The notes under the pieces: model-generated
Seen by the model: the letters and a program-made list of their open reading frames with translations, nothing else
Told to the model about the DNA's origin: nothing
The model's database searches: none
Program-made: the position numbers and the translations under genes
Source: Dyella sp. BiH032
GTDB taxonomy: Bacteria; Pseudomonadota; Gammaproteobacteria; Xanthomonadales; Rhodanobacteraceae
Length of the DNA: 64,000 nt
Assembly: GCF_031954525.1 (NCBI RefSeq)
Contig: NZ_CP134867.1
Location: forward strand, 4,774,001 to 4,838,000
Direction of reading: 5' to 3'
Shown: positions 1 through 64,000 of the stretch, one piece after another
How positions within the stretch are numbered: position 1 is the first letter of the stretch
How the letters are laid out: each line of letters begins with the position of its first letter

Positions 1-159
1 GACAATGGTAGCAGGCTGCACCGCCCGGCCGCCTCGGCCGGATCAGGAAGATACCCTGCCGTCCGGGCCATCCCGGCCGGCGCCGATTGTCACAGGGCGG
101 ACCGACCATCCGCCCGCCGGCGGTCCGCCGCCGGACTCAACCAGCCCTAGGGGAGCAGC

Positions 160-1362
160 ATGGACTTCGCAAAGATCACGGCCCGCGCGCGGGCGATCCT
201 CGTCACGCCCAAGACCGAATGGCCAGTCGTCGCCGCCGAGCCCGCCACGGTCCAGGGGTTGTACACCGGCTACATCCTGATCCTGGCCGCCCTTCCGGCG
301 ATCGCCGGCTTCATCAAGAACAGCCTGATCGGCTTCAGCCTGCTCGGCGTCACCGCGCGTTCCTCGGTCGGCTCGGGCCTCGCCGGCATGGTGCTGCAGT
401 ACCTGCTGTCGCTGGGACTGGTGTACGTGCTGTCCCTGATCGTCAACGCACTGGCGCCTAGCTTCGGCGGCCAGAAGGACCCGGTGCAGGCGCTCAAGGC
501 CGTCGCCTACGCCTGGACGGCCAGCTGGGTCGCGGGCGTGGCGGTGATCCTGCCCTGGATCGGCTGGCTGATCGCGCTCGCCGGTGGCATCTACGCGATC
601 TACCTGCTCTACCTGGGGCTGCCCGCGACCATGAAGAGCCCGGCCGACAAATCGGCCGGCTATACAGCCGTCACTGTGATCATCGGCATCGTGCTGTCCT
701 GGATCGCCGCGGCGATCGTCGGCGGCGTGGTGGGCACCGCGGCGCTGACCAGCGCGGCGGTCCACGGCGACCGCATCACGGTCACCGACGGCAGCGGCAC
801 GGTCACCGTGGACAAGGACAGCCCGATGGGCAAGCTCGCCGCCATGGGGCAACGGGCCGAGGAGGCCGGCAAGCAGATCGAAGCGACGCAGGCGTCCGGC
901 GACGACGTGCAGTCGCTGTCGGCCGACCAGATCAAGGGCTTTCTGCCGGAGACCGCCGCGGGCCTGAAGCGCGAAAGCTTCTCGGCCGAGCGCAGCGCCG
1001 TCGGCGTGCAAGTCACCGTCGCGCGGGGCCAATATGGCGACGGCAACGGCCGCAGCATCGAACTGGAGATCTCCGACACCGGCAGCATGAAGGGCATGAT
1101 GGCGATGGCCAGCGCCTTCGCCGCCGAGTCCGAACGGCAGACCGACAACGGCTACGAGAAGACCTACGCCCAGGACGGACGCCTGGTGCATGAGGCCTGG
1201 GACAAGACGACCAAGCACGGCGAGTACGGCGTAGTCCTCGGCCAGCGCTTCTCGGTGAAGGCCAGCGGCGACGCGGACGTCGACCAGCTCAAGGACGTGG
1301 TGAACAGCGTGGACCTGGGCAAGCTCGAATCGCTGAAGAACGAAGGCGTGTCGAAGCACTAA
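160..1362 (+). CDS. Yip1-family membrane protein
   Basis: A 400-residue protein whose N-terminal half resembles the bacterial Yip1 (PF04893) domain. It opens with a short amphipathic stretch, then about five hydrophobic segments near residues 34-55, 73-98, 118-133, 134-153 and 168-192. The last 200 residues are soluble, polar and rich in Ser, Asp and Lys; I recognise no domain there. The start is supported by a GGGGAG box (about 151-156) close to the ATG. The gene stands alone and is closed by a strong hairpin terminator shared with the convergent yceI-like gene. Bacterial Yip1 proteins have no settled function, so this is a family call only. Confidence 0.75.
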   Translation: MDFAKITARARAILVTPKTEWPVVAAEPATVQGLYTGYILILAALPAIAGFIKNSLIGFSLLGVTARSSVGSGLAGMVLQYLLSLGLVYVLSLIVNALAPSFGGQKDPVQALKAVAYAWTASWVAGVAVILPWIGWLIALAGGIYAIYLLYLGLPATMKSPADKSAGYTAVTVIIGIVLSWIAAAIVGGVVGTAALTSAAVHGDRITVTDGSGTVTVDKDSPMGKLAAMGQRAEEAGKQIEATQASGDDVQSLSADQIKGFLPETAAGLKRESFSAERSAVGVQVTVARGQYGDGNGRSIELEISDTGSMKGMMAMASAFAAESERQTDNGYEKTYAQDGRLVHEAWDKTTKHGEYGVVLGQRFSVKASGDADVDQLKDVVNSVDLGKLESLKNEGVSKH

Positions 1363-1379
1363 TCCCGCTTCGCCCAAAG

Positions 1380-1412
1380 AAAAACCCGCGCCGGGTCGGC
1401 GCGGGTTTTTTG
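1380..1412. terminator. bidirectional intrinsic terminator
   Basis: AACCCGCGCC and GGCGCGGGTT arms enclose a GGGTC-type loop, with an A-run on the left and a T-run on the right, so it can stop transcription from both sides. It lies between the Yip1-family gene and the convergent YceI-family gene. Confidence 0.85.
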
Positions 1413-1447
1413 TTTCCGCCGAAGCGCCTGCGCGGCGCCCGCCGGGG

Positions 1448-2032
1448 TCAGTCGGCCTTCGGCACCGAAGCCTCGGTGGTGATGCGGATCTTGATCTCGT
1501 CGCTCACGTTCGGCACGTAGGCGCCCATGCCGAAATCGGAGCGCTTGACCGTGGTGGTGGCGTCGAAACCCACGGTCTGGACCTTCAGCATCGGGTGCAC
1601 GCCGCTCTTGTTGAGCTTGGCGTCCAGCACCACCGGCTTGGTCACGCCATGCACGGTCAAGTCACCGGTGACCTTGTACTTGCCGCCGCCGAGCGACTGC
1701 ACCTTGGTGCTCTTGAAGGTGACGGTCGGGAATTTGTCGGCGTCGAAGAAGTCCGGCTTCTTCAGGTGCTCGTCCAGCTTGGTGAGGTGCGAGTCGAGGT
1801 TGGCCAGCGGCAGGGTCACCTCGACCGAGGACTTGGCAGCGTCCTTCTCATCGAACACCAGGGTGCCCTCGCCCAGGCCGAGGTTGGCGGTCGGGTTGGA
1901 GAAGCCGAAATGGTTCCAGCTGAACAGCACGTTGGTGTGGCCGGGGTCGAGCTTGTAGGTGACCGGGTCGGCCTGGGCAGTGACAGCGGCGCCGATCAGA
2001 CCGGCCAGGACGAGGTAACGAAGTGCACGCAT
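1448..2032 (-). CDS. YceI-family periplasmic lipid-binding protein
   Basis: A 194-residue secreted protein of the YceI family, a lipocalin-like beta-barrel that binds polyisoprenoid or other amphiphilic lipids in the periplasm. The mature start reads DPVTYKLDPGHTNVLFSWNH, the usual YceI opening. The mid-region F-DADKFPTVTFKST motif and the VHGVTKPV segment are also typical. A Sec signal peptide (about residues 1-21, ending AQA) precedes it. The start is fixed by a GGAGG box about 6 nt upstream; a longer open frame exists but runs through the upstream gene region. It follows the RutE-like gene on the same strand with a 94-bp gap and may be cotranscribed. The exact ligand cannot be read from the sequence. 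Confidence 0.9.
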   Translation of the reverse strand: MRALRYLVLAGLIGAAVTAQADPVTYKLDPGHTNVLFSWNHFGFSNPTANLGLGEGTLVFDEKDAAKSSVEVTLPLANLDSHLTKLDEHLKKPDFFDADKFPTVTFKSTKVQSLGGGKYKVTGDLTVHGVTKPVVLDAKLNKSGVHPMLKVQTVGFDATTTVKRSDFGMGAYVPNVSDEIKIRITTEASVPKAD

Positions 2033-2126
2033 GGGTATTCCTCCGTGAGAGAAGTAAACGTGGCGAAGAGAACGGCGACGTGGTGAGGTTGTTGCGGTAC
2101 GACCTGGACGGGAATGACGCGCGCCG

Positions 2127-2723
2127 TCAGGCGATGCGGCAGGCCTCGTCGAACGACAGGCGCGGGCTGCGCGGGAACAGGTCGCGGCTGGCATCGCCGT
2201 AACCGAGGTTGATCAGGAAATTGGACTTGACCGCAGGCGCGTCGGCGAAGAACGCCTTGTCCACGCCGGCGTTGTCGAAGCCGGACATCGGACCGCAGTC
2301 CAGGCCCAGGGCACGCGCTGCCATGATCAGGTAGGCACCCTGCAGCGTGCCGTTGCGGAAGGCGGTGGTGTCGATCAGCGGCTGGTTGCCGACGAACCAG
2401 CTGCGCGCGTCGGCATGCGGGAACAGCTTCGGCAGCTTCTCGTAGAACTCGTGGTCGGTCGCCACGATGACGGTGACCGGCGCCGCCATCGTCTTGGCGC
2501 GGTTGCCCTCGGAAAGGAACGGCTCGAGCTTCGCCTTCGCCTCCTTCGACTTCACGAACACCAGGCGCGCTGGCGAGGCGTTGGCGCTGGTCGGACCGAA
2601 CTTGGCCAGCTCGTACACCTGGTGCAGCAGTTCGTCGCTCACCGACTTGTCCAGGAACGCGTTGAACGTGCGGGCCTCGCGGAACAGCTGGTCGAGGGCG
2701 GTCTCGGAAAGCAACTCGCTCAT
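2127..2723 (-). CDS. nitroreductase-family protein, RutE/malonic semialdehyde reductase-like
   Basis: A 198-residue flavin reductase fold protein, the length of E. coli RutE (196 aa). The segments [15 protein letters not shown], the [18 protein letters not shown] stretch and [20 protein letters not shown] resemble the RutE/HadB branch. RutE reduces 3-hydroxypropionate semialdehyde precursors in pyrimidine degradation, but no other rut gene is nearby, so the physiological substrate is open. It is probably an NAD(P)H-dependent FMN enzyme in the cytoplasm. The ATG at the right end faces a 132-bp intergenic region divergent from the ELM1-family gene. The start at [12 protein letters not shown] matches the family start. 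Confidence 0.82.
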
Positions 2724-2855
2724 GGTTATCCTTCGTGAAGCGCGCCGGTATGGCGCCGTGGGCCGCAAGTGTAAAGTCACGCAGCCGCGAACAGGACTCC
2801 GCCGGACAGAACGTACTGTGGCGATTATCGAAACAATCCCGGACCCGCGCCCCGC

Positions 2856-3833
2856 ATGACGCGGCTGCGCGGCGAATGCTGGGTGGTCACCGACGGCCGC
2901 GCCGGCAACGATCGCCAGGCACTGGCCCTGGCCGACGCGCTGGGCCTGCCGTACCGGCACCTGGTCCTTGGCTTGCGCGCGCCCTGGTCGTGGTTCGCGC
3001 CGCGCCTGCTGCCGGGGGGACGCCTCGCCCTGCCCTCGGCCCAGCGCCGCGGCATCCTGGTACCGCCCTGGCCTGCCGTGGCCATCGGCTGCGGGCGCGC
3101 GGCGGCGTACTACACGCGGCTGCTGCGCCGGCTCTCCGAACAGGGCACGTACACCGTCCAGATTCTCGACCCGCGCGTCGACCCTGCGCACTGGGACACT
3201 GTCATCGCCCCCCGCCACGACGGGCTGCAGGGGCCTAACGTGCTCCATCCCATCGGCTCGCTCAACCCGGTGGACGAGGCCTGGCTCGCCGAGGGCCGCG
3301 AAGTCTGCCCCGCTTTCGGCGATCTGCCCGAGCCACGCGTGGCGGTGTTGGTCGGCGGCCCGCGCAAGGACATCGCCATCGATGCGGCCTATGCGGCCGA
3401 ACTGGCCGATCGTCTCGTCGCGCAGCACCGGCGCGATGGCGGCAGCATGCTGGTCCTCGCCTCGCGCCGCACGCCGGCGGCCGTGATCGCCATCCTGCGC
3501 GAGCGCCTGGCCGGCATTCCCGGCGTGGTGTGGAGCAGCGAAGCCGAAGGCATCAACCCCTATCCGGCCGCGATGGGCTGGGCCGACCGCCTGGTGGTCA
3601 CGCCCGATTCCATCAACATGCTGTCGGAAGCCTGCGCGGTGGGTCGCCCGGTGCAGACCTACGTGACCGGCCCGCTGCCGGGCAAGTTCGAACGGTTCCA
3701 CCGCGCCTTGCGCGCCGCCGGCCTGCTGCGCGGCCTCGACGACCCCGTACCGGAACGCCAGACGCCGCTGCGCGAAACCCGTTCCATCGCCGACACGGTC
3801 AAGCAGCGCATCGTCCAGCGCCAAGGGGCCTGA
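2856..3833 (+). CDS. ELM1/GtrOC1-family protein
   Basis: A 325-residue protein that matches the bacterial 'mitochondrial fission ELM1' family (PF06258). Signatures include the opening [11 protein letters not shown], the GCGRAAA motif, the VGGPRKD segment and the late segment with [13 protein letters not shown] and PVQTYV. These features suggest a GT-B-like nucleotide-sugar fold, and in bacteria the family is often found near lipopolysaccharide core genes. No glycosyltransferase activity is proven for this branch, so the function is inference. It ends 5 bp before the stop of the convergent glnE gene. Confidence 0.8.
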
Positions 3834-3838
3834 CGAAG

Positions 3839-6697
3839 CTAGACGACGGCTTTCGCCGCGAAATCGAAACCGAGGGCAGTCGTCACCTGTCGCACTTCGG
3901 CGCTCAACGAAGTCAGCGCGGGCTCGCGCGGCGCGATGCGCGAACGCAGATCCAGCGTGCAGGCCAGCGCACGACGCAACAGCTCGGCGTGCGCCCGCGC
4001 GAAGACGTCCGCCTGGGCTGCATCGAGCAATCCCGCGGCCCGGCAGGCTTCGATCAAGGCCGCGTTGGCGGTGGCCGAAAGCAGCGCGGGATGCTCCGCC
4101 GCGTGGGCCAGCACCAGCCCCTGCAAGGCGAATTCGATGTCGAGCAGGCCGCCATGGCCTTGCTTCAGGTCGAACTGGCTTTCGTCGGAGCGGTCGCGTT
4201 CGGCGCGCCAGCGGCGACGCATGTCGGCGACCTCGGCCAATACGCTGGCGCGGTCGCGCGGCGCGGCGAGGATCTCGCGCCGCACATCCATCAAGTCGGC
4301 GTTGAGCGCCCCGTCACCGGCCACCGGCCTGGCCCGCAGCAGAGCCTGGTGCTCCCAGGTCCAGGCACGGCCGCGCTGGTATTCGGCGAAGGATTCCAGG
4401 CTGCTGACCAGCAGTCCCTTGGAGCCGTCGGGCCGCAGCCGCGTATCGACTTCATACAGGCGGCCCGCGCGGGTGAGCACGGTGAGCCAGTTCATCACGC
4501 GCTGTGCCAGCCGCTGGTACCAGCGCGATCCTTCGACCGGACGCGGGCCATCGCTCATCGCATGCGCGCGATGGGTGTCGTAGACGAATACCAGGTCCAG
4601 ATCCGAGGCGAAACCGAGCTCCTCGCCGCCCAGGCTGCCATAGCCGAGCACGGCGAAGCCGGTGCCCTCGCCCGGCAGGCGGCCGTGCTGCGCGACGAGT
4701 TCGCGCTCGGCCAGGGCGGTGACCGCGATCACCACTGATTCGGCCAGCGCGGCCAGGCGGCGCGCCGTCGCCACCGCATCGGCTCGCTCATCGTTGAAGG
4801 CCAGGCCCAGGCGAAACGCCGTGCTGGCCTTGAACTCGTTGATGCGTTCCAACTCCGCTTCGGCTTCGCGCTCGTCCAGCGTGGTCAGCACGCGGCTGAT
4901 CTCAGCGCTGATGTCGGCGCGCTTGAACGGCAATTGATCGATGCGCGGATCGAGCACGTCGTCGAGCAGCAGCGGCTGCGCGATCACACGCTCAGCGAGA
5001 AACGCGCTGCGCGCGAACAAGTCGGCGAGGCGGCGCCGCGCGGCCGGCTGTTCTTCGAGCAGCGCCAGGTAGGAGGACCGTCGCGCCACGGCCTGTACCA
5101 GCCGGCATAGCCGCAACAAGCACGGCACCGGCGCCGAGCTGTCGCGCGCCAGCGCCAGCAGCTGTGGCATGAGCCGATCGAGCTGCTCGCGCGAGCGCGG
5201 CGACATCGCGCGCACCGCAGCGGCCTGCGGCAGTTTGATGAGCGCGTCCGCAGCCTCCGCTCCGGGCTGGAAGCCGGCCGCTTCCATCGAGCCGGGATCG
5301 ATCTCGCCGGCACAGACGCGCTGCCAGAGCGCGGCGTCCTCCGCGGGCACGCTCGCCGTGCGCCCGCCTTGCGGGACCAGCACCTGGGCGAATTCCTCAT
5401 TGACCACGGCGCGATGGCGGGCAAGCGCCTCGGCCAGCTCGTCCCAGGAGGCGTGCCCCAGCCCCAGCGCGATGCGCTCGCGGCTCAATGGATCTTCGGG
5501 AATGTCATGCGTCTGCGCGTCGCGCAGCATCTGCACGCGGTTTTCCACCCGGCGCAGGAACACATAGGCCTCGCGCAGCGCCTTGGCCTTGGCCGCGGCG
5601 ATGTGGCCGCGCGCCTCGCACGCGGTCAGCGCCGGCAGCAGGCCGCGCACGCGCAGGCTCGGCTCGCGTCCGCCGCGGATGAGCTGGGTCAGCTGCACGA
5701 CGAACTCCACTTCGCGAATGCCGCCGGGGCCAAGCTTCAGGTTGTCAGCCAGGTCCTTGCGCGCAACTTCCGCATCGATCAGCGCCTTCATTTCGCGCAG
5801 GCCGGCGAAGGCCGTGTAGTCGAGGTACTTGCGGTACACGAACGGACGCAGCAACTCCTGCAGCTGCTTTCCCGCATTGCGGTCGCCGGCCACCGGGCGA
5901 GCCTTTATCCATGCATAGCGCTCCCAGTCGCGGCCTTCGCTCTGGTAGTACTGCTCCATCGCGCTGAACGGAAGCGCCAGGCGCCCCGCGTTGCCGAATG
6001 GGCGCAGGCGCAGGTCGACGCGGGCGCAGATGCCGTCGACGGTCGGCTCGTTGAGCAACCGCACCAGCTGGCGCGCCAGGCGCACGAAATATTCGCTGTT
6101 GTCGAGCGGACGCGGGCCGTCACTCTGCCCGCCGCTGGGATAGGCCAGCACCAGGTCGATGTCGGAGGAAAAATTCAGCTCGCTGCCGCCCAGCTTGCCG
6201 AAGCCCACCACCACCATGCGCTGCGGCGAACCATCATGCCCGCGGCTCTGCCCGTAACGCGCCGTCATGGCGCGTTCGGACCACTTCAGCGCGGCACCCA
6301 GCAGTGACTCGTACAACACGCTGGTGGCCGACAGTGTTTCCGGCAATTCGTCCAGGCCGTTGACATCGCGGAAGACCAACCGCAGCGCCTCGGCGTGGCG
6401 GAAACGCCGAAGCGTAGCCATGCAGGCGGCCTCGTCGTCTTCCAGTCTCATCGCCTCGATCCGCGTGCCGGCATCGCCGCCGGCACGCAGACGCTCCAGC
6501 CCCTGCGGCGACAGCAACTGCGGCTGGCGGAACCAGATGTCGAAAGCGAAGTCGCTCGCCAGCAGCGTGCGGCGGATGCGCTCGGCCACGCCAGCGTCGT
6601 CGTGCAGCGCAACACCGGCGAGCCGGCAGCGGGCCACCAGCTCGGCGTAGCGGTCGTCGATCAGGGCGCGGAGCGCCGGGGATTCCTTGGCAGACAT
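3839..6697 (-). CDS. glnE: bifunctional glutamine synthetase adenylyltransferase / adenylyl-removing enzyme
   Basis: A 952-residue GlnE, the normal length. It adenylylates glutamine synthetase in nitrogen excess and deadenylylates it in limitation, under PII control. Both nucleotidyltransferase cores are visible: [14 protein letters not shown] near residue 170 (deadenylylase half) and [18 protein letters not shown] near 690-705 (adenylylase half), each with the Asp-x-Asp metal site. The chosen start is [12 protein letters not shown]; a start 21 codons upstream is possible but overlaps the promoter region and lacks a clear ribosome site. No glnA or glnB is in the window. The genes converge head to tail with the ELM1-family gene. 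Confidence 0.96.
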
Positions 6698-6928
6698 CGG
6701 GCCATTGTGCCCCAGAGCCCGCTCTGGCTGCCGCGGATGTGTCCCATACATGACCGCCACATGACCGCGAAAGCCTGCGCCCTGCCCGCCGGTGCACGTC
6801 CGCCGCGGCCATCACGTTGGTTCTGCTTCAAAAGGACGGAATGCCCACGAAGGGCGAACACTTGGTTCATGGCTGCATCGTTACATTCCGATGTCCGTGC
6901 CATGACAGCGCATCCCCCAAGGACTGCC

Positions 6929-8857
6929 ATGACCATGCCTGTCTTCCAACATCCCGAATCGCCGGGACCCGCCCCTTCGGGCACCGGACAACCGTCGCTG
7001 CTGCGGCGCATCGGCCTGCCGGTCGCGCTGTCGCTCGTCTTCGTCCTGTTCACCGGCTGGCTCGACGGCGGCGAAGGCGTCGCTCCGCTGCAACTGCTTC
7101 AGCAACCGTGGTACCTGCTGGCCAACGCGCTGCCGGGGCTGCTGCTGGCGCTGCTGCTGCTGGTGCTGAGCCGGCGCCCCCTGCTTTCCTTCGGCCTCGC
7201 GTTCCTGCTGCAGGGCGTGCTCTACGGCGTCAACGCGCTGAAGGTGAAACAGTTGGGCACGCCGCTGATGCCGGCGGATTTCCGCATGGTCGGCCAGTTG
7301 CGCAAGGGCGGTCTGCATCTGCTCGGCGGGTACCTGCCCGCGACGCCATGGCCCTATCTCGCGCTGGCTATCGGCATCGCGCTGGTCGTGCTGGCGTGGC
7401 GCAAGGAATCGCCGATGTTCGCCCGCCGCACCAAGGGCAAACGCCTGCTGGCCGGCACCGCGGTGCTGCTGGTGCTCGGCTCGCTGCTTGGCGGCGCGCC
7501 GGCCTGGAGCCGCTTCTACGATGGCCAGACCTTGTGGATGGAGCCGTGGTCGGCGTCCTCCACCGCGCAGCACTCGGGCCTGGTCAGCTCGCTGATGATG
7601 TTCCACCTGCATTTCGGCCAGGAGCGCAAGAAGGCCGATCCGAATGCGGCCATGCAGCTCATCGGCGAGGCGGACGGCGCCCTGCGCGAGCGCCTGCGCG
7701 CCGCGCCCGACGACCCGGGCGCGATGCCGGACATCGTGGTGGTGCAGAGCGAATCGTTCTTCGATCCGGCCATCCTCAAGGGCTTCGAGAACCACGACCT
7801 CACGCCGAACCTGCACCGCCTCGCCAGGCAGGGCTACAGCGGCGCGCTGCACGTGCCGACGTTCGGCGGCGGCACCATCCGCACCGAGTTCGAGGTGCTG
7901 ACGGGCTTGTCGCTGCGCTATTTCGAGGACCTGCAGTTTCCCTATCTGCAGCTCAACAGCAAGGTGGTCCCCGGCATGGTGCGCACGCTGCGCGCGCATG
8001 GCTATGAGACCATCGCCATCCACGGAAACAATCCTGCGTTCTGGAATCGCAATACCGCGTTCAAGGCGATCGGCTTCGACCGCTTTGTCTCGCAGTCCGG
8101 TTTCGTCAACGCCAAGGACCTGGACGGCCAGTACATGGCCGATCGCGCGATGACGGACGAAATCATGGCGCAGCTGAAGGACGCCGGTCCGCCGCAGTTC
8201 CTGTTCGCGATCAGCATCGAAGCGCACGGCCCCTATGACGTGCCGCCGGCGGACGCCGCCAAGCGCGACGCGATCGCCGTGCCCGACCGGCTCGCCGATG
8301 AAGACAAGACCGAGCTGCGCAACTACCTCTATCACATGCAGCACGCCGACGAAGAACTCGGCCGCCTCGCCGACCTGCTCGCCAAGCGCGAACGGCCGAC
8401 CCTGCTGCTGTTCTATGGCGACCATCTGCCGGGACTCAGCGGTGCATTCGAGACACTGGGCTTCGTCGATGGCAAGGACATGCTCAGCGAGCCTGGCACC
8501 TGGCTGCTGGTGGATCCGCGCGGCCGGGAACAGGCACAGCGCGAGGATCTCGCCTCGTGGATGTTGCCGGGCAAGCTGCTGGAACGCGCGGGCATCCATG
8601 ACGATGCCTACTTCGCGCTGACCCAGGTGCTGGCGCCGCAGCTTGCCGTGCTCACGCGCGCACCAGGCGCGCCGCCGCAAGCCGAGGACCACGCCGAGCA
8701 ACGCATCGACCAGGCGATGGAAAGCGTTGCCCTGCTGCGCCTGAAGGGCAAGCTCGATCGCATGTTGCCGCGTCCGGATACGTTGCCGATGGCCGCTGGC
8801 TTCGTGCAGGAAGAAGTGCTGCCGGGCGCTGCCGCGGCGGCCGGCGCGCATCAGTGA
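6929..8857 (+). CDS. LtaS-type sulfatase-fold phosphoglycerol transferase
   Basis: A 642-residue inner-membrane enzyme with about five N-terminal membrane segments (roughly residues 25-180) and a periplasmic sulfatase-fold domain (about 265-570). The metal and nucleophile signature of the LtaS/OpgB group is complete: VVVQSESFFDP (Glu near 275), GGGTIRTEF (catalytic Thr near 313), ISIEAHGPYD (His near 432) and FYGDHLPG (Asp-His near 497). Gram-negative members transfer phosphoglycerol from phosphatidylglycerol to periplasmic glucans or similar acceptors. The ATG was chosen for the AAGGA box about 7 nt upstream; in-frame ATGs at 6902 and earlier lack one. The acceptor substrate is not evident. 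Confidence 0.88.
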   Translation: MTMPVFQHPESPGPAPSGTGQPSLLRRIGLPVALSLVFVLFTGWLDGGEGVAPLQLLQQPWYLLANALPGLLLALLLLVLSRRPLLSFGLAFLLQGVLYGVNALKVKQLGTPLMPADFRMVGQLRKGGLHLLGGYLPATPWPYLALAIGIALVVLAWRKESPMFARRTKGKRLLAGTAVLLVLGSLLGGAPAWSRFYDGQTLWMEPWSASSTAQHSGLVSSLMMFHLHFGQERKKADPNAAMQLIGEADGALRERLRAAPDDPGAMPDIVVVQSESFFDPAILKGFENHDLTPNLHRLARQGYSGALHVPTFGGGTIRTEFEVLTGLSLRYFEDLQFPYLQLNSKVVPGMVRTLRAHGYETIAIHGNNPAFWNRNTAFKAIGFDRFVSQSGFVNAKDLDGQYMADRAMTDEIMAQLKDAGPPQFLFAISIEAHGPYDVPPADAAKRDAIAVPDRLADEDKTELRNYLYHMQHADEELGRLADLLAKRERPTLLLFYGDHLPGLSGAFETLGFVDGKDMLSEPGTWLLVDPRGREQAQREDLASWMLPGKLLERAGIHDDAYFALTQVLAPQLAVLTRAPGAPPQAEDHAEQRIDQAMESVALLRLKGKLDRMLPRPDTLPMAAGFVQEEVLPGAAAAAGAHQ

Positions 8858-8914
8858 TGGTGCGGAAACCGCGACGTCACTAGCACTGCGAAGGAAAACA
8901 AGGGAGCAAAGCGC

Positions 8915-9010
8915 ATGTCTCGCGCACGTGCATACCGGCGATTCAGTCAGATGTCCGCCGGCTTAAGACTCCTCGGAAAATTCAGGAATCAGCAGGCAAA
9001 CGCGCTCTAG
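8915..9010 (+). CDS. possible Arg-rich small protein
   Basis: A 31-codon open frame (MSRARAYRRFSQMSAGLRLL then 11 more residues) with a good AGGGAG ribosome site 8 nt before its ATG. It lies between the LtaS-like gene and the small secreted protein gene. The product would be strongly basic. There is no family match that I know, and it may only be chance in GC-rich DNA. The purine-rich AAGGA-AAACAAGGGAG leader is the main argument for it. Confidence 0.25.
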   Translation: MSRARAYRRFSQMSAGLRLLGKFRNQQANAL

Positions 9011-9021
9011 CGTGATCTCCA

Positions 9022-9042
9022 CCGCGACACGTTGCGTCGCGG
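9022..9042 (+). other. hairpin in the leader of the small secreted protein gene
   Basis: CCGCGAC and GTCGCGG form a perfect 7-bp stem with a 7-nt loop. It ends 10 nt before the GGAGG ribosome site of the gene starting at 9066 and would sit in its 5' leader. It may stabilise the mRNA or affect initiation. Confidence 0.4.
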
Positions 9043-9065
9043 CACTCACATCGGAGGTTCACCTC

Positions 9066-9458
9066 ATGCGTAAGACCCTGCTTGCTGCTCTCGTTGTCTC
9101 GGCCAGCGTGCTGACCGTTCCCGCCTTCGCCCAGGTCGCCGGCGGCGTCGCCACCAAGGTCGGCGCGAGCGTCAATGCCGGCGCGGCGGTGCAGGACGCG
9201 ACCAAGGTCGCCGACGGCGCCACCAAGACCGCCGACCAGGCGGTGACCAAGACGGGTGAAACCGTGCACAAAGCCGGCCACAAGGCCAAGCATGCGGGCC
9301 ACAAGGCGGCCGCGGCGACCGAGTCCGCCGTGAGCGACACGACCGCGGGCGCCGAAGGTGGCGCGTCGGTGAAGGCTGGCGCGAAAGTGGATACGCCGGT
9401 CGGCGGCGTGGAAGCCGGCGCGAAGACCGACGCCAAGGCGGAAGCCGGCGGCAAGTAA
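9066..9458 (+). CDS. small secreted Ala/Lys/His-rich low-complexity protein
   Basis: A 130-residue protein with a Sec signal peptide (MRKTLLAALVVSASVLTVP then AFA, cleavage near residue 20). The mature chain is almost entirely Ala, Lys, Gly, Thr, Asp and Val in loose repeats: VGASVNAGAAV, KTADQAVTKTGETVHKAGHK, KAKHAGHKAAAA, and a C-terminal half repeating V-AGAK-D. The pattern resembles late-embryogenesis-like or histone H1-like low-complexity proteins and is probably disordered. A GGAGG box lies 9 nt before the ATG, and a strong terminator follows. It appears monocistronic and possibly abundant. I do not recognise a characterised homologue; a stress-protective periplasmic role would be a guess. 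Confidence 0.75.
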   Translation: MRKTLLAALVVSASVLTVPAFAQVAGGVATKVGASVNAGAAVQDATKVADGATKTADQAVTKTGETVHKAGHKAKHAGHKAAAATESAVSDTTAGAEGGASVKAGAKVDTPVGGVEAGAKTDAKAEAGGK

Positions 9459-9502
9459 GACGCACAAAGCGAGGCGGCGCCAAGGGCGCGCCGCTCGTCA
9501 CG

Positions 9503-9533
9503 AACCCCGGGAGGCGGACTCCCGGGGTTTTTC
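9503..9533 (+). terminator. intrinsic terminator of the small secreted protein gene
   Basis: AACCCCGGGAG pairs with CTCCCGGGGTT across a 5-nt loop and is followed by TTTTTCTTTT, so it reads strongly on the plus strand. Confidence 0.88.
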
Positions 9534-9542
9534 TTTTGGAGA

Positions 9543-9581
<39 letters not shown>

Positions 9582-9632
9582 TAAAGCATCACTCGCTCTG
9601 GCTCGCATCTCGCTAGCCCTGTTCCGCTTTCA

Positions 9633-9661
9633 AAAAGAAAAACCCCGCACAAGGCGGGGTT
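9633..9661 (-). terminator. intrinsic terminator of groESL
   Basis: On the minus strand, AACCCCGC and GCGGGGTT arms enclose a CTTGT loop and are followed by TTTTCTTTTTG. It lies 31 bp past the groEL stop. Confidence 0.88.
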
Positions 9662-9691
9662 CTTCTCGAAACGACAGCGCGAACGGAAGGA

Positions 9692-11347
<1,656 letters not shown>

Positions 11348-11386
11348 TCAAATGCGTAAGTGGAGAAGAGTTGCGGGAGAGGCTGA

Positions 11387-11680
11387 TCAGCCTTCGATCA
11401 CCGCGACGATGTCGTCTTCCTTCAGGAAGACCAGCTCTTCGCCGTCGATCTTGATTTCCTGGCCGGCGTACTTGCCGAACAGGACCACGTCGCCTTCCTT
11501 CACCGACATCGGACGGACCTTGCCGTCTTCCAGGATGCGGCCGGCACCGGCGGCGATGACCTTGCCGCGGGTCGGCTTCTCGGTGGCGCTGTCGGGAATG
11601 ACGATGCCGCCAGCGGAAACGCGCTCTTCCTCCAGGCGCTTGACGATGACGCGATCGTGCAGCGGACGCAGTTTGCTCAT
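11387..11680 (-). CDS. groES: co-chaperonin GroES (Hsp10)
   Basis: A 97-residue GroES, complete. [19 protein letters not shown] at the N-terminus, the mobile-loop region [15 protein letters not shown] (GroEL-binding) and the [10 protein letters not shown] end are canonical. First gene of the bicistronic groES-groEL operon; its leader contains the CIRCE operator 80 bp upstream. The ATG is the family start and has a GGAG-type ribosome site in GCTGGAGCCC. Confidence 0.99.
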
Positions 11681-11760
11681 GGTTGGGCTCCAGCTTGGGT
11701 TTGTTGGACGAAAAGATGAAACGGAAAATGTGGTCCCCGGAACGGCGCCTGGCGGCGCTG

Positions 11761-11787
11761 TTAGCACTCCCGGAAGGTGAGTGCCAA
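11761..11787 (-). promoter_or_regulatory. CIRCE element (HrcA operator)
   Basis: Read on the minus strand the arms are TTGGCACTC and GAGTGCTAA separated by 9 nt. The consensus is TTAGCACTC-N9-GAGTGCTAA, so only one base differs. It overlaps the -10 box and the predicted start of groESL transcription, the position where HrcA represses in other bacteria. The hrcA gene itself is outside the window. Confidence 0.94.
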
Positions 11788-11814
11788 TTCTAGCGACGCA
11801 GGAATCCCCCGCAA
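11787..11814 (-). promoter_or_regulatory. sigma70-type promoter of groESL
   Basis: On the minus strand TTGCGG (11809-11814) and TAGAAT (11787-11792) are separated by 16 bp. The -10 box abuts the CIRCE arm, so the transcript should begin near 11780 inside the CIRCE element. A sigma32 motif was not obvious. Confidence 0.65.
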
Positions 11815-11922
11815 GGGCCTTCGCCCCGAGGCTGGAAGGGCTAATGGGGAAGGCGCGGCGGGCTTTCAAGGGCAGCGCCGGCAAGTTCCGCCGGCCGGCA
11901 CGCCACGCTAGGCTGCGGGGCC

Positions 11923-12249
11923 ATGACCGACCCCGTCCTGCTCTGCTACTGCACTTGCCCCGATGCGGCCAGCGCCGCGCGGCTGGCCGAAACCCTGGTG
12001 GGAGAACGGCTTGCGGCCTGCGTGAACCGCCTGCCGGGGGTGGCCTCGACCTACCGCTGGCAAGGCGAGGTCACCACCGACAGCGAGGAATTGCTCCTCA
12101 TCAAGACCACGGCCTCCCGCTTCGAAGCGCTCAAGGCGCGCCTGCTGGTTCTGCATCCCTACGAACTGCCGGAACTGATCGCCATCCCGGTGGAACACGG
12201 CCACTCTGCCTACCTGGACTGGGTGCGCGCCGGCGTCGCGGAAGGCTGA
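11923..12249 (+). CDS. cutA: divalent cation tolerance protein CutA
   Basis: A 108-residue CutA1. It forms a PII-like trimer linked to copper tolerance, though the biochemical role is not settled. The segments [20 protein letters not shown], the YRWQGEV motif, [13 protein letters not shown] and [16 protein letters not shown] are diagnostic. Transcribed away from groES. Its last 40 bp overlap the 3' end of the convergent cupin gene. In related genomes cutA often sits directly before dsbD; here about 5 kb separates them. Confidence 0.97.
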
Positions 12250-12632
12250 TCCGGCACGCTCAGCCGCGCCCCCGGCTTGGCGACGAACACCACCAGGAAC
12301 GTCGCCGGCTCGGTGGCGCTCACGTTCGCGGTGCCCAGATGGTGCGCCCCGGCCGGCTCGAACCAGCTTTCGCCGGGGCCATATTCCTTCGCGGGCTCGC
12401 CTTCGACCTGGCTGCGCACCCGCCCGGACAACATGTAGACATAGGCGTCGGCCTCATGGTGGTGCGGCCTCGACTGCTGGCCCGGCGCGAAGGTCACGGT
12501 CAGCGCCGTGAGCAGGCGCCCCGGTGCCTGCGTCAGCGGGGCGGACAGCAAGGAATGTTCCTCGGCGGCCTGCGATGCCGGTGTGGCGATGCCGAGCGCG
12601 AGGGCGAAAAGTGCGAGTGCGCATGTCTTCAT
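12210..12632 (-). CDS. secreted cupin-domain protein
   Basis: A 140-residue single-domain cupin with a signal peptide (about residues 1-22, ending SQA). The metal motif RPHHHEADAYVYMLSGRV and the second motif YGPGESWFEPAGAHH carry the His/Glu ligands of a small beta-barrel. The function of this small cupin is not evident; it may sense or bind a ligand or metal in the periplasm. It starts 22 bp after the stop of the upstream thioredoxin-fold gene and is probably cotranscribed with it. The 3' end overlaps cutA. Confidence 0.8.
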   Translation of the reverse strand: MKTCALALFALALGIATPASQAAEEHSLLSAPLTQAPGRLLTALTVTFAPGQQSRPHHHEADAYVYMLSGRVRSQVEGEPAKEYGPGESWFEPAGAHHLGTANVSATEPATFLVVFVAKPGARLSVPDQPSATPARTQSR

Positions 12633-12653
12633 GGTTGACTCCGGCGTGGATGA

Positions 12654-13667
12654 TCAGCGCGCCGACAAAGCCCGCATCGCCTGTTCGAGCTTCGGGCCGG
12701 CCTCCTCGACGCGACTGGCGATGCGACCCTGCGCATCGATCAGCAGCACGGTAGGCACGTGCGTCACGCGGAAGCGACGGAACAGCGCGCCGGAATCGTC
12801 CAGCGTCAGCGGCATGCCGATGCGGTGCTCGTCGCGGTACTTGGCCAGTTCTTCGCGATTGGCCCACAGGCCCGAAGCCACCCCGATCCAACGCACCTTG
12901 GCGCCGGACGACGCCAGGGCACCGACTTTTTCGCGCATCGCGCGGCAGCTCTGCGCCAGGCCCGGCCGACTGGTGGCCAGATAGCTCTCGCACCACGGCG
13001 ACAGGAACACCAGCGCCGTCGGGCGGCCGGCCTGCGGCAGCGAGAGATGCGTGCCATCCAGCATGGCGGCCTCGAAAGCGGGCACGCGGTCGCCGACGTC
13101 GTAGTGCGCCTCTTCTTTCGCGCCGGTCGCGGTGGCCCCGACCTGGCCCGGCGTGGTGCGGGCCGCCAGCAGCGCGGCGTCCAGCGCTGCATTCGCTTCG
13201 TGCCCGATGTAGAGAACGCGCCCATCGCGCCCGATCACCACATGCTGCGGCGTCACGCGCAGATGGAAAGCCTCGCCCAGGGAACCGTCATCGAACACCA
13301 GCGGCATCTTCAGGCCCAGCTCCTCGCGGTACTTGCGGACGTCCTCGATGGTTTCGTCGAAGCCGACACTGACCGCGATCACGGCCAGGTCCGGGCCGGC
13401 CTCGGCGAACGTCTTCTCCAGATGCGGCATCTGCTCGCGGCACGGCACGCACCAGGTGGCCCAGAACTTGATGTAGACGGCCTGCTTGCCGTAAAGCGCG
13501 CCCAGATCGATGGTCTGGCCATCGATGGTCTTCAGCGTGACGCGCGGCGCAGGCTTGCCGATCAAGCTCTTGCCGGCGGCTTCTGCGCGCTGCTGGCCGG
13601 ATTCGGCCCAGGCCGGGCTCAGCGACAGGACGAACAGCAGGCAACACCAGAGAACATAACGAGACAT
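12654..13667 (-). CDS. tandem thioredoxin-fold (TlpA-like) secreted protein
   Basis: A 337-residue protein with a signal peptide (about 1-20, cleavage near PAWA) and two thioredoxin-like halves. The first (about 30-170) has TlpA features and the redox motif ATWCVPCREQMPH. The second (about 195-337) keeps the fold signature (LVFLSPWCESYL and THVPTVLLIDAQGRI), but its first Cys is not followed by a second one two residues later; the next Cys is 15 residues on. The start at MSRYVLW gives a normal signal peptide; an in-frame upstream start would add 24 residues. Cotranscription with the downstream cupin is likely. The family is TlpA-like; its redox partner is unknown. Confidence 0.85.
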   Translation of the reverse strand: MSRYVLWCCLLFVLSLSPAWAESGQQRAEAAGKSLIGKPAPRVTLKTIDGQTIDLGALYGKQAVYIKFWATWCVPCREQMPHLEKTFAEAGPDLAVIAVSVGFDETIEDVRKYREELGLKMPLVFDDGSLGEAFHLRVTPQHVVIGRDGRVLYIGHEANAALDAALLAARTTPGQVGATATGAKEEAHYDVGDRVPAFEAAMLDGTHLSLPQAGRPTALVFLSPWCESYLATSRPGLAQSCRAMREKVGALASSGAKVRWIGVASGLWANREELAKYRDEHRIGMPLTLDDSGALFRRFRVTHVPTVLLIDAQGRIASRVEEAGPKLEQAMRALSAR

Positions 13668-13758
13668 GGACGTGGCTCCGTGGGGGAGAGCGCATGCTCG
13701 CGCCGCCGTGGTCCCGCTGTAAGGACCACTTTCCGGCAAAGTTGATGGACCAATCTGG

Positions 13759-15195
13759 TCAGCGCGGCAGCAACCGCACCACGCGCTCCACCGCTTCGCC
13801 GATGCGGCTGGCCTCGATCATCCCGTAGCCGAACACCAGGCCGCCCGGCACGCCGCGGCCGAACGTATAGCCGTCCAATCCTTCCAGGCGCACGCCCGCG
13901 GCAGCGGCACGCTCGATCAGCGGTGCGGTGCGGACCTCGCGCGGCAGCCGCGCCGACAGGTGCAGGCCGGCATCCGACGGCCACGCCGGCAGGCCATGGC
14001 GCGCCAGCGCGCCGAGCAAGGCCTCGCGCCGCTCCGCATAGACCTTGCGCATCCTGCGCACGTGACGCGCGAGATGGCCTTCGGCGATGAACGCGGCCAG
14101 CGTGTCCTGCGCCGGCACGTCGCAGTGCCAGTCGGCCAGCTCCTTGGCCATCGCCAATGCCGGCATCAACCACGGCGGCGCCACCAGGTAACCCAGACGC
14201 AGGGCCGGGAACAGGCATTTGGAGAAGGTACCCACGTAGCAGACCGAACCGTTGCGATCGAGCGTCTGCAGGGCATCCAGAGGGCGGCTGCCATAGCGGA
14301 ATTCGCCGTCGTAGTCGTCCTCGATCACCACCGCGTTTCGCGCGGATGCGAACGCCAGCAATTGCGCGCGGCGACGCGGCGACATCGACATGCCCAGCGG
14401 GAACTGATGCGACGGCGTCACATACACCACGCGCGCCTCCGCCGGGATGCGTTCGACGACGACGCCTTCTTCATCCACCGGCACCGCTGCCACTTTCGCG
14501 CCGGCCGCCGCGAACGCGGCGCGCAGCGGCGGATAGCCCGGGTCCTCTACCGCGACCATGGTCCGGCCCGGCACCACCAGCACGCGCGCCAGCAGATCGA
14601 ACGCCTGCTGCGCGCCGCTGGTCACCACCACGTCGTCCGGATCGCAGGCCACCGCGCGGGCAAACGACACGTGCCGCGCGATCGCCTCGCGCAAGGCCGG
14701 CCGGCCGCACGGGTAGCGATACATCGGCGGCCCTTTGGACAGTCCGCGCAGCGCCCGCGCCGACAAGCGGCGCCACGTGTCGAAGGGAAACAGCCGGTTG
14801 TCCGGACTGCCGACGCGAAAGTCATGGCTGAACTCGCGCGGCGGCGTGGACACCGGCGGACGCGCCTGGCGCCAGTACGGCGCCAGGCGCCGGTCACCGC
14901 CGGGCTCGGCCACCGCGTGGGCCTTTCCGCGCCGTTCGAGCAGATCGGCGACGTAGTTGCCCGCGCCGCGGCGGGCCACCAGGTAACCCTCACTCAGCAA
15001 CAGGTCGTAGGCCGCCACCACGGTATTGCGGGAGAGCTGCAACGCCTGTGCGAGCTCCCGGGTCGCCGGCAGGCGCAGGCCAGCCTTCAGCCGTCCGTCC
15101 AGGATCGCCGCGCGCAGCTGGCCATGCAGCGCGGACAGCCGCTGGCGGGAGCCCTTGACCGGCAGCTCGATAGGAAATTCGAAGGGATGTTGCAT
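13759..15195 (-). CDS. MocR-type (GntR HTH plus aminotransferase) transcriptional regulator
   Basis: A 478-residue MocR/PdxR-type regulator. The N-terminal winged helix (about residues 15-85) contains LPATRELAQALQLSRNTVVA. A linker with low complexity follows, then a class I aminotransferase-like domain (about 130-478) with the PLP lysine near 326 in the GTFSKCLFPALRLGY motif and the EDDYDGEFRYG core. These proteins bind PLP and regulate neighbouring genes. It is divergent from a glutathione S-transferase gene with a 201-bp spacer, so the GST is the likely target. The start lies just inside the spacer. Confidence 0.92.
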   Translation of the reverse strand: MQHPFEFPIELPVKGSRQRLSALHGQLRAAILDGRLKAGLRLPATRELAQALQLSRNTVVAAYDLLLSEGYLVARRGAGNYVADLLERRGKAHAVAEPGGDRRLAPYWRQARPPVSTPPREFSHDFRVGSPDNRLFPFDTWRRLSARALRGLSKGPPMYRYPCGRPALREAIARHVSFARAVACDPDDVVVTSGAQQAFDLLARVLVVPGRTMVAVEDPGYPPLRAAFAAAGAKVAAVPVDEEGVVVERIPAEARVVYVTPSHQFPLGMSMSPRRRAQLLAFASARNAVVIEDDYDGEFRYGSRPLDALQTLDRNGSVCYVGTFSKCLFPALRLGYLVAPPWLMPALAMAKELADWHCDVPAQDTLAAFIAEGHLARHVRRMRKVYAERREALLGALARHGLPAWPSDAGLHLSARLPREVRTAPLIERAAAAGVRLEGLDGYTFGRGVPGGLVFGYGMIEASRIGEAVERVVRLLPR

Positions 15196-15219
15196 GGCCA
15201 GCGCATCGCCGGAAATTGG

Positions 15220-15238
15220 ACCTGCATAATTGCCAGGT
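15220..15238. promoter_or_regulatory. candidate operator in the MocR-GST spacer
   Basis: ACCTG and CAGGT form a 5-bp inverted repeat with a 9-bp spacer that contains CATAATTGC. It is 25 bp from the regulator's start. A MocR-type protein would plausibly bind here, but the match is short. Confidence 0.35.
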
Positions 15239-15396
15239 TGTGGTTCTTTTTCCAGTCCATGGGGATCTCTACGCTGTGCCCACTCCCGCCCCTGGAGGCG
15301 AATGCCATGACTTCGCATGTGCCCAGCCACGACTCCCACCCCCAAGCGGGTGCGTCGACATGGGCGCCACCAGCTACTCATCAAGGAAACAGCGCC

Positions 15397-16098
15397 ATGA
15401 TCGACCTGTATTTCGCCGCCACGCCGAATGGCCTGAAAGCCCGCCTGTTCCTCGAAGAAGCCGGCCTGGCGTATCGCATCGTTCCCGTAAGCCTGAGCAA
15501 GGGCGAGCAATTCAAGCCCGAGTTCCTGGCCATCTCCCCCAACAACAAGATCCCGGCGATCGTGGACCACGCGCCCGCCGACGGCGGCGCGCCGCTGGCG
15601 CTGTTCGAATCCGGTGCGATCCTGCTGTACCTGGCCGAGAAGACCGGCCGCCTGATTCCCGCCGACGTCCGCGGCCGCACCGAGGTCACCCAGTGGCTGT
15701 TCTGGCAGATGGCCGGACTCGGGCCGATGGCCGGGCAGATCGGGCACTTCAACGTGTACGCGCCGGAGAAGGTGCCTTACGCGATCGAGCGCTACACCCG
15801 CGAGGTCCGGCGCCTGTACGGCGTGCTGGACCGCCGCCTGGAAGGCCGCGAGTTCATCGCCGGCGCGTTCTCCATCGCCGACATCGCCTGCTATCCGTGG
15901 ATCGTGCCGCATGAAGCGCACGGACAGGACCTGGCGGAATTTCCGCAGTTGTCGCGCTGGTTCCAGGCGATGGCCGCACGCCCCGCCACCTTGCGCACCT
16001 ACGAAGGCGTGGAAAACGCCTACGCACCGAAGCAGGCGCTGACCGAGCAGGAGCGGCAGGTGCTGTTCGGCCAGGGCAAGTCGCCTACGACCGCCTGA
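15397..16098 (+). CDS. glutathione S-transferase, YfcG/YghU-like (Nu class)
   Basis: A 233-residue GST. The N-terminal thioredoxin domain opens DLYFAATPNGLKARLFLEE, with the Thr-Pro-Asn of the YfcG type, and has IPAIVDH, then LFESGAILLYLAEK, the glutathione gamma-Glu site. The C-terminal helical domain contains NVYAPEKVPYAIERY and the SIADIACYPWI motif. E. coli YfcG shows disulfide-bond oxidoreductase activity with GSH. The start has AAGGA 9 nt before the ATG; an upstream in-frame start would add a non-family extension. Divergent from the MocR regulator, which probably controls it. Confidence 0.92.
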   Translation: MIDLYFAATPNGLKARLFLEEAGLAYRIVPVSLSKGEQFKPEFLAISPNNKIPAIVDHAPADGGAPLALFESGAILLYLAEKTGRLIPADVRGRTEVTQWLFWQMAGLGPMAGQIGHFNVYAPEKVPYAIERYTREVRRLYGVLDRRLEGREFIAGAFSIADIACYPWIVPHEAHGQDLAEFPQLSRWFQAMAARPATLRTYEGVENAYAPKQALTEQERQVLFGQGKSPTTA

Positions 16099-16168
16099 GA
16101 CCTCTGCTGACAGGTCCTGTCACCGCTTCGCCTTAGCTTGAACGCACTTCCATGCCGGGCCCCATGCC

Positions 16169-17095
16169 ATGAAGAAGTCCGACCTCGCTGCTCTGCTCCT
16201 GCTTGGTGCCCTGTGGGGCGCATCGTTCCTGTTCATGCGCATGGGCGCGGACCAATTCGGCCCCATGGCCCTGGCCGGCATGCGGGCAATCGGCGCGGCA
16301 CTGTGTTCGCTGCCGCTGCTGGTCTCGCGCGAACGGCGCGCCACCATGCGGCGGCACGCCAAGGACATCGCGGTGGTGGGCATGGCCAACTCCGCCTTGC
16401 CGTTCGCCTTGTTCTCGTTTGCCGCCGGCAGCCTGCCGGCCGGCGTCTCGGCCATTTCCGACGCGATCGCGCCGCTGCTGGTCGCGCTCTCCGGCTGGCT
16501 GTGGCTGGGCGAGAAACTCGATGCCACCCGCGCGAGCGGCCTGCTGGTGGGCTTCACCGGCGTGGTGTGGCTGGTCGCCGGCAGCGTGGGCTTTGGCGGC
16601 TCGACAAGCGGCGCCGGCTGGGCCATGGCCGCCTGCGTGGGCGCCAATGTCTGCTACACCTTTGGCGCACACTACAGCCAGCGCCGGCTGCGCGGCGTGG
16701 CGCCGCTGGCGGTGGCGACGGGCAGCCAGCTGGCATCGGCGGTGGTGCTGCTGCCGTTCACCGTCTGGCTGTGGCCGGCGAAGATGCCCGGCGCGCAGGC
16801 CTGGCTGGCGATGTTCGGCCTGGCCGCGGCATGTACCTCGCTCGCCTACGTGCTGTTCTACCGGCTGATGGCGCGCATCGGTTCCGCGCGGACGCTGGCG
16901 GTGCTGTACCTGATTCCGGTCTTCGGCGTGCTGTGGGGACTGCTGTTCCTGCGCGAGCCGGTGACCTGGGCGATGGCTGGCGGCTGCGTGGTGATCCTCG
17001 CCGGCGTCGCCTTGACCACCGGCATGGTCCGTCCGCGCAACCCCGCGCCGGCAACGGCCGTGCCCACGCCCACGCCCACGCCGGAACAAGCCTGA
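16169..17095 (+). CDS. EamA-family (DMT) transporter
   Basis: A 308-residue inner-membrane transporter with about ten hydrophobic segments arranged as two EamA repeats. The opening LAALLLLGALWGASFLFMRMG and the second-repeat GSARTLAVLYLIPVFGVLWG stretches are typical of drug/metabolite exporters. The last 20 residues are Pro/Thr-rich (VPTPTPTPEQA). Substrate unknown. It follows the GST gene on the same strand with a 70-bp gap. Confidence 0.9.
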   Translation: MKKSDLAALLLLGALWGASFLFMRMGADQFGPMALAGMRAIGAALCSLPLLVSRERRATMRRHAKDIAVVGMANSALPFALFSFAAGSLPAGVSAISDAIAPLLVALSGWLWLGEKLDATRASGLLVGFTGVVWLVAGSVGFGGSTSGAGWAMAACVGANVCYTFGAHYSQRRLRGVAPLAVATGSQLASAVVLLPFTVWLWPAKMPGAQAWLAMFGLAAACTSLAYVLFYRLMARIGSARTLAVLYLIPVFGVLWGLLFLREPVTWAMAGGCVVILAGVALTTGMVRPRNPAPATAVPTPTPTPEQA

Positions 17096-17209
17096 TCGTC
17101 CGAAGGTCTTTTCTTGCACGGTCTTCCCGCGGCCCGGTCCGCCGGGGCGGGCTGCGCCATAATCCGAGATCGCGGCGCTGCGGTGCCGGTTCTCCACGCT
17201 GGAGCTGCA

Positions 17210-19411
17210 ATGCAATCGATCCGCCCCTTTCGACTGACGGCCCGCTTCGTCGCCCTGGCCTGCCTGTGGCTGCTGGCCGCCTTGAGCGCCACTGCTGCGT
17301 TCGCACAGGATGACGACGGCATCCTGCCGGTGACCGAGGCTTACAAGCTCTCGGCCGATGCTTCCACGCCCGGCGTGCTGAAGCTGCACTGGGAGATCGC
17401 TCCGGACTACTACCTCTATCGCGGCCGCATGAAATTCACCGGCGCGGAGGGCGCGACGCTCGGCGATGCCAAGCTGCCGGACGGCGAGAAGCATCACGAC
17501 GAATACCTCGGCGACGTGGAGATCTACCACCACGCGGTCGAGGCGACGTTGCCCTACACGGTCGCGCCCGGGGCGCAGCGGCTGAAGCTTGCCGTCCGCT
17601 ACCAGGGCTGCCACGAGGTCGAGCCGAAGATCTGCTATCCGCCGCACACCGAGCAGCTCGACCTGCCGCTGCCGGCCGGCGCGACGCAGGCCGGCACGGG
17701 GGCGCCCGGCAGCCTGGGCGCGGCGCTCGCCCAGATCGGCGGAACGTCCGCGGCACCGGCCACGCCGGGCACCGACGCCGCGCCACTGCCGGCCGAACAG
17801 GCCTTCCGCTTCGAAGCGCTGGCCAGCTCGCCCACGCAGCTGCTGCTGCGCTGGACCATGCCCAAGGGCTACTACCTGTATCGCGACCAGACCTCGCTGC
17901 ATCTGAATGCCACCGGCCTGAGGCTGGGCAAGCCACAGTGGCCGCAGGGCGTGGCCAAGCAGGACCCGCACTTCGGCAACGTGACCGTGTACTTCGACCA
18001 AGTGGAACTGCCGGTCGCGATCGAGGGCGATATCGCCGGCCGCAAGCAGGTCGTCATCGAGGCCAGTTTCCAGGGTTGCCAGGACGGCGGCCTCTGCTAT
18101 CCGCTGATGACCCGCGCCGCCACCGTGGACCTCGCCGGCGGTACGACCGCCACCGGCGAGACCGTGGCCGGCCCTGCGCCGGAGGCGCCGCCCGCACGCG
18201 CGCCGGCCGCCGCGCTCGACGTCAGCCTGTGGTCCGCTCTGCTGCTCGCGCTGGGCGGCGGCCTGGTGCTGAACCTGATGCCGTGCGTGTTGCCGGTGCT
18301 GTCGATCAAGGCGGTGGGCCTGATCGAAAGCGGCGAAAGCGCGACGCGGCGGCGGCGCCATGCGCTGGCCTATACCGCCGGCGTACTGATCAGCTTCGTG
18401 GTGCTGGGCCTGGTCATCCTCTCGCTGAAGGCGGCGTGGGGCGCGCAGCTGCAGAAGCCGCTGGTGGTCGGCGTGCTGGCCCTGGTGATGCTGGCGGTGG
18501 CGCTGTCGATGTCGGGCGTGGTGCAGTTCGGCGCCTCGCTGGGCAACACGGGCAGCGGCCTGGCCAGCCGCTCGGGCCTGGCCGGCGACTTCTTCACCGG
18601 CGTACTGGCGGTGGTGGTGGCCAGCCCGTGCACCGCGCCGTTCATGGGCACCGCGCTTGCGTACGCCCTGGCCGCACCGACCCTCCATGCGCTGCTGGTG
18701 TTCTTCATGCTGGGCCTGGGGCTGGCGCTGCCGTTCCTCGCGGTAGGTTTCGTGCCGGCGCTCGCGCGGCTGCTGCCGCGGCCGGGCGCCTGGATGGAAA
18801 CCCTCAAGCAGGTGCTCGCCTTCCCCATGTACCTGGCCGCCGTATGGCTGGCCTGGGTGCTGGCCAATCAGCGCGGCGCCGACGCGGTGGGCCTGCTGCT
18901 GGTGGCCGGCGTGATGCTGGCGATGGCGCTGTGGTGGTTCGAGCGCGCCCGCTACCGCAGCGCCGGTGCCCGCACCTTGGCGTTGCTGCCGCTGCTGCTG
19001 GCGCTGGCGCCGCTGTACTACCTGGCACACCTGCCCGCTCCGGTGGCGGCGGCCGCCGCCGCTGAGGGCACGGTCGCCTACACGCCGGATAAGCTCGCCG
19101 AGCTGCGCAAGGCCGGCACCCCGGTCTTCGTCGACATGACCGCCGATTGGTGCATCACCTGCAAGGCCAACGAACACGCCGTGCTCAACACGGATGCCTT
19201 CCGCGACCTGCTCAAGCGCACCGGCGCCGTCTACATGAAGGGCGACTGGACCAACGAGGACCCGGCCATCACCGCCTTCCTGCAGCAGTACCACACGCCC
19301 GGCGTGCCGCTGTACGTGGTGTTCCCCAAGCACGGCGGCGAAGGCCGCAAGCTGCCGACCGTGCTCACCGGCGCGCTGGTCGAGGAAGCCCTCACCGAGG
19401 CCGCCAAGTGA
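17210..19411 (+). CDS. dsbD: protein-disulfide reductase DsbD, with duplicated N-terminal domain
   Basis: A 733-residue DsbD (DipZ). It moves electrons from cytoplasmic thioredoxin through the membrane to periplasmic DsbC and other thiol proteins. After a signal peptide (about 1-32), two DsbC-type alpha domains occur in tandem: one about 35-160 with GCHEVEPKICYPP, one about 195-312 with GCQDGGLCYPL. Then comes a membrane part (about 325-590) with the redox Cys pair in MPCVLPVL and SPCTAPFMG. The C-terminal thioredoxin domain has ADWCITCK near 646. E. coli has a single alpha domain (about 560 aa in total), so the duplication is unusual. The ATG was chosen for the GGAG box 5 nt upstream. First gene of a run through aroQ. 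Confidence 0.96.
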   Translation: MQSIRPFRLTARFVALACLWLLAALSATAAFAQDDDGILPVTEAYKLSADASTPGVLKLHWEIAPDYYLYRGRMKFTGAEGATLGDAKLPDGEKHHDEYLGDVEIYHHAVEATLPYTVAPGAQRLKLAVRYQGCHEVEPKICYPPHTEQLDLPLPAGATQAGTGAPGSLGAALAQIGGTSAAPATPGTDAAPLPAEQAFRFEALASSPTQLLLRWTMPKGYYLYRDQTSLHLNATGLRLGKPQWPQGVAKQDPHFGNVTVYFDQVELPVAIEGDIAGRKQVVIEASFQGCQDGGLCYPLMTRAATVDLAGGTTATGETVAGPAPEAPPARAPAAALDVSLWSALLLALGGGLVLNLMPCVLPVLSIKAVGLIESGESATRRRRHALAYTAGVLISFVVLGLVILSLKAAWGAQLQKPLVVGVLALVMLAVALSMSGVVQFGASLGNTGSGLASRSGLAGDFFTGVLAVVVASPCTAPFMGTALAYALAAPTLHALLVFFMLGLGLALPFLAVGFVPALARLLPRPGAWMETLKQVLAFPMYLAAVWLAWVLANQRGADAVGLLLVAGVMLAMALWWFERARYRSAGARTLALLPLLLALAPLYYLAHLPAPVAAAAAAEGTVAYTPDKLAELRKAGTPVFVDMTADWCITCKANEHAVLNTDAFRDLLKRTGAVYMKGDWTNEDPAITAFLQQYHTPGVPLYVVFPKHGGEGRKLPTVLTGALVEEALTEAAK

Positions 19412-19427
19412 GCACGCGGACGTACCG

Positions 19428-19973
19428 GTGCTGAGTCGCGGCAACTGGCTGATCCTCGGCGCCGCGGTGCTGGTCGCCGCCCTCGGCGGCTGGCTGCAGC
19501 ACGCCAGCCGGCTGGCGCGGTCGCCGCACGGCGCGCAGGTGGCGAACGTCGGCGATCTTCGGCCGGACCTGGCCCTGGCCGGTCTGGATGGCCGCGAGCA
19601 TCGCCTGTCCGAGTTCCGCGCCCGGCGCGTCCTGTTGAACTTCTGGGCCAGCTGGTGCGGCCCCTGCCTGGACGAGATGCCCGCGCTGGCGAAGGCCCAG
19701 GCGAAGTTCGGCGAACAGGGCGCGATCGTCGTCGGCATCGCCATGGACGATCCCGCCCACGCCCGCGCCTTCCTGGCCGCCCATCCGGTGAACTACCCCA
19801 TCCTGCTCGGCCGGCTGGAGAGCCCCAGCACCTCGCTGCGCCTGGGCAACGCCGGCGAAGTGCTGCCCTACAGCGTGTTGCTGGATGCGGAAGGCCGGGT
19901 CCTCGAGACCCGGCGCGGCACGGTGGACGCGGCCACGCTGGAGCGATGGCTCGCGCCGCGGGCCGCGCCGTGA
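19428..19973 (+). CDS. TlpA-family thioredoxin-like protein
   Basis: A 181-residue membrane-anchored thioredoxin. One N-terminal membrane segment (residues 7-24) tethers a periplasmic TlpA/ResA-like domain with NFWASWCGPCLDEMP near 72 (Cys76-x-x-Cys79). It starts with GTG 16 bp after the dsbD stop. DsbD is the likely electron donor, which would make it a reductant for cytochrome c maturation or similar, but its partner is not proven. Confidence 0.9.
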   Translation: MLSRGNWLILGAAVLVAALGGWLQHASRLARSPHGAQVANVGDLRPDLALAGLDGREHRLSEFRARRVLLNFWASWCGPCLDEMPALAKAQAKFGEQGAIVVGIAMDDPAHARAFLAAHPVNYPILLGRLESPSTSLRLGNAGEVLPYSVLLDAEGRVLETRRGTVDAATLERWLAPRAAP

Positions 19974-20126
19974 CGCGATTCTTCCGACACATACGGCTCC
20001 GCACGTTTTAACGCGGACTTCTCCGTCGAACATCGCCGAACTGCGCCGAACTGGACAACATTGCCGAGTGCGCGCACACTCCCGCCGGTCGCCGGGGTAC
20101 CCCCGGCCCCCGTTGAAGGTTCCGAC

Positions 20127-20585
20127 GTGGCGAAGATCCTGGTCCTGCATGGGCCCAACCTCAATCTGCTGGGTGCGCGCGAGCCCGACATCTACGGCCG
20201 CACCACCCTGGCCGACATCAATGCCGCGCTGGCGGCCCGCGCGCAGGCCGCCGGCCATCACCTGGCCTGGTTCCAGCACAACGCGGAACACGAGCTGGTC
20301 AACCGCATCCACCAGGCCCGCGACGAAGAGGTGGCGGCGATCCTGTTCAACCCCGGCGCCTTCACCCACACCAGCATCGCCCTGCGCGACGCGCTGGCGG
20401 CGGTGGCGATCCCGTTCGTAGAGGTGCACTTGTCCAACGTGCATGCCCGCGAACCGTTCCGCCGCCACTCCTACCTGGCCGACATCGCCGTGGGCGTGAT
20501 CTGCGGCTTCGGCGCGGACAGCTACCGGCTGGCCCTGGAAGCGACGATCGCCCGCCTGGAACGGCCAGCGCCAGGCTTGCCCTGA
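20127..20585 (+). CDS. aroQ: type II 3-dehydroquinate dehydratase
   Basis: A 152-residue AroQ. It dehydrates 3-dehydroquinate in the shikimate pathway as a dodecamer. The signature [33 protein letters not shown] and [17 protein letters not shown] contain the active-site Tyr, His and Arg. I chose GTG at 20127 because GAAGG lies 7 nt before it and the protein then starts [11 protein letters not shown] at the family position; an ATG 22 codons upstream lacks a site. Directly upstream of accB, the usual gammaproteobacterial order. Confidence 0.97.
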
Positions 20586-20647
20586 GCGGCGCGCCCCGAA
20601 TTTCCCTTCCTGCCGCTGCGGCGGCACCAACGAAAAGGTTTTGACCG

Positions 20648-21106
20648 ATGGACCTGCGCAAGATCAAGAAACTGATCGACCTGCTCGAGGAATCCAACCT
20701 CGCCGAGCTCGAGATCAAGGAAGGCGAGGAAGTGGTGCGTCTGTCGCGTGTGCCCAAGGGCGGCGTGACGGTCGCCGCCGCGCCCGTCGCGGTGCAGGCC
20801 GCCCCCGCTCCGGTCGCGGCGCCCGCTCCTGCGCCCGCCGCCGAGGTCGCTCCGGCCAACGCGCTGCCGGCCGGCCACGTGGTGAAGGCGCCGATGGTCG
20901 GCACGTTCTACGCCTCGGCCAGCCCGGGCGCCGCCGCGTTCGTCAAGGTCGGCCAGCAGGTCAAGGCCGGCGAGACGCTGGGCATCATCGAGGCAATGAA
21001 GATGTTCAACCAGATCGAAGCCGACGTGGCCGGCACCGTCCAGGCCATCCTGGTCGAGAACGGCCAGCCGGTGGAATTCGACCAGCCCATGTTCGTGATC
21101 GCCTGA
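20648..21106 (+). CDS. accB: biotin carboxyl carrier protein of acetyl-CoA carboxylase
   Basis: A 152-residue AccB. It carries biotin on the lysine of EAMKM (Lys near 118), between the carboxylase AccC and the transferase AccAD. N-terminal [18 protein letters not shown], then an Ala/Pro-rich linker (about 40-75), then the biotinyl domain (about 77-152). The accB stop and the accC start are 14 nt apart, so the two are translated from one mRNA. Confidence 0.98.
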
Positions 21107-21120
21107 GCGGGCTGACCACC

Positions 21121-22497
21121 ATGCCCATGCTGGAAAAAGTCGTCATCGCCAACCGCGGCGAAATCGCCCTGCGCGTGCTGCGCGCCTGCCACAGTCTCGG
21201 CATCAAGACCGTGGCGGTGCACTCCACCGCGGACCGCAACCTCAAGCACGTCGGCCTGGCCGACGAATCGATCTGCATCGGCCCGGCGCCGTCGGCCGAC
21301 AGCTATCTCAACATCCCGCGCATCATCGCCGCGGCGGAGATCAGCGACGCTCAGGCCATCCACCCGGGCTATGGCTTCCTCTCCGAGCGCGCCGATTTCG
21401 CCGAGCAGGTGGAGCAGTCCGGCTTCATCTTCATCGGCCCCACCGCCGAGGTGATCCGGTTGATGGGCGACAAGGTAGAGGCGATCCGCGCCATGAAGGC
21501 CGCGGGCGTGCCCTGCGTGCCCGGCTCCGGCGGTCCGCTCGGCGACGACGTGGATGAGAACATCCGCATCGCGCGCGACATCGGCTATCCGGTGATCATC
21601 AAGGCCGCCGGCGGCGGCGGCGGTCGCGGCATGCGCGTGGTGCGCACCGAGGCGCACCTGGCCAACGCCATCACCATGACCAAGCAGGAGGCCAAGGCGG
21701 CCTTCGGCAACGATCAGGTGTACATGGAGAAGTTCCTGGAGAACCCGCGTCACGTGGAGATCCAGGTGCTCGCCGACGGCCAGGGCCACGCCATCCATCT
21801 GGGCGAACGCGACTGCTCCATGCAGCGCCGTCACCAGAAGGTGGTGGAAGAGGCGCCCGCGCCGGGCATCACGCCGGAACTGCGCGCGCAGATCGGCAAG
21901 GTCTGCGTGGACGCCTGCTTGCGCATCGGCTATCGCGGCGCGGGCACGTTCGAGTTCCTGTTCGAGAACGGCCGCTTCTACTTCATCGAGATGAACACCC
22001 GCATCCAGGTGGAGCATCCGGTGACCGAGCTGATCACCGGCATCGACCTGGTGCGCGAGCAGCTGCTGATCGCCGGCGGGGAGAAGCTGTCGATCCGCCA
22101 GGAAGACATCAAGATCCACGGCCACGCGATCGAGTGCCGCATCAACGCCGAAGACCCGGACAACTTCCTGCCTTCGCCGGGCACGGTGAAGCGCTTCGAA
22201 GCCCCGGGCGGTCCCGGTGTGCGCGTCGACACGCACCTGTACGACGGCTACCGCATCCCGCCGAACTACGATTCGATGATCGGCAAGCTGATCGTGCACG
22301 GCCCCGACCGCGAGACCGCCATCGCGCGCATGCGCCTGGCTCTGGCGGAGACCGTGATCGAAGGCGTCAAGTGCAACATTCCGCTGCAGCAGCGCATCAT
22401 GGCCGACGTCGGCTTCCAGCAGGGTGGACAGAACATCCACTACCTGGAAAAGCGCATGGCGGAACAGAAAGACCAGCAGCACCCGCCCGCGCACTGA
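21121..22497 (+). CDS. accC: biotin carboxylase subunit of acetyl-CoA carboxylase
   Basis: A 458-residue AccC, ATP-grasp biotin carboxylase. Very close to the E. coli enzyme: [34 protein letters not shown], the Gly-rich [12 protein letters not shown] loop, [19 protein letters not shown], and [18 protein letters not shown]. The start could instead be the ATG two codons later, which is closer to the usual MLDKIV start. Operon with accB; makes malonyl-CoA for fatty acid synthesis with AccA and AccD, which are encoded elsewhere. Confidence 0.98.
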
Positions 22498-22622
22498 CGC
22501 CGGCGGGCTCGCATAGCGGGGCGCAGGTTCGCGGAACTTGCGCCCCGCTGCCGTTTTCGCCCATGGCGCCTGCCTATACTCGACCATCCGGCCGCGCGCG
22601 CGGCCCTACTTCGCCCGTTCCC

Positions 22623-23525
22623 ATGCCCTTCCTCGAACTGACCCTCACCCTCCGCTCCGAACAGCAGCCGCGCGCCGAAGAAGCGCTGGAGGATCTCGGC
22701 GCGCTATCCGTCACGCTGCAGGACGCCGACGCGGAAACGCCGGACGAGCAGGCGATCTTCGAGCCGGGCGTGGGCGAACTCCCGCTATGGCCGACCATCA
22801 CGCTCAACGCGCTGTTCGATGCGGACACCGACCGTCGCGGCTTGACCGAAGCACTCGGCGACCTGCTGCCGTGGCTGGAGCCGGACCAGGTGCTGTACCG
22901 CGACGTCGCCGACGAGGATTGGGAGCGCGCGTGGATGGACCAGTTCAAGCCGATGCAATTCGGCCGGCGGCTGTGGATCTATCCGTGGAACATCGAGCCG
23001 CCGCAGGACGGCGACAGCGTGGTGGTACGCCTCGATCCCGGCCTGGCCTTCGGCAGCGGCACCCACCCCACCACCGCGCTGTGCCTGGAATGGCTCGACG
23101 CACAGGACCTGAAAGGCAAGACGCTGATCGACTATGGCTGCGGCTCCGGCATCCTCGCCATCGCGGCGCTCAAGCTGGGGGCGGCGAGCGCAGTGGGCGT
23201 GGACAACGATCCGCAGGCACTGACCGCCTCGGCCGACAACGCCGAGCGCAACGAGGTCGCCGGACGACTGGCCCTGTTCCTGCCGGAGGACCTGGACGCA
23301 GAACCCGCCGAGGTCTTCATCGCGAACATCCTCGCCGGCCCGCTGGACGAGCTCGCCCCGAGCTTCGCGGCAGCGGCCAGGGCGGGCGCGCCCTTCGCCA
23401 TTTCCGGCATCCTCAAGGGCCAGGAAGGTGAGCTGCTCGAACGCTACGCCGAATGGTTCGACGAGTTGCGCGTGGATACGCGCGAGGACTGGGTGCGCAT
23501 CAGCGGACGACGCCGCGCGGACTGA
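22623..23525 (+). CDS. prmA: ribosomal protein L11 methyltransferase
   Basis: A 300-residue PrmA, which trimethylates ribosomal protein L11. MPFLELTLTL, DPGLAFGSGTHPTTALCLEWL, the SAM motif LIDYGCGSGILAIAALKLGA (about 171-190) and NILAGPL are diagnostic. It begins 126 bp after accC on the same strand. The typical accC-prmA adjacency of Xanthomonadales is preserved. Confidence 0.97.
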   Translation: MPFLELTLTLRSEQQPRAEEALEDLGALSVTLQDADAETPDEQAIFEPGVGELPLWPTITLNALFDADTDRRGLTEALGDLLPWLEPDQVLYRDVADEDWERAWMDQFKPMQFGRRLWIYPWNIEPPQDGDSVVVRLDPGLAFGSGTHPTTALCLEWLDAQDLKGKTLIDYGCGSGILAIAALKLGAASAVGVDNDPQALTASADNAERNEVAGRLALFLPEDLDAEPAEVFIANILAGPLDELAPSFAAAARAGAPFAISGILKGQEGELLERYAEWFDELRVDTREDWVRISGRRRAD

Positions 23526-23564
23526 AGGTCTGAGCCCTGACCGCGTCGGCGCGTCCGCCGCCGT

Positions 23565-24095
23565 TTACTGCGCCTTGCCGGCGTACAGCTTCTGCACGGC
23601 GCCGAGATCGTATTTGCAGCCCACCAGGTAATAGCGGCTCTTGCCGCCGGATTCGCCCGGCATGGCCACGAGTTCGCCCTCGGGCGCCTGCTTGCCGTAC
23701 ATCGGCCAGTCGGGGCCGAGGCTGTCGTCCTTCTGCAGTCCCTGCCTGGCGGCGAACGCGGCCATCTCCTCGAGCGGTTTGTCGCTCTTGATCACCAGAT
23801 AGATCTCGTTGCGCGCGTAGAAATAGACGTACGAGGAGCGCACGCCGAAGGCTTCGACCGGCTGCGCGGACTCGCGGATGAAGCCGCTGTCCAGGCCGGC
23901 TTTCTCCGGCGCCTTCAGGAAAGGCATGAAACTTTTGTCGTCGACCGCGCGATTGGCACCGGCCATGGCGCTCACGCCTTTGCAGGTGATGGCGTCCGCC
24001 ACGGCGGCGACGCGGGCGTCCGCGGCCGACGCCTGGAACGTGGCGATGCCGGCCAGGCAGGCGAGGCTGAGGCTCGCGCGTAGAAGTCGGGTCAT
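23565..24095 (-). CDS. hypothetical secreted protein
   Basis: A 176-residue protein with a signal peptide (about residues 1-24, ending QASA). The mature part contains two Cys (near 36 in AITCKGVSAM and near 162 in YLVGCKYDL), which might form a disulfide. I do not recognise a family. The start at MTRLLRASL is favoured by an AAGGA box 10 nt upstream; an upstream in-frame ATG (24116) would add seven residues without a signal-peptide fit. It is convergent with prmA and faces the start of the zinc-ribbon gene. Confidence 0.6.
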   Translation of the reverse strand: MTRLLRASLSLACLAGIATFQASAADARVAAVADAITCKGVSAMAGANRAVDDKSFMPFLKAPEKAGLDSGFIRESAQPVEAFGVRSSYVYFYARNEIYLVIKSDKPLEEMAAFAARQGLQKDDSLGPDWPMYGKQAPEGELVAMPGESGGKSRYYLVGCKYDLGAVQKLYAGKAQ

Positions 24096-24298
24096 GAGGT
24101 AGTCGTCCTTATCCATGGCACTGCGTTCTCCAGAGGCGGGCAGCACCGGAACCGCCGCCGGACGTGGACGCCGGCGGCGCGATCATACGCCAGGCGGTGA
24201 CGTCGTTCGCCGCCGCGCAAAACGCGATGGCGTTCCACATTCCGCCGCGCTTTGCGCTTACCCTTGCAGGCCGCCGCGCGAACGACTCTACTTGCCGC

Positions 24299-25090
24299 AT
24301 GTACGCCCAGTGTCCCGACTGCCTCACCGTGTTCTCGATGGACGCGGAACTGCTCGCGCAGGCGCGCGGACACGTGGTCTGCGGGCATTGCCAGGTAGAG
24401 TTCGATGCGCTGCTGAGCCTGAGCAGCCAGCTGCCGCCGGAACCGTTCCAGTACCTTCCCTCGCGCGAGAACTCCGGCCGTTTGCCCCGCGCCGACGCCG
24501 CTGTCTACCGGCCGCGGCCCGAACAGGTTTTCGCGCCGGCATCCACGCCGGCCGCGGAAAACGGAGACTTCTCCCAGCTGGTGTTCTCGCCGCGCTTCGC
24601 CCGGGAAGCCAAGTCGTCGGCGGGCCGTCGCTGGCCATGGCTGGTCGCCTGCCTGGTGCTGTTGCTGCTGTTGTGCGCGCAGCTGGCGTGGGCCAAGCGC
24701 GACGTGCTGATTGCCGACGCGACCGCCGGCTCCTGGCTGCGCCAGGCATGCACCGGGCTCGGCTGCCGCCTGCCTTTGGTCCAGGACGTGCATCGGCTGC
24801 GGCTGCTGGCGCGCGACGTGCAGGCGCACCCGTCGGTGCCGGGCGCGCTGCTGATCAGTGCCACAGTGCGCAACGACGCGAGCTTCGACCAGCCCTGGCC
24901 GGTGGTGTCGGTCACCCTCTCCGACGTGGACGGCAAGCGGATCGCCATGCGGCGCCTGCAGCCCGCCGAATACCTTGGCGATAGCGCCGCCCTGGAACGC
25001 GGCCTTGCAGCCGGCGGCAACGCCGCCCTGGTGCTGGAGGTGGAAGACCCTGGCAACAAGGCCGTGGCCTTCGAGATCGGCTTCGAGTGA
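24299..25090 (+). CDS. zinc-ribbon and DUF3426 domain membrane protein
   Basis: A 263-residue protein. An N-terminal MJ0042-type zinc ribbon has Cys 5, 8, 28 and 31 (CPDC and CGHC). A variable Pro-rich linker follows, then one membrane segment (about 112-132), then a DUF3426 domain with SATVRNDASFDQPWPVVSVT and RRLQPAEYL. The combination is common upstream of fis in this group. A GCCGCATG context starts at MYAQCPDC, the family start. Its role is unknown; the domain faces the periplasm. Confidence 0.85.
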   Translation: MYAQCPDCLTVFSMDAELLAQARGHVVCGHCQVEFDALLSLSSQLPPEPFQYLPSRENSGRLPRADAAVYRPRPEQVFAPASTPAAENGDFSQLVFSPRFAREAKSSAGRRWPWLVACLVLLLLLCAQLAWAKRDVLIADATAGSWLRQACTGLGCRLPLVQDVHRLRLLARDVQAHPSVPGALLISATVRNDASFDQPWPVVSVTLSDVDGKRIAMRRLQPAEYLGDSAALERGLAAGGNAALVLEVEDPGNKAVAFEIGFE

Positions 25091-25258
25091 AGCCCAACTC
25101 TTTCCTAAGAAACTCAGTACTTAAAATTCTCCGGTCGCGAGGGTAAACTCTCACCCCTTCGTCTGCTGCATCCGGCGTTCCATGCGAGCCGCCGCCCGCG
25201 GTACCAGCCAAAGCAACATGCGGCGACCCATGCAGTCGCTGCGAAGAACGTGAGGGAG

Positions 25259-25546
25259 ATGCCCGTGAACGCCGTCAGACTGCCTGCTGCCGAGGCCGCC
25301 AAGGAGACCTCGTCGCAGAGCGCGTTGAGCGAATGCGTTACCCGCACCGTCCGTCGCTATCTCGCCGACATCGGCGACACGGAATGCGCGGAAGGCCTGC
25401 ATGCGCTCGTCATTCGCGAAGTCGAAGGCCCGCTGCTGCGCGAAGTCCTGGCATGGCACGACGGCAACCAGAGCCGTGCCGCCGCCGCGCTCGGCATCAA
25501 TCGCGCCACCCTGCGCAAGAAGCTCGCCGTCCACGGCCTGCTCTGA
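25259..25546 (+). CDS. fis: Fis-family nucleoid protein
   Basis: A 95-residue Fis. It bends DNA and regulates rRNA and recombination. The C-terminal helix-turn-helix is WHDGNQSRAAAALGINRATL followed by RKKLAVHGLL. The start is uncertain: GTG 25250, ATG 25259 and GTG 25265 are all in frame. GAGGGAG fits best with the last, 7 nt upstream. Conserved beside the DUF3426 gene and purH. No dusB is adjacent, unlike in enterobacteria. Confidence 0.93.
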   Translation: MPVNAVRLPAAEAAKETSSQSALSECVTRTVRRYLADIGDTECAEGLHALVIREVEGPLLREVLAWHDGNQSRAAAALGINRATLRKKLAVHGLL

Positions 25547-25588
25547 CATCGCGGCGCAGGATGCGCCCGCTCCGACCGGGAAGTCGCC

Positions 25589-26038
25589 ATGTCCTCCGCA
25601 TTCATCGTCCGCCCCGCCACTGCCGCCGACCACGCGCGGATCGCCGTGGTGTGGGAAGACGCCGTGCGCGCGACGCATGACTTCCTCGCCGAGGAAGACA
25701 TCCTGTTCTTCCGCGGCTTCCTTCCCGAGATATTTGGACGTCTGGACGTCCGCGTCGCCGACCGGGGCGGCGATATCGGCGGTTTCGTCGCCACGGCCGA
25801 GCGGCATGTCGAAGCCCTGTTCGTCGCGCCGGCCCTGCACGGCCAGGGGCTGGGCCGCAAGCTGCTGGACCACGTCATCGGCGACGATCCGAGCACGGCC
25901 TGGACCGTGGACGTGAACGAGCAGAACCCCGGCGCCACCCGCTTCTACGAACGCTACGGCTTCGTGCAGGTCGGCCGCTCGGAGCTGGACGCGAGCGGAC
26001 GTCCCTTCCCGCTGCTGCATCTGGCGCTGCGCCGCTGA
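25589..26038 (+). CDS. GNAT-family N-acetyltransferase (YjaB-like)
   Basis: A 149-residue acetyltransferase with the acetyl-CoA loop [13 protein letters not shown] (about 84-96) and the C-terminal [17 protein letters not shown]. The opening [19 protein letters not shown] resembles YjaB. It lies between fis and purH on the same strand; the substrate is unknown. Confidence 0.88.
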
Positions 26039-26062
26039 GCGCCTCGGCGGAACGCCTGGGTT

Positions 26063-26068
26063 TATAAT
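26063..26068 (+). promoter_or_regulatory. candidate -10 box upstream of purH
   Basis: A perfect TATAAT lies 29 bp before the purH ATG, in a locally T-rich stretch. No good -35 is seen at 16-18 bp, so it is a weak or regulated promoter if real. Purine repression by PurR is known for purH in some bacteria, but no clear PurR box was seen. Confidence 0.4.
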
Positions 26069-26096
26069 CCCGGCCTTTCCCGCAGGAACCCGCCTC

Positions 26097-27707
<1,611 letters not shown>

Positions 27708-27984
27708 ACCCTCGTCGCCGCGGTCGCGAGAAGGCCGCGGCGATGGAGCATCCAGACCGAAACACCGGCACGGTTTGATGCTGCAGCCTCCGCGGCGTGC
27801 CGGACAGCGTTTACGGATTCCTGCCGTCTAACGGCTACCGGAAAGTAATCGACGCTTCGGTCGATAGCCTGGCACGCGGCTACCGGACACGATGTCCGCC
27901 GATGCCACGCAACGCCAGCGCTGCGTTGGCGTCCGGCCTATGGACACGCTACGCACCGATCGGATGGCACAACCCTGCCGCCGA
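27708..27984. other. gene-free spacer with several short hairpins
   Basis: Between the convergent purH and the SBF-type transporter gene. It contains perfect stems GCCGCGG/CCGCGGC (27717-27741), ATCGAC/GTCGAT (27848-27865) and ACGCCA/TGGCGT (27912-27932). None has a convincing U-tract on the plus strand. I see no open frame worth keeping and no tRNA. Confidence 0.5.
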
Positions 27985-28986
27985 TCAGCGCCGTGCAGGC
28001 GCGGGCTCGCCGGCATGCACTTCCACCGGCCGCGCCGCATAGCGGCGCGCCAGCACCGCGCAGGTCATCAGCTGGATCTGGTGGAACAGCATGATCGGCA
28101 GCACGATCGCGCCCAGCGGATGGCCGGCGAACAGGACCTTGGCCATCGGCACGCCACTGGCGAGGCTCTTCTTGGAACCGCAGAACACGATGGTGATCTC
28201 GTCCGCGCGGCCGAAGCCCAGCGCGCGGGCGCCATAGCGTGTGGCCAGCAGCGCGATCGCCAGTAGCACGATGTTCACCAGCAGCAGCCCGCCGAGCACC
28301 GGCAGCGGCACCTGCTTCCACAGACCCTGCAAGACCGCCGCGCTGAAGGCGGTGTAGACCACCAGCAGGATCGAGCCCTGGTCCACGTAAGCCACCAGGC
28401 CGCGATGCTTCGCCACCCAGCCGCCGATCCAGCGCTGCGCCACCTGCCCGACCACGAAGGGCACCAGCAGCTGCAGCACGATCGCGCCGATCGCATCCCA
28501 CGACATGCCGCCCTGCCCATGCGACTCCAGCATCAAGCCCACCAATAGCGGCGTGAGGAAAATGCCCAGCAGGCTGGACGCCGACGCCGAACAGATCGCG
28601 GCGGCGACGTTGCCGCGCGCAATCGAGGTGAATGCAATGGACGACTGCACGGTGGAAGGCAGTGCGCACAGGAACAGCACGCCCAGGTAGAGATCCGGCG
28701 TCACCAGCGGCGCCAGCAACGGGCGCAGCAGCCAGCCCAGCAAGGGGAATAGCACGAAGGTGCTGGCCAGCACCGTCAGGTGCAAGCGCCAATGGGTCGC
28801 TCCGGCCACCACCGCCTCGCGCGACAGCTTGGCGCCGTGCAGGAAGAACAGCAGCGCGATGGCAAGGTCGGTCAACACCTCGAACACGTCGGCGGCTGCA
28901 CCGCGGCACGGCAAGACCGTAGCCAGGGTCACGGTGGCGACGAGCGCGCAGGTGAAACGGTCGGGCAGGAAGCGGCTCAGGGACAT
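27985..28986 (-). CDS. bile acid:sodium symporter (SBF)-like transporter
   Basis: A 333-residue membrane protein with about ten hydrophobic segments, matching the bacterial SBF-like (PF13593) group. Typical stretches are FLHGAKLSREAV, the ALPSTVQSSIAFTSIARGN motif and SLASGVPMAKVLFAG near the C-terminus. A TTG start five codons upstream is also possible. Divergent from a LysR regulator that shares its intergenic operator region, so its expression is probably under that regulator. Substrate unknown. Confidence 0.85.
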   Translation of the reverse strand: MSLSRFLPDRFTCALVATVTLATVLPCRGAAADVFEVLTDLAIALLFFLHGAKLSREAVVAGATHWRLHLTVLASTFVLFPLLGWLLRPLLAPLVTPDLYLGVLFLCALPSTVQSSIAFTSIARGNVAAAICSASASSLLGIFLTPLLVGLMLESHGQGGMSWDAIGAIVLQLLVPFVVGQVAQRWIGGWVAKHRGLVAYVDQGSILLVVYTAFSAAVLQGLWKQVPLPVLGGLLLVNIVLLAIALLATRYGARALGFGRADEITIVFCGSKKSLASGVPMAKVLFAGHPLGAIVLPIMLFHQIQLMTCAVLARRYAARPVEVHAGEPAPARR

Positions 28987-29044
28987 GGCGGCAGGGGGCA
29001 AGAGGCTGGGGGCGGCTCATTCCAGCGCCCGGCGATTGATAAAT

Positions 29045-29078
29045 CAAATCGTTTTAACTTATTCATTGATACGATTTG
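29045..29078. promoter_or_regulatory. candidate operator between SBF transporter and LysR gene
   Basis: A perfect 8-bp inverted repeat, CAAATCGT and ACGATTTG, with an 18-bp A/T-rich spacer. It fills most of the 95-bp divergent spacer and lies in locally AT-rich DNA within a GC-rich genome. The position suits binding by the LysR protein encoded to the right. Confidence 0.55.
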
Positions 29079-29081
29079 CGC

Positions 29082-30008
29082 ATGAACGTCAGCCTGCGCC
29101 AGCTCCGCGCCTTTCTCGCCGTCGCCCACGCGCGGCATTTCCGGCGGGCGGCCGAGAGCCTGCATCTCACCCAGCCGGCGGTCAGCCGCCACATCGCCGA
29201 CCTGGAGGCGGAACTGGGCGTGCGGCTGTTCGACCGCAACACGCGCGAAGTCGTCCCCACCGAAGCGGGGCGCTACCTGCAAGGCGCCGTGGAGCGGCTG
29301 CTCGATGAACTGGAAGGCGTGCTGGCCCACGTCCACACGGAAAGCGAACGGCGCAGCGGCAAGGTGCGCGTGGCCGCGGTGCCGACCTTGTCGGCCGGCC
29401 TGATGCCCCGCTGCATCGCCGCCTGCGCGCGCGACTTTCCGCAATTGACGGTGCAACTTCATGACCAGGCGCAGACGCTCGTACTCGACAGCGTCCGCAA
29501 CGGTGAGGTGGATTTCGGCCTCGCCATCGAGCCGGCGGACCGCGAATCCTTCGAGATCGAAACCATCCTGCATGACCCGTTCGTGCTCGTCTGCCGCACC
29601 GACCACCCGCTCGCCGCGCTGGCGCAGGTGCCATGGAAGAAGCTCAAGGACCAGCCGCTGGTGCTGCTGGACCAGACCTCCGGCAGCCGACGCCTGATCG
29701 ATCGGCAGCTGGCTGCGCAGCGCATCGAGGGGAATGTGGTCCAGCAGGCCGGCCATCCGTTGACCGCATTCCGCATGGTGGAAGCAGGCCTGGGCGTGAG
29801 CGTCACGCCGCGGTTGTCGTTGCCCGCACCCGGCGCGCTGGTGACGCGGCCTCTCACGCCGACGGCAGAGCGTGCCGTCACGCTGATCCGTCGCCGGCAC
29901 CGTTCGCTGTCGCCCACGGCGCAGCTGGTGTGGAACAGCATCCGCGACACCGCCGCCGCGTGGGCGAACACGGATACAGCGAAACGTAGAACGATCACGC
30001 CGCGTTGA
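29082..30008 (+). CDS. LysR-family transcriptional regulator
   Basis: A 308-residue LysR regulator. The N-terminal winged helix reads LRQLRAFLAVAHARHFRRAA, then LHLTQPAVSRHIADLEAELG. The remainder is a periplasmic-binding-protein-like effector domain with VRVAAVPTLSAGLMPRCI and FRMVEAGLGVSVTPRL. Divergent from the SBF transporter gene, which is the likely target. ATG at 29082 is the normal family start. Confidence 0.93.
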   Translation: MNVSLRQLRAFLAVAHARHFRRAAESLHLTQPAVSRHIADLEAELGVRLFDRNTREVVPTEAGRYLQGAVERLLDELEGVLAHVHTESERRSGKVRVAAVPTLSAGLMPRCIAACARDFPQLTVQLHDQAQTLVLDSVRNGEVDFGLAIEPADRESFEIETILHDPFVLVCRTDHPLAALAQVPWKKLKDQPLVLLDQTSGSRRLIDRQLAAQRIEGNVVQQAGHPLTAFRMVEAGLGVSVTPRLSLPAPGALVTRPLTPTAERAVTLIRRRHRSLSPTAQLVWNSIRDTAAAWANTDTAKRRTITPR

Positions 30009-30051
30009 ACCGCGCGCGCCTAGCGTGGAGCGGCTACGCAGGAGACCCGCC

Positions 30052-30756
30052 ATGCGCTATCAGCTCTACTACTGGACCGGCATCCAGGGACGCGGCGAAT
30101 TCGTGCGCCTCGCGCTGGAGGACGCCGACGCCGATTACGTGGACGTGGCCCGCGAGGAGGGCGATGAAGCGATCATGCCGTTCCTGCGCGGCGAGCGGCC
30201 CGGCGCGCGGCCGTTCGCTCCGCCGTTCCTGAAAGCCGGGCGCCTGGTGATCGCGCAGACCGCGGAAATCCTGCACTACCTCGGCCCGCGCCATGGCCTG
30301 GTGCCGAAGAGCGAGGCGGCGCGGCTGTACGCGCATCAGCTGCAGCTCACGCTCTCGGACCTGGTGGTCGAAGCGCACGACACGCATCATCCGATCGCCA
30401 GCGGCCTTTACTACGAAGACCAGCGCCCTGCCGCTAGACAGCGCGCGGAAGATTTCCGCAAGACGCGCATTCCCAAGTTCCTCGGCTACTTCGAGGACGT
30501 GCTCGACAAGGCCGGCGGCCGCCACGCGCTGGGCCGGCATTCGTACATCGACCTCTCGCTTTTCCAGGTGATGAGCGGACTTTCCTACGCCTTCCCGAAG
30601 GCGATGAAGCGCATGCGCAGGAAACTGCCCCGCTTGAACGCACTTGCCGACCGGGTGGCCGGGCGGCCGCGGCTGGCCGCCTACCTGGCATCGCCGCGGC
30701 GCATCCCGTTCAACGAGATGGGCATCTTCCGGCATTACCCTGAGCTGGACGACTGA
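30052..30756 (+). CDS. glutathione S-transferase family protein
   Basis: A 234-residue GST with the sigma/alpha-like opening YQLYYWTGIQGRGEFVRLAL, the active-site Tyr near 6, and QTAEILHYLG. The helical half has YIDLSLFQVMSGLSYAFPKA. The ATG has GGAGA 6 nt upstream. Stress detoxification is likely; the substrate is not known. It follows the LysR gene by 43 bp on the same strand. Confidence 0.88.
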   Translation: MRYQLYYWTGIQGRGEFVRLALEDADADYVDVAREEGDEAIMPFLRGERPGARPFAPPFLKAGRLVIAQTAEILHYLGPRHGLVPKSEAARLYAHQLQLTLSDLVVEAHDTHHPIASGLYYEDQRPAARQRAEDFRKTRIPKFLGYFEDVLDKAGGRHALGRHSYIDLSLFQVMSGLSYAFPKAMKRMRRKLPRLNALADRVAGRPRLAAYLASPRRIPFNEMGIFRHYPELDD

Positions 30757-30786
30757 ATCAGAGCACGCTCAACCAGAGCACGCTTT

Positions 30787-31218
30787 TCAAAACACCGCGA
30801 TCACGATCGCGCCGGCCAGGATCAACGCGCCGCCCACCAGCGTCGGCCACGCCGGGCGCTCGCCGAGCACCGCGATGCCCAGCAGGATCACCATCGCCAC
30901 GCTGAGCTTGTCGATCGGCGCCACCTTGCTCAGCGGCCCCAGCTGCAGCGCGCGGTAGTAGCAGAGCCACGAAAGGCCCGTGGCGATTCCCGACAACACC
31001 AGGAACAGCCACGCTTGCGACGACAGGTTCGCCGGCCGCGCCCATTCGCCACGCAGGCTGAGGATGCCGGCGGTCACCAGCAGGATGACGATGGTGCGGA
31101 TGAATGTGGCGAGATTGGAATTGATGCCCGCCACACCGATCTTGCCGAACAGCGCGGTGAGCGCGGCGAAGAACGCCGAGCCGAGTGCGAACAGCAGCCA
31201 GCTCTCGCGCGGGTTCAT
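30787..31218 (-). CDS. short EamA-family (half-size DMT) membrane protein
   Basis: A 143-residue protein with five hydrophobic segments and one EamA repeat, about half the usual transporter length. Examples are GSAFFAALTALFGKIGVAGI and the GPLSKVAPIDKLSVAMVI motif. Such short members are complete proteins, so it is not a truncation. It may work as a homodimer. The stop lies 30 bp from the GST stop (convergent) and its ATG lies close to the DUF2782 gene. Confidence 0.85.
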   Translation of the reverse strand: MNPRESWLLFALGSAFFAALTALFGKIGVAGINSNLATFIRTIVILLVTAGILSLRGEWARPANLSSQAWLFLVLSGIATGLSWLCYYRALQLGPLSKVAPIDKLSVAMVILLGIAVLGERPAWPTLVGGALILAGAIVIAVF

Positions 31219-31231
31219 GGCGTGCGCCGGC

Positions 31232-31705
31232 TTACTGCCCGCAGGAGGGTTGATCCTCGGCCGGACGGCTCTTGCCCCACTCCAGCACCTTGTACATCAC
31301 CGGCTTCACCGGCTCGCGCGGGCCGCTCTGGCTGACCTGGCTGTAATTGCCCTTGGCGTCGACCAGGTAGACCTGCTCCGGCCCGACCTTGGGCTTCACC
31401 ACCACCTGGTACAGCGCGCCGCTGCGACGGTATTCCTGGATGGTGTTGTCTTCCTTTTGACATTCGGTGATCTGCGCATCGGACGTCTGGCCCGATGCGC
31501 CGGCCGTGGCGGCGGTCGCCTTGGCGGGTGTGCTCTGCGCGGTGGCCGGCTTGGGCGGCTGCGTCGCCTTGACGCCCGGATCGTTCATGCCCGGCGGCGG
31601 CGGGGCCGGCGGCAGCGAGCGCGTGGACTGTGCGAAAGCCGGCGCGGCGGCGGAAACGGCCAGGGCGGCGACACCCAGGGCGACGGCTAGGACGGCAGGT
31701 TTCAT
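31232..31705 (-). CDS. DUF2782-family secreted protein
   Basis: A 157-residue secreted protein with a signal peptide (about 1-25, ending AFA), a Pro/Thr/Ala-rich linker, and a C-terminal core containing EDNTIQEYRRSGALYQVVVK. This matches DUF2782, which often lies beside polA in gammaproteobacteria. Function unknown. It is transcribed away from polA. Its end is 13 bp from the short EamA gene. Confidence 0.72.
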   Translation of the reverse strand: MKPAVLAVALGVAALAVSAAAPAFAQSTRSLPPAPPPPGMNDPGVKATQPPKPATAQSTPAKATAATAGASGQTSDAQITECQKEDNTIQEYRRSGALYQVVVKPKVGPEQVYLVDAKGNYSQVSQSGPREPVKPVMYKVLEWGKSRPAEDQPSCGQ

Positions 31706-31880
31706 GGCGGATCTCCTCGCGATGGGGCCGAGCATAGCAGCGCCGCCTCCCGGCTCCGTGAAGCGCGGCAACATGGCGCCCTGCTCCCGGCGAGGCCGGC
31801 GCATCGGCGTTACACTCGCCCTTCCTCCCGGCCGGCGCACCCGCGTCCCGGCCCCACCCTTCGCGGTCTCCCTGGCTTCC

Positions 31881-34616
31881 ATGTCCAAGCTCATCCTCAT
31901 CGACGGCTCTTCGTATCTCTATCGCGCGTTCCACGCGCTGCCTCCGCTGACCAACACCCACGGCGAGCCCACCGGCGCGCTGTTCGGCGTGGTGAACATG
32001 CTGCGCGCGACGCTGAAGGCGAAACCGGAATACGTGGCCTTCGTCAGCGATGCGCCAGGCCCCACGTTCCGCGATGCGCTGTACGACCAGTACAAGGCGA
32101 ACCGCCCGCCCATGCCGGACGACCTGGGCGCCCAGGTGGAACCCATGCTGGCGATCGTGTCCGCGCTGGGCTTTCCGATCCTGCGCATCACCGGGGTGGA
32201 AGCGGACGACGTGATCGGCACGCTGACCGAGCAGGCGCATGCGCAGGGCATCGAAGTGGAAATCTCCACCGGCGACAAGGACCTCGCCCAGCTCGTGCGG
32301 CCCGGCGTCACCCTGGTCAACACCATGACCAACACCACCATGGACGATGCCGGCGTCATGGAGAAGTTCGGCGTGCGTCCGGATCAGATCGTCGACTACC
32401 TGGCCCTGGTCGGCGACAGCGTCGACAACGTGCCCGGCGTGCCCAAGTGCGGCCCCAAGACGGCCGCGAAGTGGCTGGCCGAGTACGGCACGCTCGACGG
32501 CGTGATCGCCAATGCGGACAAGATCGGCGGCAAGATCGGCGAGAACCTGCGCGCGGCGCTCCCGCAGCTGCCGTTGTCGAAGGAACTGGTGTCGATCCGC
32601 CTGACCGTGCCGCTCGAACAGGGCGTCACCGACCTGGTGCTGCGCGACCGCGACGTCGAGCGCCTGCGCGAGCTGTACATCCGCTACGAGTTCAAGGCGG
32701 CGCTGAAGGAACTGGACGGCACCGCCGAGGTCGCCGCGCCGACGCCGGCAGCGCCGGCCGCCGCCGCTGTTGCGGTGCCCGCGGCCCATCCCGCGGGCGA
32801 CCTGAGCGGGCCGGGCCGCTACGAGCTGGTCACCACCGAGGCCCAGCTCGACGCCTGGCTGGCGAAGCTGCGCACCGCCGAACTGATCGCCTTCGACACC
32901 GAGACCACCAGCATCGATTCCATGCAGGCGGACATGGTGGGCCTGAGCCTCTCGGTAGAAACCGGCGAGGCCTGCTACGTGCCGCTGGCCCACGATTACC
33001 CCGGCGCGCCGCCGCAGCTCGCGCGCGACCACGTGCTCGACCGGCTCAAGCGGATCTTCGAGGACCCGTCGCGGCCCAAGCTCGGCCAGCACGCGAAGTA
33101 CGACATCAACATCCTTTCGCATTACGGCATCGCGGTGCAGGGGCTCAAGCACGACTCCATGCTGGAGTCGTACGTGTGGAACGCCACCGCCACGCGTCAC
33201 GACATGGATTCGCTGGCGCGCAAATATCTCGGCTACGAGACGGTGAAGTACGAGGAAGTGGCCGGCAAGGGCGCCAAGCAGATCTCCTTCTCGCAGGTCG
33301 ACGTCGACACCGCCTGCCGCTACGCCGCCGAGGACGCCGACATCACCCTGCGCCTGCATCGCGCGCTGTGGCCGCTGCTGGAGAGCGAGCCGAAGCTGCG
33401 CAGCGTGTACGAGGACATCGAGATCCCGCTGGTGCCGGTGCTCGCCGGCATGGAGCAGCGCGGCGTGCTGATCGACGTGCCCAACCTGCGCCTGCAGAGC
33501 CAGCAGCTGGGCAAGCGCATGTTCGACCTGCAGCAGCAGGCCTGGCAGGCCGCAGGCCACGACTTCAACCTGGACTCGCCCAAGCAGCTGCAGAGCGTGC
33601 TGTTCGACGAACTGGGCCTGCCGGCCAAGCTGCGCACGCCCACCGGGCAGCCGTCCACCAACGAGGAGGCGCTGGAGGCGATCGCGGAGGAGCACCCGCT
33701 GCCGCGCCTGATCCTGGACTACCGCGGCCTGGCCAAGCTGCGCTCGACCTACACCGACAAACTGGCGGAGATCGTCAATCCGCGCACCGGCCGCGTGCAC
33801 ACCAGCTACCACCAGGGCGCGGTGGCCACCGGGCGCGTGTCGTCGTCCGACCCGAACCTGCAGAACATCCCGGTGCGCACCGAGGAAGGCCGGCGCATCC
33901 GCCAGGCCTTCATCGCACCGGATGGCTGGGTGGTCATGGCCGCCGACTACTCGCAGATCGAGCTGCGCATCATGGCCCACCTGTCCGGCGACGAGGGCCT
34001 GCTGCGCGCCTTCCAGGAAGGCGGCGACGTGCACCGCGCCACCGCCGCCGAAGTGTTCGGCCTGCCGCCCGAGGAAGTCAGCGCCAACCAGCGCCGTGCC
34101 GCCAAGGCCATCAACTTCGGCCTGATGTACGGCATGAGCGCGTTCGGCCTGGCGCGCCAGCTGGGCGTGGACCGCGGCGAAGCCAGCGACTACATGGCCC
34201 GCTATTTCGCCCGCTACCCGGGCGTGCACGCCTTCATGGACGCCACGCGCGAGCAGGCGCACCGCGATGGCTATGTCGAGACCATCTTCGGCCGCCGCCT
34301 GTACCTGGAGAACCTCAAGTCCCGCAACCAGGCTTTGCGCGCCGGCGCCGAGCGCGCGGCGGTGAACGCGCCCATGCAGGGCAGCGCCGCGGACATCATC
34401 AAGCGCGCCATGATCGCGGTGGCCGAGTGGCTCAAGCCGCGCGACGACGCCCACATGCTCATGCAGGTGCACGACGAACTGGTGTTCGAGGTGCGCGAGG
34501 ACGCGGTCGACACGGTTCGCGCCGCCGTGGTCGAGCGCATGTCCGGCGCCGCCCAGCTGCGGGTGCCGCTGCTGGTGGAAGCCGGCGTGGGCGCCAACTG
34601 GGACGAGGCGCACTGA
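31881..34616 (+). CDS. polA: DNA polymerase I
   Basis: A 911-residue PolA with all three modules. The 5' nuclease (about 1-290) begins LILIDGSSYLYRAFHALPP. The 3'-5' proofreading domain (about 320-510) keeps the DxE metal site in AFDTETTSIDSMQADM. The polymerase has motif A MAADYSQIELRIMAHLSGD, motif B RRAAKAINFGLMYGMSAFG and motif C MQVHDELVFEV. It repairs gaps and removes RNA primers. A palindrome and a candidate small RNA follow. Start ATG at 31881 fits the family. Confidence 0.99.
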   Translation: MSKLILIDGSSYLYRAFHALPPLTNTHGEPTGALFGVVNMLRATLKAKPEYVAFVSDAPGPTFRDALYDQYKANRPPMPDDLGAQVEPMLAIVSALGFPILRITGVEADDVIGTLTEQAHAQGIEVEISTGDKDLAQLVRPGVTLVNTMTNTTMDDAGVMEKFGVRPDQIVDYLALVGDSVDNVPGVPKCGPKTAAKWLAEYGTLDGVIANADKIGGKIGENLRAALPQLPLSKELVSIRLTVPLEQGVTDLVLRDRDVERLRELYIRYEFKAALKELDGTAEVAAPTPAAPAAAAVAVPAAHPAGDLSGPGRYELVTTEAQLDAWLAKLRTAELIAFDTETTSIDSMQADMVGLSLSVETGEACYVPLAHDYPGAPPQLARDHVLDRLKRIFEDPSRPKLGQHAKYDINILSHYGIAVQGLKHDSMLESYVWNATATRHDMDSLARKYLGYETVKYEEVAGKGAKQISFSQVDVDTACRYAAEDADITLRLHRALWPLLESEPKLRSVYEDIEIPLVPVLAGMEQRGVLIDVPNLRLQSQQLGKRMFDLQQQAWQAAGHDFNLDSPKQLQSVLFDELGLPAKLRTPTGQPSTNEEALEAIAEEHPLPRLILDYRGLAKLRSTYTDKLAEIVNPRTGRVHTSYHQGAVATGRVSSSDPNLQNIPVRTEEGRRIRQAFIAPDGWVVMAADYSQIELRIMAHLSGDEGLLRAFQEGGDVHRATAAEVFGLPPEEVSANQRRAAKAINFGLMYGMSAFGLARQLGVDRGEASDYMARYFARYPGVHAFMDATREQAHRDGYVETIFGRRLYLENLKSRNQALRAGAERAAVNAPMQGSAADIIKRAMIAVAEWLKPRDDAHMLMQVHDELVFEVREDAVDTVRAAVVERMSGAAQLRVPLLVEAGVGANWDEAH

Positions 34617-34623
34617 GGCAGCG

Positions 34624-34644
34624 TCATTTGGAATTTCCAAATGA
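34624..34644. repeat. 21-bp AT-rich palindrome after polA
   Basis: Arms TCATTTGGAA and TTCCAAATGA flank a single central T, a perfect inverted repeat 8 bp after the polA stop. There is no T-run behind it, so it does not look like a terminator. It sits about 75 bp upstream of the candidate sRNA start, a place where an activator could bind. Confidence 0.75.
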
Positions 34645-34697
34645 ATCGACAATGAATTTTTGCCGGAATCTTGCTGCAACTTTTCCAGCCTCGGACG

Positions 34698-34706
34698 TTC
34701 TATAGA
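34698..34706 (+). promoter_or_regulatory. candidate promoter -10 of the downstream small RNA
   Basis: TTCTATAGA contains two overlapping -10-like hexamers (TTCTAT at 34698, TATAGA at 34701). The -35 side is poor (TTGCTG lies 21-24 bp upstream, TGCAAC 17 bp upstream), so an activator or a low basal rate would be needed. Transcription would start near 34709-34713. Confidence 0.4.
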
Positions 34707-34708
34707 CA

Positions 34709-34833
34709 CGGACGCACGCAACGGCGTCCGCGGCTCACCACCTCCCTGGATGAGCCATCGGCAAGGCGGACCTTCCCCTGGGATCCGCAGCCCCGCCCCG
34801 AGGGTTCCCCCCTAACCCTCGGGGCTTTCTTTT
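34709..34833 (+). ncRNA. candidate sX13-like small regulatory RNA
   Basis: About 125 nt, four consecutive hairpins: CGGACGC/GCGTCCG (34709-34730); GGCTCA/TGAGCC (34732-34756), with inner CCA/TGG leaving a CCTCCC loop; GCGGA/TCCGC (34766-34788) with a TTCCCCT loop; and the terminator CCCCGAGGGTT/AACCCTCGGGG (34796-34824) with a CCCCCCT loop and a T-rich tail. Three C-rich loops and the position after polA match the sX13 sRNA of Xanthomonas, which uses such loops to pair with G-rich mRNA sites. The extra 5' hairpin differs from the Xanthomonas description as I remember it. The ends are estimates from the -10 and terminator. Confidence 0.68.
34796..34833 (+). terminator. intrinsic terminator of the small RNA / polA
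   Basis: Perfect 11-bp stem CCCCGAGGGTT/AACCCTCGGGG, 7-nt C-rich loop, followed by CTTTCTTTT. It also serves as the fourth hairpin of the candidate small RNA. Confidence 0.9.
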
Positions 34834-34951
34834 GCCCGCTTTCCGCCCCCTATCCCGACCCCGGAAAGACGGCTGACGGCCAAAGCCGCTAGCATCCCCG
34901 CCTGACCCGGCCCCGGGTGTCCGGACCGGCTGCAGCAAAAGGTCGCGCCAC

Positions 34952-35986
34952 GTGCAGAAGAAAGGCAAAGCCACTTCCTTCGACATCGCCCACCTGGCGG
35001 GCGTCTCCCAGTCCACCGTGTCCCGCGCGCTGCGCGGCAGCCCGCTGGTGAGCGAGGAAACCCGCCTGCGCATCCAGGCCGCGGCCAACCAGCTCAAGTA
35101 CAAGGTCGACAAGAACGCCTCGAACCTGCGCACCCGCCATTCGGGCACGCTGGCCCTGCTGCTGTTCGAGGACCCGACGGCGGACGATTCGCACATCAAT
35201 CCGTTCTTCCTGTCGATGCTCGGCTCGATCACCCGCGCCTGCGCCCAGCGCGGCTACGACCTGCTGGTCTCGTTCCAGCAGCTCTCCCACGACTGGCACG
35301 CCGACTACGCGGACACCCGCAAGGCCGACGGCATCATCCTGCTGGGCTACGGCGACTACCTCGCCTACCGCGACAAGCTGGAGAAACTGGTCGCGCAGGG
35401 CACGCACTGCGTGCGCTGGGGCGCGGTGCTGCCGGACCAGCCGGACGTTTCCATCGGCTGCGACAACTTCCGCGGCGGCCAGGACATCACCACCCACCTG
35501 CTGGCGCAGGGTTGCCGCCGCATCGCCTTCCTCGGCGACGCCTCCAGCCACTACCCCGAGTTTTTCGAGCGCTACCGCGGCTATGCGGACATGCTGGAGA
35601 AATCCGGCCTGGCCGCCGACCCCGCGCTGCAGGTCAACGGCGAAAGCACCGAGCAGTCCGGCTATACGGCGCTGGAAACGCTGCTGGCGCGCGGCGTCGA
35701 GTTCGATGCGATCTTCGCCGCCAGCGACCTGATCGCGATCGGCGCGATGCGCGCGCTGACCGACCACGGCATGAACATTCCCGCCGACGTGGCCGTCGCC
35801 GGCTTCGACGACATCCCGATGGCCAGCTTCGTCAACCCGCAGTTGACCACCGTGCGCCAGGACACGCGCCAGGCCGGCGAAGCGCTGGTCGAGAACCTGC
35901 TGCGGCTGATCCGCGACGAACCGGCGGAAAGCGCGATGCTGCCGGTGAAGCTGGTAGTGCGGAAGTCGAGCCTGCGCGGGCGTTGA
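34952..35986 (+). CDS. LacI-family transcriptional regulator of the maltodextrin locus
   Basis: A 344-residue LacI/GalR-type repressor. The N-terminal helix-turn-helix reads [21 protein letters not shown] sugar-binding domain follows, with [20 protein letters not shown] and [16 protein letters not shown]. The start is a GTG with an upstream AAAAGG. It is encoded just past the end of the convergent maltodextrin operon and very likely senses a maltodextrin and controls the locus. A LacI-type palindrome occurs twice in the divergent receptor/alpha-glucosidase spacer. Confidence 0.9.
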
Positions 35987-35997
35987 GCGATGCCATC

Positions 35998-36043
35998 CTT
36001 TCTCCCCTCCGGGGAGAAGGTGCCCCGTAGGGGCGGATGAGGG
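35998..36043 (+). repeat. dispersed CTTCTCCCC-type hairpin repeat, copy 1
   Basis: TTCTCCCC (36000-36007) and GGGGAGAA (36011-36018) form the core hairpin, followed by a GGTGCCCCGTAGGGGC tail and GGATGAGGGG. Member of a five-copy family in this window (others at 36092, 52995, 53189 and 62960). Confidence 0.8.
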
Positions 36044-36091
36044 GGGTGCTCGCGGAAGAGCCTCTACGGAGCGACGCGTGCTGTTGACCTT

Positions 36092-36145
36092 CCCTCATCT
36101 CCGCTCTCACCCCAGCCCTCTCCCCGCAGGGGAGAGGGGGCAGGC
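36092..36145 (-). repeat. dispersed CTCTCCCC-type hairpin repeat, copy 2
   Basis: CCCTCTCCCC (36116-36125) and GGGGAGAGGG (36129-36138) pair perfectly around a GCA loop. It is in opposite orientation to copy 1 and could serve as the 3' boundary of the maltodextrin operon and regulator gene. Confidence 0.8.
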
Positions 36146-36149
36146 CCGA

Positions 36150-37631
36150 TCAGGTCGCTACGGGAGCCATGACCGGCTCACGCACCCGCAACACGCACAA
36201 GCCCGACACGAACAGGCTCGCGCCGCCGAGCACCAGCGCATAGATCGGCTGGCCGTGGAAGAACGCCCGCAGCAGCAGACCGAGCACGCTGGCCGCGAGC
36301 AGCTGCGGGATCACGATGAAGAAATTGAAGATGCCCATGTACACGCCCATCTTCCGCGCCGGCAGGTTGTCCGACAGCAGCGCATAGGGCAGCGACAGGA
36401 TCGAGGCCCAGGCGAAACCCACGCCCACCATCGACGCCAGCAGCCAGCGCGGATCGCGCACCAGCAGGAACGACAGCAGGCCCGCGCCGCCCAGCCACAC
36501 GTTGACCAGGTGGCTGATGCGCAGCCCCCAGCGCTTCACCATCCACGGGATCACCACGGCCGCCAGCGCGGCAAAGCCGTTGTACGCGGCGAACAGCACA
36601 CCCACCCAGTTGGCGCCCTCGTTATAGGCGGCCGAGTGCGTGTCGGTGGTGCCGTAATGCACCTGGGTCACGCCCGCGGTGGTGTAGATCCACATCGCGA
36701 ACAGCGCGAACCACGAAAACAGCTGCACCCAGGCCAGCTGGCGCATCGCCTCCGGCATCCCGAACAGATCGCCCAGCACCTGGGCGGCTGGCCCGCGGCT
36801 GGCGGTCCGGCCCAGCCACAGCAGCGCGATGCCGAACACCATCATGCCGCCGGTCAGCAGGTACAGCTCCTTCTCCAAGTGCTGCAGCGCGACGCCCAGC
36901 GTGAGCGCCGCGCCGGCGACCAGCCAGAGCAGCCCCCAGCGCGACGCAGCCGGCCGATCGACCGCCCCGTCCACGACCGGCGCGGTGTCGAACGCTTCGA
37001 GCGTCTCCGGCGGATACTCGCGTGTCGAGCACACGGTCCATAGCACCGAACCGAGCAGCACCGCGCCGCCGGCGTAGAAGGCGTAGCGCACCGTGTCGGG
37101 AATGCCGCTGGCACCCGGCGCATTGCTCACGCCCAACCGCGCCAGCATCCACGGCAGGGCCGAGGCCACCACCGCGCCCAGGCCGATGAAGAAGCTCTGC
37201 ATGGCGTAGCCCAGCGGCCGTTGCCGCGGCGGCAGCTGGTCGCCCACGAAGGCGCGGAACGGTTCCATCGAAATGTTGATCGACGCATCCATGATCCACA
37301 GCAGGCCGGCCGCCACCCACAGAGTGGGCGAATTGGGCATCCACAGCAGCGCCAGCGTGGCCAGCACCGCGCCGATCAGGAAATAGGGCCGCCGCCGTCC
37401 CAGCCGCGTCCAGGTGCGGTCCGAGAGGTAGCCGACGATCGGCTGCACGATCAATCCGGACAACGGCGCGGCCACCCATAGCATCGGGATGTCGTTCACA
37501 TCGGCGCCGAGCGTCTGGAAGATGCGACTGACATTGGCGTTCTGCAGCGCGAAACCGAACTGCAGGCCGAGAAAGCCGAAGCACATGTTCCAGATCTGCC
37601 AGAACGACAGCGCGGGTTTCCTGCTCGTCAT
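36150..37631 (-). CDS. MFS sugar transporter (maltose/sucrose type)
   Basis: A 493-residue inner-membrane permease with about twelve hydrophobic segments. It resembles the SLC45-like MFS branch that imports maltose or sucrose in Xanthomonas and Caulobacter. Features: LSDRTWTRLGRRRPYFLIGA (the loop 2-3 motif), MDASINISMEPFRAFVGDQLP and GIFNFFIVIPQLLAASVLG. It ends the leftward operon. The start overlaps the stop of the upstream glycosidase gene by 4 nt (ATGA), so translation is coupled. It probably imports maltose or small maltodextrins after periplasmic trimming. Confidence 0.9.
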   Translation of the reverse strand: MTSRKPALSFWQIWNMCFGFLGLQFGFALQNANVSRIFQTLGADVNDIPMLWVAAPLSGLIVQPIVGYLSDRTWTRLGRRRPYFLIGAVLATLALLWMPNSPTLWVAAGLLWIMDASINISMEPFRAFVGDQLPPRQRPLGYAMQSFFIGLGAVVASALPWMLARLGVSNAPGASGIPDTVRYAFYAGGAVLLGSVLWTVCSTREYPPETLEAFDTAPVVDGAVDRPAASRWGLLWLVAGAALTLGVALQHLEKELYLLTGGMMVFGIALLWLGRTASRGPAAQVLGDLFGMPEAMRQLAWVQLFSWFALFAMWIYTTAGVTQVHYGTTDTHSAAYNEGANWVGVLFAAYNGFAALAAVVIPWMVKRWGLRISHLVNVWLGGAGLLSFLLVRDPRWLLASMVGVGFAWASILSLPYALLSDNLPARKMGVYMGIFNFFIVIPQLLAASVLGLLLRAFFHGQPIYALVLGGASLFVSGLCVLRVREPVMAPVAT

Positions 37632-39823
37632 GGCGTGGTGCTTCCAGCCGTCGTGGGGGCGATCAGCATATCGCCGACCTCGGCTTCGTTGAGCGGCCCG
37701 CCGGCGCCGCCCTGGCCGCCGGTGTAGTGCGCGAAGTGGCTGAGATAGCTCATGTTGAAGCCCGGCGCCAGAGCGACGGTGCAGTGCCGGCCCGCCTTCG
37801 CCTGGAAGCTTCCGCTGGTGGAACGCTGACGGCCGACGCTATGCGGCAGGGTCAGCACCACGGATTGCGGCGCCATGCCCTCACAGCGCACCGTCGCGAT
37901 CTGCACCGCAGCGGTGATGCCGGTGTTGATCGGCCCGTGCGCATTCGCGTACTCCGCCGCCAGCTGGTAACGGCCATCGCGCGGCGCCGTCCACACGCGC
38001 GGCCAGGCCCCGCCGATGCGCGCCTCATCGCCCTTGCAGACCGTGGGGCTATGCAGGGATTCGACACCCTGCGCATCCACGCGCGTCACGCTGAAGCACT
38101 GCTGCGCGGCGCGGCGCTCGATGCTGGCCGCGCCATGCATCGGGCCGTGCCGCTCGCCGTTGACGTACAGCACCAGCTCGCCGTCGCCCTGCACGCGCCA
38201 GCGCTTGCCGTCCTCGCTGACGACGGGCGCCGCAGGCGTGGCCGGCGCGTACATCGGCGCGTTCTTGCGCAGCGGCGGCGCATCGACCTTCAGGGCCTTG
38301 AGCATGACCTCGATGCGCCTGCCCGCCTGCTTCTGTCCGCCGGCCACCAGCAGATTGCCGTCCAGCTCGGCCGGACGCACCAGCACGATCTCCTTGTCTC
38401 CCAGGTCCAGGCTGATGCGCTGCGCGTCGCCGAACAGCATCGGCACCAGCGACACCGGAAGCTTGGGCACGACCTTGCCGTCCTCGCCCAGGCCGAACAC
38501 GCCCTGGATCACCATGTCCAGGTAACCGGCCACCGACCACAGCTGCCGCGGCGAATCGACCACCGGCCCGCTCAGCGCGCCGTCCTCGACGTGCACCGAC
38601 TGCGTGGTCAGCTCGAAGTTCTCCATGTTGGAACCGGCCAGCGCCGCTCCGCGCAGCAGCGAGCGCAGTTCGTGCGCGATGCGCTCCGGGTCGTCCGTGG
38701 CGCGCGCGGCACGCAGCGCGTAGGCGCTGACGAACGGCCAGATCGCGCGGTTGTGGTAGATCGGCACGTCCTTGCGCTCCGGCCAGATCACCGGGCTGCC
38801 CGCCTCCCACGTCGGATATGCCGCCAGCGCCTGGCGCGCGCGTTCCGGCTCGGCCACGCCGCTGGTCACGGCCAGCGCGATGCCCAGCAGATCGTAGGCC
38901 TCGTACGGCACCGGATGATCGGCGCCGCCGATGTAACTCATGTACGTGCCGCGGTCGGCCCGCCAGAAGCGCTCGTTGATCGCCTGCTTCAACGCCTCGG
39001 CCTGCGCCGCGTACGGCGTGGCGGACTGGCCGTGCTTCGCCGCGAGCGCCGCGGCGAGGCGCAGCGCCTCGTAATGCAGCACGTTGGTGGACAGGGCGAA
39101 CGACTGGCCGATGAAGGCCACGTTGTCCTTGGTCCAGCCCGGATAGGTCTGCTCGCGCCAATCGAGGAAGGACGTCTCGCCGCGGTACAGGCCAAGCGTC
39201 TCGTCGAAAGCGTACTGACGGTCCTGCGCCAGCGTGTCGGCCAGCGCACGCCATACCTCGCGGGCGAAGGCGGGGTCGTCCAGCAGATGGCGCGCGCCCA
39301 GGAACCACACGATGCGATCGGTGCTGATCGGCCAGCTGCCGCCGGAGCCAGTGTCCTGCATCGGATACAGGCCGGCCGGCACGCCCGGTGCGCGCACGTC
39401 CGACAGCTTGAAACGCAGCGACGCGCGCGAGCGGGCCGGATCCAGCCGCCACAGGGCCAGGTCCACCGAGTACGAGAGATCGCGCGTCCACACGTAATGC
39501 CACTTCTCGCCCGTCTCGAAACAGGCGCAGGGAATGGCCTGGCCATGATCGAAGGCGTCGTCGCGGATGGCCGCCACCGAATCCAGGCGCAGGTCGTCCT
39601 GCGCCATCGCGAACAGGCCGTCGAACAGCGGGCTGGCGGTATGCGCCGCCAGCCGCTGTGCGCCGATGCGGCGCTCGCCGGAAGGCCCGTGCAGCACGAA
39701 CCCTCCGCCGGAGGCGGCCGTGACGGCCGCCTCCCTGCCTTGCCATGACAACCCGCCGCGCCAGTCGGCGGCGTTCCCCGGGCCGGCGGCCAGCATGCCG
39801 GCCAGCAACGTGGCGGTCAGCAT
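37628..39823 (-). CDS. secreted six-hairpin glycosidase-like protein
   Basis: A 731-residue protein with a signal peptide (about 1-18, ending NAA) and a large helical (alpha/alpha)6-barrel type domain (about 60-480). Clues are HYVWTRDLSYSVDLALWRL, SYIGGADHPVPYEAYDLLGI and SPRQLWSVAGYLDMVIQGVFG. The C-terminal third is beta-rich, likely a carbohydrate-binding or sandwich domain. It sits in the maltodextrin operon between a GH13 enzyme and the MFS permease. The substrate is most likely an alpha-glucan or a branched dextrin, but the exact activity is not known to me. Cysteines near the C-terminus suggest disulfides. Confidence 0.75.
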   Translation of the reverse strand: MLTATLLAGMLAAGPGNAADWRGGLSWQGREAAVTAASGGGFVLHGPSGERRIGAQRLAAHTASPLFDGLFAMAQDDLRLDSVAAIRDDAFDHGQAIPCACFETGEKWHYVWTRDLSYSVDLALWRLDPARSRASLRFKLSDVRAPGVPAGLYPMQDTGSGGSWPISTDRIVWFLGARHLLDDPAFAREVWRALADTLAQDRQYAFDETLGLYRGETSFLDWREQTYPGWTKDNVAFIGQSFALSTNVLHYEALRLAAALAAKHGQSATPYAAQAEALKQAINERFWRADRGTYMSYIGGADHPVPYEAYDLLGIALAVTSGVAEPERARQALAAYPTWEAGSPVIWPERKDVPIYHNRAIWPFVSAYALRAARATDDPERIAHELRSLLRGAALAGSNMENFELTTQSVHVEDGALSGPVVDSPRQLWSVAGYLDMVIQGVFGLGEDGKVVPKLPVSLVPMLFGDAQRISLDLGDKEIVLVRPAELDGNLLVAGGQKQAGRRIEVMLKALKVDAPPLRKNAPMYAPATPAAPVVSEDGKRWRVQGDGELVLYVNGERHGPMHGAASIERRAAQQCFSVTRVDAQGVESLHSPTVCKGDEARIGGAWPRVWTAPRDGRYQLAAEYANAHGPINTGITAAVQIATVRCEGMAPQSVVLTLPHSVGRQRSTSGSFQAKAGRHCTVALAPGFNMSYLSHFAHYTGGQGGAGGPLNEAEVGDMLIAPTTAGSTTP

Positions 39824-39869
39824 GCGCGCACCGTGCGCTTGGCTTGCTTGGTCATGCCCTATCTTCCCC

Positions 39870-41927
<2,058 letters not shown>

Positions 41928-41976
41928 TCACGCGGCCCGCTCCGCTCCCCTTCGTTCGGAGCCACCGCCGATTCGC

Positions 41977-44346
41977 TCACGGCGCCTGCGTCAGCGCGAT
42001 GCGCAGCGCTTGTCCGGCCGGCACGCGCACCCAGGTGACCGGCCCGAAGCGGTCGCTGCCGCGCGCCCAGCCAGCGCCTTCGTGCTTGCGCAGCGCCTCC
42101 ACACTGGCCACTTCAGGCCACGCCTGGCCGCCGCCGCTCACGCTGCCGGCAGCCATGCCGTGCACCTTCACGAGATACCAGGCCAGCGCCGGACGGAAAC
42201 TGCCCGAGGGCGCAGCGGTCTCGACACGCACTTCGCGATCGTTCCGCTGCGCGTCGAGCGTCTGCAGGAAGTAGCCGCCGCGCTCGTAGGCATAGGTGTC
42301 GCCGTCATCGTCGTAATACGGGAAGCTCGTCTTCAGCGTGGCGGGGAAGACGTCCACCTCGACCTCGCGCAGAGGACGTTCGCCCACGTAGTCCATCGGC
42401 GGCTGTGACGGCAGGATCGCGCCCTCGCGGATGAACAGCGGAACGTCCGACCAGGCCTTCGCGTCCAGCGCGTAACGGATGGAGCGGCCACCTTCGTAGA
42501 CCCTGCCCGACGCGTAGTCCGTCCAGCGCCCCGCCGGCAGATAGATGTCCTTCGTGGCCTGACCGGCTTCCACCACCGGCGATACCAGCAGATAGTCGCC
42601 GAACATCCACGCGTCCACGTCCTCGCGCACGTTCGGATCGTCCGGCCAGTCGAACAGCAGCGGCCGCACCAGACCCACCCCAGTGACACGGCGCTGGTAT
42701 TCGTAGCTGTAGATGTACGGGATCAGCGAATAGCGCAGGCGGATGGCATCGGCAGCGGCCTTCTCCGCCACCGCGCCATAAACCCACGGCTGGCGCTTGA
42801 TGCCCAGCTCGCCATGCACGCGGAAGATCGGCGTGAACGCGCCGAACTGGATCCAGCGCGCATAGTTTTCCGGCGTCAGTCCGCCGGTCGCCGGATCGGC
42901 GCCGGTGCCGCTCTTCTTGAACCCGCCGCCGTCCATGCCCCACTGCATCGCGCCGACGTTGATCGCGCTGAGCATGCGCTGCCGCTGCGCCTTCATGCTG
43001 GCGAAACCGGTGGCGATGTCGCCGGACCACAGTCCGTAGGCGTAGCGCTGCGAGCCCAGGTAGAAGTTGCGATTGATCGACCACACGCGCCGGTCGCTGT
43101 AGGCGCGCTGGCCGTCATACAGCGCGCGCTGCATGTCGAGGAACTGCGTGTCGCTGTCGAGCGTGTCCGCTTCGTCGTTCCACCAGCCGGCGATGCCGGT
43201 ATCGAAGGAACGCTTCAGCGCATCGTTGAAGAACCAGGCGCGCGTGGCCGGCTTGTCGAAGTCCACGTCGCGCACGGTCTTGTGCGAGAAATAGTCCGGC
43301 GCCGGCTTGCTCGCCGCCGACCACAGGCCGTGTTCGCTGGCATAGCGCCCTTCGACGGTATCCACGTGCAGGCGCGGCTTCATGATGCCGGTGAGGTGCA
43401 CGCCTTCGGCATCGAGTGCGGTCTTCAGGCTGCCGTCGGGGCCGCCGGGAAATTTGTCCGCGTTCCAGCGGAACTCGCCGTAGTTGTCTTCGCCCCAGGC
43501 CTTCCAGTCGAAGTCCAGCGTGAAGTTGTCGATCGGGATGTGCTTGGCGCGGTAGGTGTCCACCAGCTGCAACAGTTCGCGCTGGTCGATGCCCCACTGG
43601 CTGTTGGTGAAACCCATCGCCCACTTCGGGAACAGCGGCGTGCGGCCACTGATCTGCGCCAGCGCGGCGAACACTGCCTTGGGCGGGCCCAGCAGCACGT
43701 AAACGTCACGGATCGCCTGCCCTTGGCGACCGTGCACGCGGATGTTGCCGCCATCCAGGTCGAAGCGCGCGCCTTCGGCATCGGCCAGGAGGCCGTAGCC
43801 TGCCGTACTCCATACGAATGGCGCGCCGGCGAAACCCTGCTCCCCCGCCTTGGCCACCTGGCGACCGGCGCGGCGCAAACCGCCGTCGGCGCGTTCGAAA
43901 GCGTCATAGCCATGAATGCCATACAGCGCATCGGCAGCATCGTGATGGGCCAGCACTTCGCCCCGTCCAAGCGCGGCGATGTCGACGCTCAACACCTGGC
44001 GGCCGCCCTTGCGGGCAACCAGTTCGCCATGGATGACTGCCCAGCGGATCTCCACGTTGCCGGCGTTCCCGCGCTGCTCGGCCCCCTCCCCCGATGCCAG
44101 GGCATCGAAAGCCGGATCGACCACCAGCGTGGGCGCCGCCACCGCGCCTCCGTTCGGGACGAAGTAGAGCCTGACGATATCGGGCGTCAGCTGGCGCAGC
44201 GTTACCCTGCCCTGCGCGACGGGAAATTCGGCGAGAGGCCCCGGCCCCGGTCCGCGTTCCGCATCCGTCTGCGCATGCGCCGGCAACGCCAGCGCCACGG
44301 CACAGGCGAGCCAGCCCAGCAACGACACGCGCCGCCGTGCCTTCAC
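41977..44346 (-). CDS. secreted GH31 alpha-glucosidase
   Basis: A 789-residue glycoside hydrolase of family 31 with a signal peptide (about 1-25, ending HAQ). N-terminal beta domain, then the barrel with WAMGFTNSQWGIDQRELLQL, nucleophile Asp391 in the motif GIAGWWNDEADTL and acid/base Asp443 in YGLWSGDIATGF. C-terminal beta domains follow. Removes glucose from maltodextrin ends in the periplasm. Its ATG overlaps the stop of the upstream GH13 gene (ATGA), so the two are coupled. Confidence 0.94.
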   Translation of the reverse strand: MKARRRVSLLGWLACAVALALPAHAQTDAERGPGPGPLAEFPVAQGRVTLRQLTPDIVRLYFVPNGGAVAAPTLVVDPAFDALASGEGAEQRGNAGNVEIRWAVIHGELVARKGGRQVLSVDIAALGRGEVLAHHDAADALYGIHGYDAFERADGGLRRAGRQVAKAGEQGFAGAPFVWSTAGYGLLADAEGARFDLDGGNIRVHGRQGQAIRDVYVLLGPPKAVFAALAQISGRTPLFPKWAMGFTNSQWGIDQRELLQLVDTYRAKHIPIDNFTLDFDWKAWGEDNYGEFRWNADKFPGGPDGSLKTALDAEGVHLTGIMKPRLHVDTVEGRYASEHGLWSAASKPAPDYFSHKTVRDVDFDKPATRAWFFNDALKRSFDTGIAGWWNDEADTLDSDTQFLDMQRALYDGQRAYSDRRVWSINRNFYLGSQRYAYGLWSGDIATGFASMKAQRQRMLSAINVGAMQWGMDGGGFKKSGTGADPATGGLTPENYARWIQFGAFTPIFRVHGELGIKRQPWVYGAVAEKAAADAIRLRYSLIPYIYSYEYQRRVTGVGLVRPLLFDWPDDPNVREDVDAWMFGDYLLVSPVVEAGQATKDIYLPAGRWTDYASGRVYEGGRSIRYALDAKAWSDVPLFIREGAILPSQPPMDYVGERPLREVEVDVFPATLKTSFPYYDDDGDTYAYERGGYFLQTLDAQRNDREVRVETAAPSGSFRPALAWYLVKVHGMAAGSVSGGGQAWPEVASVEALRKHEGAGWARGSDRFGPVTWVRVPAGQALRIALTQAP

Positions 44347-45923
44347 TGCAGCACCACCGTGGCATAGGCCGGCAGCGTGAGCTTGCCCTGCGCCAGGGTC
44401 GCCCCCGGCGCGCTGTGCAGGCGGATGGCTGAGAACGCCTTGGCGCTCTCCGCATCGAGCTTGAAGCTCGCCGGCTTGCCTGAGAGGTTGTGCACCACCA
44501 GCGCACGGCCATCGGACGCGGCGCGCTCATAGGCCACCAGGGCCGGGCTGCCGGTCGCGATGACGCGTAGCGCGCCGTCCCGCAGCGCAGGCACCTCCAC
44601 GCGCCAGTGGATCAGCGTACGGTAGAAGTTGAGCAGCGAATCGGGACGATCCTGCTCGGCCTGCACCGAGACGTCGCCGCCCTGCTTCACGCTGGATGCC
44701 TTCCAGCGGCTGTCGCCCGGCGCGCCGGGCGTGCGCTGCCAGCGCATCGGCTCGCGCAGGTTCTCGTCCGGCTTGCGGCCGAGCATGCCGATCTCCTCGC
44801 CGTAGTAGATGTACGGCCGGCCGGGCAGGGTCAGCAACATCGCCGCCGCCGTGCGCATGTGGTGCAGATCGCCGCCGAGCTGGCTGAGCACGCGTTCCTG
44901 GTCGTGGTTGGACAGGAATGGCGCGTCCGCATAGTCCTCGCCCGCGGCGGCCTGGAAGGCGGCATACGTGGCGGTAAGCAGCGACGGCAGGTCGCCGGCC
45001 TTTTCCTGCTTCGCGCTGGCGATCAGCTGCTCGGCGAGCGGGAAGTCGAACACCGAGCCCAGCGCCGGGAGATACGGCGCCAGCTCGTCCGGCTGCTTCG
45101 CCGAAACCTCGCCGACCAGGTAGACGTCCGGACGGACCTGGCGCAGGCCTTGGCGGAACTCCGTCCACCACTGGGCGTTCTTGCGGATCACCGCCGGCTG
45201 GCCGTTGTCGCTCTTCAGGTCGTCGTAGATGTGGCGCGCGGCGTCGAGGCGGAACCCGTCCGCGCCCTTGCCCAGCCAGAACTTGCCGATCGCGATCATC
45301 TCGCGGCGCACCGCCGGCTCGTCGTAGTTGAGGTCGGGCATCGCACCGGTGAAATCGCCCAGGTAATGCTGCTTGCCGTTGGCGTGCCAGGCCGGCCCGT
45401 CGACCGCGCTGATCGCCTTCAGGTCGGTGCCCGCGCCGGCCCAGGTGTACCAGTGGCGGTACTTGCTTTGCGGATCGAGCGCCGACACGAACCATGGATG
45501 TCGGTCGCTGGTGTGGTTGATCACCAGGTCGATGATCACCTCGATGCCGCGCTTGTGCGCCTCGCTCACCAGCCGCTCGAAGTCGGCCATGCTGCCGTAC
45601 TGCGGGTTGATCGCTTCGTAGTCGGTGATGTCGTAACCGTGATAGCTGGGCGACGGGTTGATCGGCATCAGCCAGATGCCGCTGACGCCCAGCGATTGCA
45701 GATAATCGAGCTTGGCGGTGACGCCGTTGAGGTCGCCGATGCCATCGCCATTGGTGTCGTACCAGGCGCGCACGAAGATCTCGTACCACACGCCCGAGCC
45801 CTGGGTCTTCGCGGCAGTGGGCGGCGCGGTGTCGCCATCGGCGGGCAGCGCGCAGGCGACGGAGCTGCCGAGCGCGGCGGCGAGCAGGAAGGGAAGAGAA
45901 CGAAACCGGCGGGACAGGGACAT
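44343..45923 (-). CDS. secreted GH13 alpha-amylase
   Basis: A 526-residue secreted alpha-amylase family enzyme with a signal peptide (about 1-26; a Cys in SSVACALPA could also be a lipobox). The barrel carries Asp227 (GADGFRLDAARHIYDD), Glu272 (YLVGEVSA) and Asp341 (FLSNHDQERV). The Ca-binding-type loop WYDTNGDGIGDLNG is present. The start was set at MSLSRRFRS because GGAG lies 6 nt upstream; the ATG four codons before lacks it. Second gene of the maltodextrin operon. Likely an endo-acting maltodextrin enzyme of the periplasm. Confidence 0.92.
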   Translation of the reverse strand: MSLSRRFRSLPFLLAAALGSSVACALPADGDTAPPTAAKTQGSGVWYEIFVRAWYDTNGDGIGDLNGVTAKLDYLQSLGVSGIWLMPINPSPSYHGYDITDYEAINPQYGSMADFERLVSEAHKRGIEVIIDLVINHTSDRHPWFVSALDPQSKYRHWYTWAGAGTDLKAISAVDGPAWHANGKQHYLGDFTGAMPDLNYDEPAVRREMIAIGKFWLGKGADGFRLDAARHIYDDLKSDNGQPAVIRKNAQWWTEFRQGLRQVRPDVYLVGEVSAKQPDELAPYLPALGSVFDFPLAEQLIASAKQEKAGDLPSLLTATYAAFQAAAGEDYADAPFLSNHDQERVLSQLGGDLHHMRTAAAMLLTLPGRPYIYYGEEIGMLGRKPDENLREPMRWQRTPGAPGDSRWKASSVKQGGDVSVQAEQDRPDSLLNFYRTLIHWRVEVPALRDGALRVIATGSPALVAYERAASDGRALVVHNLSGKPASFKLDAESAKAFSAIRLHSAPGATLAQGKLTLPAYATVVLQ

Positions 45924-46053
45924 GCGTTGCTCCATTCGATGGTCGCTTGGCCTTCGATGGAACGGTGCGCCGGGCGGGATGTGCCGGGCTGGGGATCCGC
46001 TACGCCGGGCCTCGCGGGTGCCGGTGCTCGCGGACGAGACACCTTTGAAACAC

Positions 46054-46085
46054 CGCGCCGGCGCTCCTTTCGGGGCGCCGGCGCG
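46054..46085 (-). other. strong hairpin between the receptor gene and the amylase operon
   Basis: CGCGCCGGCGC and GCGCCGGCGCG form a perfect 11-bp stem right after the receptor stop. On the minus strand it is followed only by GTGTTTC, so it would be a weak terminator or an RNA-stabilising hairpin that lets the receptor be made in excess of the enzymes. Confidence 0.6.
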
Positions 46086-46093
46086 CTGGTCGG

Positions 46094-48982
46094 TTACAGC
46101 TTGAACTCGACGCCCAGGTAGCTAGTGCGGCCGAAGTACTGGATGGTGCCGGTCTGCGAGGGATCCGCGCCGAAGTACGTCTTGGTCGGCTGGTCGCTGA
46201 TGTTGAGCATCTGGTAGACGATACGCCACTGCTTGTTGACGTCGTACGAGGCCTGCAGGTCGTACACCGTCTCGGCGGCGAACGTCACCATCTGGTTGGT
46301 CACCGACATCTGCGTGTCCGAGGCGAACTTCGAGCGGTAGTTGCCGGACAGGCGGGCCGAGAACGGGCCGTTGTCGTAGAACACCGCCAGGCTGGCGACG
46401 CGCTTGGACAGGCCCGGCAGGCCAATGTACGAAGTGGCGCCGCCCAGCGTGGTCGGATTGCTGACCGTGCTGTCGGTGTAGGCCACGTTGGCCTGCACGC
46501 CCAGGCCCTTCCACACGCCCGGCAGGAAGCCGGTCTTGGAGAAGGACGCTTCCACGCCGCGCACGATGCCGCCCTTGGCGTTGTAGGCCGTCTGGTACTG
46601 GCCGTTGAGATACGGCTTACCGGTAGTCGGATCGGTCGGCACCGGAATGCCGGCCGAGGCGAAATCGAAGTTGTTGTAGGTGACCGCCTGGATGAACGAC
46701 TTGATCTTCTTGAAGAACACGCCGCCGCTGATCACGCCGGTCGAGTCGTCGAAGTAGTGCTCGAAGGTGGCGTCGTACTGGGTAGCACGCAGCGGGTCCA
46801 GCTTCGGGCTGGTGCCGCCCCACACGTTGTAGTGGCCGTTGTCCACCCACGAACCGGAGCCGGCCATCATCTGGTTGATCGGCGGGCGCGCCAGCACCTT
46901 GGCGGCCGAGACGCGCGCCTGGTCGTCGTCGGTGAAGTGGTAGATCAGGTTCAACGACGGCAGCCAGTCGTGATACTTCTTGCCCACGGTCAGCGGCGCA
47001 TAGTCGTAGCTGGTCACGCCATTGCCGTCGGTGATCGGCACGCCGGCGCCGTTGCCCACCTGCTGCAGGCCATAGCTGGTCTGGTTCTGGCGCGAGTAAC
47101 GCATGCCGATGTTGCCGGTCAGGTCGTGGCCGAACAGCTGCGTGGCGATGTCGGCCATGAAGTACAGGTCGCGCGTGTGCTCGTCCACCTGGCCGCTCTG
47201 GATCATCGACCAGCTCTGGTCGGTGATGTTCTTCACCGGGTTGGCGGTGATGCCGTGCGCGGCGAGGATCGCCGGCCCGTTGAGCTGCATGAAGCACGGG
47301 AAGCCGGAGAACTTGCCCTTCCAGCAGGTCACCTTGGCCGCGCTGGACGGAATGGTCAGCGGCACGCCCTTGCTCTGGTCGGTGCCCCACTCCGAACCGT
47401 AGACGAACACCTCGCGGTCGGCGTTGTAGGTGTGGTTGTTCGCGTAGACGCCGAACTCCAGCGCCGAGAAGAGCGAGCTGTTGGGCAGGTCGTACTTCAC
47501 GTCGGTGCGGAACGCCTTCATCTTGTCGTGATAGATGTAGGGATACACGCCATAACGCGACAGGCCCAGCGTGCTCAGGTCGGTGTACTGGCCGGGATTG
47601 GCATACGACACGTCGCCGATCTGGCGGCCGCGCAGCTGATAGGTGACCGACTGCGCCGCCAGCGCCGGGTTGGCGGTGCCCAGGCCGACGTACGGATCGG
47701 CCGTGGTATCGACATTGATCTGATTGCTGGAGGCGCGCGACAACGACACGTCGGAATTGACATGCCAGTTGCCGTGGTTCCACGCCAGGTTCAGGCCGCT
47801 GGTGAACACGCTGGTGTTCGTCGTGTAGTTATCGGCCGTGGTCTCGTTGGAGAACTGCTGGCTGCCACCGGTGCCGGTCACCGTGCCGCCGGTCATCGTG
47901 CCGTACGGGCCCAGCACCGCATTGGTGACGGTGGCGCCGCTCTGGTAGATGTTCTGCGTGCGGAAGCCGTAGCCGAACGAGGTGTTCTTGAACTTCGAAT
48001 AGAACGCGTCGCCGCTTAGGGTTAACTCGTCGGTGGCTTTCCACACGATGGTGGCAACCTCGCCGGTACGCCGCTCGGTGCCGCCGTTCTGCTGCAGCTG
48101 CAGGCCCTGGGTCAGGTAGGCCTGGCGGCCGTCGGACAGCGTGTACTTGTTGCCGTCGGAAGCCTCGCCCACGAACTGCTCGGCCACGTGCGGCTGGTAC
48201 ATCTGCGCCACGCCCAGGCCGACGCCCAGCGTGTTGTCGAGGAACTTGCCCTGGTAGGCCGCGCTCAGGCGGTAGCCGAGCGAACTGGCGCCGGCCACGT
48301 CGTTGGCCAGGCTGTTGTAGCTGCCGCGGGCGTCGACGTTGAGGTTCTGCTCCTTCGGCGCTTCCAGCGGATTGGCCGTCTGCAGGCCGATGGTGCCGCC
48401 CACGCCGCCGGTGATCAGCGACGCCTGCGAAGACTTGTACACCGTCGCCATATTGATCAGCTCGGACGGGTACTGATCGAACTGGATGTAATTGCTGCCG
48501 CTGGTGGACGGCTGCTCGCGGCCGTTCAACGTGGTCTGGATGAAGTTGCCCGAGAGGCCGCGGATGTTCACCTGCGATGCCTGGCCGGCGATGCGCTCGG
48601 CGGACACGCCCGGCAGGCGGGTCAGCGCGTCGGCGATCGACTGGTCCGGCAGGCCGCCGATGTCGGCCGAGGTGATCACGTTCTGGATCGTGTCGGCGTA
48701 GCGCTGGTAGTCGATCGACTTCTGCACACTGTTGCTGTAGCCGGTCACGGTGATGCCGGCCAGGCTCTTGGCGAGCTGCTCTTCGTTGCTCTTCTTGCGT
48801 CCGTCCTGCTGCTGATCGGACGACGGCGTCGAGCCGGTCTGCGCCTGGCTGGACTGCGCGTCCTGGGCCGGTGCCGCGGCGGCGCCGTTCTCCGTGCCGG
48901 CCGGGGCCGCATGGATGCCGACGGTGAAGCACAAGCCGGCCGACGCCAGCGCCATGGCCAATACGTTGCGTTTCAGGATCAC
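46094..48982 (-). CDS. TonB-dependent receptor for maltodextrins
   Basis: A 962-residue outer-membrane receptor with a signal peptide (about 1-25, ending HAA), a low-complexity Gln/Ser stretch, a TonB-box-like LAGITVTGYSNS near residue 73-84, the plug (about 85-210: ADIGGLPDQSIADALTRLPG, then QVNIRGLSGN) and a beta-barrel ending in GVEFKL. Oar-like TonB receptors of Xanthomonadales and Caulobacter import maltodextrins. First gene of the leftward operon, divergent from the alpha-glucosidase; its leader holds one of the two putative operators. Ribosome site AAGGTG sits close to the start. Confidence 0.95.
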   Translation of the reverse strand: MILKRNVLAMALASAGLCFTVGIHAAPAGTENGAAAAPAQDAQSSQAQTGSTPSSDQQQDGRKKSNEEQLAKSLAGITVTGYSNSVQKSIDYQRYADTIQNVITSADIGGLPDQSIADALTRLPGVSAERIAGQASQVNIRGLSGNFIQTTLNGREQPSTSGSNYIQFDQYPSELINMATVYKSSQASLITGGVGGTIGLQTANPLEAPKEQNLNVDARGSYNSLANDVAGASSLGYRLSAAYQGKFLDNTLGVGLGVAQMYQPHVAEQFVGEASDGNKYTLSDGRQAYLTQGLQLQQNGGTERRTGEVATIVWKATDELTLSGDAFYSKFKNTSFGYGFRTQNIYQSGATVTNAVLGPYGTMTGGTVTGTGGSQQFSNETTADNYTTNTSVFTSGLNLAWNHGNWHVNSDVSLSRASSNQINVDTTADPYVGLGTANPALAAQSVTYQLRGRQIGDVSYANPGQYTDLSTLGLSRYGVYPYIYHDKMKAFRTDVKYDLPNSSLFSALEFGVYANNHTYNADREVFVYGSEWGTDQSKGVPLTIPSSAAKVTCWKGKFSGFPCFMQLNGPAILAAHGITANPVKNITDQSWSMIQSGQVDEHTRDLYFMADIATQLFGHDLTGNIGMRYSRQNQTSYGLQQVGNGAGVPITDGNGVTSYDYAPLTVGKKYHDWLPSLNLIYHFTDDDQARVSAAKVLARPPINQMMAGSGSWVDNGHYNVWGGTSPKLDPLRATQYDATFEHYFDDSTGVISGGVFFKKIKSFIQAVTYNNFDFASAGIPVPTDPTTGKPYLNGQYQTAYNAKGGIVRGVEASFSKTGFLPGVWKGLGVQANVAYTDSTVSNPTTLGGATSYIGLPGLSKRVASLAVFYDNGPFSARLSGNYRSKFASDTQMSVTNQMVTFAAETVYDLQASYDVNKQWRIVYQMLNISDQPTKTYFGADPSQTGTIQYFGRTSYLGVEFKL

Positions 48983-49117
48983 CTTGTCCCCTCCCCAGGG
49001 CTTGCTGTCACTACGGCGCCGGCTTGTCCGCCCAGGTGGCGGGGGCCGGCTTGTCTATGGGTCGCGCTTATCGCGTGGCGCAGATGGTAGGCCCGTGCTT
49101 CCGAGGGGGTGTCGGTT

Positions 49118-49133
49118 ATGCATACGTATTCAT
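49118..49133. promoter_or_regulatory. candidate LacI-type operator near the receptor promoter
   Basis: The near-palindrome ATGCATACGTATTCAT has a perfect ATACGTAT core. It lies 136 bp upstream of the receptor start on its non-coding side. The same site occurs in inverted orientation at 49323-49338. Confidence 0.65.
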
Positions 49134-49299
49134 CCCGGGGTTTTTTTGTGCACTCGTGACAAAAACGGCGTGCATCGTCAGCGTGCGCGATGCTCCGGCG
49201 AGCCTGTTCCCGTTTCGCCGCGAAAGCCGCGCCAGTGCCACCTGCCACGATTCAAGAACCCGGTCCGCACAGGCGGCGCCGAACCCATCGCGCACACTG

Positions 49300-49328
49300 T
49301 TGCGCTGCAAAATCCTCATTTCTTGAAT
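49300..49328 (+). promoter_or_regulatory. candidate promoter of the GH13 alpha-glucosidase gene
   Basis: TTGCGC (49300-49305) and TTGAAT (49323-49328) are 17 bp apart. The -10 overlaps the second operator, which is where a repressor would block RNA polymerase. Confidence 0.5.
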
Positions 49329-49338
49329 ACGTATGCAT
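49323..49338. promoter_or_regulatory. candidate LacI-type operator at the alpha-glucosidase promoter
   Basis: TTGAATACGTATGCAT is the reverse complement of the other site with one mismatch in 16. It covers the -10 box of the divergent alpha-glucosidase gene. Together with the first site it could support looping by a tetrameric LacI protein. Confidence 0.68.
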
Positions 49339-49432
49339 GAACGGCATGCGCGTCGCAGGCTGCGTTTAAGCTGCCCCGCACCCTGCGGACCGCCTCGTGG
49401 CGCGTGCGCTAGAAAGCCTCGGGATACGGGAC

Positions 49433-51052
49433 ATGAGTGAAGCACCCTGGTGGCGCGGAGCCGTCATCTATCAGATCTACCCCCGCAGTTTCCTGGACAC
49501 CAACGGCGACGGCGTGGGCGACCTGCCGGGCATCGTCGAGCGCCTGGACTACGTCGCCGGCCTGGGCGTGGACGCGATCTGGATCGCGCCGTTCTTCCGC
49601 TCGCCGATGGCGGACTTCGGCTACGACATCGCCGATTACCGCGCGGTGGATCCCCTGTTCGGCACCGTCGAGGACTTCGACCGGCTGCTGGCGAAGGCCC
49701 ACGACCTGGGCCTCAAGGTGATGATCGACCAGGTGCTCAGCCACACTTCCGACCAGCATGCGTGGTTCAAGGAAAGCCGGACCAGCCGCGACAACGCGAA
49801 GGCCGACTGGTACGTGTGGGCCGACGCGAAACCGGACGGCACGCCACCCAACAATTGGATGTCGCTGTTCGGCGGCGTGGCCTGGCAGTGGGAGCCGCGG
49901 CGCGGGCAGTACTACCTGCACAACTTCCTGACCTCGCAGCCTGACCTCAACTTCCACCATCCGGACGTGCAGCGCGCAGTGCTGGACAACGTGAAATTCT
50001 GGCTGGACAAGGGCGTGGACGGCCTGCGCCTGGACGCGATCAACTTCTGCTTCCACGACCGCCAGCTGCGCGACAACCCGCCCAAGCCGGAAGCCATGCG
50101 CGTGGGCCGCGGTTTCAGCCCCGACAACCCGTACGCATTCCAGTACCACTACTACAACAACACGCAGCCGGAGAACCTCGCGTTCCTGGAGCAGCTGCGC
50201 GACTTGCTCGACCGCTATCCCGGCGCGACCGCGCTGGGCGAGATCTCCTCCGAAGACTCGCTCGCCACCATGGCCGAATACACCCGCGGCCACCGCCTGC
50301 ACATGGGCTACAGCTTCGAACTGCTCACCGACGATTTCAGCGCGGGCTACATCCGCGGCACAGTCGAACGGCTCGAAGCGCAGATGACGGAAGGCTGGCC
50401 CTGCTGGGCCATTTCCAACCACGACGTGGAGCGCGTGCTGAGCCGCTGGGGCAACGGCGATGCGTCCGTGCGCCTGGCCAACCTGCTCACGGCGATGGTG
50501 TGCTCGCTGCGCGGTTCGGTCTGCGTGTACCAGGGCGAGGAGTTGGGGCTGACCGAGGCGGACGTACCGTACGAAGCATTGCGGGATCCCTACGGCATCG
50601 CCTTCTGGCCCAACTTCAAGGGCCGCGACGGCTGTCGGACGCCGATGCCGTGGAACGAGAACGAGCATGCGGGCTTCAGCAGCGGCGCGCCCTGGCTGCC
50701 GGTGCCCGACGATCACCGCGCGCTGGCGGTGTCGCGCCAGGAAGCCGATCCCGCCTCGGCGCTGCACGGCTTCCGCGACTTCATGCAATGGCGCCACGCG
50801 CAGCCGGCGCTGCGCTGGGGCGACATCCGCTTCCTGGATACGCCGGAGCCGGTCCTGGCCTTCACCCGCACCTACCAGGGCGAGACGGTGCTGGCGGCGT
50901 TCAACCTCGGCATCGAGTCGGTCGAGCTCACGCTGCCGGCAGGCGGCGAACGCCTCAGCGGCCACCACCTGGCCGAAGGCACGCTGGACCACAACCGCCT
51001 GCGCCTGCCGCCGCACGGCCTGCTGTTCGCACGCCTCTCGACCGCCGGCTGA
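49433..51052 (+). CDS. GH13 alpha-glucosidase (XgtA-like)
   Basis: A 539-residue cytoplasmic alpha-glucosidase without signal peptide, very similar in length and residue numbering to Xanthomonas XgtA (538 aa). Catalytic Asp201 (GVDGLRLDAINF), Glu270 (ALGEISSEDS) and Asp331 (ISNHDVERV) are in place. GH13 subfamily 23 enzymes cleave or transfer glucose from maltose and alpha-glucosides. It opens WWRGAVIYQIYPRSFLDTNG. Start ATG at 49433 gives the family start (MSEAPWWRG). The gene is divergent from the receptor and is the likely cytoplasmic end point of the pathway. Confidence 0.95.
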   Translation: MSEAPWWRGAVIYQIYPRSFLDTNGDGVGDLPGIVERLDYVAGLGVDAIWIAPFFRSPMADFGYDIADYRAVDPLFGTVEDFDRLLAKAHDLGLKVMIDQVLSHTSDQHAWFKESRTSRDNAKADWYVWADAKPDGTPPNNWMSLFGGVAWQWEPRRGQYYLHNFLTSQPDLNFHHPDVQRAVLDNVKFWLDKGVDGLRLDAINFCFHDRQLRDNPPKPEAMRVGRGFSPDNPYAFQYHYYNNTQPENLAFLEQLRDLLDRYPGATALGEISSEDSLATMAEYTRGHRLHMGYSFELLTDDFSAGYIRGTVERLEAQMTEGWPCWAISNHDVERVLSRWGNGDASVRLANLLTAMVCSLRGSVCVYQGEELGLTEADVPYEALRDPYGIAFWPNFKGRDGCRTPMPWNENEHAGFSSGAPWLPVPDDHRALAVSRQEADPASALHGFRDFMQWRHAQPALRWGDIRFLDTPEPVLAFTRTYQGETVLAAFNLGIESVELTLPAGGERLSGHHLAEGTLDHNRLRLPPHGLLFARLSTAG

Positions 51053-51126
51053 CTGGCGCGGCGCCCGCGGCTTTTGCTCGGGTCCGGTCGCACCTATGAT
51101 CGGCCGGCCATCGAAAGGAGAAGCAC

Positions 51127-51345
51127 ATGCGCGCCATTCTCATCGTCATCGGCCTGGTCCTGGTCGCCGCGGGGATCTGGGTCCTGGCCGGCCAGGCCAC
51201 TTATCAGCAGACCGATACGTTGGTGCAGGTGGGGTCGGCGAAGCTTACGGCGACGCATGACAAAGCGGTGCCGACTTGGGCGGGGATCGCGGGTATTGCT
51301 GTTGGGGCGTTGTTGGCGATTGGTGGTTTTTTGCGGAAGGGGTGA
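51127..51345 (+). CDS. DUF3185-family small membrane protein
   Basis: A 72-residue protein with two hydrophobic segments (about 4-22 and 52-68) separated by a polar loop with TDTLVQVGSAKLTATHDKAV. This matches DUF3185. Function unknown. AAGGAGAAG lies just before the ATG, a strong ribosome site. It stands alone between the alpha-glucosidase and the repeat region. Confidence 0.82.
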   Translation: MRAILIVIGLVLVAAGIWVLAGQATYQQTDTLVQVGSAKLTATHDKAVPTWAGIAGIAVGALLAIGGFLRKG

Positions 51346-51422
51346 TGGTGGCTGGTGGTTTCGTCTGCTGCCGCTGAGGGTGGTCGCTGGTGTTGTCTCG
51401 ACCCTCGGGGCGAGCGGCGTAG

Positions 51423-51450
51423 GTTGGGGTGAGCTTGCGAACCCCAACCG
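51423..51450. repeat. GGTTGGGGT hairpin repeat
   Basis: GGTTGGGGT and ACCCCAACC form a perfect 9-bp stem with a GAGCTTGCGA loop. The pattern (gtAGGTTGGGG..CCCCAACC) is a known type of dispersed intergenic repeat in related genera. It is the first element of the repeat-rich stretch. Confidence 0.7.
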
Positions 51451-51535
51451 GCGCTGAGGGGCGCCTCCCACCCACCTACTCGTCATTCCGGCGTAGGCCG
51501 GAGGCCGGTGACGACATCGCTCGGTTGTCGCCTTA

Positions 51536-51624
51536 TCGCCAGTCGTGTCTCGCCCGAAGGGCGAGGGTTTCGCTCTCCTGCCGGAGAGCGAGTTACTTCT
51601 TCTTGCTTGCCCAAGAAGAAGTAA
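51536..51624 (-). repeat. composite repeat, copy 1, left part (interrupted by IS30)
   Basis: Read on the minus strand this matches 63289-63370: the TCGCTCTCC-GGCA-GGAGAGCGA hairpin and the GTTACTTCTTCT/AGAAGAAGTAAC stem. Copy 1 has a shorter central loop (TGCTTGCCCA). The sequence is cut after GTAA by the IS30 element and resumes at 52743. Confidence 0.8.
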
Positions 51625-52742
51625 GGCGGTCTCTAACATCAAGTGCACCACCCCCACGACACGGTGATGCATGGGACAGCATTACAGCCATCTGAGCGCC
51701 GAAGAACGGGGCGCGATCATGGTGGGCAAGGCACGCGGCGAGAGCGCTCGGCAGCTGGCACGGCTGCTAGGCCGTTCGGCTAGCACGATTTCCCGGGAAT
51801 TGGCGCGTAATGGGCACCGCGAACCGGCGGAGCGTCCGCGCATGGGTCGTCCGACACTTGGCTATGACGCCCGCCGTGCCGGTGCGCGGGCTCGACGGCT
51901 CGCGCGCAAGGCACGCCGACGGCGCAAGCTACATCGTGATGGGGCCTTGTGGCCCCTGGTGCGCCAGCTGTTAGCGCGCCGCTGATCACCGCAAGAAGTG
52001 AGCCGCACACTGCGCCGGCAGCATCCTGACGAGCCGGCCAAACACGTGTCCCATGAGACGATCTACACCGCGATTTATGCCATGCCGCGTGGCGAACTGC
52101 GGCGTGAGCTGGTGGCCTTGCTGCGCCAACACAAGTGCGCACGCCGTCCGCGTGGCCAAGGGGCGAACCGGCGCGGCCGCATGCAGGATCTGCCGAGTAT
52201 TCATGACCGCCCGCCGGAGGCCAACGAGCGCCTGTTACCAGGCCGTTGGGAAGGCGACTTCCTCAAGGGGGCGCGTAACCGATCGTCGGTGGGGGTGCTG
52301 GTGGATCGACGCACTTTGTTCCTGAAGCTGGTCAAGATGAAGGGGTGTTCGGCCCAGGAGGCGCTGGAGGGCTTCAGTCGCGCCTTCCAGGGCGTGCCGC
52401 CGGAGCTTCGCCAGACACTGACCTATGACCAGGGCAAGGAAATGGCGCTGTACAAGACCTTGTCCGAACGTACCGGCTTGAGCATTTATTTCGCCGATCC
52501 GCGCAGCCCCTGGCAGCGGGGCATCTGCGAAAGCACCAACGGCCTGCTGCGGCAGTACCTCCCTAAAGGCACCGATCTGTCCGTGCATAGCCAGCGAGCG
52601 CTGGATGCCATCGCTCAGGAGATGAACCTTCGGCCCCGAGCCACCTTGGGCTACCACTGTCCGGCGGAGATGTTCATGCGTGCCATGGGGCACGATGACC
52701 TCGCTCAGGCCATCGATGATGCACTTCTAGATTGACACCGCC
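51625..52742 (+). mobile_element. IS30-family insertion sequence, 1118 bp
   Basis: Imperfect terminal inverted repeats begin GGCGGT at both ends; 20 of the first 28 positions agree. A 3-bp direct repeat TAA flanks it (51622-51624 and 52743-52745), typical of IS30 transposition. It carries one transposase gene that now contains a stop codon. It inserted exactly at the base of a hairpin repeat, which is seen uninterrupted at 63257-63310. Confidence 0.93.
51671..52735 (+). pseudogene. IS30-family transposase with in-frame nonsense codon
   Basis: A 354-codon IS30 transposase frame. The HTH region reads LSAEERGAIMVGKARGESAR and GRSASTISRELARNGH. The catalytic part has WEGDFLKG (first Asp), TYDQGKEMA (second Asp) and QRGICESTNG (Glu), so the DDE triad is intact. 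A TGA at 51983-51985 (codon 105) interrupts it: the context GCGCGCCGC-TGA-TCACCGCAAGAA would read Arg-Trp-Ser-Pro-Gln-Glu if TGG. The two halves are in the same frame. A GTG or ATG restart near 51998 could make the catalytic half alone, without the DNA-binding HTH. Confidence 0.93.
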
Positions 52743-53041
52743 TAACCAAGAAGAAGGGCCCCCTGCGCGACGCCCTCCGGTGGCCTTCGCCACCTCCGGG
52801 TGCGTTGAGGACTGGCCGGGCTTTTCGATCTGGCATCCCTGCCCGAATCGAAAAGGCGGGGACGTCCTGTCCCCGCCCGCCTGCGGCGGCCTGATCGTCC
52901 AGCCCTCACCGCCGCGAAGGGAACCCGGGAGATCAAGAGCATCACGGAGCGTCGCTTCGCTCGCTCTTGTTTTTGTTTTTCTTGCCGCGGTCCTGCACTT
53001 CTCCTTCTCCCCTCCGGGGAGAAGGCGGGATGAGGGGCGGG
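52743..53041 (-). repeat. composite repeat, copy 1, right part
   Basis: Reverse-complement copy of about 62960-63259, highly similar by eye along its whole length, though with scattered differences and small indels. It includes the GGCGGGGACG/CGTCCTGTCCCCGCC hairpin and ends in the CCTTCTCCCC (53003-53012) / GGGGAGAAGG (53016-53025) hairpin plus GGATGAGGGG. No convincing gene lies in it. Confidence 0.85.
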
Positions 53042-53631
53042 GGCTGGCGGGAACGCCGCTAGAGCCATAGCGCCCATGCAAGTTGGACGAGCTACCAGCA
53101 GCCCCGGGGCAAGACACAGGGGAAGGCTTTGGAGTGCACTCACGGCACTCTTGCACTAGGGATGGATCGAAGGTCTCGCTCCGTAGGACCCCTCACCCCG
53201 CCCTCTCCCCGGAGGGGAGAGGGAGAAGTGCGGTGCTATCGCCAGAACGCTACACGCCAGCGCAACACATCCCGTCCTCTCCGCTTCGGCGCCTCGAAGT
53301 CCCCTCCACGTACCTCAGTTCCTCTTCGAGTCGCGCGGTCCAGCAGCCGAGAAAACATCACGTGCTCTCCCAACCCCCGCCGCGAGCCTTTGACTTGAGG
53401 CCATTTCTCTTTGGTTACTTTCTCTCGAGGCCCCCCTTGAGGGGGTTGGGCCAGCAAAGAGAAAGTAACTCGGGCGCCGGCAGGCGTCCGACATGCCCGC
53501 TGCATAAGCGGCCAGGTTGCGAAAACGCAACCTTAGTGCGAACGACGAAGAACAGCCCCGCCGACCGGCGAGCCCCCAAAACACCCGCCGCACAAGTGAC
53601 CAAGTCGCGAAACCGCCGCCCAGTGCCCCGC
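53042..53631. repeat. gene-free repeat-rich region downstream of uvrD
   Basis: Holds a fourth CCCTCTCCCC/GGGGAGAGGG hairpin (53201-53210 and 53214-53223) and a hairpin-pair repeat at 53406-53490. That repeat has the stem GTTACTTTCTCT (53414-53425) / AGAGAAAGTAAC (53458-53469), followed by CGGGCGCC-GGCA-GGCGTCCG (53471-53490). No open frame here has a family signature or ribosome site. Confidence 0.75.
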
Positions 53632-55839
53632 CTAAATCGCAGTCAAATTCGCATACGCCGCCACCAACCACTTACTCCCCGCCGCCTCGAAGTTCACCTG
53701 CAGGCGCGTATGCGCGCCGCTGCCCTCCGCGCTCACCACCACGCCTTCGCCGAAGCTCGGGTGGCTCACTCGCTGGCCGAGCTTCACCGGCAGGTCTTCC
53801 TTCAGCGAGGGCGCGGGTTCGGCGAAGCGGCCGGCGTACAGTGGGCGTGACACCTGCACGCGCGGGCGTACCTCGTCGACCAGGTCCGGCGGGATTTCGG
53901 CGAGGAAGCGCGAGGGGCGCGCCAGCATCTCCACGCCGTGCATGCGGCGCGATTCGGCATAGGTGATGACCAGCCGCTGCCGCGCGCGCGTGATGCCGAC
54001 ATAAGCGAGGCGGCGTTCTTCCTCCAGGCGGCCTTCGTCTTCCACCGAGCGCTGGCTGGGGAACAGGCCTTCCTCCATGCCCACCAGGAACACCACCGGG
54101 AATTCCAGGCCCTTGGCCGAGTGCAGCGTCATCAGCTGCACGCAGTCGTCCCAAGCTTCGCCCTGCCCCTCACCGGCTTCCAGGGCTGCGTGCGAGAGGA
54201 AGGCGGACAGCTCGCTCAGGCCGGCTTCGACATCTTCTTGCGTGGGCTCGAAGCGGCTGGCGACGTTGACCAGTTCGTCCAAGTTCTCCACGCGCGATTC
54301 GGCGTTGCCGCGGCTGTCTTTCTCGTAGAAGTCGCGCAGGCCGGTGTGGGTGATGGCGTGTTCGATCTGTTCGGCGAGCGCGAGGCTGGTCGCTTCGACC
54401 TCGTCGCCGGTGCGGCCGGAAAAAGTGCGCGCCATGTCGTCGATCATCGCCAGGAACGCTTTGACCGCGTTCTTCGCGCGACCGGCGAGTTCGCGGCCGA
54501 CGCCCAGCTCGTTCAGCGCGGCCTCCCACAGCGACGTGCCCTCGCCGCGCGCGCGTCGCCGCAACGCGTCGAGCGTGCGGTCGCCGATGCCGCGCGGCGG
54601 CGTGTTCACCGCGCGCTCGAAAGCCGCATCGTCGTGGTGGTTGGCGCACAGGCGCAGATAGGCCAGCGCGTCCTTGATCTCCGCGCGTTCGAAGAAGCGC
54701 AGCCCGCCGTAGACGCGGTACGGAATGTCGCGCTGGATGAGCTGCTCTTCGAAGTTGCGCGACTGCGCGTTGGAGCGATACAGAATGGCGCAGTCGCGCG
54801 CGTCGCCATGCTCGGCGATGTACTCGCGGATGCGCTCGATCACGAAGCGCGCTTCGTCCTGTTCGTTGTAGGCGGCGTACAGCGAAATGCGCTCGCCGTC
54901 CTCGCCCGCGGTCCACAGCTGCTTGCCCAGGCGGCTGCCGTTGCACGCGATCACCGCGTTGGCCGCCTTGAGGATGGTGGAGGTGGAGCGGTAGTTCTGC
55001 TCCAGCTTGATGGTCTTGGCGCCGGGGAAATCGCGCAGGAACTGCTGCACGTTCTCCACCTTCGCGCCGCGCCAGCCGTAGATCGCCTGGTCGTCGTCGC
55101 CCACCACGAAGACCTGGCCCGTGCTGCCGGCCAGCACGCGGATCCACGCGTACTGCAGCGTGTTGGTGTCCTGGAACTCGTCGATCAGCAGATAGCGCCA
55201 GCGCTGCTGGTAGTGCTCCAGCACGGCAGGGTGCTTCAGCCACAGCTCGTGCGCACGCAGCAGCAGCTCGGCGAAATCGACCAGCCCGGCGCGACGACAG
55301 GCGTCCTCGTAAGCCTGGTAGATCTGCACGAAGGTGCGCGTGACTGGATGGTCGCGGTGCTCGATGTTCTCCGGGCGCTTGCCTTCGTCCTTCCAGCTGT
55401 TGATCTGCCAGGTGGCCTGGCGCGGCGGGAACTTGGCCTCGTCCAGACCGAGCCCGGCGACCACGCGTTTGACGATGCGCTGCTGGTCGTCGGCGTCGAG
55501 GATCTGGAAACCCTCCGGCAATTCCGCCTCGCGCCAGTGCCGGCGCAACAGCCGATGGGCGATGCCGTGGAAGGTGCCCACGGTGAGGCCCTGCGTGCCG
55601 CCGCCGATGAGCTGGTCCAGGCGGCCCCGCATTTCGCCAGCGGCCTTGTTGGTGAAGGTCACGGCCAGGACCGCCCACGGCGGCACCTGCAGCACCTGGG
55701 TGAGCCAGCCGATGCGGTGGGTGAGTACACGGGTCTTGCCGGAACCTGCGCCGGCCAGCACCAGATAGTGGCCGGGCGGCGCGCAGACGGCTTCGCGCTG
55801 CGCGTCGTTGAGCTTGTCGATCAAATGCGAGACATCCAT
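53632..55839 (-). CDS. uvrD: DNA helicase II (UvrD)
   Basis: A 735-residue superfamily 1 helicase very close to E. coli UvrD. It unwinds DNA 3'-5' in mismatch and excision repair. Motif I AGAGSGKTRVLTHRI (about 27-41), VTFTNKAAGEMR, motif II DEFQDTNTLQYAWIR, GDDDQAIYGWRGA, LEQNYRST, LMTLHSAKGLEFPVVF and VGITRARQRLVITYAES are intact. The start MDVSHLIDKLNDAQREAV matches E. coli. Ends in the repeat region; no clear terminator other than the hairpin repeats. Confidence 0.98.
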   Translation of the reverse strand: MDVSHLIDKLNDAQREAVCAPPGHYLVLAGAGSGKTRVLTHRIGWLTQVLQVPPWAVLAVTFTNKAAGEMRGRLDQLIGGGTQGLTVGTFHGIAHRLLRRHWREAELPEGFQILDADDQQRIVKRVVAGLGLDEAKFPPRQATWQINSWKDEGKRPENIEHRDHPVTRTFVQIYQAYEDACRRAGLVDFAELLLRAHELWLKHPAVLEHYQQRWRYLLIDEFQDTNTLQYAWIRVLAGSTGQVFVVGDDDQAIYGWRGAKVENVQQFLRDFPGAKTIKLEQNYRSTSTILKAANAVIACNGSRLGKQLWTAGEDGERISLYAAYNEQDEARFVIERIREYIAEHGDARDCAILYRSNAQSRNFEEQLIQRDIPYRVYGGLRFFERAEIKDALAYLRLCANHHDDAAFERAVNTPPRGIGDRTLDALRRRARGEGTSLWEAALNELGVGRELAGRAKNAVKAFLAMIDDMARTFSGRTGDEVEATSLALAEQIEHAITHTGLRDFYEKDSRGNAESRVENLDELVNVASRFEPTQEDVEAGLSELSAFLSHAALEAGEGQGEAWDDCVQLMTLHSAKGLEFPVVFLVGMEEGLFPSQRSVEDEGRLEEERRLAYVGITRARQRLVITYAESRRMHGVEMLARPSRFLAEIPPDLVDEVRPRVQVSRPLYAGRFAEPAPSLKEDLPVKLGQRVSHPSFGEGVVVSAEGSGAHTRLQVNFEAAGSKWLVAAYANLTAI

Positions 55840-56008
55840 CGGGGGATTGTAGCCGGGGCGGGTCTCAGGGACGGCAACGGGATGCCGAGGCGTGCCGAGG
55901 CCGGGCACGCGGCGCGCTTCCCGTTTCTCCGCTGAACGCAAGAACCTGTCCGCGAACCGAGGCCGCGCGGCGCTGGTCTCCAGCTGGCCCGCATCCTCGA
56001 GTTGCACC

Positions 56009-56344
56009 ATGAACTGGTCGCCCAAGACGAAACCGCTGGACCACGACATCTGCGTCCATATCTTCACCGCGTCCGCCGCGATGGTCGGCGTGTGCATCAC
56101 GGTCATCGGCATCCTGCGCGTGGCGGTGTCGATGCGGCGCGCGGACCTGATCGGCAACGACCTGCTGGCGGTGAACACCATCCTCTATCTGCTGGCCTGC
56201 CTGCTGTCGTATTGGGCACTGCGCACGCGCAGCCTCCGCCGCAACCACCGGCTGGAGCGAATCTCCGACGCATTGTTCCTGCTGGCGCTGACCCTTACCA
56301 CGGTCAACGCCGCCTTCCTCACCTGGGCGGTGTCGAAAGGTTGA
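56009..56344 (+). CDS. small hypothetical membrane protein
   Basis: A 111-residue protein with three hydrophobic segments (about 13-36, 47-67 and 86-107) separated by basic loops (RRADLIGN and RTRSLRRNHRLERI). No family recognised. It lies between uvrD and hemY, divergent from uvrD and convergent with hemY. The ATG has little ribosome-site support, and the upstream in-frame extension reads through uvrD's promoter. Moderately confident because the hydrophobic pattern is clear. Confidence 0.6.
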   Translation: MNWSPKTKPLDHDICVHIFTASAAMVGVCITVIGILRVAVSMRRADLIGNDLLAVNTILYLLACLLSYWALRTRSLRRNHRLERISDALFLLALTLTTVNAAFLTWAVSKG

Positions 56345-56365
56345 GGCGCGGGGCCTGCCCGGGGC

Positions 56366-57625
56366 TCATTCGCGCAGACGCGGCACGCCGTGCTCGCTGC
56401 GCTCCTCGACCGCCACCGGGCGCGTGTCCAGGCGCGGACCGTGCAGCTTGTCCTGCGGCAGCGGCGTCACCGTGGCGCCGCGATGGAAAGCCAGCGCGTT
56501 GCGATAACACTGGCGCGCCAGCGCATCGTCGCCTTCGCCGGCATAGGCGTCGCCCAGCGCTTCCCAGGCCTCGGCGGTGGGCTTGAGCGCGAGCGAGCGC
56601 TCCAGGTACGGATGCGCCTTGGACCACAGCTTCAGCCGCACGCACATGCGGCCCAAGGTGATCAGCAGGTAGGGGTCGTTGGGATGGGTGTCGAGCCAGG
56701 CTTCGGCGCGGCGCAGGCGTGCATCGAGATTGTCGTCGCCGAGCATGCCGTAGGTTTCGATCAGCTGCGGCGACCACTCGCGGCGCAGGGCCGACTCCAC
56801 TTCGTCCATCGCCGGCAGCACCATGCCGAAACCGGCCGCGGCGCGTGCGTAGGCGTCGATGGCGGCCGGCGCGCGGCGCTGCGTCTTGGGCAGCTGCGAC
56901 CACAGCTGGTTGAGCACGGCGCCGTCCGGCGCGGCGCGCAGCGAAGCGGCGAGCACCTGGGCTTCCAGCGCGGCATAGTTCTTCGCGCCGAGCGCGCCGC
57001 TCTTCTGGATCGGTTCCAGCGCCTCGCGCGCGCGGCGGTAATCGCCGGTCGCCAGCGAGGCGATGGCCAGCTCGCGCCAGCCGCCGGGGCTGAGCGTGCC
57101 GGCGTCGGCCTCGGGCGCCAGCAGCGCCACCGCTTCGGCCGCCTTGCCGTCGCGGCGCAGCACGCGGGCGCGCAGCACCCGCGCGGCGCGCGGTGCGGAC
57201 TGGCCGGCTTCGGCCAACGCTTCGAGTGCACGGCCATGCTCGCCGCGCCGCGAGGCCGCTTCGGCCGAGGCGAGCAGCGCGGGGCCGCGCAAGGTATCGA
57301 GCCGCGAGGCCCGGTTGAGATCGCGTTCCGCGTCGCCATGCCGCCCTTCCATCAGCGCGACCAGGCCGTCGCCCAGGCGCTGCCGGCTGACCCGGCGATG
57401 GCGGCGCGACAACGCGCCAAACGGCCAGCGCGCGAGACGCCACGCGGCGGTGAGCACACCCCAGGCGACCAGCAATGCCACGGTGGCCGCCACGACCGAC
57501 ATCTCGGCCTGCCAGCCGCGCAGCTGGATCAGCACGTAGCCCGGGTCCTCCGCCACCCAGTGCCAACCGAACGCGGCGATCGCCGCGACGGCCACCAGCA
57601 ACAGGATCCAGCGCCACAGGTTCAT
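56366..57625 (-). CDS. hemY: HemY heme biosynthesis-associated TPR protein
   Basis: A 419-residue HemY. N-terminal membrane hairpin (about 5-22 and 42-62), then a cytoplasmic or periplasmic TPR region with SRLDTLRGPALLASAEAASR, PNDPYLLITLGRMCVRLKLW and AWEALGDAYAGEGDDALARQ. It is thought to help late heme synthesis; the biochemical task is unproven. The start overlaps the hemX stop by 4 nt. Last gene of the hemD-hemX-hemY operon. Confidence 0.9.
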   Translation of the reverse strand: MNLWRWILLLVAVAAIAAFGWHWVAEDPGYVLIQLRGWQAEMSVVAATVALLVAWGVLTAAWRLARWPFGALSRRHRRVSRQRLGDGLVALMEGRHGDAERDLNRASRLDTLRGPALLASAEAASRRGEHGRALEALAEAGQSAPRAARVLRARVLRRDGKAAEAVALLAPEADAGTLSPGGWRELAIASLATGDYRRAREALEPIQKSGALGAKNYAALEAQVLAASLRAAPDGAVLNQLWSQLPKTQRRAPAAIDAYARAAAGFGMVLPAMDEVESALRREWSPQLIETYGMLGDDNLDARLRRAEAWLDTHPNDPYLLITLGRMCVRLKLWSKAHPYLERSLALKPTAEAWEALGDAYAGEGDDALARQCYRNALAFHRGATVTPLPQDKLHGPRLDTRPVAVEERSEHGVPRLRE

Positions 57626-58722
57626 GGCTTGGCCCCGGCTTCCGGCTTGGCTTCCGGCCGGGCTTCCGCGCCCGCCGGTCGCAGCACGTGCACGGCACGC
57701 AGGTTACGCAGCTCGGCGAGCGCGGCTCCCAGCTCGACCGGCGCGGCGGCCGGCAGCTGTTTTTCCAGTTCGGCGAGCCGGGCGCGGGCCTGCTGCACGG
57801 CCGGGGCGTTTGCATCGAACTGCGCCGCGAGGTTGGCGTCGGCGCGCTTGAGCGCCGCGGCATAGCCCTCGGCGTCATAGGCGAGCAGCGCGGCTTGCGC
57901 CTGCGCCAGGTCCAGCCCCACCAGTTCCCGCGCGAAACGCGCGTCGGCCATCGACAGCGGCGCGCCGTTCACGCGCTGCACGCGGATCACGTCCACCAGC
58001 GAGCGGCGCACGCGCGCCCATGCGGTGTCGGCGGCCGCGTCTTCGGTGCGGTCCAGCGGCTTGAGCGGCCACTGCGCCGAGGCTTCGCGCAGACGGTTGA
58101 GCCCATCGAGCGCAGCGGCCTGGGTCGCCGGCTGGCTCTTGGCCAGCGCTTCGCGCTCGGCGTTGATGCTCTGGCGCAGGCCGGAGAACGCACCGTCGTT
58201 CACCGCAGCGAGCGTCTGGTCTGCCAGCGCATAAGCGGCCGCGGCGCCCTGTGCATCGCGGAACAGCGCATAGCGTTCCTTGGCCATGCGCAGCAGCGTT
58301 TCGGTTTCGTCCAGCAACATGCCGTCGTGGCCGGAGAGCGTCTTTTCGGACAGCTTGGCGACCGCGTCCTCCAGATTGCGCGTGCGCTCGGCCTGGCCGA
58401 GCAGTTCCTCGCGCAGGGAGCGGTTGACCTGGTCGGCGTCGCCCAGGCGCTGGCGCAGCAGCCCGCGCTCGTTGTCGAGCGCGTCGAGGGTGCGTTCCAT
58501 GTTGGCCACACGCGCCGTCAGGCCTGCCGCGGTCTGCGCCGCCCCGCGCACGCTGCTCTCCTGCACGTACTGGCGCCAGCCCACATAGCCGGCGCCGCCG
58601 ATGGCGACCACCGCAAGCAGCGTGGCGAGGGCAATGGTGCCGCCGCGACGCGGCGCGGCGGAGGGGGCGGGCGCCTTCACGGCGCCGTCTGGCGTAGCGG
58701 TGTCCTGGCTCATGCGCGCCAT
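57622..58722 (-). CDS. hemX: HemX-family membrane protein (uroporphyrinogen-III C-methyltransferase-like)
   Basis: A 366-residue HemX. One membrane segment (about 30-48) followed by a coiled-coil region (about 65-125, LTARVANMERTLDALDNERG) and the conserved DETETLLRMAKERYALFRDA core. C-terminal tail rich in Ala, Glu, Pro and Lys. Its annotated methyltransferase function is doubtful because it lacks a SAM domain. A start three codons later (MSQDTAT) is also possible. Middle gene of the hem operon. Confidence 0.88.
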   Translation of the reverse strand: MARMSQDTATPDGAVKAPAPSAAPRRGGTIALATLLAVVAIGGAGYVGWRQYVQESSVRGAAQTAAGLTARVANMERTLDALDNERGLLRQRLGDADQVNRSLREELLGQAERTRNLEDAVAKLSEKTLSGHDGMLLDETETLLRMAKERYALFRDAQGAAAAYALADQTLAAVNDGAFSGLRQSINAEREALAKSQPATQAAALDGLNRLREASAQWPLKPLDRTEDAAADTAWARVRRSLVDVIRVQRVNGAPLSMADARFARELVGLDLAQAQAALLAYDAEGYAAALKRADANLAAQFDANAPAVQQARARLAELEKQLPAAAPVELGAALAELRNLRAVHVLRPAGAEARPEAKPEAGAKP

Positions 58723-58782
58723 GCTAGCAGCCCCCGCGCGAGGCTTCGCATCAAGCGGGCGTGAAAGCGCGGAGAAACGGCG

Positions 58783-59529
58783 TTATCGGCGCGCGGCTTC
58801 GTCCAGCAGGTCGGCAGCGAGCGCCGATGCGGCGATGCGCACGCGGCCGAAGCCCGCCGCGCGCGCGGCCTGGGCCAGGCGCTCGCTGCTGGCAATGGCC
58901 GTGGCCGCGCACAGGCGCGCCCATGCGGACGGCGGCAACTGCGCGCGCAGGTGGTCCAGGGCTTCGGCGCTGGAGAGCAGCACACGAGCCGAACGCGGCA
59001 AGGCGACGACGGCGTCGAGGTGCGTACGACGCAGGCGCGGCGCCACCCGCTGGTACACGTGCAATTCGCGCAGCGACGCGCCGCGCGCAGCGAACTGTTC
59101 ACGCAGCAGCCCGCGGCCGCCCGCTGCACCGATCAGCGCGACGCGGCGGCCGCGCAATTCGCGCAACAGCGGATGCGCCAGCAGGCCCTCGCTGTCCTGG
59201 CGCTCCGGCGCGTGCGCGGCGATGCCATGCCGGCGCAGCGCGCGCGCCGTCCCCTGGCCGACCGCCAGCACCGTCGCGCGCGTGCGCAGCGGAGCGAGCC
59301 GCGCGGCGAAGCGCACCGCCGCCGGACTGGTGAACACCAGCAGGTCGTCGCGCAGCGCTTTGCGCAAGGCCGCGGTGGCGCCTGGCACGTCATCCACGCC
59401 ACGCAGCGACAGCCCCGGCAGCGCCAGCGGCTCGCCGCCGCGCGCACGGACCTGCCGCGCGACCGGCGCGGCCGTGCCGGCCGGGCGCGTGATCACGACG
59501 ACGCGGCCGGCGAGCGACTTCGGGGGCAT
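58783..59529 (-). CDS. hemD: uroporphyrinogen-III synthase
   Basis: A 248-residue HemD. It closes hydroxymethylbilane to uroporphyrinogen III. Family-typical features are the start VVVITRPAGTAAPVARQVRA, LLVFTSPAAVRFAARL and LLSSAEALDHLRAQL. Overall sequence is poorly conserved, as usual for HemD. A start six codons upstream (59547) is also open. hemC is not adjacent; the divergent neighbour is a thioesterase gene. Confidence 0.88.
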   Translation of the reverse strand: MPPKSLAGRVVVITRPAGTAAPVARQVRARGGEPLALPGLSLRGVDDVPGATAALRKALRDDLLVFTSPAAVRFAARLAPLRTRATVLAVGQGTARALRRHGIAAHAPERQDSEGLLAHPLLRELRGRRVALIGAAGGRGLLREQFAARGASLRELHVYQRVAPRLRRTHLDAVVALPRSARVLLSSAEALDHLRAQLPPSAWARLCAATAIASSERLAQAARAAGFGRVRIAASALAADLLDEAARR

Positions 59530-59715
59530 GGCGCGATCCGGTGCCATCGGGATGTCCGCGGGGAGAGGCCTGCAGTGTAGCCAGTGAGGGCGACGGCAAA
59601 GCGGGCTCGTCGCGCGGGATCGCAAGAACGCATGGCCCGGCGAGCCCTCGTCCCGCCTCCGGCGGGCGGCTACACTTTCCGGCTCCCCATCCCCCGCAGA
59701 TCCCGTACGCCCCGC

Positions 59716-60180
59716 ATGAACTCCGCTACGCCCGCCCAGGATCTGATCGATTTCATCCGCGAGTCGATCCCCCTCGCCCGCAGCATGGATCTGCGCCTGC
59801 ACAGCCATGACGATGCGCACCTGGCCATCGCCGCGCCGCTGCCGCCCAACATCAACGACAAGGGCTGCGCGTTCGGCGGCAGCCTGGTCAGCCTGATGAC
59901 GCTCAGCGGCTGGGGCCTGGTAGAGCTGGAGCTGCGCCGGCGCGACTTCGACTGCGACGTGTTCGTGGCCGAGTCGACCGTGCAGTACCTGGCGCCGGTA
60001 TGGGACGACTTCCTCAGCGAAGCGCGCCTCGCTTCCGGGGCGGATTGGGACACCTTCTTCCACACCTTGCGCACGCGCGGCCGCGCGCGGGTGGAAGTCG
60101 CCTGCCACGTCCCCGGCGAAACGCCGGACAAGCCGGCCGCCACGCTGAGCGCGCGCTTCGTCGCAAAACGCCGCGACTGA
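59716..60180 (+). CDS. hotdog-fold thioesterase (YiiD C-terminal domain type)
   Basis: A 154-residue hotdog protein of the YiiD_C group. NINDKGCAFGGSLVSLMTLS, VAESTVQYLAPV and the SGADWDTFFHTL stretch are typical. It probably hydrolyses an acyl-CoA or acyl-ACP. Starts at MNSATPAQDLIDFIR. Divergent from hemD with a 186-bp spacer; a lipoprotein gene follows 68 bp downstream. Confidence 0.88.
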   Translation: MNSATPAQDLIDFIRESIPLARSMDLRLHSHDDAHLAIAAPLPPNINDKGCAFGGSLVSLMTLSGWGLVELELRRRDFDCDVFVAESTVQYLAPVWDDFLSEARLASGADWDTFFHTLRTRGRARVEVACHVPGETPDKPAATLSARFVAKRRD

Positions 60181-60248
60181 CGCCGGCGGCGGTGCCGCGG
60201 CGCGACGCTTGCGGCAGAATGGGCCGGTCTTCACCGGGGGAACCGCCC

Positions 60249-60656
60249 ATGCGCCGCCTGCTCGTCCTCGCCCTGCTCACGCTGCTGCTCGCCGGTTGCG
60301 CGTCCGACCGCCGCAACCAGGCGCTCACCAACACGCTCAACGCGTATGCCGGCGTGGTCCGCTGGGGCGACTTCGGGAGCGCGCTGCAATTCGTCGATCC
60401 CAAGCTGCGCGCCGAGCATCCGCCGAGCGCACTGCAGATGGCCCGCTACGAGCAGTTCCGCGTCACCGGCTACGACGATGGCCAGGGCCCGGCGCCCGGG
60501 GCCGAGAACGAGGTGCACCAGGTGGTCGCGATCAGCCTGGTGAACAACAACACCCAGGCCGAGCGCACGGTGATCGACCGCCAGACCTGGCACTACGACC
60601 CGGCAACCAACCATTGGTGGCTGGTCTCGGGCCTGCCCGACATCACCGCGCAGTAG
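60249..60656 (+). CDS. hypothetical lipoprotein
   Basis: A 135-residue lipoprotein with a clear lipobox LLLAGC (Cys17). The mature part includes TNTLNAYAGVVRWGDFGSAL, RYEQFRVTGYDDG and RQTWHYDPATNHWWLVSGLP, an SnoaL/NTF2-like length and pattern. Function unknown. A GGGG tract lies just before the ATG. Confidence 0.8.
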   Translation: MRRLLVLALLTLLLAGCASDRRNQALTNTLNAYAGVVRWGDFGSALQFVDPKLRAEHPPSALQMARYEQFRVTGYDDGQGPAPGAENEVHQVVAISLVNNNTQAERTVIDRQTWHYDPATNHWWLVSGLPDITAQ

Positions 60657-60747
60657 CCGCCGGGGCCGCGCGCGGGGGCCGGCGCTGCCCGTATAATCGC
60701 GGGTTCACTCCATCGCGCGGCCGGTCCGCGCCCGCGGAAACCATCGA

Positions 60748-61191
60748 ATGAACGACTTCCTGCACAAGCTGCCCGAGTTCATCGGCAACCATCTCGCGCT
60801 CGCCGCGCTGTTCGTTATCCTGTTCGTGGCGATCATCGTGCTGGAGATCCTGCGCCTGATGCGCAAGTACAAGGAGCTGACGCCGGCCGGCCTCACCCTG
60901 CTGATCAACCGCGAAAGCCCGTTGCTGATCGACCTGTCCGCCTATGCGGACTTCGAGAAGGCGCACGTCCCGGGCGCCAGGCACGTGGCCACGAGCCAGT
61001 TCGATCCCGAGAACAAGGACCTGGCCAAGGCCAAGGATCTGCCCGTGGTGCTGATGGACAAGGACGGCCGCGGCGTGGACAAGGCCGCGCAGCGGCTGGT
61101 CAAGGCGGGCTTCACCAAGGTCCACACCCTGGGCGGCGGCGTGCTCGCCTGGCAGCAGGCGCAGTTGCCGGTGGCCAAGGGCAGCAAGTAA
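60748..61191 (+). CDS. membrane-anchored rhodanese-like protein without active-site Cys
   Basis: A 147-residue protein. One N-terminal membrane segment (about 18-38) and a rhodanese-like domain (about 45-145) with DLSAYADFEKAHVPGARHV and AGFTKVHTLGGGVLAWQQA. The catalytic loop reads VVLMDKDGRGVDKA: an Asp is where sulfurtransferases have Cys, so it should be inactive as a sulfurtransferase and may bind or scaffold. It resembles E. coli YibN, which is near secB; no secB is seen in the window. Confidence 0.85.
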   Translation: MNDFLHKLPEFIGNHLALAALFVILFVAIIVLEILRLMRKYKELTPAGLTLLINRESPLLIDLSAYADFEKAHVPGARHVATSQFDPENKDLAKAKDLPVVLMDKDGRGVDKAAQRLVKAGFTKVHTLGGGVLAWQQAQLPVAKGSK

Positions 61192-61224
61192 GCGCCTTCC
61201 GGAACCCCGACGCTCCACCGTATT

Positions 61225-61244
61225 CGCGCGCCGCCCGGCGCGCG
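61225..61244. terminator. GC-rich hairpin between convergent genes
   Basis: CGCGCGCC and GGCGCGCG form a perfect 8-bp stem with a GCCC loop, between the rhodanese-like gene and the convergent reductase. There is no U-tract on either side, so termination would be weak or Rho-aided. Confidence 0.45.
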
Positions 61245-61267
61245 ATGCGTTTCAGCGGTGCAGCAAG

Positions 61268-62326
61268 TCAGAGGTGCACCAGGCCGGCGCGGCCGGCCAG
61301 AATCTGCGCCAGCACGTCGGGCGCGTAGTCGAACGAGTCGTAGTAGAGCCGGTCCTCCGGCAGGCCGGCGTCCAGGAACAGCTTGCGGCCCGCATCGATC
61401 ATCGCCGGCGGCCCGCTCATGTAGACGTCATGGCCCGAGAGGTCGGGCAGGTCTTCCAGTACCGCCTCGTGCACCAGCCCCATGCGCAATCCGCTCGCCG
61501 CGGCCTGCTCCGGGTCGGACAGCACCGGATGGAAGTGCAGCGCGTGCGCCGCATCTTCCCAGCCGCGCGCCATGTCCAGCAGATACAGATCGGCCGCGCT
61601 GCGCGCGCCCCAATAGACCTCCATCGCCCGCCGCGTGCCGAGCGCGATGAAGTGCTCGACGATCGCCTTCACCGGCGCGAAGCCGGTGCCGCCGGCCATG
61701 AAGACCATCGGGCGTTCCGAATCCTCGCGCGGCACGAAGGTACCGAGCGGCCCTTCGATGCGCAGCCGGTCGCCGGCACGCAGACCCTCGGCCACCCATG
61801 AGGTGAACCCGCCGCCGGCCACGTGGCGCACGTGCATCTCGATCGTGCCGTCCGGCCGCGGCCCGCTCGCGATGGAGAACGGACGGCGCCGGCCGTCTTC
61901 CAGCAGCACGTCCAGATATTGCCCCGGCAGCCAGTTCAACCGCGCCTCGCCCGGCGCGGGTGCGAGGCGAAGGCCGACGACGTCGGGCGCGAGCGCCACC
62001 TTTTCAGCGACCACGACGTCCAGCTGCCGGCGCGCGATGTCCTCCACCGAGGTCACTTCGCGCGCGGCGATCACCAGGTCCCCGCACGGCACTGCCTGGC
62101 ACAGCAGCACCGCATGCTGCGCCGGCGACGTGCCGCTCAATGCCAACGGCGGGTTGCGCGGGTATTGGCAGCGCCCTTCGAGCAAGGTGGCCTTGCAGCT
62201 TCCGCACACCCCCGCACGGCACGAATACGGCAGTGCGATGCCGGCGCGCTGCGCGGCTTCCAGCACGGTTTCGCCGGGCGCGACCGGGAAGCGGCGGCCG
62301 GATTGCTTGAGGGTGACGGTGAACAC
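61268..62326 (-). CDS. 2Fe-2S ferredoxin / FAD / NAD(P)-binding reductase (CDP-6-deoxyglucose reductase-like)
   Basis: A 352-residue reductase. The N-terminal plant-type ferredoxin has YSCRAGVCGSCKATLLEG and LLCQAVP for the four Cys ligands. Then a FAD domain (about 105-205) with RRPFSIASGPRPDGTIEM, and an NAD domain (about 210-345) with FMAGGTGFAPVKAIVEH and HDVYMSGPPAMIDAG. The group serves as electron donor for dioxygenases or deoxysugar enzymes. The start is uncertain: GTG at 62326 or TTG at 62362. Divergent from the hotdog thioesterase gene. Partner enzyme unknown. Confidence 0.9.
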   Translation of the reverse strand: MFTVTLKQSGRRFPVAPGETVLEAAQRAGIALPYSCRAGVCGSCKATLLEGRCQYPRNPPLALSGTSPAQHAVLLCQAVPCGDLVIAAREVTSVEDIARRQLDVVVAEKVALAPDVVGLRLAPAPGEARLNWLPGQYLDVLLEDGRRRPFSIASGPRPDGTIEMHVRHVAGGGFTSWVAEGLRAGDRLRIEGPLGTFVPREDSERPMVFMAGGTGFAPVKAIVEHFIALGTRRAMEVYWGARSAADLYLLDMARGWEDAAHALHFHPVLSDPEQAAASGLRMGLVHEAVLEDLPDLSGHDVYMSGPPAMIDAGRKLFLDAGLPEDRLYYDSFDYAPDVLAQILAGRAGLVHL

Positions 62327-62389
62327 GAATCGATTGTCGCGGCGAAGGCGGTCGACCGACAATGCGGCCAGCCACTCGGAGTATCAACC

Positions 62390-62833
62390 ATGACAGCCAT
62401 CTGGAAACAGGACACCGACCTCGCGCGCCTCAACGCCTGGAGCGCGAACACCATGATGGAAACCCTCGGTATGCGCCTCACCGCCGTCGGCGACGACTGG
62501 CTGCAAGGCACCATGCCCGTGGACCACCGCACCCACCAACCCTATGGCCTGCTCCACGGCGGCGCCTCGGTCGTGCTCGCCGAAACCCTGGGCAGCACCG
62601 CCGCCATGCTCACCCTCGACCCGTCGCAGGAAGCCGCCGTCGGCCTGGACATCAATGCCAACCACATCCGCGGCGTGCGCGAAGGCATCGTGACCGGCAC
62701 CGCGCGGAAGGTGCACATCGGACGCAGCACGCAGGTGTGGGAGATCCGCATCGAGTCGGAGAAAGGCGAATTGGTGTGCATCTCGCGCATCACCATGGCG
62801 GTGATTCCGGCGCGGGCGGTGGGGTTGAAGTAG
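62390..62833 (+). CDS. hotdog-fold acyl-CoA thioesterase (MenI/YdiI/PaaI-like)
   Basis: A 147-residue thioesterase with LLHGGASVVLAETLGSTAAM, which includes the catalytic Glu (near 65), and IRGVREGIVTGTARKVHIGR. The family hydrolyses aromatic or short acyl-CoAs. The ATG lies in a CAACC context with weak ribosome-site support. Divergent from the reductase by 63 bp. Confidence 0.93.
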   Translation: MTAIWKQDTDLARLNAWSANTMMETLGMRLTAVGDDWLQGTMPVDHRTHQPYGLLHGGASVVLAETLGSTAAMLTLDPSQEAAVGLDINANHIRGVREGIVTGTARKVHIGRSTQVWEIRIESEKGELVCISRITMAVIPARAVGLK

Positions 62834-62959
62834 GCGGGCGGCAGGCGAGCCAAGGCATGCTTGCGACGTGCGCTTCGTGTGAGTACCGGGACTTCGCCTG
62901 GATGCTTCGGCCCTCCGTGGGTTGAGTGCGTTTCTTCGGCCTAAGCGTCATCGCGAGCA

Positions 62960-63370
62960 CCCGCCCCTCATCCCGCCTTCTCCCTGGAGGGGAGAAGGAG
63001 AAGTGCAGTACCGCGGCAAGCAGCCAACGACCCAACAAGAGCGAGCGAAGCGACGCTCCGTAACGCTCTTGTTCTCCCGGGTTCCCTTCGCGGCGGTGAG
63101 GGCTGGACGATCAGGCCGCCAAAGGCGGGCGGGGACAGGACGTCCCCGCCTTTTCGATCAGGGCATGGATGCCCTGTCGAAAAGCCCGGCCAGCCCTCAA
63201 CGCACCCGCAGCAGCGAAGGCTGCGGAGGGCGCCGCGCAGGGGGCCCTTCTTCTTGGTTACTTCTTCTCGTGGTCCCCCTTGAGGGGATGGGCAAGCAAG
63301 AAGAAGTAACTCGCTCTCCGGCAGGAGAGCGAAACCCTCGTCCCGCCAGGGGCGAGACACGACTGGCGAC
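62960..63370 (+). repeat. composite intergenic repeat, copy 2
   Basis: About 410 bp, an uninterrupted inverted copy of the block at 51536-53041. It starts with the CCTTCTCCC/GGGAGAAGG hairpin, then GAGCGAAGCGACGCTC, the GGGGACAGGACGTCCCC hairpin, the GTTACTTCTTCT (63257-63268) / AGAAGAAGTAAC (63299-63310) stem and TCGCTCTCC-GGCA-GGAGAGCGA (63311-63332). It fills nearly all of the 620-bp space between the thioesterase and the srkA-like gene; the rest shows nothing I recognise. Confidence 0.88.
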
Positions 63371-63453
63371 CACGCGTCGCGACAACCACCCCATGACGCC
63401 ACCAAATTCGGCGGCCACGCCCCCCCAGGCGGGCCACCGGCCATAATCCCCCC

Positions 63454-64000
63454 ATGCCCCCCTACTCCACCCTCACCCCCGACCACGTCCTCGACGCCGT
63501 CACCGCCTGCGGCCTCTACCCCGACGGCCGCCTCCTCGCCCTCAACAGCTACGAAAACCGCGTCTGGCAAGTCGGCATCGAAGATGCGTCGCCGATCATC
63601 GCCAAGTTCTATCGTCCGGCGCGCTGGAGCGACGCGGCCATCCTCGAGGAACAGGCGTTCGCGCTCGAGCTCGCCGATGCCGAGCTGCCCGTCGTCGCCC
63701 CGCTGCCGTTCGGCGGACGCACCCTGCTTCACCATGCGGGCTTCCGCTATGCGCTGACTCCGCGGCGAGGCGGTCGCGCACCCTCGCTGGAATCGGCGGA
63801 CCAGCTCGAATGGCTGGGGCGGTTGATCGCGCGCATCCACCTCATCGGCGCGCGCACGCCGTTCGCGCATCGCGGCCGCCTCGATCGCGCCACGCTGATC
63901 GAACAGCCGATGCAGGCGGTGCTCGGCTCGTCGCTGCTGCCGCCGCATCTTTCGTCGCGCTATCGCGTCGCCGCGCAGCGCGTGAACGAGATGGTGGCCG
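63454..64000 (+). CDS. srkA: SrkA-like stress response kinase (partial, runs off the window)
   Basis: The first 182 codons of a kinase like E. coli YihE/SrkA, a choline-kinase-fold Ser/Thr kinase involved in the stress response. The translated start shows LDAVTACGLYPDGRLLALNS, ENRVWQVGIED and KFYRPARWSDAAILEEQAF, the N-lobe with its likely Lys and Glu. It then continues with RLIARIHLIGARTPFAHRGR. The gene continues past the right edge, so the catalytic loop is not visible. Confidence 0.9.
   Translation, partial: MPPYSTLTPDHVLDAVTACGLYPDGRLLALNSYENRVWQVGIEDASPIIAKFYRPARWSDAAILEEQAFALELADAELPVVAPLPFGGRTLLHHAGFRYALTPRRGGRAPSLESADQLEWLGRLIARIHLIGARTPFAHRGRLDRATLIEQPMQAVLGSSLLPPHLSSRYRVAAQRVNEMVA

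Follow-up and report, generated by a model that had tools for sequence, protein, structure and literature searches.

A predicted sX13-type small RNA gene 3’ of polA in a Rhodanobacteraceae genome, and related polA-linked elements in other Gammaproteobacteria

The 125 nt at 34709-34833 of the window (the whole 64-kb stretch of DNA that was analysed) very probably form a gene for a trans-acting small RNA homologous to sX13 of Xanthomonas, with its own promoter and terminator. On envelope stress, RpoE (sigma-E) would most likely transcribe the RNA from this promoter; the RNA would run from the base of a conserved 5’ hairpin to the terminator formed by stem-loop 3, and its three C-rich loops would pair with G-rich stretches at ribosome-binding sites, so that translation is blocked. 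By sequence comparison, we established homology to sX13, linkage to polA, structure at the RNA level and conservation of the promoter motif. The wider family to which the element belongs is the more interesting result.

The element 3’ of polA and its homology to sX13

The element lies 92 nt after polA, on the same strand. The preliminary description had placed it between polA and a LacI-type gene, and this is where it is, with the polA stop at 34616 and a LacI-family open reading frame from 34952. The span given there, 34709-34833, was also right, 34709 being the base of the 5’ hairpin. The features are:

31467-34616, plus strand: polA (DNA polymerase I); open reading frame with predicted start, DNA_pol_A over the last 299 amino acids (E 1.1e-135)
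34676-34682, plus strand: predicted -35 element GCAACTT of sigma-E (RpoE/AlgU) type, from motif conservation
34699-34705, plus strand: predicted -10 element TCTATAG of the same promoter, from the motif and the region upstream of the genome’s own rpoE
34709-34833, plus strand: predicted transcript of the sX13-type small RNA, its 5’ end placed from promoter spacing and the hairpin base
34709-34730, plus strand: 5’ hairpin with CAA triloop at 34719-34721, from covariation in f1 and from 22/22 f2 loci
34732-34756, plus strand: stem-loop 1, loop CCTCCC at 34741-34746, from fold and loop count
34766-34788, plus strand: stem-loop 2, loop TCCCCT at 34774-34779, from fold and loop count
34795-34833, plus strand: stem-loop 3, the intrinsic terminator, loop CCCCCCT at 34807-34813, T tract after 34825
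34952-35986, plus strand: LacI-family regulator gene (Pfam LacI and Peripla_BP_3), the downstream neighbour, outside the system

Two sets of relatives are used throughout, f1 and f2, which we take from genus names and Rfam scores to be Rhodanobacteraceae (the family of the window genome) and the Xanthomonas side, respectively.

Folding of the 125 nt gave -68 kcal/mol against -46.1 (sd 3.6) for shuffled sequences (z -6.15; 0/200 as good) and recovered the four consecutive hairpins described previously. Their apical loops are, in order, CAA, CCTCCC, TCCCCT and CCCCCCT; CCTCCC and CCCCCCT agree with the earlier reading, while TTCCCCT was one T too long for what is in fact TCCCCT. CCC stands in three of the loops, as it does in 5 of 1000 dinucleotide shuffles. 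Loop 1 (CCTCCC) is of 3C, not 4C, type; three C-rich stem-loops of sX13 type are present. The last hairpin, taken to be a terminator from the outset, spans 34795-34825 with a T tract behind it and is the sole plus-strand terminator-like site found in 34500-35000. The C-rich loops to which the preliminary description drew attention are kept in relatives, with three per sequence in 46/47 f1 and 16/16 f2 sequences. In four f1 members (L039, L050, L054 and L071), a further C-loop hairpin follows stem-loop 1 ahead of the terminator; the number of loops varies.

At Rfam’s curated cut-offs, no match was obtained anywhere in the 64-kb window. When searched by E-value, the sX13 model (RF02232) matched 34720-34831 over its full length with 38.6 bits (E 1e-5), the gathering score being 50 bits. 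The Rfam/Infernal search proposed earlier returned a full-length match, and one that falls short of the cut-off. Because of this score, the window RNA is not filed here as a member of RF02232; by position it is an orthologue. It is the sole RF02232 match in its own genome at E <= 0.001, to which a second model, R2 (described below), adds one weak place (8.4e-4). Across f1, 112/117 genomes match RF02232, 39 of them over the cut-off, and 5 are without a match; in a draw from the order, 51/151 genomes match, 26 over the cut-off.

A further model, R1, was built from 54 f1 sequences only. It found all 16 f2 sX13 loci searched, from its first position and with E-values of 2.8e-10 or better; thus, homology is recovered by a model that had no sX13 input. 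A DNA pattern for the 5’ hairpin, searched in named genomes, gave at least 80 loci. Of the 80 listed, 63 carry at least three C-rich loops and 58 follow polA on its strand at a distance of up to 600 nt; 55 combine C-loops with the polA place. The full set of hairpin, C-loops and polA place occurs in Rhodanobacter, Dyella, Luteibacter, Frateuria, Fulvimonas and Dokdonella, all Rhodanobacteraceae. Pattern matches listed in clearly unrelated groups (Rhizobium, Planotetraspora, Niabella) had neither C-loops nor the polA place. With the full-length match, its recurrence throughout the family and its place, the original proposal that a Rhodanobacteraceae-like genome encodes a homologue of sX13 downstream of polA is upheld: by sequence model, place and anatomy, the predicted window RNA is an sX13 homologue that scores below the Rfam cut-off and has a putative stress-type promoter.

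Promoter motif and 5’ hairpin

The string GCAACTT-N16-TCTATAG precedes the 5’ hairpin and, given the usual distance from a -10 element to the transcription start, a start is expected near 34709. We take this string to represent the sigma-E/AlgU consensus; the genome’s own rpoE gene (316.9 bits), which has GAACTT-N16-TCATAG upstream, supports this assignment. Searched in strict form, [GC]AACT-N17-TC was present in 26/47 f1 sequences (shuffle mean 0.39, max 3; 21/47 without it) and in 23/39 elements from outside the order (shuffle mean 0.26, max 2; 16/39 without it), and in both sets the string peaks sharply at one spacing. Among f2 sequences it was present in 4/16 (shuffle mean 0.2, max 2), none of which is among those of highest Rfam scores. 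A scan of 34500-35000 found no sigma-70 consensus site.

The 5’ hairpin had been regarded as this genome’s own, which proved wrong: it is common to f1 and to all 22 f2 sX13 loci read. In 54 f1 sequences aligned with MAFFT, 98.6% of cells are paired in the consensus GGAYGC-A-CG-CAA-CG-GCRUCC, a value that drops to 28-51% when the pairing is slid. Five of the eight pairs changed on both sides, and doubly changed cells number 46 versus 15.7 in shuffles (0/500 as high). This covariation indicates that the 5’ hairpin is under selection for pairing. The Rfam sX13 model begins at 34720, within the CAA triloop, and omits the 5’ arm; at the 22 f2 loci (47 to 136 bits with RF02232), the bases before the Rfam start complete a 9-pair stem with CAA triloop, 8 or 9 pairs being formed per locus. 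In the accessible part of the published account of Xanthomonas sX13, the 5’ region is described as unstructured, and the first 14 nt of the Xcv RNA as dispensable for virulence (PMC3771888). Either transcription starts from the hairpin base, in which case the published sX13 end arose by processing or was misplaced, or it is as DNA that the inverted repeat functions. The latter is disfavoured because both arms covary freely.

Spread beyond the order and alternative explanations

Model R2 was built from 64 sequences, mostly of f1 and f2 plus one of f5. It matched 78/369 genomes of the class, 73 of them outside the order. Linkage was counted on the 145 polA places among the matches listed. For 52 of the 73 best outside-order R2 places a polA was listed. 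In 38 of these 52, drawn from 27 families, the distance 3’ of polA is at most 3 kb, with a median of 161 nt counted from where the polA match ends, and 3 of the 38 are on the opposite strand; 14/52 are away from polA, among the polA places listed. Six of the 21 R2 genomes without a listed polA (G431, G474, G266, G411, G518, G606) do have the element beside polA. Therefore, sX13-type RNAs are not confined to Xanthomonadaceae. What is accessible of the Xanthomonas work calls sX13 exclusive to that family and poses as a question whether such RNAs occur at polA loci elsewhere (PMC3771888); for at least 27 further gammaproteobacterial families, the answer is yes.

We also searched 80 stretches 3’ of polA, chosen as those with the outside-order polA genes most like the window’s and hence not a random sample. 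Forty-five of them hold 49 R2 matches at E <= 0.05, versus 1 match in 99 kb around hfq and rpoE, a control made of f1 DNA from other genomes. At least three C-rich loops are present in 37/49 of the matches versus 1.2% of shuffles; R2 favours such loops, while the polA place is independent of it. Pair counts exceeded those of all shuffles, in an alignment that is fitted to the model. The other 35 stretches gave no R2 match at E <= 0.05, and Rfam, run on 34 of them (the 44-base L210 was omitted), returned one anti-hemB match only. Tandem copies 3’ of polA were seen in G411 (L112) and G518 (L119), with four R2 places each, and each of the four G411 copies has its own terminator and a promoter-like string ending TCTGACC. 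Spread outside Gammaproteobacteria is not claimed: 8/200 genomes of a phylum draw match R2, and the three matches from outside the class, L283-L285, are weak, lie at gene ends and have no polA within 1.5 kb.

How do other explanations of the window element fare? A housekeeping promoter could drive constitutive synthesis of an sX13 homologue, the sigma-E-like string being coincidental or minor. Xcv sX13 is indeed described as constitutive in the part of that report available (PMC3771888), and the f2 counts above, with no motif among the top Rfam scorers, fit such an RNA; a coincidental string does not account for a sharp spacing peak in two separate sets or for the same arrangement upstream of the genome’s own rpoE, nor did the sigma-70 scan provide an alternative site, and we consider constitutive expression unlikely. 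Less probable still is that the polA mRNA ends in this element, which would be a C-loop terminator and perhaps a processed 3’UTR fragment with no promoter of its own. The element’s strand, its distance from polA and its terminator, the sole such plus-strand site found in the gap, agree with this. Against it stand the conserved promoter motif, the four tandem copies after one polA, each with promoter-like string and terminator, and the elements that lie opposite to polA (3/38) or elsewhere (14/52); a polA 3’UTR terminator alone was rejected on the first two of these.

Chance likeness, in which GC-rich terminator-like DNA resembles sX13 through C runs only, is the least credible. In one unrelated control, the genome of Thermus composti, RF02232 did give a match short of the cut-off, and several second matches in relatives are weak and terminator-like, but the matches throughout the family, the covariation, the polA linkage and the control count (1 match versus 49) refute it. 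The preferred reading remains an sX13-homologous RNA gene that RpoE would transcribe.

C-loop elements also occur away from polA. In the genome of the window, L289 (about G000:C1:3554488-3554601, minus strand) is a second C-loop RNA candidate, possibly a paralogue; its relatives L056, L057, L059 and L062, with 30-38 bits, appear to be a different C-loop RNA. The candidate carries a 5’ hairpin as well as a stretch rich in G, and a string of GAACT type stands upstream. In the two loci with listed open reading frames, L289 and L057, its neighbours are a nicotinate phosphoribosyltransferase gene (by Pfam, for L289) on one side and, judged by eye, a cytochrome-c-like gene on the other. Two loci, L070 (G050:C1:2278730-2278816) and L287 (G014:C9), hold a C-loop terminator-like element directly behind a coding end; L070 scores 43.7 bits with R1 and has two C-rich loops. 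The second sX13-model matches L055, L063, L065 and L068 were discarded, being terminator-like and either absent with R1 or at 26 bits or less. At L095 (f5), an sX13-type element has the coproporphyrinogen oxidase gene (hemF) as its neighbour and the locus contains no polA; this may be a relocated copy.

Candidate targets and comparison with known polA-linked RNAs

Xanthomonas sX13, whose repressed genes include hfq, depends for repression on its C-rich loops as well as on G-rich motifs in the mRNA; even there direct pairing is not fully proven, because compensatory mutants failed to restore regulation (PMC3771888, accessible part). These experiments make loop-to-ribosome-site pairing in the window RNA probable by analogy (PMC3771888), and the action on Shine-Dalgarno sites proposed for its C-rich loops plausible. 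The genome’s own hfq has GAGGGGAG at its ribosome-binding site. In a set of 31 hfq loci from 41 genomes, of which 30 were readable, GGGG is present at this site in 26/30 family genomes and absent from 4/30, the leaders of one family not being independent. The background is 5/68 among the long open reading frames of the window, with predicted starts, and 5.37% of Xcv genes at positions 8-15 (PMC3771888, in part). Free loops 2 and 3 pair with the hfq leader at -13.0 and -15.4 kcal/mol, respectively, the cost of opening structure not included. From sequence, hfq is the best candidate target of the window RNA. The own hfq leader (L222) also carries, just before the ribosome-binding site, CGUUGCG, which is complementary to CGCAACG of the 5’ hairpin; this string is not kept across the family, and the pairing is a lead only.

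Compared with Xanthomonas sX13 (RF02232), the window RNA has the same place 3’ of polA, the same three C-rich-loop stem-loops, terminator and length, and R1 joins both. The sX13 transcript is reported to measure about 115 nt. The window RNA differs in its predicted sigma-E-type promoter, the strict form of which is missing from 12/16 f2 sequences.

That promoter motif and the polA-adjacent place are ErsA-like traits. ErsA (Pseudomon-1, RF01719) of Pseudomonas is reported, in the accessible parts of two papers, as sigma-22 dependent and encoded in the polA-engB gap (PMC8575079, PMC5819304). The window element scores 18.2 bits with RF01719 (cut-off 50). In the class, 13/369 genomes match RF01719, one over the cut-off (G403); six of the twelve weak matches fall on R2 places, two of these (G397, G507) not by polA. 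Like the window element, the strong ErsA locus (L151) lies 3’ of polA, has C-rich loops and a hairpin ahead of the Rfam start; its promoter string, GAACTT-N17-TC, is one base longer than the N16 of the window. It reaches only 21 bits with R2, and the genome search of G403 gave no R2 match at E <= 0.001. ErsA differs in that its first two stem-loops are separated by a single-stranded U-rich stretch and, as far as the available portions of the reports go, in that it requires Hfq for anr regulation, whereas sX13 is reported to be Hfq-independent.

The name anti-hemB (RF02837, Burkholderia) points to a place by hemB, not polA. Nevertheless, its model matches 3’-of-polA elements in other families: 167/369 class genomes match, 20 over the cut-off, and among the 90 of these taken, 61 have a listed polA, with the match no more than 3 kb 3’ of polA in 41/61 (on the opposite strand in 2). 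Moreover, 36/73 R2 places overlap RF02837 matches. It is these places that carry weight, not the scores, because the short model also matches below cut-off in E. coli, Caulobacter and Deinobacterium. The window element itself scores 19.9 bits (cut-off 49.5), and its genome has no RF02837 match at E <= 0.001. A 105 nt transcript is listed in B. cenocepacia (PMC5688073, in part). Spot 42 (spf; E. coli, Vibrio) is also located 3’ of polA, and the accessible text finds sX13 without similarity to it (PMC3771888); its model gave no match in the window stretch at E <= 5.

A literature search, with most subscription journals outside its reach, found no paper naming both sX13 and ErsA. Place, promoter and intermediates in the sequences compared speak for a common origin of the sX13-type RNA, ErsA and anti-hemB, no single alignment proving it. 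On balance we lean, by a narrow margin of belief, towards one ancient gammaproteobacterial polA-linked gene, sigma-E-driven and with a 5’ hairpin and C-rich loops blocking G-rich ribosome-binding sites, of which sX13, ErsA and anti-hemB would be lineage-specific fragments. Under such an ancestry, the stress RNA would have become constitutive in Xanthomonas and its nearest relatives because the sigma-E promoter was lost there, and the published sX13 5’ end would be processed or misplaced. Our results offer RpoE as a candidate regulator, put the 5’ end in question and bring three Rfam families into what may be one common frame.
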